From positions 3,328,001-3,392,000 of the forward strand of contig NZ_CP152003.1 in NCBI RefSeq assembly GCF_038595065.1: a DNA stretch of 64,000 bases, given 5' to 3'. A program made the translations under genes and the position numbers. Position 1 is the first letter of the stretch, and the number at the start of each line of letters is the position of its first letter. The stretch is from Sutcliffiella sp. FSL R7-0096. GTDB lineage: Bacteria > Bacillota > Bacilli > Bacillales > Bacillaceae_I. This document shows, piece by piece, positions 1 to 64,000 of the stretch. The notes under the pieces are model-generated. The model was not told where the DNA came from and searched no databases. It saw only the letters and a list, made by a program, of their open reading frames with translations.

Positions 1-1000
1 TAAAAAAAACTGAAAAGCCCTGCTGTTCAAAAATAGAGCGGAATAACAAGGTAAGATAGGTCTTGTCCAAGGAAGGCGCCTGCTGGTTCTTCTTTTTGCA
101 TAAGAGAACCACTCCACCTTTATGAAAGATTGCCTCATTTCGTCCAAGAAATCCGCGGATAGATTCCTTGCTCTGACCACCTTCGAGCCAACTGCGGAGC
201 CACTCGCTTTCTTCCAATCTTCTTTTCTCCTCCACATACAACCCTCTTAAAATATGCTGTGCGAGCGCTGTAACCGTACGATCCAAAAGAAGATGATCAA
301 ACTCACTCATCGTGCGGTCCTGTGAAAGGATGTGAATGACACCATGGTGCTTATCCAACACCTGTACAGACTCCTTCAAATATCTTTCCTTAAAAGGGTC
401 CGATTTCAGGGAGCAAAGAATTTTCTTCCGTTCATGGATAGGGACGTCTGGGATAAAGAACCTTTCTTGGTTACCATTTTCGTAAATGATTTGTGTTTCC
501 AAATGTTCTTGAAGATAGGTGAGGATGTCAAGTTCATGTGTAATGGTCAATAGTTTTTTGTTCAAGGTTTGAGAGTAGCTTTCCAATTGAGAGATCATCT
601 GATATTGCTGGTTGATTAAGACAGAATGAATATCTTGTGTAATATCTACAAATGACACTTCCTGATGAAAGAAAATAAGAGGGAATTGATGTGCATTGGC
701 TAAATCAATAATTTCCTGAGGGATGGCGGGGATGTAGGGACCTTTCTCAATACATAATCCGGCGGCCTGACAGTTTATCAACTGTTGGACAAATGAACAG
801 AACTTCTCGATGTCCCCTCCAAAAGATACACCTGTGGATAAAATCAGTTCTTGTCCATTCAATAGTTTTTCTATATTGGTGATTTCCACAACATGCACCC
901 ATTTCACTTGGCGATGCATTCCTTGTCCTCCTGCAATTACTTCGGATCTCTCAAACTGTTTTCGCTTCATGATTTCCTGTAAGGACAGCATGGTTTTCAT
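1..1000 (-). CDS. PucR family transcriptional regulator (partial, 3' end outside window)
   Basis: This reading frame is open from the ATG at 998-1000 to the left window edge, giving about 333 residues. The N-terminus (MKTMLSLQEIMKRKQFERSE, then a WVHVVEITNIEKLLNGQELI stretch) is typical of the PucR purine-catabolism regulator domain that senses metabolites. The C-terminal helix-turn-helix expected in PucR proteins would lie beyond the window. An AGAGGTG ribosome binding site sits a few bases before the ATG, and a TATAAT -10 box lies at 1053-1058. It is the last gene of a pyrimidine-degradation cluster, so it is the likely regulator of that cluster. That role is inferred from position, not from the sequence. 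Confidence 0.85.
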   Translation of the reverse strand, partial: MKTMLSLQEIMKRKQFERSEVIAGGQGMHRQVKWVHVVEITNIEKLLNGQELILSTGVSFGGDIEKFCSFVQQLINCQAAGLCIEKGPYIPAIPQEIIDLANAHQFPLIFFHQEVSFVDITQDIHSVLINQQYQMISQLESYSQTLNKKLLTITHELDILTYLQEHLETQIIYENGNQERFFIPDVPIHERKKILCSLKSDPFKERYLKESVQVLDKHHGVIHILSQDRTMSEFDHLLLDRTVTALAQHILRGLYVEEKRRLEESEWLRSWLEGGQSKESIRGFLGRNEAIFHKGGVVLLCKKKNQQAPSLDKTYLTLLFRSIFEQQGFSVFF

Positions 1001-1023
1001 TTATTCACCTCTTAAGCCTTAAT

Positions 1024-1058
1024 GTATGACTAGGTCCTAAAATCATACTCTTATTATA
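1024..1058 (-). promoter_or_regulatory. Probable promoter and inverted repeat upstream of the PucR gene
   Basis: A perfect -10 hexamer TATAAT reads on the minus strand at 1053-1058, with only a weak -35. Just downstream, 1024-1048 forms an imperfect inverted repeat (GTATGA, 13 bases, TCATAC). The repeat is placed where a repressor or autoregulator could bind. Binding by the PucR protein is a guess. Confidence 0.4.
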
Positions 1059-1109
1059 ACGTAAGTAGTAAATAAATTTAATTAAAAATTCTGACAAATT
1101 AACACAAAA

Positions 1110-1140
1110 GATGACATGTTCAGTATTTCGACATGTCATC
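1110..1140. terminator. Rho-independent terminator
   Basis: A 10-bp perfect stem, GATGACATGT paired with ACATGTCATC, is flanked by A-rich and T-rich tracts on both sides. It lies after the 77-residue gene and before the PucR gene, so it would end the upstream minus-strand transcript and leave the regulator on its own promoter. Confidence 0.75.
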
Positions 1141-1153
1141 CTTTCTTTTACGG

Positions 1154-1387
1154 TTAATTATTTATCGGAAAATATAATTGAATCTCCTGGACCATTTCCT
1201 GGAATTCACCCTCGTCATTGAAATCACTTGAATCCCAATTTTCCAGGATCCAATTGACCAACTCTTCTGGTGAATTAAAGAACTCTCCACTAGAATCGGC
1301 TTTACGAATTGTAAATCTGTTGTTATCCTCGTCAATGGTTACCTCGCAAGGATAAGCACTTTCTTTGCATTTCAATTGATATTCCAT
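1154..1387 (-). CDS. Conserved-looking small hypothetical protein, 77 aa
   Basis: I do not recognise a family. The start is placed at the internal ATG at 1385-1387 because a strong GAAAGGAG site lies eight bases upstream; a longer reading to 1444 has no such site. The product is acidic and probably cytosolic, starting MEYQLKCKESAYPCEVTIDE. A short beta-rich N-terminus (two Cys at 7 and 13) is followed by an acidic helical C-terminus (SPEELVNWILENW). There is no signal peptide. It sits between a 76-aa gene and the PucR gene of the pyrimidine cluster. Confidence 0.6.
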   Translation of the reverse strand: MEYQLKCKESAYPCEVTIDEDNNRFTIRKADSSGEFFNSPEELVNWILENWDSSDFNDEGEFQEMVQEIQLYFPINN

Positions 1388-1459
1388 AAAAGAATTACTC
1401 CTTTCACGATGCAGTTTACATGATTTTATTCCAACCTTGCTCAAACTATGAGAAATTTA

Positions 1460-1690
1460 TTAACTTTCTTGCCGCTGCTGTCTGATTAATAGGGAGGCAA
1501 AATACTTCCTCGAATCTGCATGTTTTATGTGTAGAGTTTCTTCATGGGGAATGTCCTTTTTTCCATCATTCATTTCCAGGACAAGAAATGCACCCTCTAA
1601 GTTTTCTTCTACATCCTTGATACGGAACCCTTTATTTATGAAAAAATCTATTTTATCTTTTTCCGCTATATATTGTTGATAATCACTCAA
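1460..1690 (-). CDS. Small hypothetical protein, 76 aa
   Basis: A short soluble protein with many charged residues and no membrane segment or signal peptide. The start is TTG at 1688-1690, preceded by a strong GAGGAGG site eight bases away. The sequence begins MSDYQQYIAEKDKIDFFINK and has a GAFLVLEMNDG strand and a LHIKHADSRKYFASLLIRQQ helix. It reads like the small YhzC/YueH-type unknowns of Bacillus, but I cannot assign a family. It follows the NCS1 permease gene by 23 bp and is probably cotranscribed with it. Confidence 0.6.
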   Translation of the reverse strand: MSDYQQYIAEKDKIDFFINKGFRIKDVEENLEGAFLVLEMNDGKKDIPHEETLHIKHADSRKYFASLLIRQQRQES

Positions 1691-1713
1691 AAAATATTCC
1701 TCCTCTCAGGTAG

Positions 1714-3180
1714 TCAGCTCGAAAGCTCCCGTGGTTCTTCATAGGCATCCGCATCATCAAGGATGACCCAATCCCTTCCCACTGTGATTCCTAAATATTT
1801 CTCATCATCCGGGTCTTCAATCTCAGCCTGCTGATATTTTTTGAAATACCAATATTTTGCGAGGACATAATATAAACCTCCACCTACTACAAATCCCACA
1901 ATGAAAGAGTAGTTCGCCAAATAATAAGCTGATGCTCCTCCTACAAACCAGGCGATGAACCCTGCAAGATTAAACCCATTTGTATATTTAAACTGACCGT
2001 TGTTTTCATATAGATCGTGGACATTGACTCTCCTTTTTCTTAATAAATAATAATCTGCAAACAAGATTCCTACGATTGCAGATAAAATGCCTCCTACAAT
2101 CAATAGAACAGGAATCAAAATGTCAAACAGGTTCCATGGTTGTACGACAGATCCCACGATTCCTGCGATCACAACCCCCGCCCAAAATGGAACTTTCGGA
2201 CCTCCAACATTCGAGAAAATGGTAGCTGCCGGAATAAGGTTCGCCGAAGCATTGGTGGACCATTGGGCAAAAATAATCATCAACAACAGCACTCCTAGAA
2301 CAATTCCTGTTGCAGCCTCCTGCAAAGCGACGACAGGGTCGTAATTGGAAACGGCGATATACGATACGCCTCCGATAGCCACCATAAATGTTTGTGTGAT
2401 CGGAAGGGCAATCACACTTCCAACTATGCTGGACTTGTTCCGTTTCAGCCAATTCCTTTCATACTTTGGTGCTTTGATAAACCGGGATATGGATGGAATG
2501 TCGGCAGCTAACGTTGCCCAGAAACCCATGTTACTGAAAATAACGATAAGGAAGGCAGTAACCGCCGCTCCCCCAGTCACCGGACTCTCAATCCAGGACC
2601 AAACCTCTCGCCCCTGTTCTAACGCTCTATCTGATAGAGTAGTGTACATCCATGCAGAAATGATGATGATGATTGGTGCAGCAAGATCTGCGAATCGTTC
2701 CACTGCTTTGATCCCCAGTGCAGTATTCAATAGCTGGACCGCAGCAAAAATCAGGAAGCAGACAAACCAGTTGTCAAAACCGGTCAATGTAAAAAGAATG
2801 GCGTTCATTGCAGTCGCGCCGAAAAATGTATTGATCCCAAACCAAAACGATGCTGCCAAGCCCCGGATAATGGAAGGTATATGGGTACCCACCGTCCCAA
2901 ATGGAGCCCTCATATAGACTGGGAAGGAGAGTCCATGCTCAATGCCAATGTCTCCTGTGATTGTCATGAATAATCCAATTGCGATACTTCCTATAATGGT
3001 CGCTACGATTACCCAACCGAGCGATAAGCTTTGTACACCTGCTCCTCCGATAGCAAATGCTGCAAGGACCACTGCCATTCCGACCCACATGACCGCAAAT
3101 CCTAATGTACCAATTTTTCTGGCAGAATGAGCAATCGGTAGAAGGTCTGGTGATTTTAAGTAGCTTTCATTCTTTTTCAT
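1714..3180 (-). CDS. NCS1 family nucleobase/hydantoin/allantoin permease (PucI-like)
   Basis: A 488-residue polytopic membrane protein with about 12 hydrophobic segments. It carries the NCS1 (nucleobase:cation symporter 1) hallmarks: an N-terminal SPDLLPIAHSARKIGTLGFA segment, then helices with VMWVGMAVVLAAF and FGINTFFGATAMNAILF. The family includes PucI (allantoin), uracil permeases and Mhp1 (hydantoin). Its place beside dihydropyrimidinase and dihydropyrimidine dehydrogenase genes suggests import of a pyrimidine, dihydropyrimidine or hydantoin; substrate cannot be read from the sequence. A dispersed repeat and a terminator separate it from hydA, so it may have its own promoter. Confidence 0.85.
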   Translation of the reverse strand: MKKNESYLKSPDLLPIAHSARKIGTLGFAVMWVGMAVVLAAFAIGGAGVQSLSLGWVIVATIIGSIAIGLFMTITGDIGIEHGLSFPVYMRAPFGTVGTHIPSIIRGLAASFWFGINTFFGATAMNAILFTLTGFDNWFVCFLIFAAVQLLNTALGIKAVERFADLAAPIIIIISAWMYTTLSDRALEQGREVWSWIESPVTGGAAVTAFLIVIFSNMGFWATLAADIPSISRFIKAPKYERNWLKRNKSSIVGSVIALPITQTFMVAIGGVSYIAVSNYDPVVALQEAATGIVLGVLLLMIIFAQWSTNASANLIPAATIFSNVGGPKVPFWAGVVIAGIVGSVVQPWNLFDILIPVLLIVGGILSAIVGILFADYYLLRKRRVNVHDLYENNGQFKYTNGFNLAGFIAWFVGGASAYYLANYSFIVGFVVGGGLYYVLAKYWYFKKYQQAEIEDPDDEKYLGITVGRDWVILDDADAYEEPRELSS

Positions 3181-3204
3181 TTCAACACCCCATTAACTAA
3201 ATTT

Positions 3205-3350
3205 AAGGCCCTGTTATACACCGCTGGTGATTTCCGCAAACGGCTGCGCTTATTCAGAGGGCGACCTTAAGCTTCCTCGCGCTACGCTCTGCGGGGTCTC
3301 AAGATTGTCGCTATCCCCCGCCAATTGCTCCAATCACCAGCTATAAAACT
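3205..3350. repeat. Dispersed ~130 bp repeat, copy 1
   Basis: This stretch carries the family features GTGATTTCCGCA at one end and CCAATCACC at the other, with an internal TGCGGGGTCTCAAG. It belongs with the copies near 8.8, 15.1, 28.4, 31.5, 44.2, 45.4 and 48.4 kb. This copy is inverted relative to the one at 8765-8887. It lies between hydA and the permease gene, 30 bp before the latter. Confidence 0.75.
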
Positions 3351-3410
3351 CTTTGAACTAAGAATTTTCTGCGAGTGATCACACATTCAGACAAGCTAGA
3401 TATAATAAAT

Positions 3411-3441
3411 GCTTGACCTAAGGAAATAATGTAGGTCAAGC
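3411..3441 (-). terminator. Terminator after hydA
   Basis: A perfect 10-bp stem (GCTTGACCTA with TAGGTCAAGC) is followed on the minus strand by ATTTATTATA. It lies 40 bp past the hydA stop codon and should end the pydC-preT-preA-hydA transcript. Confidence 0.65.
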
Positions 3442-3480
3442 ATACGGAGGTTGGCAGAATGTAGTTTTAGGATTAGTAGT

Positions 3481-4905
3481 TTAAATGGATAGTGTCTCGT
3501 TCTGTTTTAAGAGAGATGTTTCCCCATATTTGTTCCGTTTAATGTACTGGCCGCTTCCTGCTTTTCCGACATATTGCTTATCACGGACAACGAACTGACC
3601 CCGTACCATAACAGAAACTGGTTCCCCAGTAATTTTCATCCCTTCAAAGGCATTGTAATCAACGGCCATATGATGGGTCGAAGCTGATATGGTCCGTTCT
3701 TGGTTTGGATCAAAAATGACGATGTCTGCATCCGCACCAACGGATATGGTCCCTTTTTTCGGGAACATACCAAATAGTTTCGCTACCCGTGTGGATACAA
3801 TATCCACGAACTGGTTGATAGATATACGTCCCTTCTTCACACCCTCAGAGAACAGGATGCTTACTCGGTCTTCAATCATGGGTCCGCCATTCGGTATTTT
3901 TGTAAAGTCACCCTTTCCGAGACTCTTTTGCCCGTTAAAGTCAAAGGAGCATTGATCCGAGCCGAGAGTTTGAAGCTGACCGCTTTTGAGCGCATTCCAT
4001 AAAACATCCTGGTGCCATTTTTCACGCAACGGTGGTGACCAGACATATTTCGCACCTTCAAAATTCGGCTTTTCCAAATAACTCTGATCCAGTGCCAAAT
4101 ATTGAGGACATGTCTCCCCCCAGATCTCCACCCCTTTGTTCCTTGCCTCCGCAATCTTTTCTACTGCTTCCGCACAGGATACGTGGACCACATAAAGCTG
4201 GGAATCCGCTAGGGAAGTAAGCTGTGCAGCCCTGCCAGTTGCTTCGCCCTCCACCTCAGGAGGTCTAGTTAAGGCATGGTAGATAGGATCCGTATTTCCA
4301 TTCTTTAATGCTTCCTTCGTTAAATAATCGATGACATCGCCGTTTTCTGCATGAACCATGACAAGGGCACCGAGATCCTTAGCTGCCTTTAAGGTATGGA
4401 ACAACGTTGCATCATCCGCCTGGAATACATCTTTATAGGCCATGAACACTTTGAAGGAGGTGATACCTTCCTTATCTATGACTTTAGGAAGTTCGTTCAA
4501 GACGTTCTCATTCATTTCTCCTATCATTAAGTGAAAGCTATAATCGATGACCGCTTTGTCTTTTGATTTGTCATGCCATGTCTGAATGGCATCTTGTAGT
4601 GGCTTGCCCTTATCTGTCAGGCAGAAATCAATCACGGTTGTCGTGCCACCAAAAGCTGCGGCCATCGTTCCGCTTTCGAAATCGTCCTTTGTAACTGTCC
4701 CTCCAAACGGCATATCCAGATGGGTATGCGGATCGATTGCTCCAGGGAATATATAGCAACCCCTTGCATCAATTACTTCTGCGTCTGCGGATGAAAGGTT
4801 GAGTCCGATGGAGGAAATTGTTTCTCCGTCAATCAAAATGTCTGCTTCATACTGGTCGCTTGCCGTTACAATTATTCCATTCTTTATTAACTTTTTTGCT
4901 GTCAT
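3481..4905 (-). CDS. hydA: Dihydropyrimidinase / D-hydantoinase
   Basis: A 474-residue cyclic amidohydrolase that opens the ring of 5,6-dihydrouracil/dihydrothymine (or hydantoins) to N-carbamoyl amino acids. The binuclear metal site is visible: H60 and H62 in DPHTHLD, Lys152 (the residue carbamylated in this family) in TSFKVFMAYK, H185 in HAENGD, H241 in HVSC and D317 in GSDQCS. Length matches the family. It lies 15 bp after preA and is the last gene before a terminator. Hydantoinase and dihydropyrimidinase cannot be told apart by motif; the neighbouring preTA genes favour dihydropyrimidinase. Confidence 0.93.
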   Translation of the reverse strand: MTAKKLIKNGIIVTASDQYEADILIDGETISSIGLNLSSADAEVIDARGCYIFPGAIDPHTHLDMPFGGTVTKDDFESGTMAAAFGGTTTVIDFCLTDKGKPLQDAIQTWHDKSKDKAVIDYSFHLMIGEMNENVLNELPKVIDKEGITSFKVFMAYKDVFQADDATLFHTLKAAKDLGALVMVHAENGDVIDYLTKEALKNGNTDPIYHALTRPPEVEGEATGRAAQLTSLADSQLYVVHVSCAEAVEKIAEARNKGVEIWGETCPQYLALDQSYLEKPNFEGAKYVWSPPLREKWHQDVLWNALKSGQLQTLGSDQCSFDFNGQKSLGKGDFTKIPNGGPMIEDRVSILFSEGVKKGRISINQFVDIVSTRVAKLFGMFPKKGTISVGADADIVIFDPNQERTISASTHHMAVDYNAFEGMKITGEPVSVMVRGQFVVRDKQYVGKAGSGQYIKRNKYGETSLLKQNETLSI

Positions 4906-4920
4906 TTTGTTACTTCCCCC

Positions 4921-6207
4921 TTATTTAACCGTATCCACTTCACATTTCTTCAATAATCCAAGGGCGGTCTGGCGGTCATTCCACGTCATTGGCGGTTGTT
5001 CATGCGGGAGCTCCACCATGGTGATGGCATCCTCCACCGGACAGACGATCGAGCATAGATTACAGCCTACACAATCTTCTTCCCTCACCTGTAAATAGGA
5101 TTTACCAGAAGGGTCCTTCAGCATATCGATGCACTGATGGGACGTATCTTCACAGGCGATATGACATTTATTGCAGTTAATACAGGTATCCTGATTAATT
5201 CTGGCGACGATTTTATAGTTTAAATCGAGATTGCCCCAATCCGAGTACTTTGGAACGGATTTCCCAACAAGATCCAGGACTTTAGCTATCCCTTTTTCAT
5301 CCAGATAGTTGTTCAGGCCATCAATCATGTCTTCCACAATACGGAAACCGTGATGCATGGCGGCTGTACAAATCTGCACGCCAGTTGCCCCCATCAGCAT
5401 GAATTCCACCGCATTCTGCCAATTCGATACTCCACCCATACCTGATATAGGCACATTGATCCTAGGGTTTCTTGCGCATTCCCCAACCATATTAAGTGCT
5501 ATCGGTTTTACGGCAGGTCCACAATACCCGCCATGTGCACCCTTGCCGCCTACATGCGGAACTGTATTCCAGCTGTCCAGATCCACCCCGGCCAGACTGT
5601 TGATTGTATTGATCATACTTACCGCATCAGCTCCACCCCTGACAGCAGCCTCTGCTGTCACGGTGATATCCGTGATATTTGGAGTCAGTTTTACAATGAC
5701 GGGAGTTTTAGCTGCTTCTTTTGCCCAGTATGTCTGCTTTTCCACTAGGTCTGGAACCTGGCCTGATGCAGAGCCCATTCCACGTTCCGCCATTCCATGC
5801 GGACAGCCGAAGTTCAACTCAAGTCCGTCCACCCCTACCGCTTCTACCTTTTTCACAATTTCATGCCATTTTTCCTGTTTTGGCTCCACCATCAAGGACG
5901 CAATTACAGCCCTGTCCGGAAATCTCTTTTTGGTTTCTTCGATTTCCCTTAAGTTCACTTCCAATGGTCTGTCCGTGATAAGCTCAATGTTATTGAACCC
6001 CGCCACTCGCTGCCCGTTGAAACTCACAGCAGCAAACCGGGATGATACATTGATGATTGGGTCCCCAAGCGTCTTCCATACAGCCCCTCCCCATCCTGCT
6101 TCAAAGGCGCGTTGCACCTGATAGCCAGAGTTTGTCGGCGGTGCAGAAGCCAACCAAAAAGGGTTTGGAGATTTAATTCCTGCCAAATTTATCGATAGAT
6201 CTGCCAA
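4921..6207 (-). CDS. preA: NAD-dependent dihydropyrimidine dehydrogenase subunit PreA
   Basis: A 428-residue FMN protein that reduces uracil/thymine to the dihydro form in the first step of reductive pyrimidine degradation. The N-terminal ~310 residues are a dihydroorotate-dehydrogenase-like TIM barrel (NPFWLASAPPT, LELNFGCPHGM, VKLTPNITD, ISGMGGV). The C-terminal part has two [4Fe-4S] ferredoxin motifs, CINCNKCHIAC and CVGCNLCSIVCP. Its partner PreT is encoded 24 bp upstream, matching the two-subunit bacterial enzyme. An upstream operon promoter is likely, as no gap separates it from preT. Confidence 0.93.
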   Translation of the reverse strand: MADLSINLAGIKSPNPFWLASAPPTNSGYQVQRAFEAGWGGAVWKTLGDPIINVSSRFAAVSFNGQRVAGFNNIELITDRPLEVNLREIEETKKRFPDRAVIASLMVEPKQEKWHEIVKKVEAVGVDGLELNFGCPHGMAERGMGSASGQVPDLVEKQTYWAKEAAKTPVIVKLTPNITDITVTAEAAVRGGADAVSMINTINSLAGVDLDSWNTVPHVGGKGAHGGYCGPAVKPIALNMVGECARNPRINVPISGMGGVSNWQNAVEFMLMGATGVQICTAAMHHGFRIVEDMIDGLNNYLDEKGIAKVLDLVGKSVPKYSDWGNLDLNYKIVARINQDTCINCNKCHIACEDTSHQCIDMLKDPSGKSYLQVREEDCVGCNLCSIVCPVEDAITMVELPHEQPPMTWNDRQTALGLLKKCEVDTVK

Positions 6208-6231
6208 TGCTTTCCCCCCTCAAAACGATTG

Positions 6232-7602
6232 TTAGGCCGTTTCTATTCGGCTTTTCACCAATTTTTCATAAAGTGCATAAGCGGTAAGCTTGCCCTGTTC
6301 TGCAGCCGTTACCACCATCGCCTCACCTTGACCTTTTCCAAAGACGACATCTCCACATGCAAATACCTTCTCATGGGATGTTTGGTGGGTGAGCGGGTCA
6401 ATTTTCACCACTCCGCCGTCGTGGGAGAGGCCGAATGCATCAATCAGTTTCGTATATCTTGTCTGACCAATCGCTTTGATGACAGCATCCACTTGTAGTG
6501 TGAATTCTGAGCCTTCCACCTTTACAGGTCTTCTTCTGCCATCTGTACCAGGTGCACCAAGCTCCATTTTCACACATTCTATGGCCGTGACTTCACCATT
6601 CTCATTCCCGATGATTCGATTTGGTGCAGTAAGCCAACCAAATTCCACCCCGTCCTGCTTTGCGAACTCGTACTCAAAATCATAGGCAGTCATCTCTTCC
6701 AAGGTTCTGCGATAAAGAATCTTTACATTCTTCGCACCGAGCCTGACAGAACAAGTTGCGCCATCAATTGCGGTATTACCTGCCCCGATCACCACCACAT
6801 TTTTCCCCTTGAGTTTATTGGAAATCGCATTTGTTTTGGTTTCTTTGACAAATTCAATCGCGTCGAAGACTCCCTCTAACTCTTCCCCATCAATTCCAAG
6901 CATCGGAACACTTGCCATTCCAACCGCTAGGATCACTCCGTCATAGTTAGTCAGTATTTCTTCTACGGAAATATCCACACCCACTCTTGTACCTGTCCGA
7001 ATTTCTACATCAAGACTTCTGACCTGGTCCACTTCCCAATAAGAAACCCTCTTTGGAAGACGAAACGACACGATACCATACGTATTCAAGCCCCCGGCTT
7101 CCTTCTCGGCTTCAAAAATTGTTACTTGAAACCCGAGCAGCGCAAGTTCCCTGGCTGCAGAGAGACCTGCTGGCCCCCCTCCGACAATCGCCACTTTCTT
7201 CCCATTGGAAGTTCCTTTTTCGAAAAGTATTTGATCGTTCCGGATTGCCCAATCAGTGGCATATCGCTGGAGGTCCCCTATGACAATCGGTTTTGTGTGA
7301 TGGTTCAGAACACAAGCTCCCTCACACAACTCTTCTGTCGGACACACACGCGAACAGCTTGCACCTACAGGATTGGCACTCATGATCGTTTTCGCGGAGC
7401 CCTTCAGATTTCCTGATGCAATCTTTTTGATAAAAGAAGGAATGTCAATACTAGTTGGACAGGCAACAATACAGGGTGCATCATAGCAGTACAGACAGCG
7501 ATTCGCCTCTTCCACTGCTTCCCTATCCGTCAATCCAGGCTTTGCTTCCAAAAAATTCATCGCCAAATTTTCAAGATCTATTCTTTTCGTTGCTCCTTTC
7601 AC
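6232..7602 (-). CDS. preT: NAD(P)-dependent oxidoreductase, dihydropyrimidine dehydrogenase subunit PreT
   Basis: A 456-residue FAD/Fe-S electron-input subunit that passes electrons between NAD(P)H and PreA. N-terminal cysteines C36, C39, C44, C48 and C83, C87, C93, C97 match the two cluster motifs of the GltD/PreT type. An FAD-binding GGGPAG follows at 141-146, and a second Rossmann motif GAGNTAID near residue 275. I place the start at GTG 7600-7602: an AAGGAG site lies nine bases upstream, and homology begins at once after it. The longer ATG reading to 7668 adds 22 residues unlike the family. Confidence 0.9.
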   Translation of the reverse strand: MKGATKRIDLENLAMNFLEAKPGLTDREAVEEANRCLYCYDAPCIVACPTSIDIPSFIKKIASGNLKGSAKTIMSANPVGASCSRVCPTEELCEGACVLNHHTKPIVIGDLQRYATDWAIRNDQILFEKGTSNGKKVAIVGGGPAGLSAARELALLGFQVTIFEAEKEAGGLNTYGIVSFRLPKRVSYWEVDQVRSLDVEIRTGTRVGVDISVEEILTNYDGVILAVGMASVPMLGIDGEELEGVFDAIEFVKETKTNAISNKLKGKNVVVIGAGNTAIDGATCSVRLGAKNVKILYRRTLEEMTAYDFEYEFAKQDGVEFGWLTAPNRIIGNENGEVTAIECVKMELGAPGTDGRRRPVKVEGSEFTLQVDAVIKAIGQTRYTKLIDAFGLSHDGGVVKIDPLTHQTSHEKVFACGDVVFGKGQGEAMVVTAAEQGKLTAYALYEKLVKSRIETA

Positions 7603-7721
7603 ACAGCCACGCTCCTTTTTTGCAGACTCGCAAGAAAAAAAGCGACCCAAATCGACGCATGTGCCCAAGATTCTATGTAGGAATTAGGTTCACAAACTAC
7701 GAATGAGCCACCTTTTAACCT

Positions 7722-8612
7722 TTACGGTAAAAGTGCTGTCATTTCTTCATATGTTTCAGGTCTTCTATCACGATAAAACTGCCATACATCTCTCACTTCA
7801 CGAATTAGTTTCTTGTTCATTTCACCAATTATTACTTCATCCTTATCTCTACTTCCTATGGAAACGAAAGATCCACGGGGGTCCACCAGATAGGACTGTC
7901 CATAAAATTCGCCCATTTTCCAAGGTCCTTCCACGCCTACCCTGTTGATGGCACCGACATAATAGCCGTTTGCCACAGCATGTGCTGGCTGCTCAAGCTT
8001 CCACAGGTATTCTGAAAGTCCCGCCACCGTGGCAGATGGGTTGAAAACTATTTCCGCCCCTTTTAAACCAAGTAAACGTGCCCCTTCAGGGAAATGGCGG
8101 TCATAACATATGTACACGCCAACTTTTGCGTATGCCGTATCAAAAATCGGATAACCAAGATTACCCGGCTTAAAGTAGAATTTTTCCCAGAAACCATGTC
8201 CCTGGTCTCCCACCCCAACTTGCGGAATATGCTGCTTTCGATATTTACCAAGATATTTTCCATCCGCGTCAATGACTGCTGCGGTATTATAATAAGTCGC
8301 GATCCCTTCCCTTTCATAAATCGGAAGGACAATGACCACACCCAGTTCCTTTGCCAGGTCCTGAAATAACTTTGTTGTCGGACCATTTGGAATTTCTTCT
8401 GCCGCCTCATACCATTTTGCATTTTGTTCACTGCAAAAGTATGGACCATAGAAAATCTCCTGCAAGCAGATGATCTGTGCGCCTTTTGCTTTCGCTTCTC
8501 GAACCAATTTAATATGCTTTTCAATGGCCGTCTTCTTGTGGACCTCTACAGCTTCTTTCCCATCCACATCATTCGACGCCTGAATTAAACCAATCATCAC
8601 TTTATCGGACAT
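7722..8612 (-). CDS. Beta-ureidopropionase-type nitrilase superfamily hydrolase
   Basis: A 296-residue carbon-nitrogen hydrolase with the nitrilase triad E52 (CLQEIFY), K126 (YRKQHIP) and C169 (YICYDRHFPEG). In the reductive pyrimidine pathway this family splits N-carbamoyl-beta-alanine into beta-alanine, CO2 and ammonia. It is the first gene of the operon, followed by preT, preA and hydA, which completes the three-enzyme route. N-carbamoyl-D-amino-acid hydrolase or N-carbamoylputrescine amidase are family alternatives; the context favours beta-ureidopropionase (PydC/HyuC type). An AAGGAGG site precedes the ATG. Confidence 0.85.
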   Translation of the reverse strand: MSDKVMIGLIQASNDVDGKEAVEVHKKTAIEKHIKLVREAKAKGAQIICLQEIFYGPYFCSEQNAKWYEAAEEIPNGPTTKLFQDLAKELGVVIVLPIYEREGIATYYNTAAVIDADGKYLGKYRKQHIPQVGVGDQGHGFWEKFYFKPGNLGYPIFDTAYAKVGVYICYDRHFPEGARLLGLKGAEIVFNPSATVAGLSEYLWKLEQPAHAVANGYYVGAINRVGVEGPWKMGEFYGQSYLVDPRGSFVSIGSRDKDEVIIGEMNKKLIREVRDVWQFYRDRRPETYEEMTALLP

Positions 8613-8764
8613 ACATGAACCTCCTTTTAATGAATTATTGGTAAATTGTTAGAATAATTAGAACTTTATGTTTATTCTACTGTCTTTAAGTAAGTATTTC
8701 ACTATACATAATGTTAAATTGTAATGGGTGGGGACTGTCCAAAATGTAAAACGACAGTAACCTA

Positions 8765-8887
8765 GTTGATTGTAGTGGAAGGCGCGCAGAAGCCCGCGGG
8801 AGGAAGGGACAGGTGAGACCCCGCAACGGAGTGAGGAGGCTTACGGACCGCACGCAGGCAAGCGAAGCGCCTGGAACGGAAATCAAC
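8765..8887. repeat. Dispersed ~123 bp repeat, copy 2
   Basis: A well-preserved copy with clear ends: GTTGATTGTAGTGGAAGGCG on the left and GGAACGGAAATCAAC on the right, which form imperfect terminal inverted repeats (GTTGATT/AATCAAC). The interior is GC-rich with GGTGAGACCCCGC and GAGTGAGGAGGC. It sits in the spacer between the yrzQ-like gene and the pyrimidine operon. No coding capacity is credible. Confidence 0.85.
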
Positions 8888-8901
8888 TGTTCAAAAGAAA
8901 A

Positions 8902-8930
8902 AACCCGCTCCTATAATTAGGAACGGGCTT
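8902..8930 (-). terminator. Terminator after the yrzQ-like gene
   Basis: The minus strand reads AAGCCCGTTCCTA, a short loop, TAGGAGCGGGTT and then a T-rich run: a strong GC stem with a U-tract just past the yrzQ-like stop codon. Confidence 0.85.
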
Positions 8931-8933
8931 TCA

Positions 8934-9089
8934 TTAAGAAAACAATCTCTTGGCTTGCTTTCTCATCTTTTTCATATTCCGTTTGGAAGTGATATCTCCC
9001 AGGAAGTTTTGTACATCGTTGTTACGGCTTAGTCGAGTGGCAGCGGCTCCAAGGCCGATCATTAATAAGGATGTCATAGCTCTGTTCAT
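8934..9089 (-). CDS. yrzQ: YrzQ-like small protein (DUF3918), 51 aa
   Basis: A 51-residue protein, MNRAMTSLLMIGLGAAATRL followed by a basic tail (KRNMKKMRKQAKRLFS). The short N-terminal hydrophobic stretch plus strongly basic C-terminus matches the YrzQ/DUF3918 family found beside yrrD in Bacillus. The start ATG at 9087-9089 is preceded by a GGGAGTGAG site. It is the last gene of a minus-strand group and is followed by a terminator. Function is unknown; the symbol rests on position and resemblance. Confidence 0.7.
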   Translation of the reverse strand: MNRAMTSLLMIGLGAAATRLSRNNDVQNFLGDITSKRNMKKMRKQAKRLFS

Positions 9090-9111
9090 GCGACTCACTC
9101 CCAAATTTTAG

Positions 9112-9315
9112 TTACATACTGATTTGTCGATCGTCTTCATGAAACAAATCATCCAAAGAACTTAACGTCCCATCCTCTTCCACCTGATGAGTATGGACCA
9201 TTCCTTTGGATACGGAAAGCTCAATAAAACAACCCCAACAATAATACTGGTTCACTCCGATTTTGCCGATATCTTTGCTTTTGCAGTTAGGACAACAAAG
9301 GACCATCTTAGACAC
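9112..9315 (-). CDS. Small zinc-ribbon-like protein, 67 aa
   Basis: A 67-residue protein with two Cys pairs, CPNCKSKD at 8-11 and YYCWGC near 26-29, the spacing of a small zinc ribbon. The C-terminal half is acidic (LDDLFHEDDRQ). It lies 6 bp after yrrD and 22 bp before the yrzQ-like gene, so the three are probably one transcript. It may match the small unnamed or yrzR-type genes of the B. subtilis region; I cannot assign a role. Confidence 0.65.
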   Translation of the reverse strand: MSKMVLCCPNCKSKDIGKIGVNQYYCWGCFIELSVSKGMVHTHQVEEDGTLSSLDDLFHEDDRQISM

Positions 9316-9321
9316 CTCGCG

Positions 9322-9795
9322 TTAGGATAATACAGAAACGACGACGGTATCTTTTCCTATGACAAGATCAGAAGGATTCTTTACTATCTTTTTTCCTTCA
9401 GACAAATCCGCAAAAAAACCGTCCGTTACTTCATATCCTACGATTGTGCCCGTTTCCTCCTCGAAATATACATCATCCAACAGGCCAAGCTTATCTCCTT
9501 CTCCAGTAATAAAGGACTTTCCTTTAATACCTTGGAAGTGGTGATAATATACTTGTCCGTCCTCTTTGGTGATGGGATTCAGGACATGTTTTCCCACCAT
9601 GATTCCTTCATCACCGAAAGAATGGATGTATTCTAACGGGAGAAATTTTGCTCGATGGAAGAGACCTTTTCCATCGATAATTAATCCTTTTATCCGACCT
9701 GGCTCTTCAATGCAAAGATCCTTCACTCGGCCAACCTTATTCCCTGATGCCATATCATATATTAGCATCCCAATCACTCGAGAAAATGTTCTCAA
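9322..9795 (-). CDS. yrrD: PRC-barrel domain protein YrrD
   Basis: A 157-residue protein with two PRC-barrel-like halves: an N-terminal one (VIGMLIYDMASGNKVGRVKD, IDGKGLF) and a C-terminal one (DKLGLLDDVYFEEETGTIVG). PRC barrels occur in RimM and photosynthetic reaction-centre H subunits and often mediate RNA or protein contacts. The start is put at TTG 9793-9795, five bases after AGAGGTGG; the GTG at 9802-9804 lies inside that binding site and is unlikely. It is the first gene of the yrrD, zinc-ribbon, yrzQ group and occupies the yrrD position next to recD2. Confidence 0.8.
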   Translation of the reverse strand: MRTFSRVIGMLIYDMASGNKVGRVKDLCIEEPGRIKGLIIDGKGLFHRAKFLPLEYIHSFGDEGIMVGKHVLNPITKEDGQVYYHHFQGIKGKSFITGEGDKLGLLDDVYFEEETGTIVGYEVTDGFFADLSEGKKIVKNPSDLVIGKDTVVVSVLS

Positions 9796-9981
9796 AGAAT
9801 CCACCTCTTTTCGAACATTACTAGCTTTTGTCTGATTGGGTCAACTGATACTGCGAAAGGTTTTCCATTTTAAAATAGGTGTTTTAAAGAAAAAACAGGC
9901 TGAAATTATCCACAATTGACCAAGCAGTATTTCTTAAATCGAATAAGATGTAAAGAATTCAATGGAAGGAGGTGAAAATTC

Positions 9982-10602
9982 ATGTCAAAATATTATTACT
10001 ACAAGAGTGAACAAAAAACTGTCATTGAAGACAACGCAGCAGGATACGACTACAAGAAGCATGATAAGAAGGACCATTGTAAAAAGCATGACGATGATAA
10101 AAAGAGACCTTGCAAAAAGCATGACGATGACCATGATAAAAAGGACAAAAAAAGGAATGGTTCCAAATTAGTGGAATTCGCTTATCAAACATTTGAACCA
10201 ATTACTTCTACACCGCTACCTTTAAATTTCCCACTTAGCACGCAACCACAGGTTATTGCTACAGCTACATTGAGAAATGTCGAAAAAGGCAATGTAGTAT
10301 GGTTGAATGGCCTTTACCATGTGAACAACAACTCCCCTGAATTCGCAGACGTGATTACAAGAATTTACCGCGGCAACATTTCCCCTGCAAATCTGATTTA
10401 TCAAAGCATCGTAGAAGTTGATGCGGAAGGAAACGATGACGCAACAGAATCTGTCACTCAGTTTGTGGATGTTATTCCAGCGGACGGAAAAGAAACAACC
10501 TATTATCTGACTGCACAAAAGGGACAATTTTCAGGAGACTTGAATGTCTTCGCATATGGTCCTTTCACATTCACTGCTGCAGAAATCAAACAGGAAGACT
10601 GA
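9982..10602 (+). CDS. Unknown protein with Lys/His/Asp-rich N-terminal segment, 206 aa
   Basis: I do not recognise a family. Residues 1-60 are extremely polar, with repeats such as CKKHDDDKKRPCKKHDDDHD: Lys, His, Asp and two Cys, which suggests metal or polyanion binding. Residues 65-206 look like a compact beta-rich domain (TATLRNVEKGNVVWLNGLYH, NLNVFAYGPFTFTA type strands), similar in feel to the small jelly-roll domains of spore-surface proteins. There is no signal peptide. A perfect AAGGAGGTGA site precedes the ATG. It is a lone plus-strand gene between yrrD and recD2, an insertion relative to B. subtilis. A spore-coat role is speculation. Confidence 0.65.
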   Translation: MSKYYYYKSEQKTVIEDNAAGYDYKKHDKKDHCKKHDDDKKRPCKKHDDDHDKKDKKRNGSKLVEFAYQTFEPITSTPLPLNFPLSTQPQVIATATLRNVEKGNVVWLNGLYHVNNNSPEFADVITRIYRGNISPANLIYQSIVEVDAEGNDDATESVTQFVDVIPADGKETTYYLTAQKGQFSGDLNVFAYGPFTFTAAEIKQED

Positions 10603-10614
10603 TCTCATCAGTCA

Positions 10615-10648
10615 AAAGAGGCTTGCCCAAAGGTGGACTAGCCTCTTT
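10615..10648. terminator. Bidirectional terminator
   Basis: An AAAGAGGCT / AGCCTCTTT stem lies between the convergent 206-aa gene and recD2, with an A-tract on one side and T-tract on the other. Confidence 0.75.
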
Positions 10649-10680
10649 CCCATAGTAAATTTTATAGTTTACAGCGTCGC

Positions 10681-13083
10681 TTATTCGTCATCCATAAAAT
10701 CATATGGACTGACGTTTTCCATGCCGATATTCGCATCCCTCCAGAATGGAATCTCCTGTAAAACAGGATCATCGTCATCTTCTTCCGTTATATCTATAGA
10801 CTGCTTCACTTGTAGCCGTTCCCTTAAAGACGTTTGCCTTGCCTGCTCATCCGCTCGCTGCACACCAAGCTTCAATGCATCTTCTTCCCCACATAATATC
10901 AAGAAGCGTTTGGCACGTGTTACAGCCGTATACAATAGGTTCCTCCTCAACATCCTGTAATAGCTTTTCACCACTGGCAAAACTACTATCGGGAACTCAC
11001 TTCCTTGCGACTTATGTATGGAGCAGCAGTATGCGTGTGTTATCTGACCGAGATCCTGTTTCGTATAGGTCACTTCATTCCCATCGAATGACACAATGAC
11101 CATATCTTGTTTCTCTGTGTTCTCTTTCGCATAGAAAATGGAAACAACTTCTCCGATATCCCCGTTGAACACATTGCTTTCCGGTTGATTCACAAGTTGC
11201 AATACCTTGTCACCAGTCCTGTACACGACATTCCCAAAGCTGAGTTCACGCCTTTGCTCACTTTTAGGGTTGAACAGCTCCTGAAGCATTTCATTCAGTT
11301 TATCTATCCCCGCATTTCCCCTGTACATGGGAGCGAGTACTTGGATATCCCTTGCTGTGTACCCCTTACTTTGTGCATTGGCACAGACCTTTTTCACTAC
11401 ATCCAATATCTGAGCCTGCCCGCATTTTATAAAGGAGCGGTCTTTTTTTCCCGAAAAAATATCAGCTGGTACTACTCCATCCTTCATATCATGTGCCAGC
11501 TCAATAATGGAGGATCCATCTGCCTGTCTATAGATATCCGTCAGTTGCACAGTGGGAATGACTTTGGATGCCAACAAATCCTTTAACACCTGTCCTGGTC
11601 CCACTGAAGGCAATTGGTCTTCATCTCCCACCAAAACTACTTGAATATCTTCAGGGAGGGATTTGAAAAGTTGATTGGCAAGCCAGATATCAACCATTGA
11701 TACCTCATCGACTATCAGCAATTTCCCTTTTATCGGATTTTCTTCATCATGTTGAAAACCTTCCGAACCGTTCCAGCCCAAAAGCCTATGTATCGTCAAG
11801 GAAGGCAGGCCCGTTGCTTCACTCATCCGTTTGGCAGCGCGGCCAGTCGGTGCCACAAGCATGATGGGAAATGGATCATCTTTGTCATAATCATTCGGTT
11901 CAAGGGAACAACCGTGCAGATCTGCATATAATTCAACAATCCCTTTAATGACAGTCGTCTTCCCGGTACCAGGGCCACCTGTTAAAAGCAGCATTGGGGT
12001 CATAAGTGCCTGCTGGATGGCTTCTTTTTGAGAGGGGGCATATTGTACCTTCAACCTGTCCTCAAGCTCACCTAATGCAAGCAGGAACTCGGACTCTGGA
12101 AACTGGTCTGCATATTGGGTTTGCTCCAGAACTTTTTTGATATTCGTGACTATACCTTGTTCGGAAAAATAAAGGCTAGGAAGATATACTCGACCTTCCT
12201 CCGCTTTTAGCTTCCCTTCTTCTGTCAGTTGCAAAATTTCCCGAGAAATGTCAGAGTCTGAAACAAGCCCATGCTGTTTTTCATTTAAAAGCCTTACCAC
12301 TGCCTCAATAAGCTGGACTTCTTTTACAAAGCAGTGCCCTTCCTGCATGGAATGCTGCTCAAGCATATATAGGCAACCTGCTCTAATGCGATCTGGGTGG
12401 TTTCCGGATATTCCAAAGTGATTGCCGAGTTCATCTGCCCGGGCAAATCCGATTCCTTCTATCGTTTCAACTAGTTGATATGGATTTTTTTGGAGGGTTT
12501 CAATTGTCAGATCTTTATAGGCTTGATAAATCTTCATGGAAAGCTGTGGACCAAAACCAAATTGGGACAATGCGATCATGACCTGTTCGAGGCCTTGATG
12601 CTCCATCAGGCTGTCATAGAGAAGTTTTGCCTTATCCCCAGCAAGCTTTGGAATGGAGTCCAATACTGAAGGGTTTTCCAGAATTTTTGAAATAGCATTC
12701 TCACCAAGGGCATCGGCAATCTTCTCTGCCGTCTTTCTTCCGATCCCTGAAAATAAATCACTTGATAAATACTGGACAATCCCCTGTCTTGTTTGTGGAA
12801 TATCCTTACGAAAGTGCTCTACATGAAACTGAAGCCCAAACCTAGGGTGATCCTTCATCTGTCCAAAAAATATGTAAGTCTCATCTTCATGTATCCGAGG
12901 GAAATAGCCTGTGACGACCGCTTCCTTTTCATCATAAGCAACATTCGTCTCCGTCACTCTGATCCGCACGACCGAATACATATTGGATTCATTATGGAAG
13001 ATAGTAACAAGATGCGAACCTTTTATAAACTTTTCATGTTCCTCGAAAAGATCGAGAGAGGATTGTTGCTTTTGGTCCTTCAT
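10681..13083 (-). CDS. recD2: ATP-dependent RecD2 DNA helicase
   Basis: An 800-residue 5'-3' SF1B helicase that acts without RecBC in Gram-positives and protects replication forks and mismatch repair. It has an N-terminal OB-like and helix-hairpin-helix region (FSGIGRKTAEKIADALG; VETIEGIGFARADELG), Walker A LLTGGPGTGKTTV near residue 355, Walker B LLIVDEVSMVD, and later helicase motifs (GDEDQLPSVGPG, THAYCCSIHKSQGSEF, YTAVTRAKR). Length is typical. The GGAGGG site precedes the ATG. It follows yrrB by 19 bp, as in B. subtilis (yrrC). Confidence 0.95.
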   Translation of the reverse strand: MKDQKQQSSLDLFEEHEKFIKGSHLVTIFHNESNMYSVVRIRVTETNVAYDEKEAVVTGYFPRIHEDETYIFFGQMKDHPRFGLQFHVEHFRKDIPQTRQGIVQYLSSDLFSGIGRKTAEKIADALGENAISKILENPSVLDSIPKLAGDKAKLLYDSLMEHQGLEQVMIALSQFGFGPQLSMKIYQAYKDLTIETLQKNPYQLVETIEGIGFARADELGNHFGISGNHPDRIRAGCLYMLEQHSMQEGHCFVKEVQLIEAVVRLLNEKQHGLVSDSDISREILQLTEEGKLKAEEGRVYLPSLYFSEQGIVTNIKKVLEQTQYADQFPESEFLLALGELEDRLKVQYAPSQKEAIQQALMTPMLLLTGGPGTGKTTVIKGIVELYADLHGCSLEPNDYDKDDPFPIMLVAPTGRAAKRMSEATGLPSLTIHRLLGWNGSEGFQHDEENPIKGKLLIVDEVSMVDIWLANQLFKSLPEDIQVVLVGDEDQLPSVGPGQVLKDLLASKVIPTVQLTDIYRQADGSSIIELAHDMKDGVVPADIFSGKKDRSFIKCGQAQILDVVKKVCANAQSKGYTARDIQVLAPMYRGNAGIDKLNEMLQELFNPKSEQRRELSFGNVVYRTGDKVLQLVNQPESNVFNGDIGEVVSIFYAKENTEKQDMVIVSFDGNEVTYTKQDLGQITHAYCCSIHKSQGSEFPIVVLPVVKSYYRMLRRNLLYTAVTRAKRFLILCGEEDALKLGVQRADEQARQTSLRERLQVKQSIDITEEDDDDPVLQEIPFWRDANIGMENVSPYDFMDDE

Positions 13084-13102
13084 GGGAATTTCCCTCCGTT
13101 CC

Positions 13103-13756
13103 CTAGTTTTCTGTCAGGATTTTCTTAGCATGTGCCGCAAGCATGTGATCTGCCTGAACGTCCAATGCTTTATCAAGATTCTCTAATGCTTTTTCCCTGT
13201 TTTCTTGATAAGCATAAGCAACTCCCAAGTTGTAGTATGCATCTGCATGCATGTCATCAGCCTCTATCACTTTTTCAAACTCTGCTGTAGCTTCTTGAAT
13301 CAGGCCTTGTCCCGCCAAGCAAAGCCCGTACTGGAATCTCGCTTCAGCATCTTCAGGCTTTAATTCTACAGCACGTTGAAAATAAGGGAGCGCAAGTTTT
13401 GCATGTTCAAACTGCAAAAGAGTCATCCCCATCATAAAGAAGATATCACTGTCCTTAACACCTTTTTTCAGCGCAAGTTCAAACTGATCTTTTGCTTCAT
13501 TCCATTTTTCAAGCTGGTAAAATACATTTCCAAGCCCATAGTGAGCAGTTCCGATTGTGCCGTCTTTCTCCAACGCACGTTCGAAAAACTTCATCGCTTT
13601 TTCTAACTCACCAACAGCACTTAGAACATTTCCGAAGTTAACATACGCTACCGCATTATCCGGATTTTCTTCTATTTCTTTTGAAAAAGCCGTGAGCGCT
13701 TCCTCATATTTTCCTTCTTGAAGGTATTGAATCCCTAATGCATTATTATCTAACAT
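13103..13756 (-). CDS. yrrB: Tetratricopeptide repeat protein YrrB
   Basis: A 217-residue protein built almost wholly of about six TPR units of 34 residues (for example NAVAYVNFGNVLSAVGELEK, IGTAHYGLGNVFYQLEKWNE, HADAYYNLGVAYAYQENREK). TPR arrays are protein-interaction scaffolds; the partner here is unknown. The start is placed at ATG 13754-13756 because GAGGTG lies nine bases upstream; the upstream ATG at 13777 lacks a site. It lies between mnmA and recD2 as in B. subtilis. Confidence 0.88.
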   Translation of the reverse strand: MLDNNALGIQYLQEGKYEEALTAFSKEIEENPDNAVAYVNFGNVLSAVGELEKAMKFFERALEKDGTIGTAHYGLGNVFYQLEKWNEAKDQFELALKKGVKDSDIFFMMGMTLLQFEHAKLALPYFQRAVELKPEDAEARFQYGLCLAGQGLIQEATAEFEKVIEADDMHADAYYNLGVAYAYQENREKALENLDKALDVQADHMLAAHAKKILTEN

Positions 13757-13806
13757 CTTTACGTACACCTCATCCATTTAATAAGTCTTTTTAGTATATC
13801 ACAGAG

Positions 13807-13838
13807 AAAACCTCCATTCCCTATGGAATCGAGGTTTT
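13807..13838 (-). terminator. Terminator after mnmA
   Basis: AAAACCTC and GAGGTTTT arms enclose an inner ATTCC/GGAAT stem. It lies just beyond the mnmA stop codon on the minus strand. Confidence 0.8.
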
Positions 13839-13843
13839 CACTT

Positions 13844-14980
<1,137 letters not shown>

Positions 14981-15000
14981 TTAAATATTCTATATAACTC

Positions 15001-15185
15001 TGTTGCTTTGCGTTTCAAGAGTTCGCTTTCCGCGGGACGGTGCTTGAGCCTCCTCACTTCGTTGCGGGGTCTCAAGCTACCGTTTTCTCCCACAGGACAA
15101 GAAATGCTACAGCAGTGATTCATCGCACGAAGAAAATGCGTTAGCATTTTCGAGGAGTCTCACTCCTTCCACTCCAACCAACAGG
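15001..15185. repeat. Dispersed repeat, copy 3 (long ~185 bp subtype)
   Basis: It shares with the copy at 44.1 kb the blocks TTGAGCCTCCTC, GGGTCTCAAGCTACCGTTT, CCCACAGGACAA and the hairpin GAAAATGCGTTAGCATTTTC followed by GAGGAGTCTCAC. It lies between the cysteine desulfurase gene and mnmA, so it would be part of a common transcript. Confidence 0.8.
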
Positions 15186-15210
15186 CGTCTCTTATCAACC
15201 TTCAAACATA

Positions 15211-16359
15211 TTATTTCTTTCGTGATAGTCGTTTAACGACTTTTGCTGTTTCTTTTGCAGCGAATGTGATATCTTCTGTCGTGTTGCCAAGGCCGAAGCT
15301 GAAACGGATAGATGATGCAATTTTATCCGAATCCTTTCCGAACATGGCTACAAGGACATGAGAAGGATCAATGGAGCCTGCTGTGCACGCTGATCCACTT
15401 GATACGGCAATCCCTGACAAGTCCAGATTCACTAACAAAGATTCCACATTTGTTCCCGGAAAATAGACATTCAGGATATGTGGTAACGTTTCTTCTGCAG
15501 CACTGTTTATTTCAAAAGGAACTTCTTCCTCCTGCCATATTTGGAGCATTTTATTTTTAAAGCTGTTATATAATGTCACCTTTTCTTCCGCTTCCTCTGT
15601 ACTGAGTTCAATCGCGGTTTTCAAGCCGACAATACCTGCCACATTTTCTGTCCCTGCACGGCGTTTCCGTTCCTGTTCCCCGCCATAGGTAAGAGTGGAG
15701 AAATTCACACCTGACCTTGCATATAAAAAGCCTACACCTTTTGGTCCATTGATTTTATGTGATGACATGGAGAGAAAATCGATGCCATGTTCCTCCACAT
15801 TGATCGGAAGAAGACCGAAGGCTTGGACGGCATCCGTATGAAAGTAGGCTGGATGTTCTTTCAGCATTTCTCCAATTTCTTTTATTGGCTGCACGGTGCC
15901 CACTTCGTTATTCCCAAACATGATGGTTACGAGGATGGTTTGATCTGTCAATGCGCCTTTTAAGTCTTCTAGTCCCACCTGTCCTTTTTCATCTACTGGA
16001 AGATAGGTAACCTTAAACCCTTCCTTTTCCAATTGCTCACAAGTATGAAGAACGGCATGGTGCTCGACTTGCGTCGTGATGACATGCTTGCCGCGAGAAC
16101 TGTTTGTCCTGGCTACACCAAGTATGGCCAGGTTGTCCGCTTCTGTCCCGCCGCTTGTGAAAATTATTTCCGTTTCTTTCGCACCTATAGCTTTGGCAGC
16201 AACATGTCTTGCCTCATCCACCAAATGTCTCGTTTTTCTGCCAAATCCGTGGATGCTCGAGGGATTTCCGAAATCTTCTCTCATGGCAGGAAGCATACTA
16301 TCGAGGACAGCCGGGTGCATTGGTGCCGTTGCTGCATGGTCTAAATAGATCTGTTTCAA
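15211..16359 (-). CDS. Cysteine desulfurase (IscS/YrvO type)
   Basis: A 382-residue PLP enzyme that takes sulfur from cysteine for tRNA thiolation. The PLP lysine is in SSHKINGPKG, the HHAV substrate loop in VEHHAVLHTC, and the persulfide cysteine in SSGSACTAGS. The short active-site loop and neighbouring mnmA point to the tRNA-dedicated YrvO type. The gene ahead of it is cymR, 73 bp away, so sulfur regulation and sulfur use are linked. A second desulfurase lies at 56.7 kb in the NAD region. Confidence 0.93.
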   Translation of the reverse strand: MKQIYLDHAATAPMHPAVLDSMLPAMREDFGNPSSIHGFGRKTRHLVDEARHVAAKAIGAKETEIIFTSGGTEADNLAILGVARTNSSRGKHVITTQVEHHAVLHTCEQLEKEGFKVTYLPVDEKGQVGLEDLKGALTDQTILVTIMFGNNEVGTVQPIKEIGEMLKEHPAYFHTDAVQAFGLLPINVEEHGIDFLSMSSHKINGPKGVGFLYARSGVNFSTLTYGGEQERKRRAGTENVAGIVGLKTAIELSTEEAEEKVTLYNSFKNKMLQIWQEEEVPFEINSAAEETLPHILNVYFPGTNVESLLVNLDLSGIAVSSGSACTAGSIDPSHVLVAMFGKDSDKIASSIRFSFGLGNTTEDITFAAKETAKVVKRLSRKK

Positions 16360-16432
16360 TGAGGACGCCTCCTTTCATAATAGTTACTGTTCCCTTGTTC
16401 CACTCCTTGCATAACTATCTTTAATGGGGAAC

Positions 16433-16849
16433 TTAGATGTAAAACATATATGCTTCTTGATCTCCGCCTTCATAATTGGCCAGATCGTCTAATGTTGTGC
16501 TATCTAATACGTCCTTCACCGCATCACGGATCCTAATCCATAGTTCACGCTTTGCCGGCTCTTCATCATCAATCACTTCAACAGGGCTGATTGGTCCTTC
16601 GAGTACGCGAATAATGTCTCCGGCCGTAATTTTCGTCGGCTCATCTGCTAAAATATATCCTCCGTATGCACCTCTTATACTTTTTACAAGGCCTGCATTA
16701 CGTAATGGAGCAATTAGTTGCTCCAAATAGTGCTCTGACAAGTCATGTGTCTGAGCAATGGTTTTTAAGGAAAGCGGACCTTCCCCTACATTTTTTGCAA
16801 GTTCAATCATGATGGTTAACCCGTAACGTCCCTTGGTTGAAATTTTCAT
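16433..16849 (-). CDS. cymR: Rrf2 family cysteine metabolism repressor CymR
   Basis: A 138-residue winged-helix regulator, the same length as B. subtilis CymR. The N-terminus MKISTKGRYGLTIMIELAKN and the recognition helix region (SEHYLEQLIAPLRNAGLVKS, RGAYGGYILA) are typical. It has no iron-sulfur cysteines, which sets it apart from IscR/NsrR. CymR with CysK represses cysteine and sulfur uptake genes. The start is ATG 16847-16849 after a GGGGTG site; a GTG within that site gives a false longer frame. Confidence 0.92.
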   Translation of the reverse strand: MKISTKGRYGLTIMIELAKNVGEGPLSLKTIAQTHDLSEHYLEQLIAPLRNAGLVKSIRGAYGGYILADEPTKITAGDIIRVLEGPISPVEVIDDEEPAKRELWIRIRDAVKDVLDSTTLDDLANYEGGDQEAYMFYI

Positions 16850-16880
16850 TTCGAACACCCCTACTTTTTCTATTCAATTT

Positions 16881-17555
16881 CTATATTTGAAGAGTAACCT
16901 TTTTATCATTTCTATGTTGAATTTTATAAAGTATTAAGTCCGTAGCTTTTTGACAGGCCGGCAAAGTCAAGCCGACGATGCTTCCAATGGTAAGACTGAA
17001 TAGTATGGTCCCAATGAAAATCGGACCACCCAATAGCCAACCTAAACATAATACTACTAATTCCATTCCTAATCTAATATATTGCACTTTCCAGCCAGTC
17101 ACTTGGGTCAAGGAAATCATCAAGCTGTCCCTTGGTCCGGCACCGCAACGCGATGAAATATACACGCCAATTCCAACTCCGATGATCACGATCCCCAAGA
17201 CAAGCATCGTAATTTTACCCATGATTGTATCTGGAGTATGCAACTGGGGAACCATCAAGTACAGATCAATAAAAATCCCGACCATAAGCATATTCAGAAA
17301 AGCTCCAATCTGAGGCAGCTTTTTGGAAATAATAGAAGAAATCATCAAAATAAAAAAGCCTACAATGATGGACCATGTACCGATCGTCAATCCAATCTGG
17401 TAGAAGAGTCCAATATGAAAAACATCCCATGGCGCACTGCCAAGGTTTGCACGTATCATCAATACAATCCCAAAAGCCATGATGAGTAGTCCGATGAAAT
17501 AGATGGACCATTTCGCCATAAACAATTTTCTCCCTAAACTCCGCTCTCCTTGCAT
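16881..17555 (-). CDS. YczE/YyaS/YitT family integral membrane protein
   Basis: A 224-residue protein with about five or six hydrophobic segments and the family signatures IRANLGSAPWDVFHIGL and YISSRCGAGPRDSLMISLT. YczE of B. subtilis is needed for lipopeptide (surfactin-type) production, but the biochemical role of the family is unknown. Two starts are possible, the ATG at 17555 or the ATG at 17519, each with a weak purine-rich site. It lies just upstream of cymR on the same strand, where B. subtilis has no such gene as far as I know. Confidence 0.8.
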   Translation of the reverse strand: MQGERSLGRKLFMAKWSIYFIGLLIMAFGIVLMIRANLGSAPWDVFHIGLFYQIGLTIGTWSIIVGFFILMISSIISKKLPQIGAFLNMLMVGIFIDLYLMVPQLHTPDTIMGKITMLVLGIVIIGVGIGVYISSRCGAGPRDSLMISLTQVTGWKVQYIRLGMELVVLCLGWLLGGPIFIGTILFSLTIGSIVGLTLPACQKATDLILYKIQHRNDKKVTLQI

Positions 17556-17716
17556 GCTTCTCTACCCTTCTGTCTTCGCTAATTTCTGTATCTATTTAAA
17601 ATCTATCCTATTATAGCATAATTCCATAGGTTTTACATTTTAAACCATGATGATAATTGTGGTACAGTGGGTATGGGACATTACATGTCATTGTAAGCAG
17701 GAAGGTGTTTATCTCA

Positions 17717-18988
17717 ATGAATAACAAACCACTGGCCTTTCGGATGAGGCCGCGAACGATAGAGGAAATGGTTGGCCAGGAGCATCTGGTGGGAGAAGGG
17801 AAAATCATTCAAAGAATGGTAAAAGCCAAACACCTTTCTTCCATGATCCTTTACGGGCCGCCAGGGATAGGAAAAACGTCGATAGCAACAGCCATTGCCG
17901 GTAGTACGCAATATGCTTTTCGCACATTGAATGCGGTCGTCCACAATAAAAAAGATATGGAAATAGTCGCAGAAGAAGCGAAAATGTCAGGCAAGGTCAT
18001 CCTTATCCTTGATGAGGTGCATCGCTTGGACAAGGCAAAACAGGACTTTCTGTTACCTCACCTTGAAAATGGGCGGATCGTTCTGATCGGAGCAACCACG
18101 AGCAACCCCTATCACGCCATCAACCCTGCCATCCGGAGCAGATGCCAGATTTTTGAGCTTCATCCCTTGTCAGTAGAAGAAATTAAGCATGTCATCATGC
18201 AGGCATTGCAAGATAAAGTACGGGGGCTTGGAGAACAAGAGATTAATCTTGATGCCAGAGCTTTAGAACATTTTGCGAACGGGTGCGGCGGGGATGTGCG
18301 CTCAGCGCTGAATGCATTGGAACTTGCAGTGCTTTCCACAAGTCCAAATGAAGATGGAAGTATAGTCATTAGCTTGGAAACGGCCGAAGAATGCCTGCAG
18401 AAAAAAAGCTTTTATCATGACAAGGACGGAGACGGGCACTATGATGTTCTCTCCGCTTTTCAAAAGTCCATCCGGGGCAGTGATGTAGATGCGGCCCTTC
18501 ATTATTTGGGTAGATTGATTGAAGCGGGAGATCTCGTTAGTATCGGAAGACGGTTGCTTGTCATCGCATATGAGGATATCAGTTTGGCCAACCCGCAGGC
18601 CGGGGCACGCACACTCTCCGCCATCGAGGCGGCAGAGAGACTCGGGTTTCCAGAAGCACGTATTCCTTTGGCAAATGCAGTCATCGAGCTTTGCCTATCT
18701 CCTAAATCCAATTCTGCCTATAAAGCGTTGGATGAAGCATTGGCCGATATCCGGAAAGGGCTGGTCGGGGAAGTGCCCGCCCACTTAAAGGATGCCCATT
18801 ATAAAGGGGCGGCTGACCTTGGAAGAGGTGTCGAATATAAGTATCCACATGACTATGCGAGTGGATGGGTTGCCCAGCAATACTTACCTGACAAGTTGAA
18901 GCATAAATCCTACTATAAACCGAAAGATACGAGTAAATTTGAAACGGCCCTAGGGCAGATATATGAAAATACGAAGAAGAAAAAGTAA
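17717..18988 (+). CDS. rarA: Replication-associated recombination protein RarA (AAA+ ATPase)
   Basis: A 423-residue MgsA/WRNIP1-type clamp-loader-like ATPase acting at stalled forks. Visible features are Walker A GPPGIGKTS, Walker B LILDEVHRLDKAKQD, sensor 1 GATTSNPYHAINPAIRSRC and the C-terminal tetramerisation part (YKYPHDYASGWVAQQYLPD). The start is ATG 17717-17719 after AGGAAGGTG; the frame extends 60 bases further upstream without a site. It is divergent from the YczE-type gene. Confidence 0.93.
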   Translation: MNNKPLAFRMRPRTIEEMVGQEHLVGEGKIIQRMVKAKHLSSMILYGPPGIGKTSIATAIAGSTQYAFRTLNAVVHNKKDMEIVAEEAKMSGKVILILDEVHRLDKAKQDFLLPHLENGRIVLIGATTSNPYHAINPAIRSRCQIFELHPLSVEEIKHVIMQALQDKVRGLGEQEINLDARALEHFANGCGGDVRSALNALELAVLSTSPNEDGSIVISLETAEECLQKKSFYHDKDGDGHYDVLSAFQKSIRGSDVDAALHYLGRLIEAGDLVSIGRRLLVIAYEDISLANPQAGARTLSAIEAAERLGFPEARIPLANAVIELCLSPKSNSAYKALDEALADIRKGLVGEVPAHLKDAHYKGAADLGRGVEYKYPHDYASGWVAQQYLPDKLKHKSYYKPKDTSKFETALGQIYENTKKKK

Positions 18989-19010
18989 GGAGGGATTAAA
19001 TTCCCTTCTT
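18987..19010 (+). terminator. Terminator after rarA
   Basis: AAGGAGGGA pairs with TTCCCTTCTT, followed by ATTTCTTTTC, beginning at the rarA stop codon. It also overlaps the 3' end of the opposing VOC pseudogene. Confidence 0.7.
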
Positions 19011-19349
19011 ATTTCTTTTCAATAAGCCCTATACCATTACCTGTCGGGTCCGCGAGATATGCTAGTAAGAAAGTCTCAAACTCCATCTTCTCTCTCACAA
19101 CCATCGCGCCGCTCGCCTTTGGTTTTCCAATTGCTGTTTCGAGCAATCCACTTCAATCTGGATGCGCGTTCTCTGAGGATACTCACTCTCTCCTTTTGCA
19201 ATTCCACCATTTATGCTGGTTTCAGCCGTACTGACAGGCCAATAATCCCAGTTTTCTTCACCGTTATTCCAACCGAAGACTTCTTGATAAAATTTCGTTG
19301 CCTCATTCGAATTTTGGCTGCTAATCTCAAATCCTACCACTTTTCCCAT
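19009..19349 (-). pseudogene. VOC (glyoxalase/bleomycin-resistance) family protein, frameshifted
   Basis: The N-terminal frame reads MGKVVGFEISSQNSNEATKF, then FYQEVFGW and SINGGIAKG, a clear VOC fold half. It runs to a stop at 19095 with non-family sequence at the end (KQQLENQRRAARWL). In another frame, the DNA just before and after that point encodes LLETAIGKPKASGAMVV and then LAYLADPTGNGIGLIEKK before a stop at 19009, which is the missing VOC C-terminus. A single missing base near 19134-19144 explains both. The start uses GGGAGG. Either a recent pseudogene or a sequencing error; function unknown. Confidence 0.8.
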
Positions 19350-19485
19350 TTCCATTCCTCCCATTTCCCCATGAATGTTCTCGTAAACTAAAGAGTTTTC
19401 CTCTTTTTTCTAGTAATCTTCCGTATATTTCTTTTGTTTTGTGGAAATGATGGGTAAAAAAGACCGTTTCAAGGAGTGGATAAGG

Positions 19486-20178
19486 ATGAAAGTCAGACAG
19501 GATGCATGGTCTCACGAAGATGATTTATTACTTGCAGAGACTGTTTTACGATACATACGCGATGGCGGTACACAACTTGCCGCCTTCGAAGAGGTTGGCG
19601 ATGCGTTAAACCGCACTTCCGCCGCTTGTGGATTCAGATGGAATGCAGAAGTCAGGAAGAAATATGAACCTGCCGTTGCCATAGCCAAAAAGCAACGAAA
19701 AGAGAAAAAACGAGCGCAAGAAAAATTAGCAAAGCTACAACAGAAACAAAAAGGAGAGCCGGTTTCAATTAAAAAAGTTACCACACCTTCTCTGGAAATG
19801 GAATGGCTGCCAGCACCCAAAACAGCTTCAAACGAAAATGAAAACAAGCTTCCGTTCGAATATGACATGGAAGATGAAGAATATGCACCTCTTCCGGTAA
19901 GGAATGCAGCTGTTGATACTTCGATTACCTTGGATGACTGTATTCATTTCCTACAAACCTTCCAACAAAATCAAAACTCTGATTATCGCTTGCAGTTGGA
20001 AAGTGAAAGATTACAAAAGGAAAATCAGTTACTAAAACAGAAAAACCAGTCCCTGGAACAGCAGCTCAAGAATTTAGAAGAACAGCAAGTTGCCATAAAC
20101 GAAGATTACGAAATGCTGGTCCAGATCATGGACCGTGCAAGAAGAATGACCGGTGGAGTCCAGGATGAAGTGATGTAA
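19486..20178 (+). CDS. RsfA family prespore regulator-like protein
   Basis: A 230-residue protein. Residues 1-60 form a Myb/SANT-like DNA-binding domain (RQDAWSHEDDLLLAETVLRY, SAACGFRWNAEVRKKYEPA), the hallmark of the RsfA/YlbO/YwfN group that tunes sigma-F regulon genes in the forespore. A basic linker (KKQRKEKKRAQEKLAKLQQK) and a C-terminal coiled coil (QKENQLLKQKNQSLEQQLKN) follow. The start is ATG 19486-19488, nine bases after AAGGAG. Which RsfA paralogue it matches is not clear. Confidence 0.85.
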   Translation: MKVRQDAWSHEDDLLLAETVLRYIRDGGTQLAAFEEVGDALNRTSAACGFRWNAEVRKKYEPAVAIAKKQRKEKKRAQEKLAKLQQKQKGEPVSIKKVTTPSLEMEWLPAPKTASNENENKLPFEYDMEDEEYAPLPVRNAAVDTSITLDDCIHFLQTFQQNQNSDYRLQLESERLQKENQLLKQKNQSLEQQLKNLEEQQVAINEDYEMLVQIMDRARRMTGGVQDEVM

Positions 20179-20190
20179 GTCCCCTAAAAA

Positions 20191-20480
20191 AGGTCTTCAT
20201 AACGGCGATGAAGACCTTTTACATGGAACAAAACTTAAACAGAGGTCTTCATAACGGTGATGAAGACCTTTTACATGTGAATCGACACAAACAGAGGTCT
20301 TCATAACAGCGATGAAGACCTTTTACATGTGAATTAACACAAACAGAGGTCTTCATAACAGCGATGAAGACCTTTTACATGTGAATCGACACAAACAGAG
20401 GTCTTCATAACAGCGATGAAGACCTTTTACATGTGAATCGACACAAACAGAGGTCTTCATTAATATAATGAAAACCTCTG
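20191..20480. repeat. Six tandem 52-bp units, each a terminator-like hairpin
   Basis: Units begin at 20191, 20243, 20295, 20347, 20399 and 20451, an exact 52-bp period. Each has AGGTCTTCAT, a 7-base loop, ATGAAGACCTTTT and then ACATGTGAATCGACACAAAC. The sixth is diverged (TTAATATAATGAAAACCT) and would act as the tcdA terminator. The array fills the gap between the convergent RsfA-family gene and tcdA, so it acts as a stacked bidirectional terminator. It is not CRISPR: the whole unit is conserved. Confidence 0.92.
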
Positions 20481-20492
20481 AAGTAAATAATA

Positions 20493-21260
20493 TTATTGCT
20501 GGCCACCAACACGCTGGATTTTAACATCCTTCAGGATATCGTTGATCACGTATCCGCCAAGAATAAGCCCTGCAACAGATGGTACGAATGCATTGGAGGA
20601 AGGTGGCATTTTCGCCTTACGAATTTCCGCTTTATCGTTCCCAACCGTTTTACGGACATCTTCCCGAATGATTATCGGGCTTTCATCCGAGAAAACCACT
20701 TTGATGCCACGGTGAATTCCCTCTTTGCGAAGTCGTGTACGAATAACCTTCGCAATAGGATCTGTGTGAGTTTTAGAGATGTCAGCCATTTTGAATCTTG
20801 TTGGATCCATTTTATTTGCCGCTCCCATACTGGAAACCATCGGAATCTTCCGCTTTAAACACTCTTTCATCAAGTGGATTTTATAGGAAATCGTATCAGA
20901 TGCATCAATGACATAATCCAAACCATAGCTGAAGAACTCTTCATAAGTCTCTTCTGTGTAGAACATTTTAAGAGCTATGACTTCACAGTCAGGATTGATA
21001 TCTTGAATGCGCGCTTTCATAAGGTCCGCTTTCGGCTGCCCCACTGTGGACATGAGTGCGTGAATTTGACGGTTTACGTTTGTGATATCCACATCATCTT
21101 TATCCACTAAAATAAGGCGTCCAACGCCGGAACGTGCCAATGCTTCTGCTGAAAAAGAACCGACCCCACCGATTCCTAATACTGCAACCGTGCTATTTTT
21201 AAGTGTTTCCAATCCTTCTTTTCCTATTGCCAATTCATTTCTTGAAAATTGGTGTAACAT
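20493..21260 (-). CDS. tcdA: tRNA threonylcarbamoyladenosine dehydratase TcdA
   Basis: A 255-residue E1-like enzyme that cyclises t6A37 of tRNA to ct6A using ATP. The nucleotide motif VLGIGGVGSFSAEALARSGV is at 29-48, followed by DKDDVDITNVNRQ and the YVIDASDTISYK region. The C-terminus PSSNAFVPSVAGLILGGYVI is typical. It corresponds to yrvM of B. subtilis. Its 3' end faces the tandem hairpin array. Confidence 0.93.
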   Translation of the reverse strand: MLHQFSRNELAIGKEGLETLKNSTVAVLGIGGVGSFSAEALARSGVGRLILVDKDDVDITNVNRQIHALMSTVGQPKADLMKARIQDINPDCEVIALKMFYTEETYEEFFSYGLDYVIDASDTISYKIHLMKECLKRKIPMVSSMGAANKMDPTRFKMADISKTHTDPIAKVIRTRLRKEGIHRGIKVVFSDESPIIIREDVRKTVGNDKAEIRKAKMPPSSNAFVPSVAGLILGGYVINDILKDVKIQRVGGQQ

Positions 21261-21460
21261 TGCATATCAACTCCATTTATCGCTTGTTTCATTTCAAACG
21301 TCTTTTAAAGATTGTACCCGAAATCGAATATAACATACTTTGGATGAAAAGCAAGTAGTCGGATAGGAATTTTGTTTTTTTACAAAAATAGGTTTATATG
21401 CCTTATAATATAGGGAATAGTTATTGGATATTTATTTTTATTGAAGGCGGGGAGTTTGTA

Positions 21461-21913
21461 ATGAAAAATCTGTTTAAGGCCTTATCTTTCTTCTTAGTGA
21501 TTGGCAGTGGGTTAGTAACAATCTTTCGCTTGAACAAAACAAATAAGCAGTTAATAGCACGGGAAACAACCTCGTTTCAAGTGAAGCAGACATTGAAAGC
21601 CATTGCTGCGACATTGGAGAAGTCGAAGGAAAATGAGCGTTTTTCGAAGGTAGAGGGCAATCAAAATACTTTGGAGGTCACTAATGAAGAATCGAATCTC
21701 CAGGGCTCGAAAGCCTTAGAAACATCAAATGAACAAGAAGAAGCCGTGAACCAACAAGAGGAACCTCCTTTGATAAAAGCGAACAAGAACGCACGTGGTG
21801 AGTATATCTATCATGTTCCTGGAGGCGTTTTCTATAACCGGACGACCCCGGTGGAATGGTTCCATACAGAGGAAGAGGCGCAGGCAAAGGGATACCGGAA
21901 GTCAGCGAGGTAA
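21461..21913 (+). CDS. Small membrane-anchored protein with C-terminal sunset domain
   Basis: A 150-residue protein. Residues 1-22 are an N-terminal hydrophobic anchor (MKNLFKALSFFLVIGSGLVT). The middle is a charged Glu/Gln/Asn-rich linker. The last ~38 residues (GEYIYHVPGGVFYNRTTPVE, then WFHTEEEAQAKGYRKSAR) match the short sunset domain often found at the ends of secreted nucleases and surface proteins. The start is ATG 21461 after GGGGAG; the upstream frame lacks a site. It is the only plus-strand gene between tcdA and aspS. Function unknown. Confidence 0.75.
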   Translation: MKNLFKALSFFLVIGSGLVTIFRLNKTNKQLIARETTSFQVKQTLKAIAATLEKSKENERFSKVEGNQNTLEVTNEESNLQGSKALETSNEQEEAVNQQEEPPLIKANKNARGEYIYHVPGGVFYNRTTPVEWFHTEEEAQAKGYRKSAR

Positions 21914-21923
21914 TAATTATTAG

Positions 21924-21956
21924 ACAACCTTCATTTGGATGAGGGTTGTTTTTTTG
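21924..21956 (+). terminator. Terminator after the sunset-domain gene
   Basis: ACAACCTTCAT pairs with ATGAGGGTTGT and is followed by seven T residues. Confidence 0.88.
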
Positions 21957-22049
21957 ATTTCTAAGCGGAAAGAGTGCAATGTTGTTTGGCTTTTGGAGGC
22001 GCCGGGAGTTTTAGAACAATAGAGTAAGAAGATAAAGTCTAAAAAACAA

Positions 22050-22089
22050 AAAAACCGGCACCACGCCATAGAGCACAGTACCGGTTTTT
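22050..22089 (-). terminator. Terminator of the 6S RNA gene
   Basis: On the minus strand AAAACCGGTAC, a loop, GTGCCGGTTTT and a run of T follow the 6S RNA 3' end by about 15 bases. Confidence 0.8.
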
Positions 22090-22102
22090 AATCCGTATGT
22101 AG

Positions 22103-22293
22103 GCAAGTCCCAATCGTGCCGTCGTCGATGCCTTCGTTTTGATCCCCGCTCACAGCAGGTGGGTGCTCTGTTTCATGCATGTAGTAAGTCCTCACGAGGA
22201 AGGCTTTTACGCAGCGACGAAAACTCTGAGCTCCCGTATAATCTATTGTTCGGTCAAAACAATAGGTTATACGACGAACACATCAGGACTTGC
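22103..22293 (-). ncRNA. bsrA: 6S RNA (6S-1 / bsrA type)
   Basis: The minus strand from 22293 starts GCAAGTCCTGATGTGTTCG and ends with ATTGGGACTTGCC near 22103, giving the closing stem GCAAGTCC/GGGACTTGC. The span is ~190 nt, the size of B. subtilis 6S-1 RNA. A GC-rich 3' half carries GCCTTCCTCGTGAGGACTTA, a block I recall from Bacillus 6S-1. Its site between tcdA (yrvM) and aspS is where B. subtilis bsrA lies. 6S RNA mimics an open promoter and holds sigma-A RNA polymerase. The primary transcript may start ~8 nt earlier and be processed. Confidence 0.88.
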
Positions 22294-22307
22294 GACTTCT
22301 TGAAGTA

Positions 22308-22336
22308 ATCTTAACACAGGGGATAGCTATTTTCAA
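22308..22336 (-). promoter_or_regulatory. Sigma-A promoter of the 6S RNA gene
   Basis: On the minus strand, TTGAAA (22331-22336), a 17-base spacer and TAAGAT (22308-22313) give a near-consensus sigma-A promoter. Initiation would be near 22301, a few bases before the 6S 5' stem. Confidence 0.75.
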
Positions 22337-22357
22337 GCTATCACCGTATAGGAAAAT

Positions 22358-24133
22358 CTACTCTTTTTTGACAGCCAGCGACAAATGTAGCTCGTCTAAT
22401 TGCCCACCTGCTACAGGACTTGGAGCTTCTGTAAGGATGCAGCTTGCACTCGCTGTTTTCGGGAATGCAATGGTGTCACGCAGGTTCGTTCTGCCAGCTA
22501 ACAACATGACTAGACGGTCCAAGCCTAACGCGATTCCACCATGTGGAGGTGTTCCGTATTCGAATGCTTCAAGAAGGAAGCCGAATTGTTCTGTTGCCTC
22601 TTCTTTACTGAATCCAAGTACTTCAAACATTTTCTCTTGGATATCACGTTCATAAATACGTAGGGATCCTCCGCCGAGTTCATATCCGTTCAATACCAAG
22701 TCATAGGCTTGTGCGCGGACTTCACCAGGATTTGTTGCAAGTAATGGAAGGTCTTCACGTACTGGCATCGTAAATGGATGGTGGGCGGCAAAGTAGCGGC
22801 CCGCTTCTTCGTCATACTCCAGTAACGGCCAGTCTGTTACCCATAGGAAGTTGAACTTGCTATCGTCGATAAGGCCAAGCTCTTTTCCGAGCTTCATGCG
22901 TAGTGCGCCAAGTGCATCGGCCACCACTGACTTTTTATCAGCCACAAAAAGGATCAAGTCCCCTTCCTCAGCATCAAGGGATTTAATGAAGCCTTGTTGT
23001 TCTTCTTCGTTGAAGAATTTTGCGATTGGTCCTTTTAATCCTTCTGCTTCAACCTTTAACCAAGCTAGACCTTTTGCTCCATATACCGCAACATATTCAG
23101 TCAAGGCATCGATGTCTTTACGGGAGTACTTGCCTGCCGCTCCTTTGACGTTGATTGCTTTTACCTGGCCACCATTATTAACGGCCGCACTGAATACTTT
23201 AAATCCACACTCTGCCACCTGTTCAGAAAGGTCAACGAGCTCCATGTCAAAACGGGTGTCCGGCTTATCGGAACCGTATCTGCTCATGGCATCCTGATAG
23301 GTGATACGCGGGAAGTTTTCTGGAACGTCCACTCCCTTGGTATTCTTCATCACCATTCTCATCATCTCTTCCATCATACCGATGATCTCTTCTTGAGATA
23401 AGAATGATGTTTCGATGTCGACTTGTGTGAACTCAGGCTGTCTGTCTGCACGAAGGTCCTCATCACGGAAGCAGCGGGCAATCTGATAATAGCGTTCCAC
23501 ACCCGAAACCATCAAAAGTTGCTTAAAGATTTGTGGGGATTGTGGCAGTGCATAGAACTCACCAGGGTGTACACGGCTTGGTACTAGGTAATCGCGCGCC
23601 CCTTCTGGCGTGCTTTTTGTTAAGATAGGTGTTTCCACTTCCATGAATTGTTGGTCATTTAGGAATTCACGGATGGAGCGTGTCACATCATGGCGCATCT
23701 TCAATGTGTCGAACATCACCGGACGACGAAGGTCTAGATAACGGTATTTCAACCGTATATCTTCATTGACTTCTGTTTTGTTGTCTAGGACGAATGGCGG
23801 TGTTTTTGCTGCGTTCAGCACTTCGATCGTTTCCGCTTGGACTTCGATCGCACCTGTTTTCAGATTAGGGTTCACAGTGGCTTCGTCACGTGCAACCACT
23901 TTCCCTTTTATATATAAAACATATTCATTACGTACATTTTCTGCTGTTTGAAGAGCTTCTGCAGATACATCGGGATTGAACACGATCTGAACAATTCCAG
24001 TACGGTCGCGAAGGTCTAGGAAAATAAGTCCTCCAAGGTCACGGCGCTTTTGCACCCACCCTTTTAATTCGATTACTTCTCCGATTGATGATTGTGGTAC
24101 TTCGCCACAGTTATATGTTCTTCCTTGCATCAT
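22358..24133 (-). CDS. aspS: Aspartyl-tRNA synthetase
   Basis: A 591-residue class IIb synthetase with an N-terminal OB anticodon-binding domain (1-~110), catalytic motifs ([53 protein letters not shown]) and the bacterial GAD insertion (~290-420). It is directly behind hisS: the hisS stop codon is at 24134 and aspS starts at 24133, so translation is probably coupled. Both share the upstream T-box leader. Confidence 0.97.
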
Positions 24134-25414
24134 TTATCTCTCCCTACTTTTCTTTTCTGCGATGTATGCAACTGCTTCTTTAAAAGAAACTTCCTGTTGC
24201 TCACCTGTTTCCATTTCTTTTATGGAGACAACACCTTTATCCAGTTCATCATCCCCAAAGACGATGGTGTATTTCGCTTGGAGGCGGTCGGCCGCTTTGA
24301 ATTGCGCTTTAAGTTTTTTGTCCTGATAGTCTTTTTCCGCGACAATTCCTGCTTTTCTTAAATCGAATAGTAGTTTCACTGCTGTTTCCTTCGCTTTGTC
24401 TCCCAGTGCAACAACATAGCAGTCGATAGAATCTTCAAACGGGAACTTCACATTTTCCGCTTCCATTGCTGAAATGAGGCGCTCGATGCTGAGTGCAAAT
24501 CCGATACCAGGTGTTTCCGGTCCGCCGATTTCTTGGACCAATCCATTGTATCGTCCCCCACCACATAGAGTCGTGATGGCACCAAAACCTTCGGATGTGC
24601 TCATGATTTCAAATGCTGTGTGGTAATAGTAATCAAGTCCGCGCACCAAGTTCGGATCAATTTCATATTGAATGCCTAGTGCGGAAAGGTAAGCTACCAC
24701 TTTGTCAAAATAAACCTTGGATTCCTCGTTCAAGTAATCAAGGATGGATGGCGCAGTTGCCATCAACTCGTGATCGCGGTCTTTCTTGCAATCAAGGATT
24801 CTAAGAGGATTCTTCTCCAGACGTCCCTGGCAATCGCCACAAAATTCGTTGATTCTCGGTTGAAAATGATTAATCAGCGCATCCCTGTGTGCTTGTCTGC
24901 TTTCTTTGTCACCCAAGCTGTTGATGACCACCTTCAAGTTGTTAAGACCTAAGCTTTTGTATAATTCCACTGCTAAAGCAATTACTTCTGCATCAATGGA
25001 GGGATCATCACTTCCGAGTGCCTCTATTCCGAATTGGACGAACTGGCGGAAACGGCCCGCCTGTGGGCGCTCGTATCGGAACATCTGGCCGATGTAGTAA
25101 AGCTTTGTCGGTTGTGTCGGCGAACCGAACATTTTGTTGTTTACATAAGAACGCGCCACTGAAGCCGTTCCCTCCGGACGAAGTGTCAGGCTTCTGCCAC
25201 CTCTGTCTTCAAAGGTGTACATCTCCTTCTGCACCACATCCGTTGTATCCCCAACCCCTCTCAAGAACAACTCCGTGCTCTCAAAGATCGGCGTCCTAAT
25301 CTCCTTATAATTATAAAGCTCACAAATCTCCTTCGCCTTCGCCTCAATATACTGCCACTTCTCCACCGTACCAGGTAAAATATCCTGCGTACCACGCGGT
25401 ATCTGAATTGCCAT
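24134..25414 (-). CDS. hisS: Histidyl-tRNA synthetase
   Basis: A 426-residue class IIa synthetase: [11 protein letters not shown] near the start, motif 2 around [18 protein letters not shown], the histidine motif [12 protein letters not shown], then [14 protein letters not shown] and a C-terminal anticodon-binding domain. An AAAGGAGG site precedes the ATG. Its 5' leader holds a T-box riboswitch and, between it and the start, two short palindromes (25431-25451 and 25471-25485). Confidence 0.97.
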
Positions 25415-25430
25415 TCGCGGTTCCTCCTTT

Positions 25431-25451
25431 AAAGGGGGTCAGACCCCTTTT
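25431..25451. repeat. GGGGTCAGACCCC palindrome in the hisS leader
   Basis: AAAGGGG, GTCAG and ACCCCTTTT form a near-perfect palindrome next to the hisS ribosome binding site. The same core occurs at 62205-62217 and, in inverted-pair form, at 35054-35117. A degenerate cousin, GAGGGTCTAACCCTC, lies at 25471-25485. Confidence 0.7.
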
Positions 25452-25533
25452 CGTTATTTAAAGTGGTAAAGAGGGTCTAACCCTCTCTCCGTTAATACGT
25501 TACACCATTAAAGAATTTTTCTTTTATCAATAC

Positions 25534-25862
25534 AAAAAACTCCCGTCCCTTGTTTATTTTCTAAACAAGGGACGGGAGTTATATATCCCGTGGTGCCACC
25601 CTAATTGAAGTTTGAAGGCATTTCAAATATCTTTTGTGCCTTCGGTTACTTCCACTCAAGCAGTTAACGCCTGCAACGTCCATCTCCTAGTAAAGCAATT
25701 TGTGCTGTCTGCAGCAAGTTAAAACAACCATGCAACTGACTGGCAATGCTTTTTCAGAGCGGATCCTACGGAGTGTTCATTCATTGAGTCATCAAGGGGA
25801 AATGCTTTCAGCCCAGGGCATTTCTTCTCTTTCCATGTGGTTCCCAACTACTGTTCTCCATC
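25534..25862 (-). promoter_or_regulatory. T-box riboswitch, His specifier, controlling hisS-aspS
   Basis: The minus strand has the conserved T-box AGGGTGGCACCACGGG (25587-25602). It is followed by a 19-bp terminator stem (25538-25580) ending in a T run. Stem I begins about 25859 with GGAGAACAGTA, and its specifier side reads GAACACTCC (25770-25778). Within the AGTA/GAA loop-E arrangement the specifier codon is CAC (25773-25775), histidine. Uncharged tRNA-His would stabilise the antiterminator and raise expression of both synthetases. No GAC (Asp) specifier is seen. Confidence 0.92.
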
Positions 25863-25871
25863 ATCGGTATC

Positions 25872-26065
25872 ATATATTTTGGCTATTTCGTAAATTTTGT
25901 TGCTATTTCGTATTTAGTAACGCCTCGTAATACTTAGTACTGTCGTGCTCTTTTCCTTACCATGCAAGCAATGAGGCACTCCATATTTAGTATAAAAAGC
26001 GGTAAAAAGTCCAAAAGCCGACTTTTTACTAGGTAATTACAACAATCTCTGTGAAAAGAGCCTAC
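25872..26065 (+). repeat. Nested-palindrome element, copy A
   Basis: This ~190 bp element has a left block with two TATTTCGTA repeats around TTTTGTTGC. A middle block ACTGTCGTGCTCTTTTCC starts at 25939. A stem follows (GTAAAAAGTCC ... GACTTTTTAC, 26001-26030), then TACAACAATC, and it ends GAAAAGAGCCTAC. It is related to copies at 31840-32021 and 61405-61590. It lies directly upstream of the hisS T-box leader and is read antisense to it. Confidence 0.85.
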
Positions 26066-26110
26066 ATTTTAGTCCATTAACGCGACTGTTTGTTATGTAA
26101 GATACTTGCT

Positions 26111-26140
26111 AGTATATATACTTTCAATTCTAGTTGTCAA
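26111..26140 (-). promoter_or_regulatory. Candidate sigma-A promoter reading toward hisS
   Basis: The minus strand carries a perfect -35 TTGACA (26135-26140) and either TATACT (26111-26116, 18-base spacer) or TATATA (16-base spacer) as -10. A transcript from here would run through nested element copy A into the T-box leader. It lies just past the YrzK-like stop codon. Confidence 0.5.
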
Positions 26141-26144
26141 GGCT

Positions 26145-26321
26145 TTATTGAATTCGGTTCAATTGTTTTTTTAACGACTTTACGTCACGCATGGTAATCC
26201 CGAACTCCGAAGCAAGCTCCATGTATGTGGAATCCTTCTCCTTTTCAATAAAATCATGAAAGCTTACCCCAAAAACATCTCTACTGCCATATGCACGGTT
26301 ATGTTTATCGCTGAATTTCAT
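26145..26321 (-). CDS. Small hypothetical protein, 58 aa (YrzK-like)
   Basis: A 58-residue protein starting MKFSDKHNRAYGSRDVFGVS and ending in a predicted helix-turn-helix-like pair (LASEFGITMRDVKSLKKQLN), which resembles a small sigma-factor-region-4 type DNA-binding unit. The start is ATG 26319-26321, nine bases after AAGGAG; a longer frame to 26408 lacks support. It lies divergent to the amidase gene, where B. subtilis has yrzK; the identity is likely but not proven. Confidence 0.65.
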   Translation of the reverse strand: MKFSDKHNRAYGSRDVFGVSFHDFIEKEKDSTYMELASEFGITMRDVKSLKKQLNRIQ

Positions 26322-26418
26322 CTTTTTACGCTCCTTTTTTGCTACACTAGTATCTATCCTGTCCCTTTTTTGCTTATTTCTTTCAGATTTAGCAGGAATT
26401 TTTTCCACTTTTGTAGAA

Positions 26419-26440
26419 AAAGAAAGTTTGAACTTTCTTT
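26419..26440 (+). other. Perfect inverted repeat directly before the amidase ribosome binding site
   Basis: AAAGAAAGTT, TG, AACTTTCTTT form a 10-bp perfect stem ending exactly where AAGGAGG of the amidase gene begins. It could be an operator in the divergent intergenic region or an mRNA stem that affects initiation. Confidence 0.6.
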
Positions 26441-26454
26441 AAGGAGGCCTAGTA

Positions 26455-28230
26455 TTGCGTCATAAACTACCTATTTTTCTTACTGCACTATTATTATTTA
26501 CTACCATCTTTTCCTTCATGGATGCTTCACCAGCAGAGGCCAATAGGACTGTCGTGGTTGCGACAGATGTATTGAATGTCCGTGAAACCCCCGACGCGGA
26601 CGGGGTTATCATTTCAAAAGTCCAAAGAGGAGAATCCTATCCTGTTGTGGACAGCCAAGGGGAATGGCTGAAGATACAAGTATCTTCGACCAAGGCCGGA
26701 TGGGTTGCCTCATTCCTTGTAACAGAAAGCAGCCAAGGAGCCCGTTCTACCGCTTCAAGGGCGGCAAGTGATGCCACCGTACAAGTCCTGACAGACGATC
26801 TGAGAATGAGGTCAGGTCCCGGTACTAATTTTTCCGTGGTCGGCTATCTCCATTCTTCCGCTTCAACTGTCCAATATCTTGAAGAAAATGAAAACTGGGT
26901 AAAGGTTCATTTTGACGGTGTGGAAGGATGGGTCGCCAAAGAATACGTTACCATCCTGGCCAAAAAGAAAGAAGAAACTGCCGAACAGCCTGAGGAGCCA
27001 GCGGAAGATGCCAATGGGCAGGTTGCCATCATTACAACAGACGGACTGAACATCCGAAGTGAGCCTTCCACCCAAAGTGAGGTGCTGGGTTCCTTATCTA
27101 ATGGACAACAGGTGGATGTATTGGCAATTCGTGGAGATTGGTTGAACATTTCTTATAATGGCACAGTAGGGTGGATTCACAGGGATTATGCAACGATTGG
27201 AACATCTAGTTCTGGAGGCCAAGGAGGGAAGACACCTAAAACTGGTGCAACCATCAAGGTGTCCGGACTGAATGTGCGAAGTGAACCATCACTTAATGGA
27301 AAAGTATTGGAGCAGCTTTCGCAAGGAACTGCAGTAACGATTATCAACGAAAAAAACAATTGGTGTGAAATTGAATACGGCAACGGGGAAACAGGCTGGA
27401 TCGCAGGCTGGTTTCTGGAGCGAAGCGGCGTTTCTAATCCTGTTCCTTCCACAAGCAATGAAGGGACAATCGTGATCGTTGACGATGGCACCAATATTCG
27501 AAATGCGCCTTCCACTAATGCCAACGTAGTTCTGCGGGCAAATGAAGGGGAGGAATTTTCGATTGTCGGCGTAGAAGACAACTGGTATAAAATAAAGCTA
27601 AAAGATGGCTCAGAAGCATATGTTGCCGGTTGGATTGTCGCCACAAAAGGAAGCACGCCTAATATTGCTAGGGCTGGTGCAGAACAATACCTGTCAAGCA
27701 AGGTGATTGTAATCGATCCTGGGCATGGCGGCAGAGATGTTGGAGCGATAGGTGTACAAGGAACACTAGAGAAGGATTTAACGCTTAGAACCTCCTTGCT
27801 GTTGCAGGATAAGTTAAGAGCTGCCGGAGCGACCGTGTACATGACAAGGCAGCACGACACATCCGTCCCACTTCTGGCAAGGCCTCAAATGGCCAATTAT
27901 CATCGTGCAGATGCTTTTATCAGCGTGCATTATGATAGCATCGATGATAGTAGCGTCACAGGCACCACCACCTTCTACTATAGTCATTCCGATAAAACGC
28001 TCGCGGACAGTGTGCATTCTTCTCTCATCCAGTTTACGAACCTGCGTGACCGTAGCGTTCGCCAGGAGAACTACCTGGTATTGAGAGAAAGCATGCAACC
28101 CTCCTTGCTTTTGGAATTAGGTTATATTAGCAACCGTGGAGAGGAATTAACGGTAATCTCCGGGGATTTTCAAGAGAGAGCTTCCACTGCCATCTACCAG
28201 GGATTGGCACAATATTTTAGGGGGAACTGA
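26455..28230 (+). CDS. yrvJ: N-acetylmuramoyl-L-alanine amidase with five SH3b domains (YrvJ-like)
   Basis: A 591-residue secreted cell-wall hydrolase. Residues 1-29 form a signal peptide. Five bacterial SH3 domains follow, starting near residues 33, 108, 190, 265 and 338, each with a VLNVR/LNIRSEPS-type motif. An Amidase_3 domain at 416-590 has zinc ligands H424 (DPGHGG), E439 (LEKD) and H492 (SVHYDS) and catalytic E554 (LLLELGYISN). It cuts the MurNAc-L-Ala bond in peptidoglycan. The start is TTG 26455 behind AAGGAGG. Position next to hisS matches yrvJ. Confidence 0.92.
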   Translation: MRHKLPIFLTALLLFTTIFSFMDASPAEANRTVVVATDVLNVRETPDADGVIISKVQRGESYPVVDSQGEWLKIQVSSTKAGWVASFLVTESSQGARSTASRAASDATVQVLTDDLRMRSGPGTNFSVVGYLHSSASTVQYLEENENWVKVHFDGVEGWVAKEYVTILAKKKEETAEQPEEPAEDANGQVAIITTDGLNIRSEPSTQSEVLGSLSNGQQVDVLAIRGDWLNISYNGTVGWIHRDYATIGTSSSGGQGGKTPKTGATIKVSGLNVRSEPSLNGKVLEQLSQGTAVTIINEKNNWCEIEYGNGETGWIAGWFLERSGVSNPVPSTSNEGTIVIVDDGTNIRNAPSTNANVVLRANEGEEFSIVGVEDNWYKIKLKDGSEAYVAGWIVATKGSTPNIARAGAEQYLSSKVIVIDPGHGGRDVGAIGVQGTLEKDLTLRTSLLLQDKLRAAGATVYMTRQHDTSVPLLARPQMANYHRADAFISVHYDSIDDSSVTGTTTFYYSHSDKTLADSVHSSLIQFTNLRDRSVRQENYLVLRESMQPSLLLELGYISNRGEELTVISGDFQERASTAIYQGLAQYFRGN

Positions 28231-28232
28231 TT

Positions 28233-28259
28233 AAGAGGACCTATTTGAGGTCCTCTCAG
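28233..28259 (+). terminator. Terminator after the amidase gene (first copy)
   Basis: AGAGGACCT, ATTTG, AGGTCCTCT form a strong stem right after the stop codon, but with no clear T-run. A near-identical hairpin with a T-run lies at 28470-28497, on the far side of a dispersed repeat. Confidence 0.65.
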
Positions 28260-28302
28260 TGTGTAGACAAAGTATAATCTAAAAGAAATATGTAATAACC
28301 AT

Positions 28303-28426
28303 GTTGATCGTAGTGGAAGGCGCGTAGACTCCAGCGGGAGGAAGGGACAGGTAAGACCCCGCAACGGAGTGAGGAGACTTACGGGCCGCCCTGTAGATAA
28401 GCGAAGCTCCTGGAACGAAGATCAAC
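28303..28426. repeat. Dispersed ~124 bp repeat, copy 4
   Basis: Ends are GTTGATCGTAGTGGAAGGCG and GGAACGAAGATCAAC, matching copy 2 in the same orientation. The interior carries GGACAGGTAAGACCCCGC and GGAGTGAGGAGAC. It is flanked by two near-identical terminator hairpins in the gap between the convergent amidase and dtd genes. Confidence 0.85.
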
Positions 28427-28469
28427 AAGAAAATGCAACACTAAAGATGATTAGAACTTGTCAACAGTC

Positions 28470-28499
28470 TGAGAGGACCTATCTGAGGTCCTCTTTTGT
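28470..28499. terminator. Terminator hairpin (second copy)
   Basis: GAGAGGACCT, ATCTG, AGGTCCTCTTTTG, almost identical to the hairpin at 28233-28259 and better formed, with a T-tract. Confidence 0.75.
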
Positions 28500-28520
28500 T
28501 GTTAATGGCAGTCGGAAATT

Positions 28521-28600
28521 GGTTATTGTGACAATTTAGTTGGTTATTGTGACTTTTGAGGAGGTTATTGTGACTTTTCCAGCCATTATTGTGACAATGG
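28521..28600. repeat. Four tandem 21-bp units with TTATTGTGAC
   Basis: TTATTGTGAC recurs at 28523, 28544, 28565 and 28586, exactly 21 bp apart. The first and last units extend to the perfect palindrome ATTGTGACAAT (28525-28535 and 28588-28598). The array lies in the convergent gap between the amidase gene and dtd. Minus-strand ORFs over it encode heptad-like SHNNLLK repeats and are not credible genes. Confidence 0.85.
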
Positions 28601-28725
28601 TACAATTTGACCACCAAGAGAAGACTCCCCCCACACCCACATACAGAAACACCCCACAATTTCCCACAAAAAAAGCCGGCCACACACCTCCAGATAAAGG
28701 CGTGCAACCAGCTTCACAAATCAAA

Positions 28726-29166
28726 TCATTTACTCTCCACAATCAACGTCACCGGTCCATCATTTACAAAATCCACGTCCATCATCGCACCGAACTGGCC
28801 GGTTTCCACTGTCACGCCTTTATTGCGCAACGCTTCGTTAAACGCTTCATAGATGGTTTCTGCATGGTCTGGCTTGGCTGCCTCCATGAAGTTGGGACGG
28901 CGCCCTTTGCGGCAGTCTCCATATAAGGTGAACTGGGATACGGAAAGGACCTGCCCATCCACATCCAGCAAGGACAGATTCATCTTGTCTTGATCATCCT
29001 CGAAAATACGCAGGTTGGCCACCTTTTCGGCAACATAGGCTGCATCTTCAGGGGAATCCTCATGTGTAACGCCAACGAGAAGCATCAATCCACGATCGAT
29101 TTTCCCGACGACCTCACCACCGACACGAACTTCTGCTTTTTTCGCTCTCTGTAAAACCACTCTCAT
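28726..29166 (-). CDS. dtd: D-aminoacyl-tRNA deacylase
   Basis: A 146-residue homodimeric proofreading enzyme that hydrolyses D-aminoacyl-tRNA (D-Tyr, D-Asp and glycine mischarges). The conserved SQFTLYGDC (SQxxL active-site motif) and the C-terminal [17 protein letters not shown] (the cross-subunit Gly-Pro region is NDGPVT) are both visible. It lies 15 bp after relA and is probably cotranscribed, as in B. subtilis (yrvI). Confidence 0.95.
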
Positions 29167-29181
29167 ATCAATAAACCTCTC

Positions 29182-31380
29182 TTACTGCATTATTCGACGA
29201 ACCGCATAAATATCGGAAATCTGTTTGATCCGATCCACCACTTTTTGAAGATGGTTGATATTATGAATGGCAATGGCCATATGGATGGTCGCCATCTTGT
29301 TCCGGTCCGAACGGCCTGACACCGCGGTAATATCGGTTTTCGTCTCATTTACAGCCTGTAGCACCTCATTCAATAATCCGCGGCGGTCGTAACCTGTAAT
29401 TTCAATTTCTACGTTGTATTCGCGATTATCTTTAACATCACTTTCCCAGTCTACATCAATGAGGCGGTCGTTTGTCCCCTCTGCTTCCACGTTCGCACAG
29501 TCAGCACGGTGGACGGAAACGCCACGGCCTCTTGTGATGAAGCCAACGATGTCATCTCCTGGAACAGGATTACAGCACTTTGAAAGTCGGACAAGCAAGC
29601 TGTCGATTCCTTGAACGACGACACCTGCGTCTTTTCTCTTCTTTACCGGCGCTGTTTTCTTCTTCTCGGCATTTTCGGTAATATCTGTAATCTGTTGTTC
29701 CTTGTCACGCTGTCGTCGCTGTTTTTCTGTCAGACGGTTTGCCACTTGAAGAGCGGTGATTCCGTTATACCCAACTGCAGCAAACATGTCTTCCGCCGAC
29801 ATGAAGTTGAATTTTTCCGAAACGCGGTTGATATTTTCGGCATTCAGGATTTCCTTCAGATCAAAGTCCATTCCTTTGATTTCTTTTTCAACTAAATCGC
29901 GGCCCTTTTCTACATTTTCTTCACGGCGTTGCTTTTTGAAAAACTGTCGGATCCTGTTTTTGGCCTGGGAGGTTTGTGCAAGCTTCAACCAGTCCTGACT
30001 CGGTCCATAGGAATGCTTGGACGTCAGGATTTCGATGATGTCCCCTGTTTTTAATTTATAATCCAGGGTCACCATTTTACCATTCACTTTCGCACCTATT
30101 GTTTTATTCCCGATTTCCGAATGAATACGATAGGAAAAGTCGATTGGTACAGATCCGGAAGGAAGTTCGATGACATCCCCTTTAGGTGTAAATACAAAAA
30201 CCATATCCGAGAATAGATCAATTTTCAGTGATTCCATGAATTCTTCCGCATTGGTAGCGTCATTTTGCCACTCCAAGATTTCACGGAACCATGTTAACTT
30301 CTCTTCAAAGGAAGCGCGGTCATCAGCTTCTTTGTCTTCTTTGTACGCCCAGTGCGCAGCAATCCCGTACTCTGCGATCTGATGCATATCGCTTGTGCGG
30401 ATCTGCACTTCTAACGGGTCTCCCTTTGGTCCGATCACAGTTGTATGCAGGGACTGGTACATATTAGGCTTTGGCATGGCAATATAATCTTTGAAGCGGC
30501 CAGGCATCGGTTTCCAACATGTATGGATGATTCCAAGAACCGCATAACAGTCTTTGATACTGTTAACGATGATGCGCACGGCTAATAAATCGTAAATTTC
30601 GCTAAACTGCTTGTTTTGTTTAGCCATTTTACGATAGATACTATAAATATGCTTCGGACGTCCAGACAGCTCTGCGGTGATTTCCACTTCTTCTAGACGG
30701 TCGTTTACTTCATTCATTACTTCGGAAATATATTGCTCGCGTTCTGCACGTTTTCGTTTCATCAGGTTGACGATACGGTAATATTGCTGTGGATTTAAAT
30801 ATCTTAAAGCAGTATCCTCTAGCTCCCACTTGATTTTACTGATCCCCAAACGGTGGGCAAGTGGTGCAAATATTTCAAGGGTTTCGTTAGAGATACGGCG
30901 TTGCTTTTCTTGTGGAAGATGCTTCAAGGTCCTCATATTATGAAGACGGTCAGCAAGTTTGATCAAAATGACACGGATATCCTGAGCCATTGCCACGAAC
31001 ATTTTACGGTGATTTTCCGCTTGTTGTTCCTCTTGGGACTTATACTTGATTTTACCAAGCTTTGTTACACCGTCCACAAGCATTGCCACTTCGGCATTGA
31101 AGGCTTCCTTGATCTCTTCAAGAGAAACGGACGTATCCTCTACAACATCATGAAGAAACCCAGCCGCAATGGTGGATGGATCTAGATCAAGGTCCACAAG
31201 GATTCCTGCGACCTGTATTGGATGTATGATATAAGGCTCACCGGATTTTCGATATTGTTCTGCATGAGCGTTTTTGGCAAACTCATACGCTCTTTCCAAA
31301 AAGGCGATGTCCTCATCCTTTAGATAGCGCCTTGCATTATCTATCACCTGGTCTGCAGTTAATACTTGCTCATTTGCCAT
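29182..31380 (-). CDS. relA: Bifunctional (p)ppGpp synthetase/hydrolase RelA/Rel
   Basis: A 732-residue stringent-response enzyme. The HD hydrolase domain has FLHDVVEDT (H77-D78) and LADRLHNMRTL. The synthetase domain has YIAMPKPNMYQSLHTTVIGP and EVQIRTSDMHQIAEYGIAAH. TGS (~395-455) and a C-terminal ACT domain (EIEITGYDRRGLLNEVLQAV) follow. The start is ATG 31378-31380 preceded by AAAGGTG. A longer frame to 31494 reads into a dispersed repeat and is not real. Confidence 0.95.
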   Translation of the reverse strand: MANEQVLTADQVIDNARRYLKDEDIAFLERAYEFAKNAHAEQYRKSGEPYIIHPIQVAGILVDLDLDPSTIAAGFLHDVVEDTSVSLEEIKEAFNAEVAMLVDGVTKLGKIKYKSQEEQQAENHRKMFVAMAQDIRVILIKLADRLHNMRTLKHLPQEKQRRISNETLEIFAPLAHRLGISKIKWELEDTALRYLNPQQYYRIVNLMKRKRAEREQYISEVMNEVNDRLEEVEITAELSGRPKHIYSIYRKMAKQNKQFSEIYDLLAVRIIVNSIKDCYAVLGIIHTCWKPMPGRFKDYIAMPKPNMYQSLHTTVIGPKGDPLEVQIRTSDMHQIAEYGIAAHWAYKEDKEADDRASFEEKLTWFREILEWQNDATNAEEFMESLKIDLFSDMVFVFTPKGDVIELPSGSVPIDFSYRIHSEIGNKTIGAKVNGKMVTLDYKLKTGDIIEILTSKHSYGPSQDWLKLAQTSQAKNRIRQFFKKQRREENVEKGRDLVEKEIKGMDFDLKEILNAENINRVSEKFNFMSAEDMFAAVGYNGITALQVANRLTEKQRRQRDKEQQITDITENAEKKKTAPVKKRKDAGVVVQGIDSLLVRLSKCCNPVPGDDIVGFITRGRGVSVHRADCANVEAEGTNDRLIDVDWESDVKDNREYNVEIEITGYDRRGLLNEVLQAVNETKTDITAVSGRSDRNKMATIHMAIAIHNINHLQKVVDRIKQISDIYAVRRIMQ

Positions 31381-31424
31381 ATTTCTACTCACCTTTTTGA
31401 CTTCTTTTTTTATTTGGCTCTGTT

Positions 31425-31550
31425 TAACACCGCCGTTGATTTCCGCAACGGGCTTCGCTTGCCGCGGGGCGCTTGCGGAGCCTCCCCTAAGCACTACCTC
31501 CCGAGGGAGTCTACGCCCTCTGCTTCAATCAACAGCTATAAAACTCGTTG
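31425..31550. repeat. Dispersed repeat, copy 5
   Basis: CGCCGTTGATTTCCGCAACG on the left and TTCAATCAACAGC on the right mark the ends; the right end continues CTATAAAACTCGTTGA as in copy 1 (CTATAAAACTCTTTGA). It lies just upstream of relA and has produced a false N-terminal extension in that reading frame. Confidence 0.8.
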
Positions 31551-31839
31551 AGCATCTTTAACAGAGTGATTTATCAAAAAAACTATTAAAAAACGCATGC
31601 GCTATGGTAGTCTTGTTAATTTTATCATTATGGTCAAGATTCTTTCGTTCTTTACTTGGATATAACAAATAAGTATATTGTTTTTATTATCGTGAAATTT
31701 TATGTAGATGTAAAGAGATTATGAGGGAAAAATAAAGATTTGTCGACAGATTTTTCAGGAATTAGTGTAAAAAAAATACTTTTCTAAAAAAAGAAGCCTT
31801 TTCACCTATTATTTCATCATATTGATTATACCAAAAGAA

Positions 31840-32021
31840 GGTTTTCGTAAACTTTGTTGTTTTTCGTACTATTGAATCAACCGTTATATTCATTACTGTC
31901 GTGCTCTTTTCCCTGTGGTACTGAAAATCACTACCTGCATATTATCGGTAAGTAGGCAGTAAAAATTCCATTTGCCGACTTTTTACTGGTAATAGCAACA
32001 ATCCTTGAGAAAAGAGCCTAC
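31840..32021 (+). repeat. Nested-palindrome element, copy B
   Basis: The left block TTTTCGTAAACTTTGTTG is followed by ACTGTCGTGCTCTTTTCC (31895). A stem formed by GTAAAAATTCC and GACTTTTTAC comes next, then AATAGCAACAATCC and the terminal GAAAAGAGCCTAC. It is in the same orientation as copy A and fills much of the apt-relA spacer. Between the end of apt and relA (31381-32105) I see only this element and dispersed repeat copy 5. Confidence 0.85.
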
Positions 32022-32062
32022 CAAAAAATAGTACTGGGTATTTTTCATCCATATATACAAAA

Positions 32063-32093
32063 GAACCAGAGCAATCACGTTGCTCTAGTTCTT
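32063..32093 (-). terminator. Terminator after apt
   Basis: AACTAGAGCAAC, a short loop and GTTGCTCT-type arm with TTCTTTTG on the minus strand, just past the apt stop codon. Confidence 0.7.
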
Positions 32094-32105
32094 TTCGTTA
32101 CTTCC

Positions 32106-32618
32106 TTAGTACTTCATCAATGTGAGGATATCAAATCCGTCCAACTTGTCACGGCCATCCAGGTAGGATAACTCAATGAGGAAGGCGATTCCTGCAACCA
32201 CTCCTCCAAGCTCTTCTACAAGCTTGATTGTCGCTTCAATCGTTCCGCCTGTCGCAAGAAGGTCGTCCGTGATCAATACACGTTGTCCTGGTTTGATTGC
32301 ATCCTTATGGATGGTCAGTACATCTTTCCCGTACTCCAATCCGTATTCCACACGTGCTACTTCACGTGGAAGTTTTCCTTCTTTACGAACCGGCGCAAAA
32401 CCAACTCCAAGAGAATACGCAACCGGACAACCGATGATAAATCCACGTGCTTCCGGTCCAACAATTAAATCTACTTCTTTATCACGAGCATATTCAACGA
32501 TTTGGTCTGTTGCATAACGGTATGCATCGCCATTATCCATCAACGTTGTTATATCCTTGAACTGAATTCCAGGTTTTGGCCAATCAGGAACGATTGTTAC
32601 GAATTTCTTTAAATCCAT
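32106..32618 (-). CDS. apt: Adenine phosphoribosyltransferase
   Basis: A 170-residue purine salvage enzyme turning adenine and PRPP into AMP. The PRPP loop [13 protein letters not shown] is near residues 114-126 and [20 protein letters not shown] carries the adenine-binding region. It lies 14 bp behind recJ. The terminator after it separates it from relA here. Confidence 0.96.
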
Positions 32619-32632
32619 CTTCTATTTTCCTC

Positions 32633-34978
32633 CTATGAATGAACAGTGCATTGCTTGGTTAGATGCTGATCAAACCACGCTTTCAATTGTTTATATGATG
32701 AATATAAAAACAAGTTTTCAAGCATCACTTGCTGTTGCTTTTTACGATAAGTGGGAGACTCTTCAAAGTCCCGTTTTTTCGCTGCATGGTTTAATGCGAT
32801 AAAACCCTTGTCTATTGTAACAAATTCTAAGTCAAAAAACACCTGTGATATAAAATCTACCGTTTCTTTTGACCATCCACGATGTTTGGCAATATCTTCA
32901 GCATGCTTGCTCAAATCAAACGACCCTTTTTTTGATAATAGGGCATAGAACCATTTGAAGTGCTCCCTTGTTGGGATGGTGGAGAAAAAATGATTCTCTT
33001 TTTGATAGAACGAGGCATAGATTCTCTCAGGCTCAGCTTTTTCCAACAGATTGGAAAGCAATGATTTCTCAGCCGGGATATCCAAAATGACTACGAACTT
33101 CCCGGTTATGTCCGGTGTGGTTTCTCCATTTATATGGGTGGCAAACGGACGAAGTTCCGCTTGGAGCATCACGTCATCCAACGTCCTTTCATTGAAATAT
33201 AGGATATGAAGTTTCTCTTTATCTATACCTGCTAATGTCTGGTTAAGCTGTTTAATAGAACGGATATCAAATAGCTGCCAATCTGTCACCCTGATATCCT
33301 TTAAAAATATCTGAGGCTTTCTAAAGTTATTCCATTCATTTATAGACAATTCCCCAAGCACATCAAGTGATGCTCCTGGAGAGACGTGATGATAGATTTC
33401 GCCGAAACCGAACCCCACACAATCTAGGGAGCTTCCTTCCTGTTCAATGACAAGTTTCAAGTGGTTGCTTTTATTGCCAATCTGGCGGATCTGCTGTGGA
33501 AGCACACCTTTGACGAGAACTTTAGGTTTCGGATTATTCACACCGAATGGTGAAAGCAGTTCCAATTGCTCAATCGTCTCGAGTGTAACCTCTTCCACCT
33601 TGCATTCCATATCCACTTCGGTGATTGGGGTATAATCCTCTTCCGTTAAGATAGCAGCCGCTTTTTGATTCATTCTTTGACGAAGCTCTTCTACATCCGC
33701 TATTTTTAATGTCATTCCGGCAGCCATTGGATGTCCACCAAAATGAGGGAGGATATCTCGGCATTCCGAAAGGTTTTCAAAGAGGTCAAACCCTATAATG
33801 GAACGTGCCGACCCCTTCGCCAGCCCTTTTTCCTCGTCAAGGCTCAGTACGATGGTCGGTCTGTAGAATCGGTCGACAAGGCGTGATGCCACAATACCGA
33901 TCACTCCTGCATTCCAGTTATTACCCTCTACGATAATAAAACTGTTTTCTTGTGGAGGATACTTCTCTTCTACCTGCTTGATTGCTTCTTCTGTAATCTG
34001 GGTGACAATCTGCTGTCGCTCTTTATTATACGTTTCCATTTCCTCGGCAAGCATTTTTGCTTCTTCTACATCATCCGTCATTAGAAGGTGCACAGCCGGA
34101 TCTGCATTGTCCAAGCGACCCACAGCATTGATTCTTGGGCCGATGGAAAATCCGACTGTCTCCTCTGTAATCGTATGCAGTTCCACTCCACATTTTTGCA
34201 GAAGTGCTTTTAGTCCTACTCTTGTCGTCTGCTTCATCTTTTTGATTCCTTTTGATGCAAGTAATCGATTTTCACCTACCAATGGTACAAGGTCGGCTAT
34301 AGTACCTATTGCAGCCACTTCCAATAGGTGCTCAGGATTTTTCCCTAAAAGCGCATGAGCAACTTTGTAAGCAACTCCCACTCCAGCAAGGTCATCAAAT
34401 GGATAGGTGCAGGTTTCCTTTTTCGGGTGGATGATAGCGTAAGCATCAGGTAGCACTGGTCCAGGTTCATGGTGGTCAGTGATAATAAGGTCGATGTTCA
34501 GCTCTTTTGCAATCTTTGCTTCATGTAGAGCTGATATCCCGGTATCAACCGTTATAATGACGGAATAACCGTTTTCCTTTGCCTGTCGGAAAGCATTTTC
34601 GTTTGGTCCGTATCCTTCTGTGAAGCGATTTGGAATATAAAAGTCAACGAGCGCCCCGATTTCACGAAGAGCAGTAACCATCACAGTCGTGCTGCTGACT
34701 CCATCGGCATCATAGTCCCCAAATACAAGGATCTTTTCGCTATCTTCCATTGCTTGGTTAACCCGTTGAACAAGTTTGTCCATATCCTCCATAAGAAAAG
34801 GGTCGTGAAAATCCTGGTCATCTGTATATAAAAATTCCTTTGCTGCGTCTATTGTGTCAAGCCCCCTGTTTACTAAAAGGGAAGCAATAAGTGGGGCAAT
34901 ATTCATTGATTCAATTAATTGTTCGACTTGTTCTCTCTTTGGTTCTTTCACATTCCATCTTGATTTAGAAGCTAACAA
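32633..34978 (-). CDS. recJ: Single-stranded-DNA-specific exonuclease RecJ
   Basis: A 781-residue 5'-3' exonuclease used in recombination and base-excision repair. DHH-domain motifs are visible: VFGDYDADGVSSTTVM, DLIITDHHEPGP, GVGVAYKVAHALL, and the DHHA1 GGHPMAAGMTL. It also has an OB fold and the long C-terminal domain of Firmicutes RecJ. The start is TTG 34976-34978, seven bases after GGGAGG; this gives MLASKSRW, which fits the family, while the ATG at 35032 adds unrelated residues. Confidence 0.94.
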   Translation of the reverse strand: MLASKSRWNVKEPKREQVEQLIESMNIAPLIASLLVNRGLDTIDAAKEFLYTDDQDFHDPFLMEDMDKLVQRVNQAMEDSEKILVFGDYDADGVSSTTVMVTALREIGALVDFYIPNRFTEGYGPNENAFRQAKENGYSVIITVDTGISALHEAKIAKELNIDLIITDHHEPGPVLPDAYAIIHPKKETCTYPFDDLAGVGVAYKVAHALLGKNPEHLLEVAAIGTIADLVPLVGENRLLASKGIKKMKQTTRVGLKALLQKCGVELHTITEETVGFSIGPRINAVGRLDNADPAVHLLMTDDVEEAKMLAEEMETYNKERQQIVTQITEEAIKQVEEKYPPQENSFIIVEGNNWNAGVIGIVASRLVDRFYRPTIVLSLDEEKGLAKGSARSIIGFDLFENLSECRDILPHFGGHPMAAGMTLKIADVEELRQRMNQKAAAILTEEDYTPITEVDMECKVEEVTLETIEQLELLSPFGVNNPKPKVLVKGVLPQQIRQIGNKSNHLKLVIEQEGSSLDCVGFGFGEIYHHVSPGASLDVLGELSINEWNNFRKPQIFLKDIRVTDWQLFDIRSIKQLNQTLAGIDKEKLHILYFNERTLDDVMLQAELRPFATHINGETTPDITGKFVVILDIPAEKSLLSNLLEKAEPERIYASFYQKENHFFSTIPTREHFKWFYALLSKKGSFDLSKHAEDIAKHRGWSKETVDFISQVFFDLEFVTIDKGFIALNHAAKKRDFEESPTYRKKQQQVMLENLFLYSSYKQLKAWFDQHLTKQCTVHS

Positions 34979-35053
34979 ACTAATTCCTCCCTTAGCTTTC
35001 CTAATTATACTAGAGACTGATTGTAGCTTCAATAAAGTTTAAAATAACCCACA

Positions 35054-35117
35054 GGTACCTGACCCCTAAAACAGATACTCTAAATTCATAAAATTCACTT
35101 TGCAGGGGTCTGGTACC
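35054..35117. repeat. Inverted pair GGTACCTGACCCCT / AGGGGTCTGGTACC
   Basis: Two 14-base arms at 35054-35067 and 35104-35117 can pair over a ~36-base loop. The core relates to the GGGGTCAGACCCC palindromes at 25.4 and 62.2 kb. It lies between recJ and the LapA gene. Confidence 0.7.
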
Positions 35118-35156
35118 GCACTAAGATCTGGACCGCAAAAAGTGGTTTCGTACCGT

Positions 35157-35194
35157 AAAAAAAAAAAAAAAACAGGCCCATCACCTGGACCTGC
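35157..35194 (-). terminator. Terminator after the LapA-like gene, with a 16-T run
   Basis: On the minus strand CAGGTCC, AGGTGAT and GGGCCTG form a stem that overlaps the end of the LapA gene and runs into 16 consecutive T residues (35157-35172). Confidence 0.85.
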
Positions 35195-35504
35195 GTCTCT
35201 CTCCTACCGTTTCATTTTTACTCTCAATAGCTTCTGTTTCCTTTGCTTCTGCTGTCTTTTTTGTTGTTTCACCTGCATGCTGCTTATGTTGCAGCCTCCG
35301 CTTCACCATGATCACCTGGTAGATTCCAATGGATCCGGCAATCACGATTCCCATCAGTGTGGAAAATAAAATCACGAGTACCAAGGGCCATTCGGCTGTA
35401 CCAAAAAGGAAATTCACTTCAACAGGAGCTACATTAAGCACGGCGAAAATGGCCACCACAATCGTGAACAACACTCCTGCCAGTAAATACCATTGAGTTT
35501 TCAT
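35181..35504 (-). CDS. LapA family membrane protein (YrvD-like)
   Basis: A 107-residue protein with two transmembrane segments (WYLLAGVLFTIVVAIFAVLN at 5-24 and WPLVLVILFSTLMGIVIAGS near 39-58) separated by the NVAPVEVNFLFG motif typical of the LapA/DUF1049 family. The C-terminal ~40 residues are charged and cytosolic. In enterics LapA works in lipopolysaccharide assembly; in Bacillus the role is unknown. It follows the cation transporter gene by 23 bp and probably shares its transcript. Confidence 0.82.
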   Translation of the reverse strand: MKTQWYLLAGVLFTIVVAIFAVLNVAPVEVNFLFGTAEWPLVLVILFSTLMGIVIAGSIGIYQVIMVKRRLQHKQHAGETTKKTAEAKETEAIESKNETVGERRRSR

Positions 35505-35527
35505 GTTCCTCCCCCCTCTACTTCTTA

Positions 35528-36418
35528 CTATTCAGAGTATGGATTGATGTGCACGAAAACATCCTGCACCTCTTTGTTTTCCATCAATTTGGCCTTTACC
35601 TGTTTGCCTATTAGATGGCCATCTTCCACTGTAATATAAGGGTCTACAGATATTTTCAGATCGATGATGACATAATGGCCATGCTCTCTTGCGTGCAGAC
35701 TGTCAAGCTTCATGACGCCTGGTACCGTCACGACAACCTCACGGAACTCCTCTGTATCCTCTTCATGCATCACATGATCCATCGTGTTATGGATGGATTC
35801 TGAACCCAACTGCCAAGATATTTTAATAATAAGAAGCGCAACGACAATTCCCGCAACCGGATCAAGATAGACAAGCCAGTCTACTCCAATATAACCGCCA
35901 AGTACCGCTCCGGCGATCCCGATTAAGGCAGCGATGGAAGAAAATACATCTGAACGATGTTCATACGCATTGACGATAATCGCATCACTCTTAATTCTTT
36001 TTCCCAAATTATACTTATATCGAAACATCGCCTCTTTGACAATGATGGAAATGACCACCGCATAGATTGCTAAGGCTTTTGGCGCTTCAATCGGTTCAAA
36101 GAAGGCTTGGAACGAAGATTTGCCAATTTCAAACCCTACAATGAGCAAAAGCACCGCAACGATGATTGCGGCAATATTTTCAGCCTTCCCATGACCATAT
36201 GGATGATCCTCATCTGGAGGTTGTTTTGCCGCTTTGAGCCCTATGTATACAGCCATTGACCCTGCCACATCAGAAGCAGAATGCACAGCATCCGCAACAA
36301 GCGCGCGACTGTTGGCCACCACCCCGACCCATCCTTTCAAAATTGCCAAGATGATGTTTCCGACCACACCTATCAATGCGGCAAACTCTGCTTTTTTAAA
36401 ACGTTCATTATGGTCCAT
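35528..36418 (-). CDS. Cation diffusion facilitator (CDF) metal efflux transporter
   Basis: A 296-residue CDF protein with six membrane segments: GVVGNIILAILKGWVGVVA, then the metal-site ALVADAVHSASDVAGS (D-x3-D type) and DEDHPYGHGKAENIAA, a second metal site EHRSDVFSS and a C-terminal cytosolic domain (VDPYITVEDGHLIGKQVKAK). CDF pumps export Zn, Mn, Fe or Co; the metal cannot be read here. The Bacillus relatives MneP/MneS export Mn. The start is ATG 36418 after AGAGGTG. It seems to be an addition relative to B. subtilis between recJ-yrvD and secDF. Confidence 0.9.
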   Translation of the reverse strand: MDHNERFKKAEFAALIGVVGNIILAILKGWVGVVANSRALVADAVHSASDVAGSMAVYIGLKAAKQPPDEDHPYGHGKAENIAAIIVAVLLLIVGFEIGKSSFQAFFEPIEAPKALAIYAVVISIIVKEAMFRYKYNLGKRIKSDAIIVNAYEHRSDVFSSIAALIGIAGAVLGGYIGVDWLVYLDPVAGIVVALLIIKISWQLGSESIHNTMDHVMHEEDTEEFREVVVTVPGVMKLDSLHAREHGHYVIIDLKISVDPYITVEDGHLIGKQVKAKLMENKEVQDVFVHINPYSE

Positions 36419-36483
36419 ACCGCACACCTCTTTCTAATCTCTTCTCCTATTGTACCCGAATTGAAGCAGAATCTCGGAAAAAA

Positions 36484-36524
36484 ATAAAAAAACGTCGCAA
36501 AGCAACCATATGCTTTGCGACGTC
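36484..36524 (-). terminator. Terminator after secDF
   Basis: ACGTCGCAAAGCA pairs with TGCTTTGCGACGT around a short loop, followed on the minus strand by TTTTTTTATTTTT. Confidence 0.92.
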
Positions 36525-36528
36525 TTAA

Positions 36529-38784
36529 TTATACCTCAGGTTCCGGATCTTCAACCGGTGCCTTTTTCGGTTTACTCAACTGCTTGTGCTTCCAAATCAA
36601 CCATAACTGCGCTGCGATGAACAAGGAAGAGTACGTACCAACGACTAATCCTACCAATAACGCAACAGAGAAGTTTGTGATAGACTCACTTCCAAAAATC
36701 AACAATGCGATAACTGCAATCAGTACTGTCCCCACTGTATTGATGGAGCGGACGAATGTCTGCTGTAGGCTGCGGTTGACCACTTCTGAAAGGTCATCAA
36801 AGGTTTTGACACGCTTTTTACGCTTCAGGTTTTCTCGTATCCTGTCAAAGGTGACGATTGTATCATTTATTGAATACCCGACAATGGTCAAGACAGCTGC
36901 AATGAAGGTGATATCAACCTCCAAGCGAACGAGGCTGAAGAATGCAACAATAAAGAATGCATCATGGAACAATGCCACAATCGCCGCTACTGCAAAGAGC
37001 CATTCAAATCGGATAGTCACATAAATGATAATCCCGATAGCCGCGATTAAAACCGCAAAGAATGCGTTCCGGGCGAGCTCCTGTCCTACGGTAGGAGATA
37101 CCGTGCTGACACTTGGTTCTGATCCGTACTTTCCTTCAATAAATTGCTTGATTTCCGCAATTTCCGTTTGGGTGAAGTCATCCACATAACGGGCAACTGC
37201 TATTTCATTATTCGTACCAGCCAAGACAACATCTTTTGGCTCATAGTCAATGGAGGCAAGCTCATCTGTAATTTCTTCAGCTGTCAAACGGTTGTCACTC
37301 ATGATTTCTACACGCGTTCCACTTGCAAAATCAATACCCAGGTTCAAACGGAAAGCTGCGAGAAGAATGATTCCAACTACAATCATCGCTCCTGAGAAAA
37401 GAAAGAACTTTTTGCGATGCTTTACAAAGTCCCAATTGGAGAAACGATTTGGTGGCTCTGTGTTCTCATCTGTCTTGTTAATATCCAGCATGTCTTCTTT
37501 TTTCACACCGAATAGATGTGGTTTATTGTTCATAAACCTGCTGCTTACCCATAAGCCGAGCAATAATCTTGTACCAAGTACCGCCGTTAGGAAGCTTAAC
37601 AAGATACTCACAATCAACATGGTAGCAAACCCTTTTACAGAACTTGTCCCATAGACAAACATGACACCTGCTGCAAGTAACGTTGTAATGTTTGCATCCA
37701 AAATGGTAGACAACGAGTTGCGGTTTCCTGCACGGAATGCGGACATCGCCGACCTTCCAAGCTTTAACTCCTCTTTGATCCGTTCATATGTGATGATATT
37801 GGCATCTACCGCCATCCCCACTCCTAAAATTAGGGCCGCAATTCCTGGAAGGGTAAGGACACCATTCATCAACTCAAACACTAATAGAATTAAGAAAATA
37901 TAAGCACTCAATGTCAAAACAGCTACTAATCCAGGCAAACGGTATGCTACAAGCATGAACAGCAGGATGGCACTAATACCGATCATCCCAGCAAGAACTG
38001 TTTTCTGAAGTGCTGTTTCTCCGAATTTTGCTCCAACAGAAGTGGAGTAGATCTCTTCCAACTCTACAGGAAGGGAACCGGCATTAAGCAACTCCGCAAG
38101 CTCCTTTGCCTCTTCAATGGAAAAGTTACCTGTAATCTGTACATTCGTATCATTGAAAACTCGATCTACGCCTGCAGCTGAAAGGTACTTGGGATCAGCC
38201 TTCCCCGCTTCTGCTTCATAGGAATCGACGCCTTCTTCAAAATCCAGCCAGATAACCATCAGGTTACGACCGGTACCAATACCCATGTCACGGACTTGAC
38301 GCGTCACTTCGGCAAACTCAGTAGCATCTTTCAATGTCAGTGCCACACTTGGACGGTTATTTGGATCGAACGATTGAGAAGCACCGTTTTCCGCCAAGGA
38401 AGACCCATCCATCAAGAGATTGTCATCAACGTCCCGGAAGGTCAGCTTGGCTTCTGTCGATAACAGTTCCCGAGCCCTTGACTGATCATCCACCCCGGCA
38501 AGCTGAACGCGGATCCTGTCCTCTCCCTCAATCTGGATATTCGGTTCGCTTACTCCAAGCACATTGACACGTTTATTTAACGCGCTGACGGTGCTTAGTA
38601 AAACATCCCTGTTAATTTCACTATCTTCATTGATTGGCGTAACCTCATAAAGAACTTCAAATCCTCCTTGAAGGTCAAGGCCAAGTTTAATGTCTTTTGT
38701 AATTAGGTTCGTAAACACTCCTATTGTGCTTCCGATTAAAATAAGAAGTAAAAAGAATGCAACGATCCGTCCTCTTTTGACCAT
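36529..38784 (-). CDS. secDF: Protein translocase subunit SecDF (fused)
   Basis: A 751-residue fused SecD-SecF that uses the proton-motive force to help pull secreted proteins across the membrane. The SecD half has KLGLDLQGGFEVLYEV after the first helix, a large exported P1 domain, and VGMAVDANIITYERIKEELK. The SecF half begins near residue 440 with FRLNLGIDFASGTRVEIM and has GYSINDTIVTFDRIRENLKR. About 12 membrane segments, as in B. subtilis SecDF. An AGGAGG site precedes the ATG. Confidence 0.96.
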   Translation of the reverse strand: MVKRGRIVAFFLLLILIGSTIGVFTNLITKDIKLGLDLQGGFEVLYEVTPINEDSEINRDVLLSTVSALNKRVNVLGVSEPNIQIEGEDRIRVQLAGVDDQSRARELLSTEAKLTFRDVDDNLLMDGSSLAENGASQSFDPNNRPSVALTLKDATEFAEVTRQVRDMGIGTGRNLMVIWLDFEEGVDSYEAEAGKADPKYLSAAGVDRVFNDTNVQITGNFSIEEAKELAELLNAGSLPVELEEIYSTSVGAKFGETALQKTVLAGMIGISAILLFMLVAYRLPGLVAVLTLSAYIFLILLVFELMNGVLTLPGIAALILGVGMAVDANIITYERIKEELKLGRSAMSAFRAGNRNSLSTILDANITTLLAAGVMFVYGTSSVKGFATMLIVSILLSFLTAVLGTRLLLGLWVSSRFMNNKPHLFGVKKEDMLDINKTDENTEPPNRFSNWDFVKHRKKFFLFSGAMIVVGIILLAAFRLNLGIDFASGTRVEIMSDNRLTAEEITDELASIDYEPKDVVLAGTNNEIAVARYVDDFTQTEIAEIKQFIEGKYGSEPSVSTVSPTVGQELARNAFFAVLIAAIGIIIYVTIRFEWLFAVAAIVALFHDAFFIVAFFSLVRLEVDITFIAAVLTIVGYSINDTIVTFDRIRENLKRKKRVKTFDDLSEVVNRSLQQTFVRSINTVGTVLIAVIALLIFGSESITNFSVALLVGLVVGTYSSLFIAAQLWLIWKHKQLSKPKKAPVEDPEPEV

Positions 38785-38972
38785 GCGTAAAAAATCCTCC
38801 TTCTGCTCTTACAATCGATGAAATGAAATTGTAGTATGGACAAGTGGCTAGCTTACATGCTTCACATTCCCAGTATGTATAATTATGTAAAATCGTTCAA
38901 TAAAAGCCGTTTTCATGCCATCATGTACCATTATGATTCATCCATTAATGACTGTCAATTTTTGCTGAAAAT

Positions 38973-39257
38973 TTAATCTTTTTGTGATGCAAAGTAGTTT
39001 GGTGCCTTATATGCTTCAATCGTGATGTAGCTCATATAGTCGGTGACCGATAAACTGTACACATCATTGACCAGCTCAAACAGCCTTTTCGTTTCTGGGC
39101 GCTTCCATTTCTTTTTTGTCAAGCATTCCCACAGTTCATCTTCTGATACGGTATCATATCCGAATAACTGAAATTCCTCCAGTTTACTTTGTAGAACTGG
39201 CCCCAACTCGTACCGGAAAAGATCATAAGCATGCTGTGCATCGGTTTCCTTCTTCAT
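38973..39257 (-). CDS. comN: Post-transcriptional regulator ComN
   Basis: A 94-residue small acidic protein (DAQHAYDLFRYELGPVLQSK, DELWECLTKKKWKRPETKRL) matching ComN/YrzD, which in B. subtilis raises comE mRNA levels and is recruited to septa by DivIVA. It is divergent from spoVB and upstream of secDF, the B. subtilis position. Between it and secDF (38785-38972) I see no other feature. Confidence 0.88.
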   Translation of the reverse strand: MKKETDAQHAYDLFRYELGPVLQSKLEEFQLFGYDTVSEDELWECLTKKKWKRPETKRLFELVNDVYSLSVTDYMSYITIEAYKAPNYFASQKD

Positions 39258-39429
39258 TGTTCATTGAACCCCCATTCAATTCACTCTCTGATTCGTTACG
39301 TATGCTTTAATCGGATAACCTTCTTTCCCTCTTCCATGCACCTTCATAATACTTGTCATGCTTGGCCTACTCCACTGCATATAGATAATTGTATATGAAA
39401 TCTCCGTAATTGAGAAGGCAGGGAATCAC

Positions 39430-40986
39430 ATGACAAAGCAAACATTTCTTAAAGGGACATTAATATTGATTGTTGCAGGACTTATTACGCGCGTACTAGG
39501 TTTTGTGAATCGAATTGTGGTGGCAAGATTTATCGGGGAAGAAGGCGTGGGACTATATATGATGGCCGTTCCAACCCTTGTCCTGACCATCACCATTACG
39601 CAGCTTGGGTTACCTGTTGCCATTTCTAAGTTGGTGGCAGAAGCCGAGGCCCAGGGTAATCATCGTAAAATAAAAAAAATACTGGTCGTTTCCCTGGCAA
39701 CAACCGGAGCACTCAGCCTTGTCTTCACTCCCGCCATGATTCTCCTCGCTCCGTACCTGTCCAACCACCTGTTCACAGACCCAAGAACCTATTATCCTTT
39801 AATGGCCATAGCGCCGGTAGTGCCGATCATTGCCATTTCCTCTGTATTGCGAGGATACTTCCAAGGCAGACAGAACATGAAACCATCGGCCATTTCACAG
39901 GTCATCGAGCAAGTTGTAAGAATATCATTGGTAGCAGCCTGTACAAAAGCATTACTACCCTATGGCATCGAATACGCCGCAGCAGGTGCCATGCTATCTG
40001 CTGTCGTCGGTGAGCTGATGTCTTTACTGTACATGTTATTCGTTTTTAAAAACAAAAAGGCGTTCCGCTTGCGTGCAAAATTCTTTAATTACGTTGGGGA
40101 AGGAAAGGAAACCTTCAGGGATCTGATGAGAATCGCCCTACCTACAACCGGAAGCAGGATGATCGGGTCCATCGCCTGGTTTTTTGAGCCGATAGTCGTC
40201 GCACAAAGCTTGGCTATCGCAGGTGTCGCAACCGCCATGGCCACCAAGCAATACGGGGAACTGGTAGGCTTTGCCCTGCCGCTCATGATGTTACCATCCT
40301 TTATTACTTATTCCTTATCCACCGCCCTTGTTCCTGCCATAAGTGAAGCAGCTGCCAAAAAAAATAGCATCCTCATTGAGCATCGCCTACAGCAAGCACT
40401 GAGACTTTCCTTTGTAACTGGCGGTCTTGCCGTCGTACTCCTTTTTGTTTATGCAGAGCCAATCATGCTACTGATGTATGGCAGCAGCAAAGCAGCTATC
40501 TATATTAAAGTGATGGCACCATTCTTTTTGTTCTATTACTTCCAGGGACCCCTCCAGGCAACCCTTCAGGCACTCGACCTTGCAAAGGCAGCCATGATTA
40601 ACAGCTTTATCGGTGCGGCAGTAAAGACGGCGGTCATCTTCATTCTGGCGAGTAAGCCCGCATTTGGAATCATGGGGGCAGCACTCGGGATCGTCATCGG
40701 CATGATGCTCGTCACCTTGTTGCATATGGCAACCATCATGAAGGTCCTCTCCTACTCGCTTTATGTGCGAGATTATATCAAGAGCTTTATTACGATGGGT
40801 GTGTGTGTAGCATTTGGTTTGTGGATGCATGACCATCTCTGGCTAAGCCTTGGAGTTGGACAACGGAGCGGGCTGATGATTTTGCTGACCTGCCTATTAT
40901 ATTTGTTGTTATTGCTGATTTTCGGCCTAGTTAAAAGAGATGAGCTCGCCAGGCTACCATTTTTGAAGAAATGGCTGGCGAGGTGA
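39430..40986 (+). CDS. spoVB: Stage V sporulation protein B (SpoVB), MurJ/MATE-like
   Basis: A 518-residue polysaccharide-transporter family protein with about 14 membrane segments. It starts MTKQTFLKGTLILIVAGLIT and contains FVNRIVVARFIGEEGVGLYM and LRGYFQGRQNMKPSAISQVI. SpoVB is needed for cortex synthesis and is a candidate lipid II flippase of the engulfed forespore. An AAGGCAGGGA site lies before the ATG. Sporulation control is expected, but no clear sigma-E promoter was found. Confidence 0.93.
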   Translation: MTKQTFLKGTLILIVAGLITRVLGFVNRIVVARFIGEEGVGLYMMAVPTLVLTITITQLGLPVAISKLVAEAEAQGNHRKIKKILVVSLATTGALSLVFTPAMILLAPYLSNHLFTDPRTYYPLMAIAPVVPIIAISSVLRGYFQGRQNMKPSAISQVIEQVVRISLVAACTKALLPYGIEYAAAGAMLSAVVGELMSLLYMLFVFKNKKAFRLRAKFFNYVGEGKETFRDLMRIALPTTGSRMIGSIAWFFEPIVVAQSLAIAGVATAMATKQYGELVGFALPLMMLPSFITYSLSTALVPAISEAAAKKNSILIEHRLQQALRLSFVTGGLAVVLLFVYAEPIMLLMYGSSKAAIYIKVMAPFFLFYYFQGPLQATLQALDLAKAAMINSFIGAAVKTAVIFILASKPAFGIMGAALGIVIGMMLVTLLHMATIMKVLSYSLYVRDYIKSFITMGVCVAFGLWMHDHLWLSLGVGQRSGLMILLTCLLYLLLLLIFGLVKRDELARLPFLKKWLAR

Positions 40987-41018
40987 ATAGGAGTTTTTAT
41001 CATGGAATTGATTTTGGG

Positions 41019-41050
41019 GAATCCGGCTTTTGGGCAGGATTCTCTTTTAT
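41019..41050 (+). terminator. Probable terminator after spoVB
   Basis: GAATCC, a 12-base loop, GGATTC and TCTTTTATTTT lie 30 bp after the spoVB stop codon. Confidence 0.55.
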
Positions 41051-41259
41051 TTTGACGGGAACTCGCGGGGGCCATAAGAGGGGGCTTGGCTTTGAGGTGA
41101 GCCTGAGTTGGGCGACTTTAGGTATTTTCAGCGTTCGCCCGATTGTACTTTGCTTTCGTCCATAATGTTGAATTTCCGCCCGTTTACAAAAGGGAGATCT
41201 AATTCAAAGAAGCGATACCCTCCGCTTTTTTAACCAACCCCCCATCTCCCCCATATCTG

Positions 41260-41934
41260 CTATTCATCCTTTAGATCGATAAAAAACACACCTTTATCAT
41301 AGCTACAGAAGGAAATGTTCTTAAGATCCTTGTACCCAAGGGATCTTAATTGCTGCCTAAGCCAAAGGTTTGTTTTGTTGATCTGTTTAAGGTGATCTTC
41401 TTGTATGGTTCCGTCCATTATGAGAGGGAGATTTAAAGTACCTTCTTCCTCCTGTTGGTCTTCCACGGACGTTCCTTCCTCTTTCTTTTTCTCAAAAACA
41501 GACAGCTTTCCGGAAGGTTCGAGAATGGCAAACTCTACATCTGCCACATTTTTCACATTTTTATCTCTAAGCTGAACAAGCAGGTCGTCAAAGTTATAGC
41601 GTTGCTTTTTCATCATGTTTTCATCGATTTTCCCATTGTTGATGATGACACTTGGTTTTCCGTCGATGACATCCCTGATCCGCTGGCTTTTCAAGGAAAC
41701 ATATGCGAGGAGTATTTGTATCCCCATCAGTAAGAACATCGGCAACATAGAATGACTAAGCGGGTCCTTTGGGTTTTCTATAGCCACCACTGCCATTTCG
41801 GCAATCATGATGAAGACGACAAGATCTAAGACACTCAGTTCACCAATTTCCCGCTTGCCCATGACACGAAAGATAATGAGGATGATAATATAAAGAAAAA
41901 TGGTCCTGCCTATTATCAGTATGTAATCTTCCAT
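41260..41934 (-). CDS. yrbG: DUF421 membrane protein (YrbG/YetF family)
   Basis: A 224-residue protein with three N-terminal membrane segments (IILIIFRVMGKREIGELSVL between them is the family signature) and a cytosolic DUF421 domain containing GKPSVIINNGKIDENMMKKQ and VEFAILEPSGKLSVFEKK. The YetF group occurs widely in spore formers, and some members act in germination or stress resistance. The start is the third of three adjacent ATGs (41934), six bases from AGGGGGA. The location next to spoVB matches yrbG. Confidence 0.87.
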   Translation of the reverse strand: MEDYILIIGRTIFLYIIILIIFRVMGKREIGELSVLDLVVFIMIAEMAVVAIENPKDPLSHSMLPMFLLMGIQILLAYVSLKSQRIRDVIDGKPSVIINNGKIDENMMKKQRYNFDDLLVQLRDKNVKNVADVEFAILEPSGKLSVFEKKKEEGTSVEDQQEEEGTLNLPLIMDGTIQEDHLKQINKTNLWLRQQLRSLGYKDLKNISFCSYDKGVFFIDLKDE

Positions 41935-42139
41935 CATCATTCCCCCTAGACTCACCATAATTAAGCATGATTACTTCTAGTCTTAAACAAAGATGGTTTT
42001 TTCATGACATGAAGTCTTTACCAAATTCCGTAGTAACTCCCAGTAAGGCCACTCGTAGAAAATATTTATATTCTATTTGTTTCAACTCGTGAATATGCTT
42101 GTATTACTTAGCATGTACCAAGAAAGGGGAAGAATCCAG

Positions 42140-42529
42140 ATGGAATCAAAACGACTTGGATTGGCCATCATGTATGGTCTGATCACCGTTTTTATGTTCG
42201 CGATAGGAATCAGTCTTTTATTTTCATTACTCTTACGTTTCACCTCTCTGCAGGAAACCAGTGTCGCCTGGATTATTGTGACATTATCTTTCATCACACT
42301 TTTCATCGGAGGCTTTGTGTCTGGAGGGAAAGGAAAGGAAAAGGGGTGGTTGCTTGGGGGAGCAACTGGGGGAGCGTACACGCTGGTCATCTTCCTTTTT
42401 CAGTATTTAGGAAACGACTCCTTATTCACCCTACACCAACTACTATTCCATCTTGGGTTTATTGGGACAGCCGCCCTTGGGGGAATTATCGGGGTGAACC
42501 TGAGCGGGGGATATGTGTCCAAAGCATAA
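42140..42529 (+). CDS. yrzE: TIGR04086 family membrane protein YrzE
   Basis: A 129-residue protein with four membrane segments (GLITVFMFAIGISLLFSLLL, VAWIIVTLSFITLFIGGFVS, GATGGAYTLVIFLFQYL and a last GTAALGGIIGVNL). The FIGGFVSGGKGKEKGWLLGG loop is typical of the TIGR04086/YrzE family of unknown function. The start is ATG 42140 after AAAGGGGAAG. The order yrbG, yrzE, yajC is as in B. subtilis. Confidence 0.82.
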   Translation: MESKRLGLAIMYGLITVFMFAIGISLLFSLLLRFTSLQETSVAWIIVTLSFITLFIGGFVSGGKGKEKGWLLGGATGGAYTLVIFLFQYLGNDSLFTLHQLLFHLGFIGTAALGGIIGVNLSGGYVSKA

Positions 42530-42546
42530 CTATGTTTACTGCATGA

Positions 42547-42581
42547 AAAAAGAGCATGGTCCCAAGGGATTCATGCTCTTA
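42547..42581. terminator. Bidirectional terminator between yrzE and yajC
   Basis: AAGAGCATG, a loop with CCCAAGGG and CATGCTCTT, with A-rich and T-rich edges, between convergent genes. Confidence 0.82.
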
Positions 42582-42589
42582 CTTGTACA

Positions 42590-42853
42590 TTAGTCTTGAA
42601 CTACATCTCTAACCGCTTGGCGGTCGTATGTAAGACGAGATCCGTCTCCTGCTTTGATGACGATTTTGTCCTCATCCAATGCATCCACGATACCGTGTAA
42701 TCCACCGATTGTAACAACCTTGTCCCCTTTTTGCAGGTTTGTCTGCATGTTACGTACTTGCTTTTGACGCTTTTGTTGTGGGCGAATTAACAAGAAGTAG
42801 AAAATAGCAAACATTAATACTAAAGGTAAAATAGCACCAGCCATTCCATCCAT
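42590..42853 (-). CDS. yajC: Preprotein translocase subunit YajC
   Basis: An 87-residue protein with one N-terminal membrane helix (ILPLVLMFAIFYFLLIRPQQ) and the conserved RPQQKRQKQ and GDKVVTIGGLHGIVDAL motifs. YajC associates with the SecDF complex. It follows tgt by 44 bp and ends the queA-tgt-yajC run (yrbF in B. subtilis). Confidence 0.94.
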   Translation of the reverse strand: MDGMAGAILPLVLMFAIFYFLLIRPQQKRQKQVRNMQTNLQKGDKVVTIGGLHGIVDALDEDKIVIKAGDGSRLTYDRQAVRDVVQD

Positions 42854-42897
42854 GTTGTAACGCCTCCTTTCTCACTAGTCATGTATGGGAAGAGATT

Positions 42898-44079
<1,182 letters not shown>

Positions 44080-44084
44080 TTAAC

Positions 44085-44272
44085 TCATGTAGATTTCCGT
44101 TTCGGGTGTTCGCTAATCCAGAGGAGGTGCTTGAGCCTCCTCTGCTTCGCCTGTGGGTCCCAAGCTACCGTTTCCCCCACAGGACAAGGAAGGCTTCGGA
44201 GCGATTCATCCCACGAAGAAAATGCGTTAGCATTTTCGAGGAGTCTCACACCCTGCACTTCAATCTACAGGT
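44085..44272. repeat. Dispersed repeat, copy 6 (long subtype)
   Basis: It has ends TGTAGATTTCCG and CAATCTACA, with internal TTGAGCCTCCTC, GGGTCCCAAGCTACCG, CCCACAGGACAAGG and the hairpin GAAAATGCGTTAGCATTTTC. It is closely like copy 3 at 15.1 kb and splits queA from tgt. Confidence 0.82.
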
Positions 44273-44308
44273 AAGCCATCATTACAAAGAAACAGCCTCT
44301 TTCAATTT

Positions 44309-45337
44309 TTAAAGTATCAGCATGGCATCGCCAAAACTGAAGAAGCGGTATCTTTGGTTGACTGCTTCTTCGTAGGCGTGCATGACATTTTCACGACCTG
44401 CAAGTGCGCTGACAAGCATGATCAAGGTTGATTTTGGCAAGTGGAAGTTTGTTATCATACCGTCAATGGCAGCAAACCTATAACCTGGGTATATGAATAT
44501 GTTTGTCCAACCGCTCGCCTCTTTAAACTCACCATGATCACGTGCGATGGTTTCTAGCGTCCGCGTGGAAGTGGTCCCCACCGTGATGATTCTTCCCCCG
44601 TTGCTACGCACATCATTCAAAAGTCTTGCAGTACCTTCTGACATCTGATAAAACTCTGCATGCATATCATGCTCTTCTACGGAATCCACACTCACAGGGC
44701 GGAATGTCCCAAGTCCTACGTGAAGGGTAATGAAAGCGGTATGTACCCCTTTATCCTTCAATGCTGCTAGTAGTTCTTCTGTAAAATGCAGACCAGCAGT
44801 CGGAGCTGCAGCTGAACCTGTTTCTCTTGCAAAAACAGTCTGATAACGGTCACGGTCCTCTAATTGTTCCTTGATATATGGAGGAAGTGGCATTTCACCT
44901 AGACTGTCTAACACTTCGTAAAAGATACCTTCATAGCGGAAATCGAGCTTTCTGCCACCATGCTCGCTTTCACCGGTACATACTGCAGTCAGCCTTCCGT
45001 CACCGAAGGACACCACAGTGCCTTCTTTTACTCGTTTGGCAGGCTTGATGAGGGTTTCCCATGTGTCGCCTTCAAGCTGCTTTAATAAAAGTACCTCAAT
45101 CTTTGCTCCGGTTTCACTTTTCACACCAAAAAGTCGAGCCGGCAATACCCTTGTATCATTTAATACGAGGCAATCGCCTTCATTGACGTACTCCAATATG
45201 GATCGGAAAGAGGGTTCATGTGTAAGTTTTCCTGTTTCCTTGTTCAGCACCATTAGGCGTGAGGCTTCTCTTTGTTCAAGTGGGGTTTGTGCTATCAGTT
45301 CTTCTGGTAAGTGGAAATCAAATAAATCTATCTTCAT
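44309..45337 (-). CDS. queA: S-adenosylmethionine:tRNA ribosyltransferase-isomerase
   Basis: A 342-residue enzyme that moves a ribosyl group from SAM to preQ1-tRNA to make epoxyqueuosine. Family motifs include [20 protein letters not shown] at the start, the [16 protein letters not shown] and [20 protein letters not shown] regions. Length matches. Dispersed repeats lie on both sides (44.1 and 45.4 kb). Confidence 0.96.
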
Positions 45338-45377
45338 ACTGTCACCTTTTCTTGTTTGCTATCTTTGTATCTCGTTA

Positions 45378-45513
45378 ACTCCTGTATCCTTGCGTTCCAG
45401 GGGTTCGCTTACCCAGAGTGGCATGTGCTTGAGCCTCTCACAACGCTTCAGGGGGTCCCAACCTACCGCTATCTCCGCAGGAGTCTCACACCTTGCACTT
45501 TAGTCTACAGGTA
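45378..45513. repeat. Dispersed repeat, copy 7
   Basis: It contains CTTGAGCCTCTCAC, GGGGGTCCCAACCTACCG, GCAGGAGTCTCACACCTTGC and ACTTTAGTCTACAGG, the same right end as copy 6, but without the GAAAATGCG hairpin block. It lies between yrzS and queA. Confidence 0.78.
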
Positions 45514-45523
45514 GAATCTTTTT

Positions 45524-45721
45524 TCACCTAAAGCGACCAATAAAATAAAACACCAGACTGAGTACGATGCTGATGATGATGGAGGTTACGATAGGGAAGA
45601 AGAATGTCATATTCCCTTTTTTCACAACGATGTCTCCCGGTATCTTGCCGACGACTTGCCAGAGCAATCCTACAATTAAAAGTACCGCTCCAACTACCAT
45701 CAGCATTTTAGGCAGTTCCAT
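45524..45721 (-). CDS. yrzS: DUF2905 membrane protein YrzS
   Basis: A 65-residue protein with two hydrophobic helices (LMVVGAVLLIVGLLWQVVG and TFFFPIVTSIIISIVLSLVF) around the conserved KIPGDIVVKKGN loop of the DUF2905 family. The function is unknown. Its ATG overlaps the ruvB stop codon by one base, so it is translationally coupled to ruvB, as in other Bacillus. Confidence 0.85.
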   Translation of the reverse strand: MELPKMLMVVGAVLLIVGLLWQVVGKIPGDIVVKKGNMTFFFPIVTSIIISIVLSLVFYFIGRFR

Positions 45722-46725
45722 TATTCTTTTGGCACCTCCATATTGAAGTGTCGATAGACTAGGTCTGTTACAACGCGACCTCGTGGGGTTCGTTGAAGAA
45801 ATCCGATTTGAAGAAGGTATGGTTCATAAACATCCTCAATGGTGTGGGATTCCTCACCGATAGTAGCGGCAATGGTGTCCACCCCTACAGGTCCCCCCCG
45901 GAACTTTTCGATGATTCCCATCAACAGTTTATGGTCGATATGGTCGAGTCCGAGTTTATCCACCTGCAAGCGATCAAGCGCCTCTTTTGCAAGGGACGCA
46001 CTAATGGTATCTTTTCCTAATACCTGCGCAAAATCCCTGACACGACGTAGAAGACGGTTGGCGATTCGCGGCGTTCCCCTCGCTCTTCTGCTTATTTCTG
46101 TTGCCGCATCCTGTTCTAAGCCTATCTCCAAAATCTGGGCGGTGCGGAGGCAAATCTCGGTAAGCTGTGCTTCGTTATAGTATTCTAATCTGCTAAGGAC
46201 GCCAAAGCGGTCTCTTAGCGGTGCCGTCAGTAAGCCGACCCTTGTGGTAGCGCCAACAAGTGTGAAAGGAGGAAGATCCAAACGGACAGATTTTGAGGTT
46301 GGGCCTTTTCCAATCACTATATCCAAGCAGTAATCCTCCATTGCTGGATAAAGGACCTCCTCTATGGAGCGATGAAGGCGGTGAATTTCATCAATAAACA
46401 ACACATCTCCAGGCTCAAGGGCAGAAAGGATGGCAGCCAAATCACCTGGGCGTTCAATCGCAGGGCCTGCAGTCGTGCGGAGCTGGACCCCCATTTCATT
46501 GGCGATGATCGCAGCAAGCGTCGTTTTACCGAGTCCTGGCGGGCCATAAAGCAGAACATGATCCAACGTTTCCTGGCGCATTTTTGCCGCTTGGATAAAT
46601 ACTTCCAGGTTTTCCTTCACTTTATCTTGACCTATGTACTGCTGAAGCGTCTGTGGTCGTAAGCTGTATTCCAAGGAATGCTCTTCTAGAGTAGCATCTT
46701 GTGAAACCATGCGGTCATCCATCAT
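45721..46725 (-). CDS. ruvB: Holliday junction branch migration helicase RuvB
   Basis: A 334-residue AAA+ motor, the same length as B. subtilis RuvB. Walker A is in [14 protein letters not shown], Walker B in [12 protein letters not shown], the arginine-finger [18 protein letters not shown] follows, and the C-terminal winged helix ends at [14 protein letters not shown]. The start is ATG 46723-46725 after AAGGGGG; the longer frame to 46818 is unsupported. RuvA is encoded just upstream. Confidence 0.96.
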
Positions 46726-46848
46726 TGGGTTCCCCCTTTCCGGGACAGAATAGTCCCCCATATAAATATACTTCCTAAGAAAACGTCGCTGTTGATTTCC
46801 TCCCTGTACTACATTCAACAGCTTAATTAACTAATGATGCAACAGAGA

Positions 46849-47460
46849 CTACTTGAGAAGCAGCTGCAAAGCCTTCTTTACATATTGATCGGTTGTTAAA
46901 TCTTCCTTTTGCAAAGCAGGTACAACCTTCTTGATTTCCCTATCACCATATCCTAATACCTTCAAAGCTTCCAATGCTTCATCAAGTGCGGTGCTACTCC
47001 CACCAGGAACACTGACTTCCACGTCAGGCTGAAACAAATCAGGAAAGGCACTTGGTACTAGATCATTCAATTTGCCTTTCAAATCAAGAATTATCTGCCT
47101 AGCTGTTTTCTTTCCGACTCCAGGAAATTTCACCAAGAATTTTTCATCTTCGTTTTCAATGGCATGAACAACTTGTGCCGGCTGTCCGGAAGCCAAAATA
47201 GCAAGCGCCCCTTTGGGCCCAATCCCTGTGACATTCAAGAGTTTCATGAACAAGTTCTTATCTTCTCGTGTTTTAAAGCCGTAAAGGGCCAATATATCTT
47301 CTCTCACATGTTGATATGTATAAATGGTCACTTCTTTATCCGCATCTACGCGGTAAATGAAAGGATTGGGGGCATTAACTTGATAACCCACTCCCATCAC
47401 TTCCACCACGACATATTCCGGTGACACATATGCCACAAAACCTTTGATAAAATCAATCAA
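46849..47460 (-). CDS. ruvA: Holliday junction DNA helicase subunit RuvA
   Basis: A 203-residue protein with an N-terminal OB fold ([20 protein letters not shown]), tandem HhH motifs ([15 protein letters not shown] and [20 protein letters not shown]) and the C-terminal domain that binds RuvB. The start is TTG 47458-47460 after AAGGGGAG, which gives MIDFIKG as in other Bacillus RuvA. An upstream TTG at 47487 would add nine residues and destroy that fit. Confidence 0.93.
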
Positions 47461-47581
47461 CGTCCAAATACTCCCCTTTATGTTCAACTTCTATTCTCCA
47501 TTTTACCATGAATAGAACAAACAATCGGCTCAAAAGAAAAAGATAGCATAATTTAATATAATTGTTAAGCATACAACGCTA

Positions 47582-47613
47582 AAAAAACAGACCAGCAGAG
47601 TGCCGGTCTGTCT
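47582..47613 (-). terminator. Terminator after bofC
   Basis: ACAGACCGGCA, a loop, TGCTGGTCTGT and a T run on the minus strand, immediately after bofC. Confidence 0.85.
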
Positions 47614-48178
47614 ATTGTTTATTGGTGGTATAAGGCTTGAAGGTTTCAAGCACCTGTACATAGTCATCCTTGTTCACCACTTTAATTCCGCCTTTTAATT
47701 GTTCATGCTGGTGGCTTTCCAGCTTGCCGACATCAATTTGGAAAAAGGATTGAATGATCTTGGATGCTTCTGTGGGCTTCCCTTCATAAATAGTCAGAAT
47801 GCCTTCTTCAGAGATACCGAAATAACCGTTCGACTTCAAGAGTGGGGAGATATCGTCAATATACTGTTGAAACACTACTTGCTCACTATCAAGATCGATG
47901 ACTTGCCAATCCTCATATTGAGCCCAGAAATCCTCCATTGCCCAAACAGTTTCATCCAGGATCTCTTCACTGACTTCTCCATCCAGATAGATTCGCTCCA
48001 AGACGACCTTCAGTGTCAAAGGACCACTTACTTCAAATGCATCCTCCAATACCTCTTCATCTACATATTCATTCTCATCTGCAGCACCTTCAAATGTGGC
48101 AAACGTATAAAACAATCCAAACGCGGTTGCAAAAACTGTGACAAGTAAAATCCACTTTTTTAGTATGATGGGTTTCAT
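47612..48178 (-). CDS. bofC: Forespore regulator BofC
   Basis: A 188-residue exported protein: N-terminal signal/anchor (KKWILLVTVFATAFGLFYTF), then a BofC N domain (GPLTLKVVLERIYLDGEVSE) and the C-terminal domain (NGYFGISEEGILTIYEGKPT, FFQIDVGKLESHQHEQLKGG). In B. subtilis BofC is made under sigma-G, sits between the forespore membranes and restrains SpoIVB signalling to pro-sigma-K processing. It lies beside ruvA as in B. subtilis. Confidence 0.9.
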   Translation of the reverse strand: MKPIILKKWILLVTVFATAFGLFYTFATFEGAADENEYVDEEVLEDAFEVSGPLTLKVVLERIYLDGEVSEEILDETVWAMEDFWAQYEDWQVIDLDSEQVVFQQYIDDISPLLKSNGYFGISEEGILTIYEGKPTEASKIIQSFFQIDVGKLESHQHEQLKGGIKVVNKDDYVQVLETFKPYTTNKQ

Positions 48179-48328
48179 TGTTACATTGCCCCCTCACATT
48201 CTGTTTAGTTTAATTTCTAAGTAATTTGCTAGTCTTATCTTTTTTAGTTTGACCATATTTAGGAATAATAACCATGCAATGTGGATGATTTTTCTAATAA
48301 TATTGATAAAGAGATAAATCAGATACTA

Positions 48329-48437
48329 GTTGAATGTAGCGGAAGGTGTGCAGAGAGCGCGCAGAGAGACCCCGCATGGCCGGAGGAGGCTCAAGATCGC
48401 CCTCTGGATAAGTGAAGCAGTTTGCGGAAATCAACAG
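48329..48437. repeat. Dispersed repeat, copy 8, plus a detached fragment
   Basis: GTTGAATGTAGCGGAAGG starts the copy; AGAGACCCCGCA and GGAGGAGGCTCA are internal and TTGCGGAAATCAAC ends it. A separate 3' fragment, GAAGCGCCTGGAACGGAAG then TCAACTG, lies at about 48509-48534. This suggests a rearranged or partial second copy. The 48179-48588 gap between bofC and the coxA-like gene holds nothing else I can name. Confidence 0.7.
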
Positions 48438-48588
48438 TGGTATGAAACAGATTACTAAAATAATGTATTTTTTCAGTCGCCTTAAGTATTTTGAGAATGC
48501 TCCCTAGAAGCGCCTGGAACGGAAGTCAACTGTTTTGCATTTATCATCAAAAAACAGCCTCCATTAATCAGAGGCTGCTCAAAAGGGT

Positions 48589-49341
48589 TTATCTAGTCAT
48601 CGTACGTGTAAGTCCACGCATCGTATCATCCAAGTCTCGTAAGTGCCACTCGCCGTCCCTCAGGTCATTATCCACACTTTGGACCGTGTTATAGACACCT
48701 TCCTTTGTAGAAATACGTAACTCTTTGTTTTCCACAAGTGGTTTCACAGCACGTTGTACCTCACGCTTTAGATCACTTGTATCTGCATTGTTTTCGGGGT
48801 TTACTGCAACGATGACATCATCCCCATTGACAAGGGCACGTGCATTTCTCACTCCATCTACCTGCTCCGCACGCTTTACTAAACGATCGGCTAATCTGCC
48901 ATCGTAGATATTATAATAAGATGGGTTGCCGACATGATCTATGCCATTCAAGCTTTCGTGATAATTTCTATCTGTACGGCTGAAACGTGGAGTATCATAC
49001 CCGATGTTCATAAACCCTCTGTTGTCCGTTCTATTTCTTGTTTGTCTGACTCCCTTGTCCTTATTACGTCTTACTCTGTTTTCGTCATAGACAACAGAAC
49101 GGTCCAGTATTTCATTCAAAGGACCATCATTATCTTCCAGAAGACGGGCATTGCCCCTTTCTTCCGGTTCGCGACGTGTACGGTCATTGTTTACATAAGG
49201 ATTGTGTTCGCTTGTATAATAACCAATAGGTCTTGTTTCCTGATAATACCTATTGTCTGTTGCACTTTCCTTTTGGCCGCATCCAGCTAGACCGCCAACT
49301 AAAAGTGCCGCAGAGGTTACAGTGAATAGTGACTTCCTCAA
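48589..49341 (-). CDS. YhcN/YlaJ family sporulation lipoprotein (CoxA-like)
   Basis: A 250-residue lipoprotein: signal peptide with lipobox LAGCG, lipid Cys at 21. The middle is Asn/Arg/Asp-rich. The C-terminal YhcN/YlaJ domain has RLADRLVKRAEQVDGVRNAR, ALVNGDDVIVAVN and DLKREVQRAVKPL. The place between bofC and safA matches coxA, the spore cortex protein of B. subtilis. The start is TTG 49339-49341; its GGGGG binding site forms part of a long hairpin (see 49345-49417), which may limit translation. Confidence 0.82.
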   Translation of the reverse strand: MRKSLFTVTSAALLVGGLAGCGQKESATDNRYYQETRPIGYYTSEHNPYVNNDRTRREPEERGNARLLEDNDGPLNEILDRSVVYDENRVRRNKDKGVRQTRNRTDNRGFMNIGYDTPRFSRTDRNYHESLNGIDHVGNPSYYNIYDGRLADRLVKRAEQVDGVRNARALVNGDDVIVAVNPENNADTSDLKREVQRAVKPLVENKELRISTKEGVYNTVQSVDNDLRDGEWHLRDLDDTMRGLTRTMTR

Positions 49342-49344
49342 TGT

Positions 49345-49417
49345 AAAAACCCCCTAACGAGTCAGTTGAGTACAAAAGATGTACTCTCCATTAGGGTGAC
49401 AAGTTAAGGGGGTTTTT
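49345..49417 (-). terminator. Long hairpin between nadE and the coxA-like gene
   Basis: Minus-strand arms AAAAACCCCCTTAAC and GTTAGGGGGTTTTT can pair over a ~44-base loop that itself holds GAGTACATC/TTTGTACTC. The 3' arm ends in a T run like an intrinsic terminator for nadE, but it also supplies the ribosome binding site of the next gene, whose TTG start is three bases away. Confidence 0.7.
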
Positions 49418-49441
49418 ATTTTGTTAGTTCTCTCCAACTTC

Positions 49442-50182
49442 TTAAAATTTTGGAGGGCTGTATGCCAATTGACGTTTATGTTCCGTGCGTTTATGCATTC
49501 TATCAATGATTTGCTTGTCTTTTTCGGGAATTTCCTCACCCTTAAGGTAGCTGTCAATCATATTGTAAGTTGTTCCCATTTCGTTTTCGTCTGTTTGACC
49601 TTCCCATAGTCCGGCACTAGGTGGTTTATTAATGATGCTATCCGGTACTCCAAGCACTTTAGCCATTTCACGAACTTCGCCTTTGGTGAAATTCACAAGA
49701 GGTACTAAGTCCACTCCGCCATCTCCGTATTTTGTAAAATAACCGGTATGCCATTCAGCAGCATTATCTGTTCCAACTACCAGATACCCATAGTTGTTGG
49801 CTACTGCATAAAGAGTGGTCATGCGAAGGCGTGCACGTGTATTAGCATCACCAAGACGGGATGTTTCCTCGTTCCATTCGCCTTTTTCCTTCAATTGTTT
49901 TTCCATGGCGGAAAAAAGGACGGTATGTGTTTCAGAAAGATCGATGGTCGTGTGGGATATTCCACAGCTCTCGATTACTTCAAGTGCATATTCTTGGTCT
50001 TTAGGGTCACTTTTACACGGCATAATCACACCGAGGGAATCTTCAGGGAATGCTCTTTTGATGAGATGTGCGACGACTGCGGAATCGATTCCTCCACTAA
50101 CCCCGACAATTGCTCCATTTAATCCTGAATCCTTCACTTTTTCTTGAATCCATTGTACTAACTTGGCAATTTTTTCTTCCAT
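49442..50182 (-). CDS. nadE: NAD synthetase, ammonia-dependent
   Basis: A 246-residue enzyme that makes NAD from nicotinate adenine dinucleotide, ATP and ammonia. The PP-loop is VGVSGGIDSAVVAHL near residue 26. GTDNAAEWHTGYFTKYGDGG and VDLVPLVNFTKGEVREMAK are the substrate and adenylate region. There is no glutaminase domain. In B. subtilis nadE is elsewhere; here it stands between safA and coxA-like genes, near nadBCA, which places NAD synthesis genes close together. Confidence 0.94.
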   Translation of the reverse strand: MEEKIAKLVQWIQEKVKDSGLNGAIVGVSGGIDSAVVAHLIKRAFPEDSLGVIMPCKSDPKDQEYALEVIESCGISHTTIDLSETHTVLFSAMEKQLKEKGEWNEETSRLGDANTRARLRMTTLYAVANNYGYLVVGTDNAAEWHTGYFTKYGDGGVDLVPLVNFTKGEVREMAKVLGVPDSIINKPPSAGLWEGQTDENEMGTTYNMIDSYLKGEEIPEKDKQIIDRMHKRTEHKRQLAYSPPKF

Positions 50183-50214
50183 TACGTATTCTTCCCTCCA
50201 TTTGTCATTATTGA

Positions 50215-51189
50215 TTATTGTATCAGATTGTTGAAATTCGTCAAAAACTGTTTGCGATGATTCCAGGTAGAAATAAAAAAGGAAAGATTCGCATAACTAC
50301 TTGGTACCCCTTTTTCATCCCTTGTTTGGGAGAATGAATTCCCCTCTCTTAGGATGTCCATTGGAAAAGAAAGCGCCGTCCAACACCATGGATGCTTGTT
50401 GAGAAGATCCTCCAAAAAGAAATGCGTTCCAAACAGGGTCCTATCCCATCTAAGGAAAGGCAGAATTCTGCTAGCATACTGAACATAATCCCATTCAGCA
50501 GCCCCTATGGAAAGGAGGTCATAATCGATTAAATACACTTTATTATCTGTACTTCGAATAAAATTATGACTTGCGACATCCCCGTGCAGGACTACAGCTT
50601 CAGATTCCTTAAAATTGGAAGACAAGGCATCAAGCGCAAGATGACTATAGTATTGAATTTCACTAATTACTCCAGGATTAAACCATTTTGCTAAAAAAGG
50701 TACGTTCTGCTCAAATATTTCAATTCGTTTTCTCCACTTTTGCATCGTTGTTTCAACAGGTAGGTCTGGTAGGAGGTCAGGAAAAATCTTTTTGGAATGG
50801 TGATGAAAATCCCGGAGAACCATCAACCCATCCATCCTGTCCTCATTCTTCAAATAAGTGAACTTTCTTTTCGCAGAGAGAAAGCGTGTCAGCACCCAAT
50901 AACGCCCTTGTTCGTTCATCACGTACGTTCCTTGGCCAAACTGCTCATACATAAGACCGTTATGAAAACCGCTTTTATGCAGAAAGCGGCTGAAATGGAT
51001 GATGGAATCAAGGTTCCCGTATTCATAATAGCCCTTTATAATGTAACTTCCATCATCCGTTTGGATTTTGTAAAGATTATCTTTTATTTTATTGTAGGAT
51101 TGAATGTTCATATTTGTTTCATGTGCTAAACGGAAGAAAAGACGATTTCGATTGAAATCGTCCCTAAAAGTAGGTTGGTTAGTTTTCAT
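50215..51189 (-). CDS. CotS/APH-type phosphotransferase, probably spore coat associated
   Basis: A 324-residue kinase-like protein of the aminoglycoside/choline phosphotransferase fold. It has the catalytic VVLHGDVASHNFI (HGDxxxxN) and VYLIDYDLLSIG (Mg-binding Asp) motifs. The CotS/YtaA/YutH group of Bacillus spores has the same plan, and its neighbour is the coat morphogen safA, which supports a spore-coat role. The start is placed at an ATG (51187-51189) just inside the safA 3' end, so translation is likely coupled; three ATGs in a row (51187-51195) leave two residues in doubt. Confidence 0.78.
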   Translation of the reverse strand: MKTNQPTFRDDFNRNRLFFRLAHETNMNIQSYNKIKDNLYKIQTDDGSYIIKGYYEYGNLDSIIHFSRFLHKSGFHNGLMYEQFGQGTYVMNEQGRYWVLTRFLSAKRKFTYLKNEDRMDGLMVLRDFHHHSKKIFPDLLPDLPVETTMQKWRKRIEIFEQNVPFLAKWFNPGVISEIQYYSHLALDALSSNFKESEAVVLHGDVASHNFIRSTDNKVYLIDYDLLSIGAAEWDYVQYASRILPFLRWDRTLFGTHFFLEDLLNKHPWCWTALSFPMDILREGNSFSQTRDEKGVPSSYANLSFFISTWNHRKQFLTNFNNLIQ

Positions 51190-52675
51190 CATCATATTCT
51201 GGACCTTCGAAATCCGATCCTTCATTCCGCTCTTCATTAGTGTTTCCATAACCATAGCCTTGTGGATTATAATATCCCGAAGGTGCCATTGGGTAGCCGT
51301 AAGGGGCATAGCCATATGGAACATCGCTGCGATAGCCTTGTGGTGCTCCACAGCCACAGTCGCCACCAGAGCTGGTTCCTACTCCTGCTACCTGCTGTTG
51401 GTCACCACCCATCGGTCCGAAACCTGAACCGGGAGCAACCGGCCCCATCGGATAGCACGGATAACCGCCCATTCCACCCATCGGACCCATTGGCATTCCT
51501 TGTGGCATCATTTGTGGCATTCCCATTCCTTGCATACCTGGCATCATTTGCGGCATTCCCATTCCTTGCATACCTGGCATCATCTGTGGCATTCCCATTC
51601 CTTGCATGCCGTTTTGACTCATCTGATCCTGAACACCCATTACTGCGCTTTCCATCTCTTCATTACTCATGTTCGGCATTTGGCCCATTTGTTGCATCTG
51701 TTGCATTTGCTGCATCATTTGCTGTTGCATTTGACCATAATCCACGTCTGGGGATTCTTCGCCTTGTTGAACTCCCATTACTTGCGATTCATCCATTCCT
51801 TGCATTCCAGGCATCATCCCTGGCATTCCCATTTCTTGCATTCCAGGCATCATCCCCGGCATTCCCATTCCTTGTATTCCAGGCATCATCCCTGGCATTC
51901 CCATTCCTTGCATCCCAGGCATCATCCCTGGCACTCCCATTCCCTGCATTCCAGGCATCATTCCTGGCATTCCCATTCCTGGAGCTCCCCAGCCTGGTCC
52001 CCAACCATGGTGGTGATGGTGGTGTTTTGGCGGACACGGTGGTGGGCATAATCCGCTACCAGGTAAAACCGGTGAAATTGGATAGCACTCTTCCATATGA
52101 GGAGCTGGCTGTTCTACACCCAATACCTGCTCCGGGCTTTCCTCTTTCGGTTTTGGTATGTTCACAGGCATGTTAACATTTGGCATCTTTATGTTCGGCA
52201 TTTTCATGTTTGGCATTTTGATGTTAGGCATCTTCATGTTCGGCATCTTCTCATTAGGCATTTTTTCATTTGGCATTTTCATGTTCGTCGGCTGTTTCTG
52301 AAAGTAATTATTTACTTCCACTTCAGGAAAGTACGGTTTCAGCTGAGGCATCTTAGGTGTGTATGGTGTTTTCGGAGCCTCTTTAACCGGTTGTTCTTTC
52401 ACTGCAGGCTTTTTCGGCATTTCCTTATAGGGATGCTGCGCTTTCGGTGCCTGTACTCCCATCACTTGCTTTGGTGCTTCCTTCGTCACACCCATCACTT
52501 GGCTTTCTTTCTTGACAGGTACCCCTGCCATCGGCACTTTTATTTTCATTCCAGGCATAATCATGTCAGGATTGCTTAATTGTGAATTCGATTTCTTTAG
52601 CTCTTCGAAATTCACGTTATATTTCTGGGCAATCTTCCACAAAGTATCCCCTTTTTGGACAATATGGATTTTCAA
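51179..52675 (-). CDS. safA: Spore coat morphogenetic protein SafA
   Basis: A 498-residue protein. It has an N-terminal LysM domain (KIHIVQKGDTLWKIAQKYNV, then PDMIMPGMKIKVP, residues 2-~48), which in B. subtilis binds cortex peptidoglycan. Low-complexity tracts follow: KMPNxKMPN repeats, a His6 stretch (HHHHHHGWGPGWG), about eight GMGMPxMMPGMQ repeats, a Met/Gln-rich run, and a Gly/Tyr/Pro tail with a CGCG motif. VMGV recurs and may be an interaction motif. The start is TTG 52673-52675 after AAGGAGG. Confidence 0.92.
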   Translation of the reverse strand: MKIHIVQKGDTLWKIAQKYNVNFEELKKSNSQLSNPDMIMPGMKIKVPMAGVPVKKESQVMGVTKEAPKQVMGVQAPKAQHPYKEMPKKPAVKEQPVKEAPKTPYTPKMPQLKPYFPEVEVNNYFQKQPTNMKMPNEKMPNEKMPNMKMPNIKMPNMKMPNIKMPNVNMPVNIPKPKEESPEQVLGVEQPAPHMEECYPISPVLPGSGLCPPPCPPKHHHHHHGWGPGWGAPGMGMPGMMPGMQGMGVPGMMPGMQGMGMPGMMPGIQGMGMPGMMPGMQEMGMPGMMPGMQGMDESQVMGVQQGEESPDVDYGQMQQQMMQQMQQMQQMGQMPNMSNEEMESAVMGVQDQMSQNGMQGMGMPQMMPGMQGMGMPQMMPGMQGMGMPQMMPQGMPMGPMGGMGGYPCYPMGPVAPGSGFGPMGGDQQQVAGVGTSSGGDCGCGAPQGYRSDVPYGYAPYGYPMAPSGYYNPQGYGYGNTNEERNEGSDFEGPEYDDEN

Positions 52676-52790
52676 GGATTTTCCCTCCTTAGCAAAGTCT
52701 CTACAGTCTATGAGTTGTGTAGGCATTTTGCCACTATTCTTCACATCAACATATGCGTGAAAAAGGAAGTTTATGATAAAAAACATGGAC

Positions 52791-52822
52791 ACCGCAGGGA
52801 AAAAAGATATTTTCCCTGCGGC
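52791..52822 (-). terminator. Terminator hairpin upstream of safA
   Basis: CCGCAGGGAAAA and TTTTTTCCCTGCGG form a stem of at least 10 bp, followed on the minus strand by a GTGTCCATG and TTTTTTAT stretch. It lies ~250 bp after nadA, between it and safA. Confidence 0.7.
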
Positions 52823-52900
52823 GCCCATTTTTATTTTTTGCTATATTTTCTAACGTAGCTTTTCTTGAGAAGACCCTACTAACGAAGAACTTTTTAATAA

Positions 52901-52984
52901 AGTTCATGCCAAATGGAGGTGAGTCGATGTCAAAATGCCTCGAGTTCGTGCCAAAACACACCGAGTTGATGCCAAAACTTATTT
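52901..52984. repeat. Four tandem 21-bp units with AGTTCRTGCCAAAA
   Basis: Units begin at 52901, 52922, 52943 and 52964, exactly 21 bp apart, with consensus AGTTCRTGCCAAAAN. Spacing equals that of the array at 28.5 kb. It lies in the nadA-safA gap (52676-53071), which otherwise holds only a hairpin at 52791-52822. The plus-strand ORF over it encodes a heptad repeat and has no homology I recognise. Confidence 0.82.
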
Positions 52985-53071
52985 TCGCAGCTGTTACGCA
53001 CCTTTGCTCTCAACACAACAACAAAGTACACATAATGCATCCAGCAGCCCACTACCTAAGCACAGAAATTC

Positions 53072-54175
53072 TCAGGCATGTTCTAGCATTTTGTCCAAGG
53101 CAGAAATGGCGTGGTCTGCTATTTCTTTTTCTACAGTGATGCGATTGATGACCTTTCCTTTTTCAATGGATTCTAATGCCCATAATAGGTGAGGAAGGTC
53201 GATTCGATTCATGGTGAGACATGGGCACATGTTAGGGTTGAGCGATACAATGTCCTTGTCCGGATGCTGCTGGATGATTCTGTTCACCAGATTCATTTCG
53301 GTACCGATTGCCCATTTGCTTCCAGCGGGCGCTTTTTCGATTGTTTCTATGATATATTTCGTACTGCCTGCAAGGTCGCTTTGCTGCACCACTTCCCACG
53401 TGCATTCCGGATGGACGATTATGTTCATGTCAGGCTTCTCTGCTCTTAGCTCGGCAATATTGGCGAGCGTGAACTTTTCATGGACGGAACAATGGCCTTT
53501 CCAGAGGATGACCTTAACATTTGATGGGTCACCTTCGTATTCTAATTTGTCTGTAATCGGATTCCAAACAGCCATTTCATCAAGAGGAATGCCTAGATCA
53601 TAGGCTGTATTTCTCCCAAGGTGTTGATCTGGCAAAAATAAGATTCTTTCCTTTTGGGTAAATGCCCACTTTACCATTTTGTGCGCATTCGATGAGGTGA
53701 CGGTTGCCCCTCCTCTTTTTCCGCAAAATGCCTTGATGGCAGCCGTCGAGTTTACATAGGTGAGCGGCAGCACCGTATCGCCAAAAACCTGCTCCAACTC
53801 TATCCATGCACGTTCGGTCTGATGGATGTCTGCCATGTCAGCCATGGAACAGCCTGCACGCATATCCGGCAAAACCACCACCTGATCTTGATTTGTAAGG
53901 ATATCCGCAGTTTCCGCCATAAAGTGAACGCCACAAAAAACAATATTGGACGCTGTTGTCTCAGCAGCTGCTTGAGCCAACTGAAGGGAATCCCCCGTAG
54001 CATCCGCAAATTCAATCACTTCATCCTTCTGGTAATGATGGCCCGGTATAAAGAGGTCAGTTCCCATTCTTTCTTTTATTGCCTTTACTTTCGTTTTCAT
54101 TTCCCCTATTGACATATCATGATATTTTGTGGGCAACATCCCGTTGTCTTTTTTCACTAATTCTAATATATTCAC
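53072..54175 (-). CDS. nadA: Quinolinate synthase
   Basis: A 367-residue [4Fe-4S] enzyme that condenses iminoaspartate with dihydroxyacetone phosphate to quinolinate. Candidate cluster cysteines lie in [17 protein letters not shown] (Cys near 107), [11 protein letters not shown] and [11 protein letters not shown]. The length and three-Cys plan match B. subtilis NadA (368 residues). It is the third gene of nadB-nadC-nadA, 4 bp after nadC. Confidence 0.96.
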
Positions 54176-54179
54176 CCTG

Positions 54180-55022
54180 TTAAACCCCTTTCATCCCAAC
54201 ATTAAAACTTATATCCAGCGCTCGTGCAGAATGGGTAAGGTAGCCGAGCGATATATAATCGACACCTGTTTCACGGTAGGAAGCGATAGTGCTAAGATTG
54301 ATCCCACCAGACGCTTCCGTAACGATATGCTTTGGTACATGTTGGATGTATTCTTTTATCTCTTCAGGTGTACGGTTATCAAACATGATGACGTCCACTC
54401 CAGCTTCCACTGCTTCCTGCACCTGTGCCAGTGTTTCTGTTTCGACTTCGATTTTGATCATATGGCCAATTTTCTCGCGCACTCGTTTTACCGCTTCTGT
54501 GATGCTACCGGCAAATTCGATGTGATTGTCTTTAATCATTACCCCGTCATATAATCCAAATCGGTGGTTATATCCCCCACCGCAAGTGACAGCATACTTT
54601 TCTATCATTCTTAATCCAGGTGTCGTTTTTCTAGTATCACAGACTTTTGAATGGTCACTTGAAAGGGTGGATACAGCTTCTGCAGTCAATGTGGCGATTC
54701 CGCTAAGTCGCTGAATCAGATTCAGGGATACACGTTCTGCACCTAAAAGTGCCCTCATGCTTCCTTCCACCGTTCCGATGACTTCCCCTTTTTCCATCCG
54801 CTCACCATCTTTTTTATAAAGGGTCACCGCAATGTTGGAATCAAGCATAGCAAATGCCTCTTGTATCACTTGTTGACCGACAAATACCCCATTCTCTTTC
54901 GATAGGAATGTCCCTCTCCCTTTTTCCTCTTTTTGAAATAGAACGTCGGAAGTGACATCCCTTTCTCCCATATCTTCTTTAAAAAAACCACGCAGCATCT
55001 CTTGCAGCATGATGGTATTCAT
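54180..55022 (-). CDS. nadC: Nicotinate-nucleotide pyrophosphorylase (quinolinate phosphoribosyltransferase)
   Basis: A 280-residue enzyme that makes nicotinate mononucleotide from quinolinate and PRPP. Signature regions are [40 protein letters not shown] and [20 protein letters not shown]. Its start overlaps the nadB 3' end by 44 bases, so the two are cotranslated. Confidence 0.96.
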
Positions 55023-56604
55023 TTGACTCCCTCTCCTTTAGCCCTGATTTTTTCTCTGTATGAATAATTCTGACCTTTCTCCACGCATCATGGGACACAG
55101 GATAGTCAGATCGATAATGCGCCCCCCTGCTTTCCTGTCTTTGGAGTGCGGATTCTGTTATAAGGAAACTTAATTGAAGCATATGAATTATTTCTAAAAC
55201 TTCCATTTCAAAGATTTCTGTAAAATGATGAACCGCCTGCCAATATGGCTGATAGGTTAGCAGCCAATTTCTCAATTCGGTCAATCCATCCTCATGCCGG
55301 ACAATACCAGCATGCTTCATCATCATTTGCTGGATGTCTGATTTACTTGGAAGTGGCACTGCCCTTTGTTGCAACAGGTCTAAATCTCTTGTCATCATGG
55401 TGCTTCGGTTCCATGGCACGTCTTGATTGGAAGGCTCCCTTTTCAGAAGATGCTCTGCAAGCGTTTTGGAAAAGACAATGGTCTCTAATAAGGAGTTGCT
55501 CGCCAATCTATTAGCCCCATGTACTCCATTACAAGCAGCCTCCCCAACAGCATATAGTCCAGGCAAAGTCGTATCACCATGGATGGTCGTTTGAATACCC
55601 CCCATATAAAAGTGGGCGCCAGGGACTACTGGAATAAGCTTTGTCTTCAGGTTGATGCCATGGTTCGTGCAAAGGTTGGTTATGGCAGGAAACCGCTCTT
55701 CGAACTTATCCACTCCATCAATATTTAGATAAACTTTTTCCCCTTGCTCCAGTTCATGAAAAATTGCCCTTGAGACAACATCTCTAGGTGCCAGGTCCTT
55801 AAGTGGGTGGGTCGATTTCATGAAACGGTCACCCTTACCATTTTGGAGATAAGCACCTTCCCCCCGCACCGCTTCCGAAATCAGCCCAACCACTTTTCCT
55901 TCCACAGAGAGCATGGTCGGATGAAACTGCATAAACTCCAAATCTGTCAGTGCAGCACCTGCTTGATACGCAAGGGACAGGGCCATCCCGTTGATACTTT
56001 CATTATTGGATGTGTATGGATAGAGCGCTCCTGCCCCGCCTGTAGCAAGCACCACATAAGAAGCAAAATAATTCGTTCTTTCTCCGTTAAGATTAAATGT
56101 CTGCACACCACAACAGCTATTGTTTTCGACTAAAATCTTGATAACGGTTTCATGTTCCACCACCAGGACCTTCTCAGATAGTGTTGATTGCAGCCACTCC
56201 ATCAATTCCTTTCCGGTCTGGTCTCCGCCTGCATGGAGGATGCGGCGTTTTGAATGGGCACCCTCCAACCCAAGCATATAATCGCCATGGCCATTTTTAT
56301 CAAATTGCATGCCTTTTTGAATGAGGTGCTGCAATTCAGCCGGCCCCATCTTCGTCAGAACCTCCACCGCATCTTCTTCGTTATGGTAGCAGCCAGCCGA
56401 AAGTGTATCCTCATAATGTAGTTTCCATGAATCTGTATGTTCGATGGCACAAGCAACCCCGCCTTGTGCAAGAAAAGAATTATTATCTTTTTTACTTGAC
56501 TTTGTGAAAATAATCACATTCATGTGCTCACTTAAATAATTTGCAGTCAGCAAAGCAGACAATCCGCTTCCAACTACAATGACATTTGGTCGTAAAATAG
56601 ACAC
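54979..56604 (-). CDS. nadB: L-aspartate oxidase
   Basis: A 541-residue flavoenzyme that oxidises L-aspartate to iminoaspartate, the first step to NAD. The FAD site VVGSGLSALLTANYLSEHMN is at the N-terminus; HPTMLSVEGKVVGLISEAVR, GAHFYMGGIQTTIHGDTTLP and GVHGANRLASNSLLETIVFS follow, all typical of the succinate dehydrogenase/aspartate oxidase family. The start is GTG 56602-56604 after AGGAGG. The divergent nifS lies 140 bp away. Confidence 0.95.
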   Translation of the reverse strand: MSILRPNVIVVGSGLSALLTANYLSEHMNVIIFTKSSKKDNNSFLAQGGVACAIEHTDSWKLHYEDTLSAGCYHNEEDAVEVLTKMGPAELQHLIQKGMQFDKNGHGDYMLGLEGAHSKRRILHAGGDQTGKELMEWLQSTLSEKVLVVEHETVIKILVENNSCCGVQTFNLNGERTNYFASYVVLATGGAGALYPYTSNNESINGMALSLAYQAGAALTDLEFMQFHPTMLSVEGKVVGLISEAVRGEGAYLQNGKGDRFMKSTHPLKDLAPRDVVSRAIFHELEQGEKVYLNIDGVDKFEERFPAITNLCTNHGINLKTKLIPVVPGAHFYMGGIQTTIHGDTTLPGLYAVGEAACNGVHGANRLASNSLLETIVFSKTLAEHLLKREPSNQDVPWNRSTMMTRDLDLLQQRAVPLPSKSDIQQMMMKHAGIVRHEDGLTELRNWLLTYQPYWQAVHHFTEIFEMEVLEIIHMLQLSFLITESALQRQESRGAHYRSDYPVSHDAWRKVRIIHTEKKSGLKERESNEYHHAARDAAWFF

Positions 56605-56625
56605 AAAAAAACCTCCTGTGTATAT

Positions 56626-56669
56626 AAGTGTCTTGACACCTATATTTACATATTTTTATACTGATGACA
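56626..56669. promoter_or_regulatory. Divergent nadB / nifS promoter region with NadR-like operator
   Basis: Plus strand: TTGACA (56633-56638), 18 bases, TATACT (56657-56662) drives nifS-nadR. Minus strand: TTGTCA (56664-56669) is a plausible -35 for nadB. The palindrome AGTGTCTTGACACCT at 56627-56641 overlaps the nifS -35 and lies near the nadB start site, resembling the YrxA/NadR boxes of B. subtilis. Repression when nicotinate is plentiful is expected. Confidence 0.75.
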
Positions 56670-56744
56670 AGAGATTTTTTCAAAGACTAGAAGATCGCTA
56701 GATGAACTGGTTTAGCACACTTCAATCGAGAAGGAGATTTACTG

Positions 56745-57887
56745 ATGATATATTTGGATTATGCCGCAACTACTCCTATGAGCAAAGAAGCCTTAGAGGC
56801 CTACCAACAGGTTGCACGCCAATATTACGGCAACAGCAGCAGTTTGCATGATTACGGCTCCGCTTCTACCAACCTTCTTGAAACATGCAGATCCGAGCTT
56901 GCCCGGATGATTTCCGGAAAAGCAGAGGGAATCTATTTTACAAGTGGCGGAAGTGAAGCAAACTATCTGGGAATCCGCTCCCTCCTAAAAGGAAATGAAC
57001 AGAAAGGAAAGCATCTCATCACAACCCAAACCGAGCATGCTTCCATTCACGCTCTATGCAAGACACTCGAAAAAGAAGGCTATGACGTAACATGGCTACC
57101 TGTGGACGAAAATGGCATCATCGCATTATCTCAGTTAAAAGCGGCATTGAGGGAAGATACATGCCTCGTTTCCATCCACCATGCCAATTCGGAAACTGGT
57201 ATCCTGCAACCACTTGAAGCAATAGGCTCTCTATTAAAAGAGAAAAACATCCTCTTTCATAGCGATTGTGTACAGACTTTTGGTAAAATACCTATAGATG
57301 TGGAAAAGTTCCACCTGACAAGCCTGTCCCTCTCCGCCCATAAAATTTATGGTCCAAAGGGCGTGGGTGCACTATATATTGATCCAAAGGCAACTTGGAA
57401 GTCACCATACGAAGAGGCCAGTCATGAAAAGGGAATGCGTCCAGGAACCGTGGATGTTCCTGCAATTGCCTCCTTTTTGACCGCCGCACAGGCGTTGGAA
57501 CCATTGCTGAAGGATTTGAGAGAAAAATATGAAATGCTTCGGATCTTTTTCTTGAGACAGATCCAAAAGGCCTGGCTACCAATATCCGTAGAAGGCGAGC
57601 ATACCAACGGGTTGCCACATATACTCGGTCTTAGGATCACAGGATTGGAAGGGCAGCATGTGATGTTGGAGTGCAACAGAAAAGGCATCGCGATTTCTAC
57701 AGGAAGTGCGTGCCAGGTTGGTTCCCAATCCCCCTCCCGCACCATGCTAGCCACTGGCAAAACAGATGACCAAGCACGAGAATTCATTCGCATCTCATTT
57801 GGAAAACACACAACTATCAAAGATCTGGAGCTTGCGGTGCAGGCCTTAAAAGAAATCATAGAAGAACAGATGAAAAGGAGCGGCTGA
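56745..57887 (+). CDS. nifS: Cysteine desulfurase NifS, NAD-cluster type
   Basis: A 380-residue PLP enzyme with the lysine in SLSAHKIYGPKGVG and the persulfide Cys in STGSACQVGS. In B. subtilis this NifS supplies sulfur for the NadA cluster; here it lies divergent from nadBCA and before nadR, as there. It differs from the tRNA-linked desulfurase at 15.2 kb. The AGAAGGAGA site precedes the ATG. Confidence 0.93.
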   Translation: MIYLDYAATTPMSKEALEAYQQVARQYYGNSSSLHDYGSASTNLLETCRSELARMISGKAEGIYFTSGGSEANYLGIRSLLKGNEQKGKHLITTQTEHASIHALCKTLEKEGYDVTWLPVDENGIIALSQLKAALREDTCLVSIHHANSETGILQPLEAIGSLLKEKNILFHSDCVQTFGKIPIDVEKFHLTSLSLSAHKIYGPKGVGALYIDPKATWKSPYEEASHEKGMRPGTVDVPAIASFLTAAQALEPLLKDLREKYEMLRIFFLRQIQKAWLPISVEGEHTNGLPHILGLRITGLEGQHVMLECNRKGIAISTGSACQVGSQSPSRTMLATGKTDDQAREFIRISFGKHTTIKDLELAVQALKEIIEEQMKRSG

Positions 57888-57890
57888 TTA

Positions 57891-58427
57891 ATGACCCAAG
57901 AAAAGAAAGTCCTAGGGGAAGAGCGAAGAAACCTGCTGTTGCATTGGCTGCAAACGGAAGACAAGCCGCTGACCGGCGGAGAATTGGCTGGACGGACCAA
58001 TGTAAGCAGACAGGTAATCGTTCAGGACATCTCCCTTTTGAAAGCTAAAAACGAACCGATCCTGGCAACAAGCCAAGGCTACGTCTATATGAAACCTTTC
58101 GGAGAGCAGGTGAAAAAGGAGCGCATCATCGTTTCCTTCCATGAACCCCATCGCACGAAAGAAGAGCTGTATATCTTAGTCGATCATGGCGTAACCGTGA
58201 AAGACGTGCGAATCGAACATCCGGTCTATGGCGACTTAAATGCATCGGTGATGGTATCGAGCCGTGCAGAAGTCGATGCTTTCATACGTAAAATAAAACA
58301 GACGAAGGCATCCTACCTTTCCCAACTGACAGATGGGACGCACCTGCATACGATTGAAGCGGATTCGGACGAGAAGTTGGATGCAGCATGCGCAGCATTG
58401 AAAGATGCCGGGATGATTGTGGAATAG
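57891..58427 (+). CDS. nadR: Transcriptional repressor of NAD biosynthesis NadR (YrxA)
   Basis: A 178-residue regulator with an N-terminal helix-turn-helix (RRNLLLHWLQTEDKPLTGGE, LAGRTNVSRQVIVQDISLLK) and a C-terminal 3H domain whose histidines bind nicotinate/metal (SFHEPHRTKEELYILVDHGV; RIEHPVYGDL). It is 3 bp after nifS. It should repress nadBCA and nifS-nadR through the palindrome between the two operons. Confidence 0.93.
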   Translation: MTQEKKVLGEERRNLLLHWLQTEDKPLTGGELAGRTNVSRQVIVQDISLLKAKNEPILATSQGYVYMKPFGEQVKKERIIVSFHEPHRTKEELYILVDHGVTVKDVRIEHPVYGDLNASVMVSSRAEVDAFIRKIKQTKASYLSQLTDGTHLHTIEADSDEKLDAACAALKDAGMIVE

Positions 58428-58474
58428 GTCAAATCCTTTTACCAGAGCCAAAGACAACGCTACTATTCCAAAAC

Positions 58475-58521
58475 AAAAGCCTGTCTGGAATGCACCAACA
58501 CGCATTCCAGACAGGCCTTTT
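58475..58521. terminator. Strong bidirectional terminator between nadR and pheA
   Basis: AAAAGCCTGTCTGGAATGC and GCATTCCAGACAGGCCTTTT form a ~19-bp perfect stem around a short loop, with A and T tracts at its ends. Confidence 0.95.
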
Positions 58522-58527
58522 CATTTT

Positions 58528-59400
58528 TCATTTCAATAAATAACTATTATATCTCCCCAACACTTTCACGGAACACCCAAGCGCCTCCAGCTCCTCGATG
58601 GCCGGCGAAATGAGCGGATGGTCCATTGCCTCATTCACATCAATGATGAAAAAATAATTACCCAAACCCGTTTTCATCGGACGTGATTCAATTTTGGATA
58701 GGTTTAGTTTTCTCCACGCAAACACAGACAACACTTGGTGTAATGCACCTGATTGATCGGTCGGAAGCGTCACCATCATGGTGGTCTTCTCCCCTGCGCT
58801 TTTATATTCTTCATTATATAAGTTTACCGTATCATCACGATGGAGAATGATGAATTTGGTATGATTGTTGTCATAATCATGGATGTTTTCCTGAAGGATT
58901 TTCAGGTTGTATTCCTTTGCGGCAAGCGCATTGGCGATACACGCAGCCTTTTGGGAAACCCTGTGATCGGAAATCAATTTAGCTGCTGCGGCCGTCGATG
59001 ATGTTGTTTCATAAACTGCATTCGGGTATTTCTTATGTAAAAATTTATGGCACTGAGCAATCGCATGCGAGTGGGAGTAAATTACTTCCAACTCATCGCC
59101 ACTATGAACAGTTTCAGGGTGTACCAAAAGATGCTGGCTGATGGGGATTGTCAATTCTCCTACTATCGGAAGAGGGCAATCATGAATCAGATAATCTAGC
59201 GTTACATTGACAGACCCTTCAATCGCATTTTCAAGCGGTACAACCGCAAACTCAACCTCCCCTTCCAACACCGCATCCATACATTCCGGGATTGTGGAAA
59301 AAGCCTTTTTACTAGCTTCTGGAAAAAATCTTGTCACGGCCATATCGGTAAACGTTGCTTTCGGCCCTAAAAATCCAATTCTTTGTTGTGATGGTGTCAT
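58528..59400 (-). CDS. pheA: Prephenate dehydratase
   Basis: A 290-residue enzyme that makes phenylpyruvate from prephenate for phenylalanine synthesis. The catalytic domain begins IGFLGPKATFTDMAVTRFFP and contains EFAVVPLENAIEGSVNVTLD and TKFIILHRDD. The C-terminal ACT domain (GALHQVLSVFAWRKLNLSKI, ESRPMKTGLGNYFFIIDV) is the feedback site for phenylalanine. It follows pheB by 72 bp. Confidence 0.95.
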   Translation of the reverse strand: MTPSQQRIGFLGPKATFTDMAVTRFFPEASKKAFSTIPECMDAVLEGEVEFAVVPLENAIEGSVNVTLDYLIHDCPLPIVGELTIPISQHLLVHPETVHSGDELEVIYSHSHAIAQCHKFLHKKYPNAVYETTSSTAAAAKLISDHRVSQKAACIANALAAKEYNLKILQENIHDYDNNHTKFIILHRDDTVNLYNEEYKSAGEKTTMMVTLPTDQSGALHQVLSVFAWRKLNLSKIESRPMKTGLGNYFFIIDVNEAMDHPLISPAIEELEALGCSVKVLGRYNSYLLK

Positions 59401-59472
59401 TCTCTCTACTCCCCTATCTAAACTATGCTTACTCAGGGTTGCACCTTCCCACCTTCCAATAGGAATCCGGTG

Positions 59473-59916
59473 TTAAGCGCCTGTCCCCAAAATCTCTACT
59501 TTATCTACAAATTCTAATCGCTTTAACATCGAAAGTAAAGCATTGATATCACCTTTCAACCCGGACATATCAAGGGAAAGGGTGACGTTTGCTTTCCCTT
59601 GAAGCGGGATGGTCTGGTGAATAGTCAAGACATTGCATCCGACAGTGGCAACGGTTGCAAGAAGTTGCGACAACGCACCTGTCTGATCTTCCAGATGAAA
59701 AAACAAGGTCATGATTTTTTCTTTAACCATGGTGTGGAACGGAAAAACGGTATCGCGGTATTTGTAAAAGGCACTGCGGCTGAGGTCCACCTTCTGGACT
59801 GCTTCGGCGATGGACTCCACTTTCCCCCGAGCAAGCATTTCTTTCACTTCAAGCGACTTTTTCATCGCTTCGGGCAGGACATCTTCCCGCACTAAAAAGA
59901 ACTTCTCCTCTAACAT
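59473..59916 (-). CDS. pheB: ACT domain protein PheB
   Basis: A 147-residue protein, the length of B. subtilis PheB. A helical N-terminus ([34 protein letters not shown]) precedes an ACT domain ([40 protein letters not shown]). It has been called chorismate mutase, but the sequence shows only a ligand-binding ACT unit, so a regulatory role is more likely. The start is ATG 59914-59916 behind AAAGGAGAG; the longer frame to 60003 is unsupported. Confidence 0.88.
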
Positions 59917-60028
59917 CGGATATCTCTCCTTTTTCTCATAAAGCATTATAGGATAAAAAATTTGGTTTACTTCCTGTGGACTTCGTTCCAGGTGATCAGT
60001 CAACAGGATATCGCTATATGTAAAGAAG

Positions 60029-60052
60029 AGAGGATAATATGAATTATCCCCT
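60029..60052 (-). terminator. Probable terminator after obg
   Basis: AGGGGATAA, ATTCATA and TTATCCTCT on the minus strand, then CTTCTTT. It separates obg from pheB. Confidence 0.6.
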
Positions 60053-60061
60053 CCTGTAAAT

Positions 60062-61345
60062 CTATTCTACAAATTCAAATTCGTATTTCTGAAGACGCAC
60101 GATGTCGCCGTCTTTGGCACCTCGTGCACGCAATGCTTCATCGACACCCATTCCGCGAAGCTGGCGGGCAAAACGCTTGATAGACTCTTCATGGTTGAAG
60201 TTTGTCATCACAAACAGTTTCTCCAGCTTTTCGCCAGAAAGTACGTAAGCACCGTCAGGATCCCTTGTGATTCTGAAGTCTGCTTCCTCTTTCTCATGCT
60301 TGTAGACCACGCGTTGCTCAATCGCTTCTTCTTCATAAAGCGGGTACTCCGGTGCATGCTCAAGCTCGTCCGCCACCGCGTACAATAGGTCGCGAAGACC
60401 GCTGCGGGTAAGAGCAGAGATAGGGAATACCTTCACTTCATCGCCCACCTGTTGCTTGAATATTTCAAGGTTTTCCTCTGCATCCGGCATGTCCATTTTG
60501 TTGGCAACGACAATTTGTGCACGCTCTGTGAGACGCAGATTATATTCTTTCAGCTCTTCATTGATTGTTTTGTAATCCTCATATGGATCACGGCCTTCTA
60601 GCCCGCCCATATCCACTACATGGATGATGACACGAGTACGCTCGATATGACGTAGGAATTGATGTCCAAGACCTACACCTTCATGCGCACCTTGAATCAG
60701 ACCTGGTAAATCGGCCATGACAAAGCTGCGGCCGTCTTCGGTCTCCACTACCCCAAGATTTGGTACGATAGTGGTGAAGTGGTATTCGGCAATTTTCGGT
60801 TTTGCTGCAGATACAACCGATAAAAGGGTAGACTTCCCTACACTTGGGAAACCCACAAGTCCAACATCGGCAAGCACTTTCAATTCAAGTACGACATAGC
60901 GCTCCTGGCCTGGTTCCCCGTTTTCGGCTACTTCCGGAGCAGGATTTCTAGGTGTAGCAAAGCGCGTGTTTCCGCGACCTCCACGTCCACCCTTCGCAAC
61001 TACATACTGTTGTCCGTGTTCTGTTAAGTCAGCTAATGTTTCCTTTGTATCATCGTCCATGACTACAGTTCCAGGTGGAACCTTTACAATCATAGCTTCC
61101 GAGTTTCTGCCATGCTGGTTCTTGGACATTCCGTGCTCTCCACGGTTTGCTTTAAAGTGACGCTTGTAACGGAAATCCATTAACGTACGTAGCCCTTCTT
61201 CTACTTGAAGGATGACGTCCGCACCTTTACCACCGTCACCGCCAGCTGGTCCACCATCCGGCACATATTTTTCACGACGGAAGGCTACCATTCCGTTCCC
61301 ACCGTCGCCACCTTTTACATAAATCTTGACCTGATCGACAAACAT
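60062..61345 (-). CDS. obg: GTPase ObgE/CgtA (Obg)
   Basis: A 427-residue ribosome-associated GTPase. The N-terminal Obg fold (glycine-rich [20 protein letters not shown]) spans 1-158. The G domain has [28 protein letters not shown] and NKMD, and the C-terminal OCT domain has the family fold. Obg links ribosome assembly, (p)ppGpp and, in B. subtilis, Spo0A phosphorelay activity. It follows spo0B with nested element copy C between them. Confidence 0.96.
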
Positions 61346-61404
61346 TGATTATTCACTCCGATATGTCAAAAGGTAAAAGAACACCTTTTGCGTTCATTTT
61401 TTAA

Positions 61405-61590
61405 AGCTCTTTTCTTAAAAATTGTTGCTATTCACGAGTAAAAAGTCGGCAATTGGACTTTTTACTGATTACATTACCTAAAAATCGCAATTAGTCTGCA
61501 TTCTAAAACAGGGAAAAGAGCACGTCAGTAAGTAATATAAGACTAATTATTTATTTACGAAACAGCAACAAAGTTTACGAAAATCGGCTT
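61405..61590 (-). repeat. Nested-palindrome element, copy C
   Basis: Read on the minus strand it starts ATTTTCGTAAACTTTGTTGC, then TACTGACGTGCTCTTTTCCC, the stem GTAAAAAGTCC ... GACTTTTTAC (61438-61466), AATAGCAACAATTTTT and ends GAAAAGAGCT. It is inverted relative to copies A and B. It fills the spo0B-obg gap, starting right at the spo0B stop codon, so it would be transcribed between two genes of one operon. Confidence 0.88.
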
Positions 61591-61591
61591 T

Positions 61592-62125
61592 TTAAAGCTT
61601 ATAAGACACCTGGATGGTACTTTGCTCAGATGTTATCGCCTGTTCATGCACTGTAAATCCATCCGGCTGTGTTTGCAGCCACTCCGTTAAAAAGTCTGTA
61701 TCTTCTAGTATTCCATTTATATCAAAAAAGAAACGAATTTCTTCTGCCTCTTCTATATTCAAACTTAAAAACAAATGGTTATCTGCTTTTTTGTTCACCG
61801 CATTTTCTAGGTCGGTAAACAAAGAAGAAATCCATTTGTATAATACCCCATCCGCTTTTGACAAGTTCACCGGCTCCCCGATGACCTCGTATTCCATCGC
61901 AAACAATCTCGGCTCCCAATGGAAGGTAATCAGATATTCTGCAAATGCAGGGGCGTGTAAATTCGTCAAATTGGATTCATGATTAGCCTCAAGCACAATC
62001 TCATCTATCAAATTATTCACTCGCTCCAAACGCCCCAAAGACAAATTCGCTTTAATCAACTGAATCCGATTAAGCCAATCATGCCTCGAATGACGCAACA
62101 CATCCAACGTCCCTCTATTTATCAT
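61592..62125 (-). CDS. spo0B: Sporulation initiation phosphotransferase B (Spo0B)
   Basis: A 177-residue phosphorelay protein that moves phosphate from Spo0F to Spo0A. The phosphoacceptor helix LRHSRHDWLNRIQLI is at 10-24 (phospho-His 15), followed by LSLGRLERVNNLIDEIVLEA and the histidine-kinase-like C-terminal domain. It lacks ~15 N-terminal residues of B. subtilis Spo0B. The start ATG follows a CTAGGAG site. As in B. subtilis it is followed by obg. Confidence 0.92.
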   Translation of the reverse strand: MINRGTLDVLRHSRHDWLNRIQLIKANLSLGRLERVNNLIDEIVLEANHESNLTNLHAPAFAEYLITFHWEPRLFAMEYEVIGEPVNLSKADGVLYKWISSLFTDLENAVNKKADNHLFLSLNIEEAEEIRFFFDINGILEDTDFLTEWLQTQPDGFTVHEQAITSEQSTIQVSYKL

Positions 62126-62204
62126 AATACCGTACTCCTAGTCCCAACTTTAATTCCAACACCTTCTTAACTATGTCGATTATAGCATAAAAAAAGAAGA
62201 AAAG

Positions 62205-62217
62205 GGGGTCAGACCCC
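62205..62217. repeat. GGGGTCAGACCCC palindrome
   Basis: A 13-base near-palindrome with the same core as in the hisS leader (25435-25447), in the spacer between spo0B and rpmA. Flanking AAAG and CTAAAGG differ. Confidence 0.65.
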
Positions 62218-62311
62218 TAAAGGATTTTCGTTAATGACGTCGAATATATGTCGAATATATAAAGTTTGCTTCTGCATTTTTTGCCTAGCTGTTCTTTTGT
62301 CCAGCGCAATA

Positions 62312-62343
62312 AAAAAACTCTAACCTAAACATAGGCTAGAGTT
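62312..62343 (-). terminator. Terminator after rpmA
   Basis: AACTCTAGCCTA, TGTT and TAGGTTAGAGTT followed by TTTTTT on the minus strand, just past the rpmA stop codon. Confidence 0.9.
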
Positions 62344-62352
62344 CCTTTGGAA

Positions 62353-62643
62353 TTATGCTTCTTGAGCAACAGGATATACGCTAACTTGTTTGCGGTCACG
62401 GCCTAGGCGCTCGTAACGAACGATTCCGTCAACCTTCGCGAACAATGTATCGTCTCCACCACGTCCAACGTTTGCTCCTGGGTAAATTTTAGTACCGCGT
62501 TGACGGTATAAAATAGAACCACCAGATACTAGTTGACCGTCTGCACGCTTAGCGCCAAGACGCTTAGAGATAGAGTCACGACCGTTTTTAGTACTACCTA
62601 CTCCCTTTTTGGAAGCAAAGAACTGAAGATCTAATCTTAACAT
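62353..62643 (-). CDS. rpmA: 50S ribosomal protein L27 with Prp-cleaved N-terminal extension
   Basis: A 96-residue ribosomal protein. It carries the Firmicutes N-terminal extension MLRLDLQFF followed by [15 protein letters not shown]; the Prp protease cuts after the second Phe, exposing the tail that reaches the peptidyl-transferase centre. Prp is encoded just upstream. The start is ATG 62643 after AGGAGG; the longer frame to 62652 is not needed. Confidence 0.97.
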
Positions 62644-62655
62644 GTATTCCACCTC

Positions 62656-62982
62656 CTACTTAGAAATGGTTATATAATTTCCATAGTCACGTTCAATCGT
62701 CTCTAAAGACACAACCATACCTTCCAGCAACAGCTGTACTTTCTCATGTGTCGCCTCATCCAGACCGGATGGGACCGAACACTTTAAAAATCCATCTGCC
62801 CCTTGCTCAATATCAGGAGTAACCTGACATAATGACATGACCGCGTTCACCGCACCGAAAGATACGGCAGAAACCCCGGCACACACAATGTCTGCACCCT
62901 TTTTGGCAAAGTTAGCATGTCCAGTTATGGTAAACGATTGGATCAACTTGTGATCGTCTCGTTTAATTGTAACTTTAATCAT
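62656..62982 (-). CDS. prp: Ribosomal-processing cysteine protease Prp
   Basis: A 108-residue protease that trims L27. The catalytic pair is H22 (TGHANFAKKG) and C34 (ADIVCAGVSAVSFG). It lies between rplU and rpmA with 12-15 bp gaps, the standard ysxB position, so substrate and protease are made together. Confidence 0.95.
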   Translation of the reverse strand: MIKVTIKRDDHKLIQSFTITGHANFAKKGADIVCAGVSAVSFGAVNAVMSLCQVTPDIEQGADGFLKCSVPSGLDEATHEKVQLLLEGMVVSLETIERDYGNYITISK

Positions 62983-62997
62983 CCGATCACCTTTAAA

Positions 62998-63306
62998 TTA
63001 CAGGTTGATTGCATCAACAGTAACTTTTGTGTAAGGTTGACGATGACCTTGTTTTTTACGGTAGTTTTTCTTCGCTTTGTACTTGAATACAGTAAGCTTC
63101 TTCGCACGACCTTGTTTTTCAACTTTAGCCGTTACAGTTGCTCCCGCTACTAGTGGGCTACCGACTTTAACATCGTCGCCACCAACGAAAAGAACCTTGT
63201 CGAAAGTTACTACATCTCCAGTAGCTCCATCAAGTTTTTCGATGTAGATCGTTTGACCTGCTTCAACCTTGATTTGTTTACCACCTGTTTCAATAATTGC
63301 GTACAT
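62998..63306 (-). CDS. rplU: 50S ribosomal protein L21
   Basis: A 102-residue ribosomal protein ([40 protein letters not shown]). The start is ATG 63304-63306 after AGGAGGTG; a longer frame to 63324 is unsupported. It is first in the rplU-prp-rpmA operon and is preceded by an L21 leader. Confidence 0.97.
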
Positions 63307-63308
63307 TC

Positions 63309-63420
63309 TCTTGCACCTCCTCAATAGACTCAGACTCGCCAGTATCAGGTATATGTAACGAATTCACGCCCATATTTCACGGAACCTGGACTGTGCGGTT
63401 GTAGCACGGGTGCTACAAAC
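63309..63420 (-). promoter_or_regulatory. L21 leader region of the rplU-prp-rpmA operon
   Basis: The ~110 base 5' untranslated region before rplU has a hairpin TTGTAGCAC, GG, GTGCTACAA (63399-63418) and a conserved-looking stretch with ATACCTGATACTGGCGAGTC. Firmicutes carry an L21-binding autoregulatory leader here (Rfam L21 leader). The match is by position and general shape. Confidence 0.7.
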
Positions 63421-63468
63421 TAACAAAGAACATCTTAGCATATTCCAAACCCTTATGTCAATAAGGTT

Positions 63469-64000
63469 TCAGAGCGTTTTTAACCTTTCTTTCGCGTCCT
63501 CGACAGACCCGGCAAACCTAACTTCAAAACGTGGGACCCCGTCTTTTTTAATAAAATAAATCTCGAGTCCCGTTCTTTCCATTATAGCAGAAAGACTCAT
63601 CAGTTTGTTGACGACCTCTATGCTTGCTTCCACCACTACCGCTTCGACATCACTTCCTTTAAACTCCAGAAGTTCACGCTCCAGTTGATAGGTGACAGTA
63701 TCCACAGAAAACACCACACCTTTCCCTTCGCACGGTTCGCAAGGTTGCAGCAACATGTTCGTCAATGGTTCACGCACCTTCTTACGCGTAAGTTGCAATA
63801 GGTTCAGTTCGGTAAATCCTATCACCCTCACATGGGAGCGGTCTTTCTGCACCGCATTCTGTACAGAACGGAACACCTGCTGCCGCTCCCCGTCATTTGT
63901 CATATCAATGAAATCGACAATAATGATGCCGCCGATCTGCCTTAAACGAAGCTGTCTCGCAATCTCGACTGCCGCTTCGAGGTTGGTTTTCAGCACCGTT
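63469..64000 (-). CDS. rng: Ribonuclease G/E family protein Rng (C-terminal part, 5' end outside window)
   Basis: The frame is open at the right edge and gives the last 177 residues. It has the end of the catalytic DNase I-like domain (RLRQIGGIIIVDFIDMTNDG, with the metal-binding Asp) and the zinc-link pair CEPCEGKG near residue 88 of the fragment. The family cleaves A/U-rich single-stranded RNA. It lies upstream of rplU in the same direction, the usual Bacillus position. Confidence 0.9.
   Translation of the reverse strand, partial: TVLKTNLEAAVEIARQLRLRQIGGIIIVDFIDMTNDGERQQVFRSVQNAVQKDRSHVRVIGFTELNLLQLTRKKVREPLTNMLLQPCEPCEGKGVVFSVDTVTYQLERELLEFKGSDVEAVVVEASIEVVNKLMSLSAIMERTGLEIYFIKKDGVPRFEVRFAGSVEDAKERLKTL

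Follow-up and report, generated by a model that had tools for sequence, protein, structure and literature searches.

Short mobile repeats comparable to those studied here have been described in both archaea and bacteria. By its entry in Table 4 of PMC3852290, the MITE of ISHwa6 (IS1595 family) from Haloquadratum walsbyi is 165 bp long, has 25-bp inverted repeats (IR) and an 8-bp direct repeat (DR), and is present in 7 copies. ISApl4, which belongs to the IS1016 subgroup of the IS1595 family, is an autonomous IS of 712 bp with 14-bp ends (GGGGCTGTACTAGA), and the available part of its description gives A+T-rich duplications of 8 bp for ISApl4 and of 7-9 bp for IS1016 elements (PMC12561309). In the B. 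cereus group, the repeats bcr1-bcr18 are linked to a TTTAT motif and a site-specific mechanism has been suggested for them, according to the accessible text of PMC6542083. A 2024 review of prokaryotic MITEs does not use the terms IS1595 or Bacillus in the portion available (PMC10969869). Our literature search recognised no paper on the Bacillales MITE family presented here, and Rfam has no match to it; the earlier note's remark that the element is apparently undescribed can therefore stand for the family, though not for the class, since IS1595-associated MITEs are in print (PMC3852290, in the part seen). As far as the searches show, the family is new and ordinary in kind, and its new part is a covarying hairpin found only in the MITEs.

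Likened to the ISHwa6 MITE by its published description, the present family is likewise IS1595-associated and has similar IR and DR lengths, whereas the former is known from an archaeon with 7 copies in one genome and the latter belongs to Bacillales, where a single genome has at least 166 matches, the ends are spread across the order, and a hairpin and an end-tip motif in the interior are shared between lineages (PMC3852290, Table 4 entry). With ISApl4, so far as the available description goes, it has A+T-rich 8-bp duplications, a link to a DDE transposase and many copies in common; ISApl4, however, is autonomous and 712 bp long, while the present MITEs measure 182-183 bp and overlap no ORF of 80 aa or more (PMC12561309). 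The bcr1-bcr18 repeats are also short multi-copy Bacillus repeats with features of mobile elements, but are set apart by the TTTAT motif and the B. cereus group as host in what is available of their description (PMC6542083).

The window, a stretch of 64,000 nucleotides from Sutcliffiella sp. FSL R7-0096, contains three copies (A, B and C), whose limits were set from the terminal repeats and target duplications. Their neighbours are called hisS, relA, apt, spo0B and obg presumptively, by inspection of the ORFs and their surroundings. The features are as follows.

25565-25873, minus strand: hisS T-box, on one side of copy A
25873-25880: left target duplication of copy A, TATATTTT
25881-26062, plus strand: MITE copy A, 182 bp
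25947-25955, plus strand: internal motif of copy A, GCTCTTTTC, a copy of the terminal-repeat tip
26002-26029, plus strand: internal hairpin of copy A, GTAAAAAGTCCAAAAGCCGACTTTTTAC
26063-26070: right target duplication of copy A, TACATTTT, 7/8 against the left
26140-26111, minus strand: promoter-like site, on the other side of copy A
31829-31836 and 32019-32026: left and right target duplication of copy B, TACCAAAA, 8/8
31837-32018, plus strand: MITE copy B, 182 bp
31903-31911, plus strand: internal motif of copy B, GCTCTTTTC
31959-31986, plus strand: internal hairpin of copy B, GTAAAAATTCCATTTGCCGACTTTTTAC, with one mismatch and loop CATTTGCC
32106-32618, minus strand: apt-like gene beside copy B, the other neighbour being a relA-like gene (minus strand)
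60062-61345, minus strand: obg-like gene beside copy C
61589-61596 and 61398-61405: target duplication of copy C, TTTAAAAA in minus reading, 8/8
61406-61588, minus strand: MITE copy C, 183 bp
61438-61465, minus strand: internal hairpin of copy C, GTAAAAAGTCCAATTGCCGACTTTTTAC
61513-61521, minus strand: internal motif of copy C, GCTCTTTTC
61592-62125, minus strand: spo0B-like gene beside copy C, with its stop codon in the target duplication 61589-61596

That three copies share ordered blocks, as the earlier note had it, was evident by reading and by alignment, with a few substitutions between copies. Its coordinates led to the right loci but were off by up to 9 bases, and the blocks that it quoted are shared in order, although some vary by copy (AATTACAACAATC in A, GTAAAAATTCC in B). 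A search of the window with a MITE model at E<=1e-10 returned A, B and C as sole matches, and no ORF of 80 aa or more in the ORF list of the window overlaps any of them. Their terminal inverted repeats are imperfect and about 25-28 bp long, and alignment of 32 copies showed that the element has sharp ends, left GGCTnTTTTCGTAAACTTTGTTGCT and right AATAGCAACAATCTTTGAGAAAAGAGCC, which are imperfect inverted repeats of each other. In B and C the left end has drifted at its outermost few bases (GAAGG, GCCGA), and in copy A an end base was lost, such that the duplication is shifted by one base. Among 59 distinct rows, conservation was high at both ends, in CTGTCGTGCTCTTTTCC and in the hairpin GTAAAAAGTC-CAATTGCC-GACTTTTTAC; the linkers were less conserved. 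The proposal of nested hairpins with GCTCTTTTCC and GAAAAGAGC outermost had to be dropped, given that the blocks follow one another in the order TTGTTGCTATT - GCTCTTTTCC - hairpin - AATAGCAACAA - GAAAAGAGC and both of the named pairings consequently cross. The outer partner of GAAAAGAGCC is instead the terminal GGCTnTTTTC, which was absent from the original block list. When this was included, element L025 and copy C folded with a long terminal stem around the hairpin (z of -5.2 and -4.9), and a z of about -5 is what is expected of an inverted-repeat element. In the crossed pairing of the right end with the internal GCTCTTTTC, which the earlier note had named, 98.7% of cells pair; the eight outermost pairs of the terminal repeats reach 89.7%, but the figure for the crossed pairing says little as its columns hardly vary.

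The case for a repeated element had been made to depend on further copies in the genome, and these were found in number. A model search of the host genome (one contig of 4,908,118 bases) gave at least 166 MITE matches at E<=0.01, a lower bound in that 150 of 2524 candidates were scored, using a sequence-only model built from 28 copies. With copy C as query the same genome yielded at least 72 matches (40 of 193 candidates scored), among which 41 were nearly complete, and the terminal 25-mer with up to 3 mismatches matched 256 times (137 + 119) compared to 2 (1 + 1) for a backward-pattern control. Given these 166 or more genome matches and the excess of terminal 25-mers over the control, the copies are not due to chance. 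Identity to the nearest copy had a median of 89% and reached 95% or more in 12 of 46 distinct own-genome rows, a few of which are partial, and copies at unrelated loci are up to 99.5% identical; amplification would thus appear, from the nearest-copy identities, to have been spread in time and partly recent. One element (L019) lies inside the right end of another copy as a nested insertion with the duplication ttgagaaa. By a rough ORF rule, no ORF of 80 aa or more contains any of the 43 own-genome copies examined; 26 of these are situated between co-directional, 11 between divergent and 6 between convergent ORFs. The plasmid and phage collections, from which records near the host genome were possibly left out, gave no MITE match at E 1e-5.

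The flanks of the copies were then compared. The results showed that 8-bp A+T-rich target duplications are present at 7/8 or better in 28 of 32 own-genome copies (16 at 8/8; that of copy A shifted by one base) and fall below 7/8 in the other 4, as compared to 39 of 992 pairs that combine the left flank of one copy with the right flank of another. The targets have a preference for T at the first position and A at the last four, and the A+T-rich duplication of about 8 bp that is to be expected of an IS1595-associated MITE is thus found at the own-genome copies. In addition, the orthologous sites were aligned in ten near congeners (G001, G002, G003, G004, G007, G008, G009, G012, G013 and G014), and A, B and C were absent from all ten. 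For A and C, all ten clearly show a single target. The site of copy B lies in a diverged neighbourhood, and its target is plain only in the closest congener, G013 (CTACCTAAAAA for TACCAAAA). Alignments of the orthologous sites of the window copies with more distant congeners are poor.

Some related elements were observed in the same genus. The spo0B-obg gap of G011 holds a related MITE (L279) near the position of copy C, apparently an independent insertion, and close to the orthologous site of copy B in G013 there is a shortened relative of about 75-90 bp (L245) with both ends degraded and TATATA-type flanks. In G010, three MITE matches follow one another in tandem at a spacing of 9 bp (G010:C1:1887138-1887696).

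Ends of the same kind were found on larger elements that code for a transposase. In one genome, two ends 1.6 kb apart with identical 8-bp flanks enclose an IS1595-type transposase (in two open pieces) and a DUF5680 gene. A family search detected PF12762 in 23 of 101 genomes of the order (19 above the cut-off), the host genome not among them. Open transposase frames are present in L116 of Bacillus sp. PS06 (2009 bp, duplication TAATATAA, with an alpha/beta-hydrolase gene in addition) and in L102 of G103 (1449 bp, duplication AAAAGTTT). A scan of the named genome collection gave at least 292 relatives, the best 80 of which were taken as transposon loci; in 49 of these 80, MITE-type ends (up to 4 mismatches each) with a duplication of 7/8 or better flank the transposase (43 at 8/8), compared to 0 of 80 in a reversed-sequence control. 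Within the best 80, such ends accompany 47 of 66 loci where the transposase is at least 50% identical to that of L116, and 2 of 14 below 50%. One of these two, L227, really has the other end type, GGCTATGTT...TTGA, which occurs in 9 of the 14 loci below 50% identity. MITE-type ends were found at four loci on plasmids of Niallia sp. Man26 (twice), Priestia flexa and Cytobacillus solani, with duplications of 8, 8, 7 and 8 of 8, respectively. Three of the transposon proteins scored 196-214 bits on the NF033547 IS1595 model (cut-off 75) and pass PF12762. The Bacillales IS1595 transposons (L116/L185 of PS06, L102 of G103, L203/L204 of S. halmapala, L160 and L161 of Man26) thus have the same or near-same ends and, as the MITEs, 8-bp A+T-rich duplications; unlike the MITEs, they are about 1.3-2.3 kb long and encode a transposase and, in some cases, a further gene.

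Together, the inverted repeats, the 8-bp duplications, the empty sites, the unrelated loci, the nested insertion and the transposons with the same ends strongly support the mobilisable MITE that the earlier note had suggested; target duplications (28/32 at 7/8 or better) and empty sites (10/10 congeners) were the check proposed for it. Judged by sequence comparison, the repeats are almost certainly MITEs with IS1595-type ends that would be moved in trans by an IS1595 transposase. From the shared ends we infer this trans-mobilisation, and the ends make the IS1595 family the likely mobiliser. An IS1595 transposase provided at the time by some other source in the cell would bind the ends of about 25 bp (GGCTnTTTTCnnAAAnnTTGTTGC) and move the element. 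Insertion would be into A+T-rich DNA, mostly between genes, with an 8-bp stagger of the cuts, and repair of these cuts would leave the 8-bp duplication. The inner hairpin and the internal copy of the end tip might assist in this, for instance by offering an accessory site to the transposase or to a host factor.

The further genes of Bacillales IS1595 transposons are varied, with alpha/beta hydrolase, DUF5680 and DinB-family genes seen in L116, L091 and L160.

Two other origins were considered and rejected. The MITE does not qualify as an internal-deletion derivative of a resident IS1595 element, since no autonomous partner was found in the host genome and the interior motif occurs in 0 of 55 IS1595 transposons, none of which thus has the interior of the MITE. 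An ISL3 origin was considered at first on account of the end sequence and the length of the duplication; ISL3 duplications are about 8 bp. We consider it barely credible that the repeats belong to the bcr type of B. cereus, or are MITEs of another IS family such as ISL3. The similar size, the Bacillaceae hosts and the A+T-rich targets would agree with either, and in favour of ISL3 there is the DR of 7 of the lone ISL3 MITE in Table 4 of PMC3852290, but no ISL3 transposase (PF01610) was found in the genome, and these ends are found on elements coding for IS1595 transposases. The bcr repeats, judged by the features published in the available part of PMC6542083, have a mobility tied to the TTTAT motif and, for the first element, to the B. 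cereus group.

We looked at how far the IS1595-type ends reach beyond the genus. The exact 24-base end was present in 99 of 299 genomes of the order and in 41 of 116 genera; the control columns gave 0. Elements outside the genus have the same ends and duplications around varied interiors and range from 82 to 673 bp (looser ends, duplication of 6/8 or better); these loci were drawn from about 80 exact-end places, and 82 elements were obtained from 123 loci after those lacking a recognisable pair were dropped. Seven elements (L050, L075, L078, L084, L085, L088 and L089) combine IS1595 ends with a G+C-rich interior module (GTTGATT../..GAAATCAAC type) that resembles the interior of a second repeat of the window (31412-31576, minus strand), and interiors may, on this sequence resemblance, have been swapped between IS1595 end types. 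This second repeat lies just upstream of the relA-like start, is absent there in congeners including G013 and G002, and, with 40 of 175 candidates scored, has at least 58 genome matches. As its end GGCTCTGTTTAACACC is similar to the other type of IS1595 end (GGCTMTGTTAAA..TTGA), the repeat may represent a MITE that belongs to a second subgroup of IS1595.

We then asked whether the interior parts of the MITEs are peculiar to them. Among 121 distinct MITEs, a hairpin whose loop is of the CAANNNCC type is present in 62, the internal motif GCTCTTTTC/GAAAAGAGC in 63, and both in 55. The corresponding numbers in 55 IS1595 transposons (92 kb) were 1, 0 and 0, the single hairpin match being unrelated sequence, and in 20 mononucleotide shuffles of the interiors they were 0.2, 0.15 and 0.0 per set; as the loop pattern was drawn after the hairpins had been seen, the 55/121 is descriptive and it is the transposon and shuffle controls that are informative. 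Outside the genus, the hairpin occurs in 24 of the 62 MITEs, from five genomes of three other genera (G044/G145, G043/G219, G201). The stem letters change with pairing kept at six positions, which outward from the loop read TA/CG, GC/TA/AT, AT/TA, AT/TA/GC, TA/GC/CG and GC/TA, the outer three being less sure in register than the inner three because some stems have 9 bp and some 10 bp; in an alignment of hairpin and end, stems of these two lengths did not fall into register. Hairpin and motif also occur in a different order in different lineages. We read the hairpin as conserved and MITE-specific on the strength of these comparisons, and it probably acts at the DNA level.

Within the genus the evidence for pairing was mixed. 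Double changes affect three of ten hairpin pairs. With ends and hairpin taken together, 6 pairs and 10 cells were double-changed, which none of 500 column shuffles reached, but a +2-column slide of the partners gave 6 pairs and 12 cells, i.e., not below the true pairing. Internal motif and hairpin together gave 4 pairs and 8 cells against at most 3 and 5 in slides. RNAalifold predicted no pairs in a 76-row alignment that included partial rows. Selection on structure, as the earlier note had suggested, is accordingly upheld for the inner hairpin, mainly between genera, while within-genus covariation is weak and mixed and RNAalifold gave nothing in its favour.

The same data bear on the possibility that we are dealing mainly with a structured RNA that is conserved, a cis-regulator or small RNA that came to be repeated by happenstance. 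The inner hairpin keeps its pairing while its sequence changes between lineages, the folding z is about -5, double changes exceed all 500 column shuffles, and A, B and C lie between co-directional ORFs and may be transcribed. Yet strand is mixed relative to co-directional neighbours (17 same, 9 opposite, n=26), the +2 slide does as well as the true pairing, RNAalifold found no structure, and target duplications and empty sites show DNA insertion. Rfam also speaks against it: a search of the whole window with Rfam 15 at the gathering threshold had no match at A, B or C, and at a relaxed threshold there was none over the element around A and there were three hits far under gathering scores at copy C. 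We thus hold an RNA of this kind to be very unlikely.

Elsewhere in the window, Rfam placed a 6S RNA at 22103-22292 and a ribosomal protein L21 leader at 63322-63410 (minus strand). The hisS T-box leader scored 92.4 bits, just under the gathering score of 93, and was for this reason missed by the default search. Copy A separates the promoter-like site (TTGACA-18-TATACT, 11/12) from this T-box and puts a terminator-like hairpin between the two on the hisS strand; the promoter- and terminator-like sites are consensus matches and not evidence of function.

If the ends are of IS1595 type, hairpin and internal motif could still be passive hitch-hikers handed down from a founding MITE and without any role, a serious possibility that falls somewhat short of an even chance. 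Of the 121 MITEs with these ends, 59 lack the hairpin and yet all had been chosen for their flanking duplications, which indicates that the hairpin is dispensable for insertion; copies within one genome are related by descent, and covariation within the genus is weak. Passive carriage sits less well with the six stem positions at which letters changed and pairing was kept across lineages, with hairpin and motif being about as conserved as the ends while the linkers drift, and with an order of the two that differs between lineages. A role for both parts is the alternative, and we put forward, tentatively and with some doubt, that the MITEs are an independent, order-wide parasite lineage of IS1595 transposons with conserved cis parts of their own and not merely shrunken transposons. 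Those parts would be a hairpin of 9-11 bp near one end, typically with an 8-nt CAANNNCC-type loop, and the internal end tip GCTCTTTTC, kept in four sampled host lineages by compensatory change, re-orderable, and absent from the autonomous elements examined.

Finally, we determined where a transposase for the MITEs is present in the genus today. None of the IS1595 family was found in the host genome, either by the PF12762 family search or by a search for L116-like proteins at E 1e-5. In 16 genomes of the genus, an intact L116-like transposase occurs only in S. halmapala DSM 8723 (G015), in two copies, whose transposons (L203/L204) have exact 8-bp duplications and ends (GCCTGTTTTC...; GCCTG...TTGTGG) that differ somewhat from those of the MITEs. 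Fragments only were seen in G004, G010, G011 and G012, and 11 of the 16, the host's included, had no match at E 1e-5. Terminal-repeat counts per genus genome (up to 3 mismatches, both strands) ranged from 3 in G004, near background, to 271 in G010, with 256 in the host and 0-2 in controls. MITE copy number thus does not follow the presence of a resident transposase, and we infer that the family, its present copies included, is either stranded or reliant on imports from time to time.

In summary, an abundant repeat that is spread across the order Bacillales is tied to a transposase family through shared ends, and among its insertion sites are leaders and operon gaps that belong to core genes, namely hisS, relA/apt and spo0B/obg. 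Should the hairpin prove to be a signal peculiar to the MITEs, it would provide a way to test how elements that are not autonomous can out-copy their transposons. Were the MITEs indeed a parasite lineage with cis parts of their own, they could out-compete the host transposon for its transposase or exploit a folded single strand at some step.
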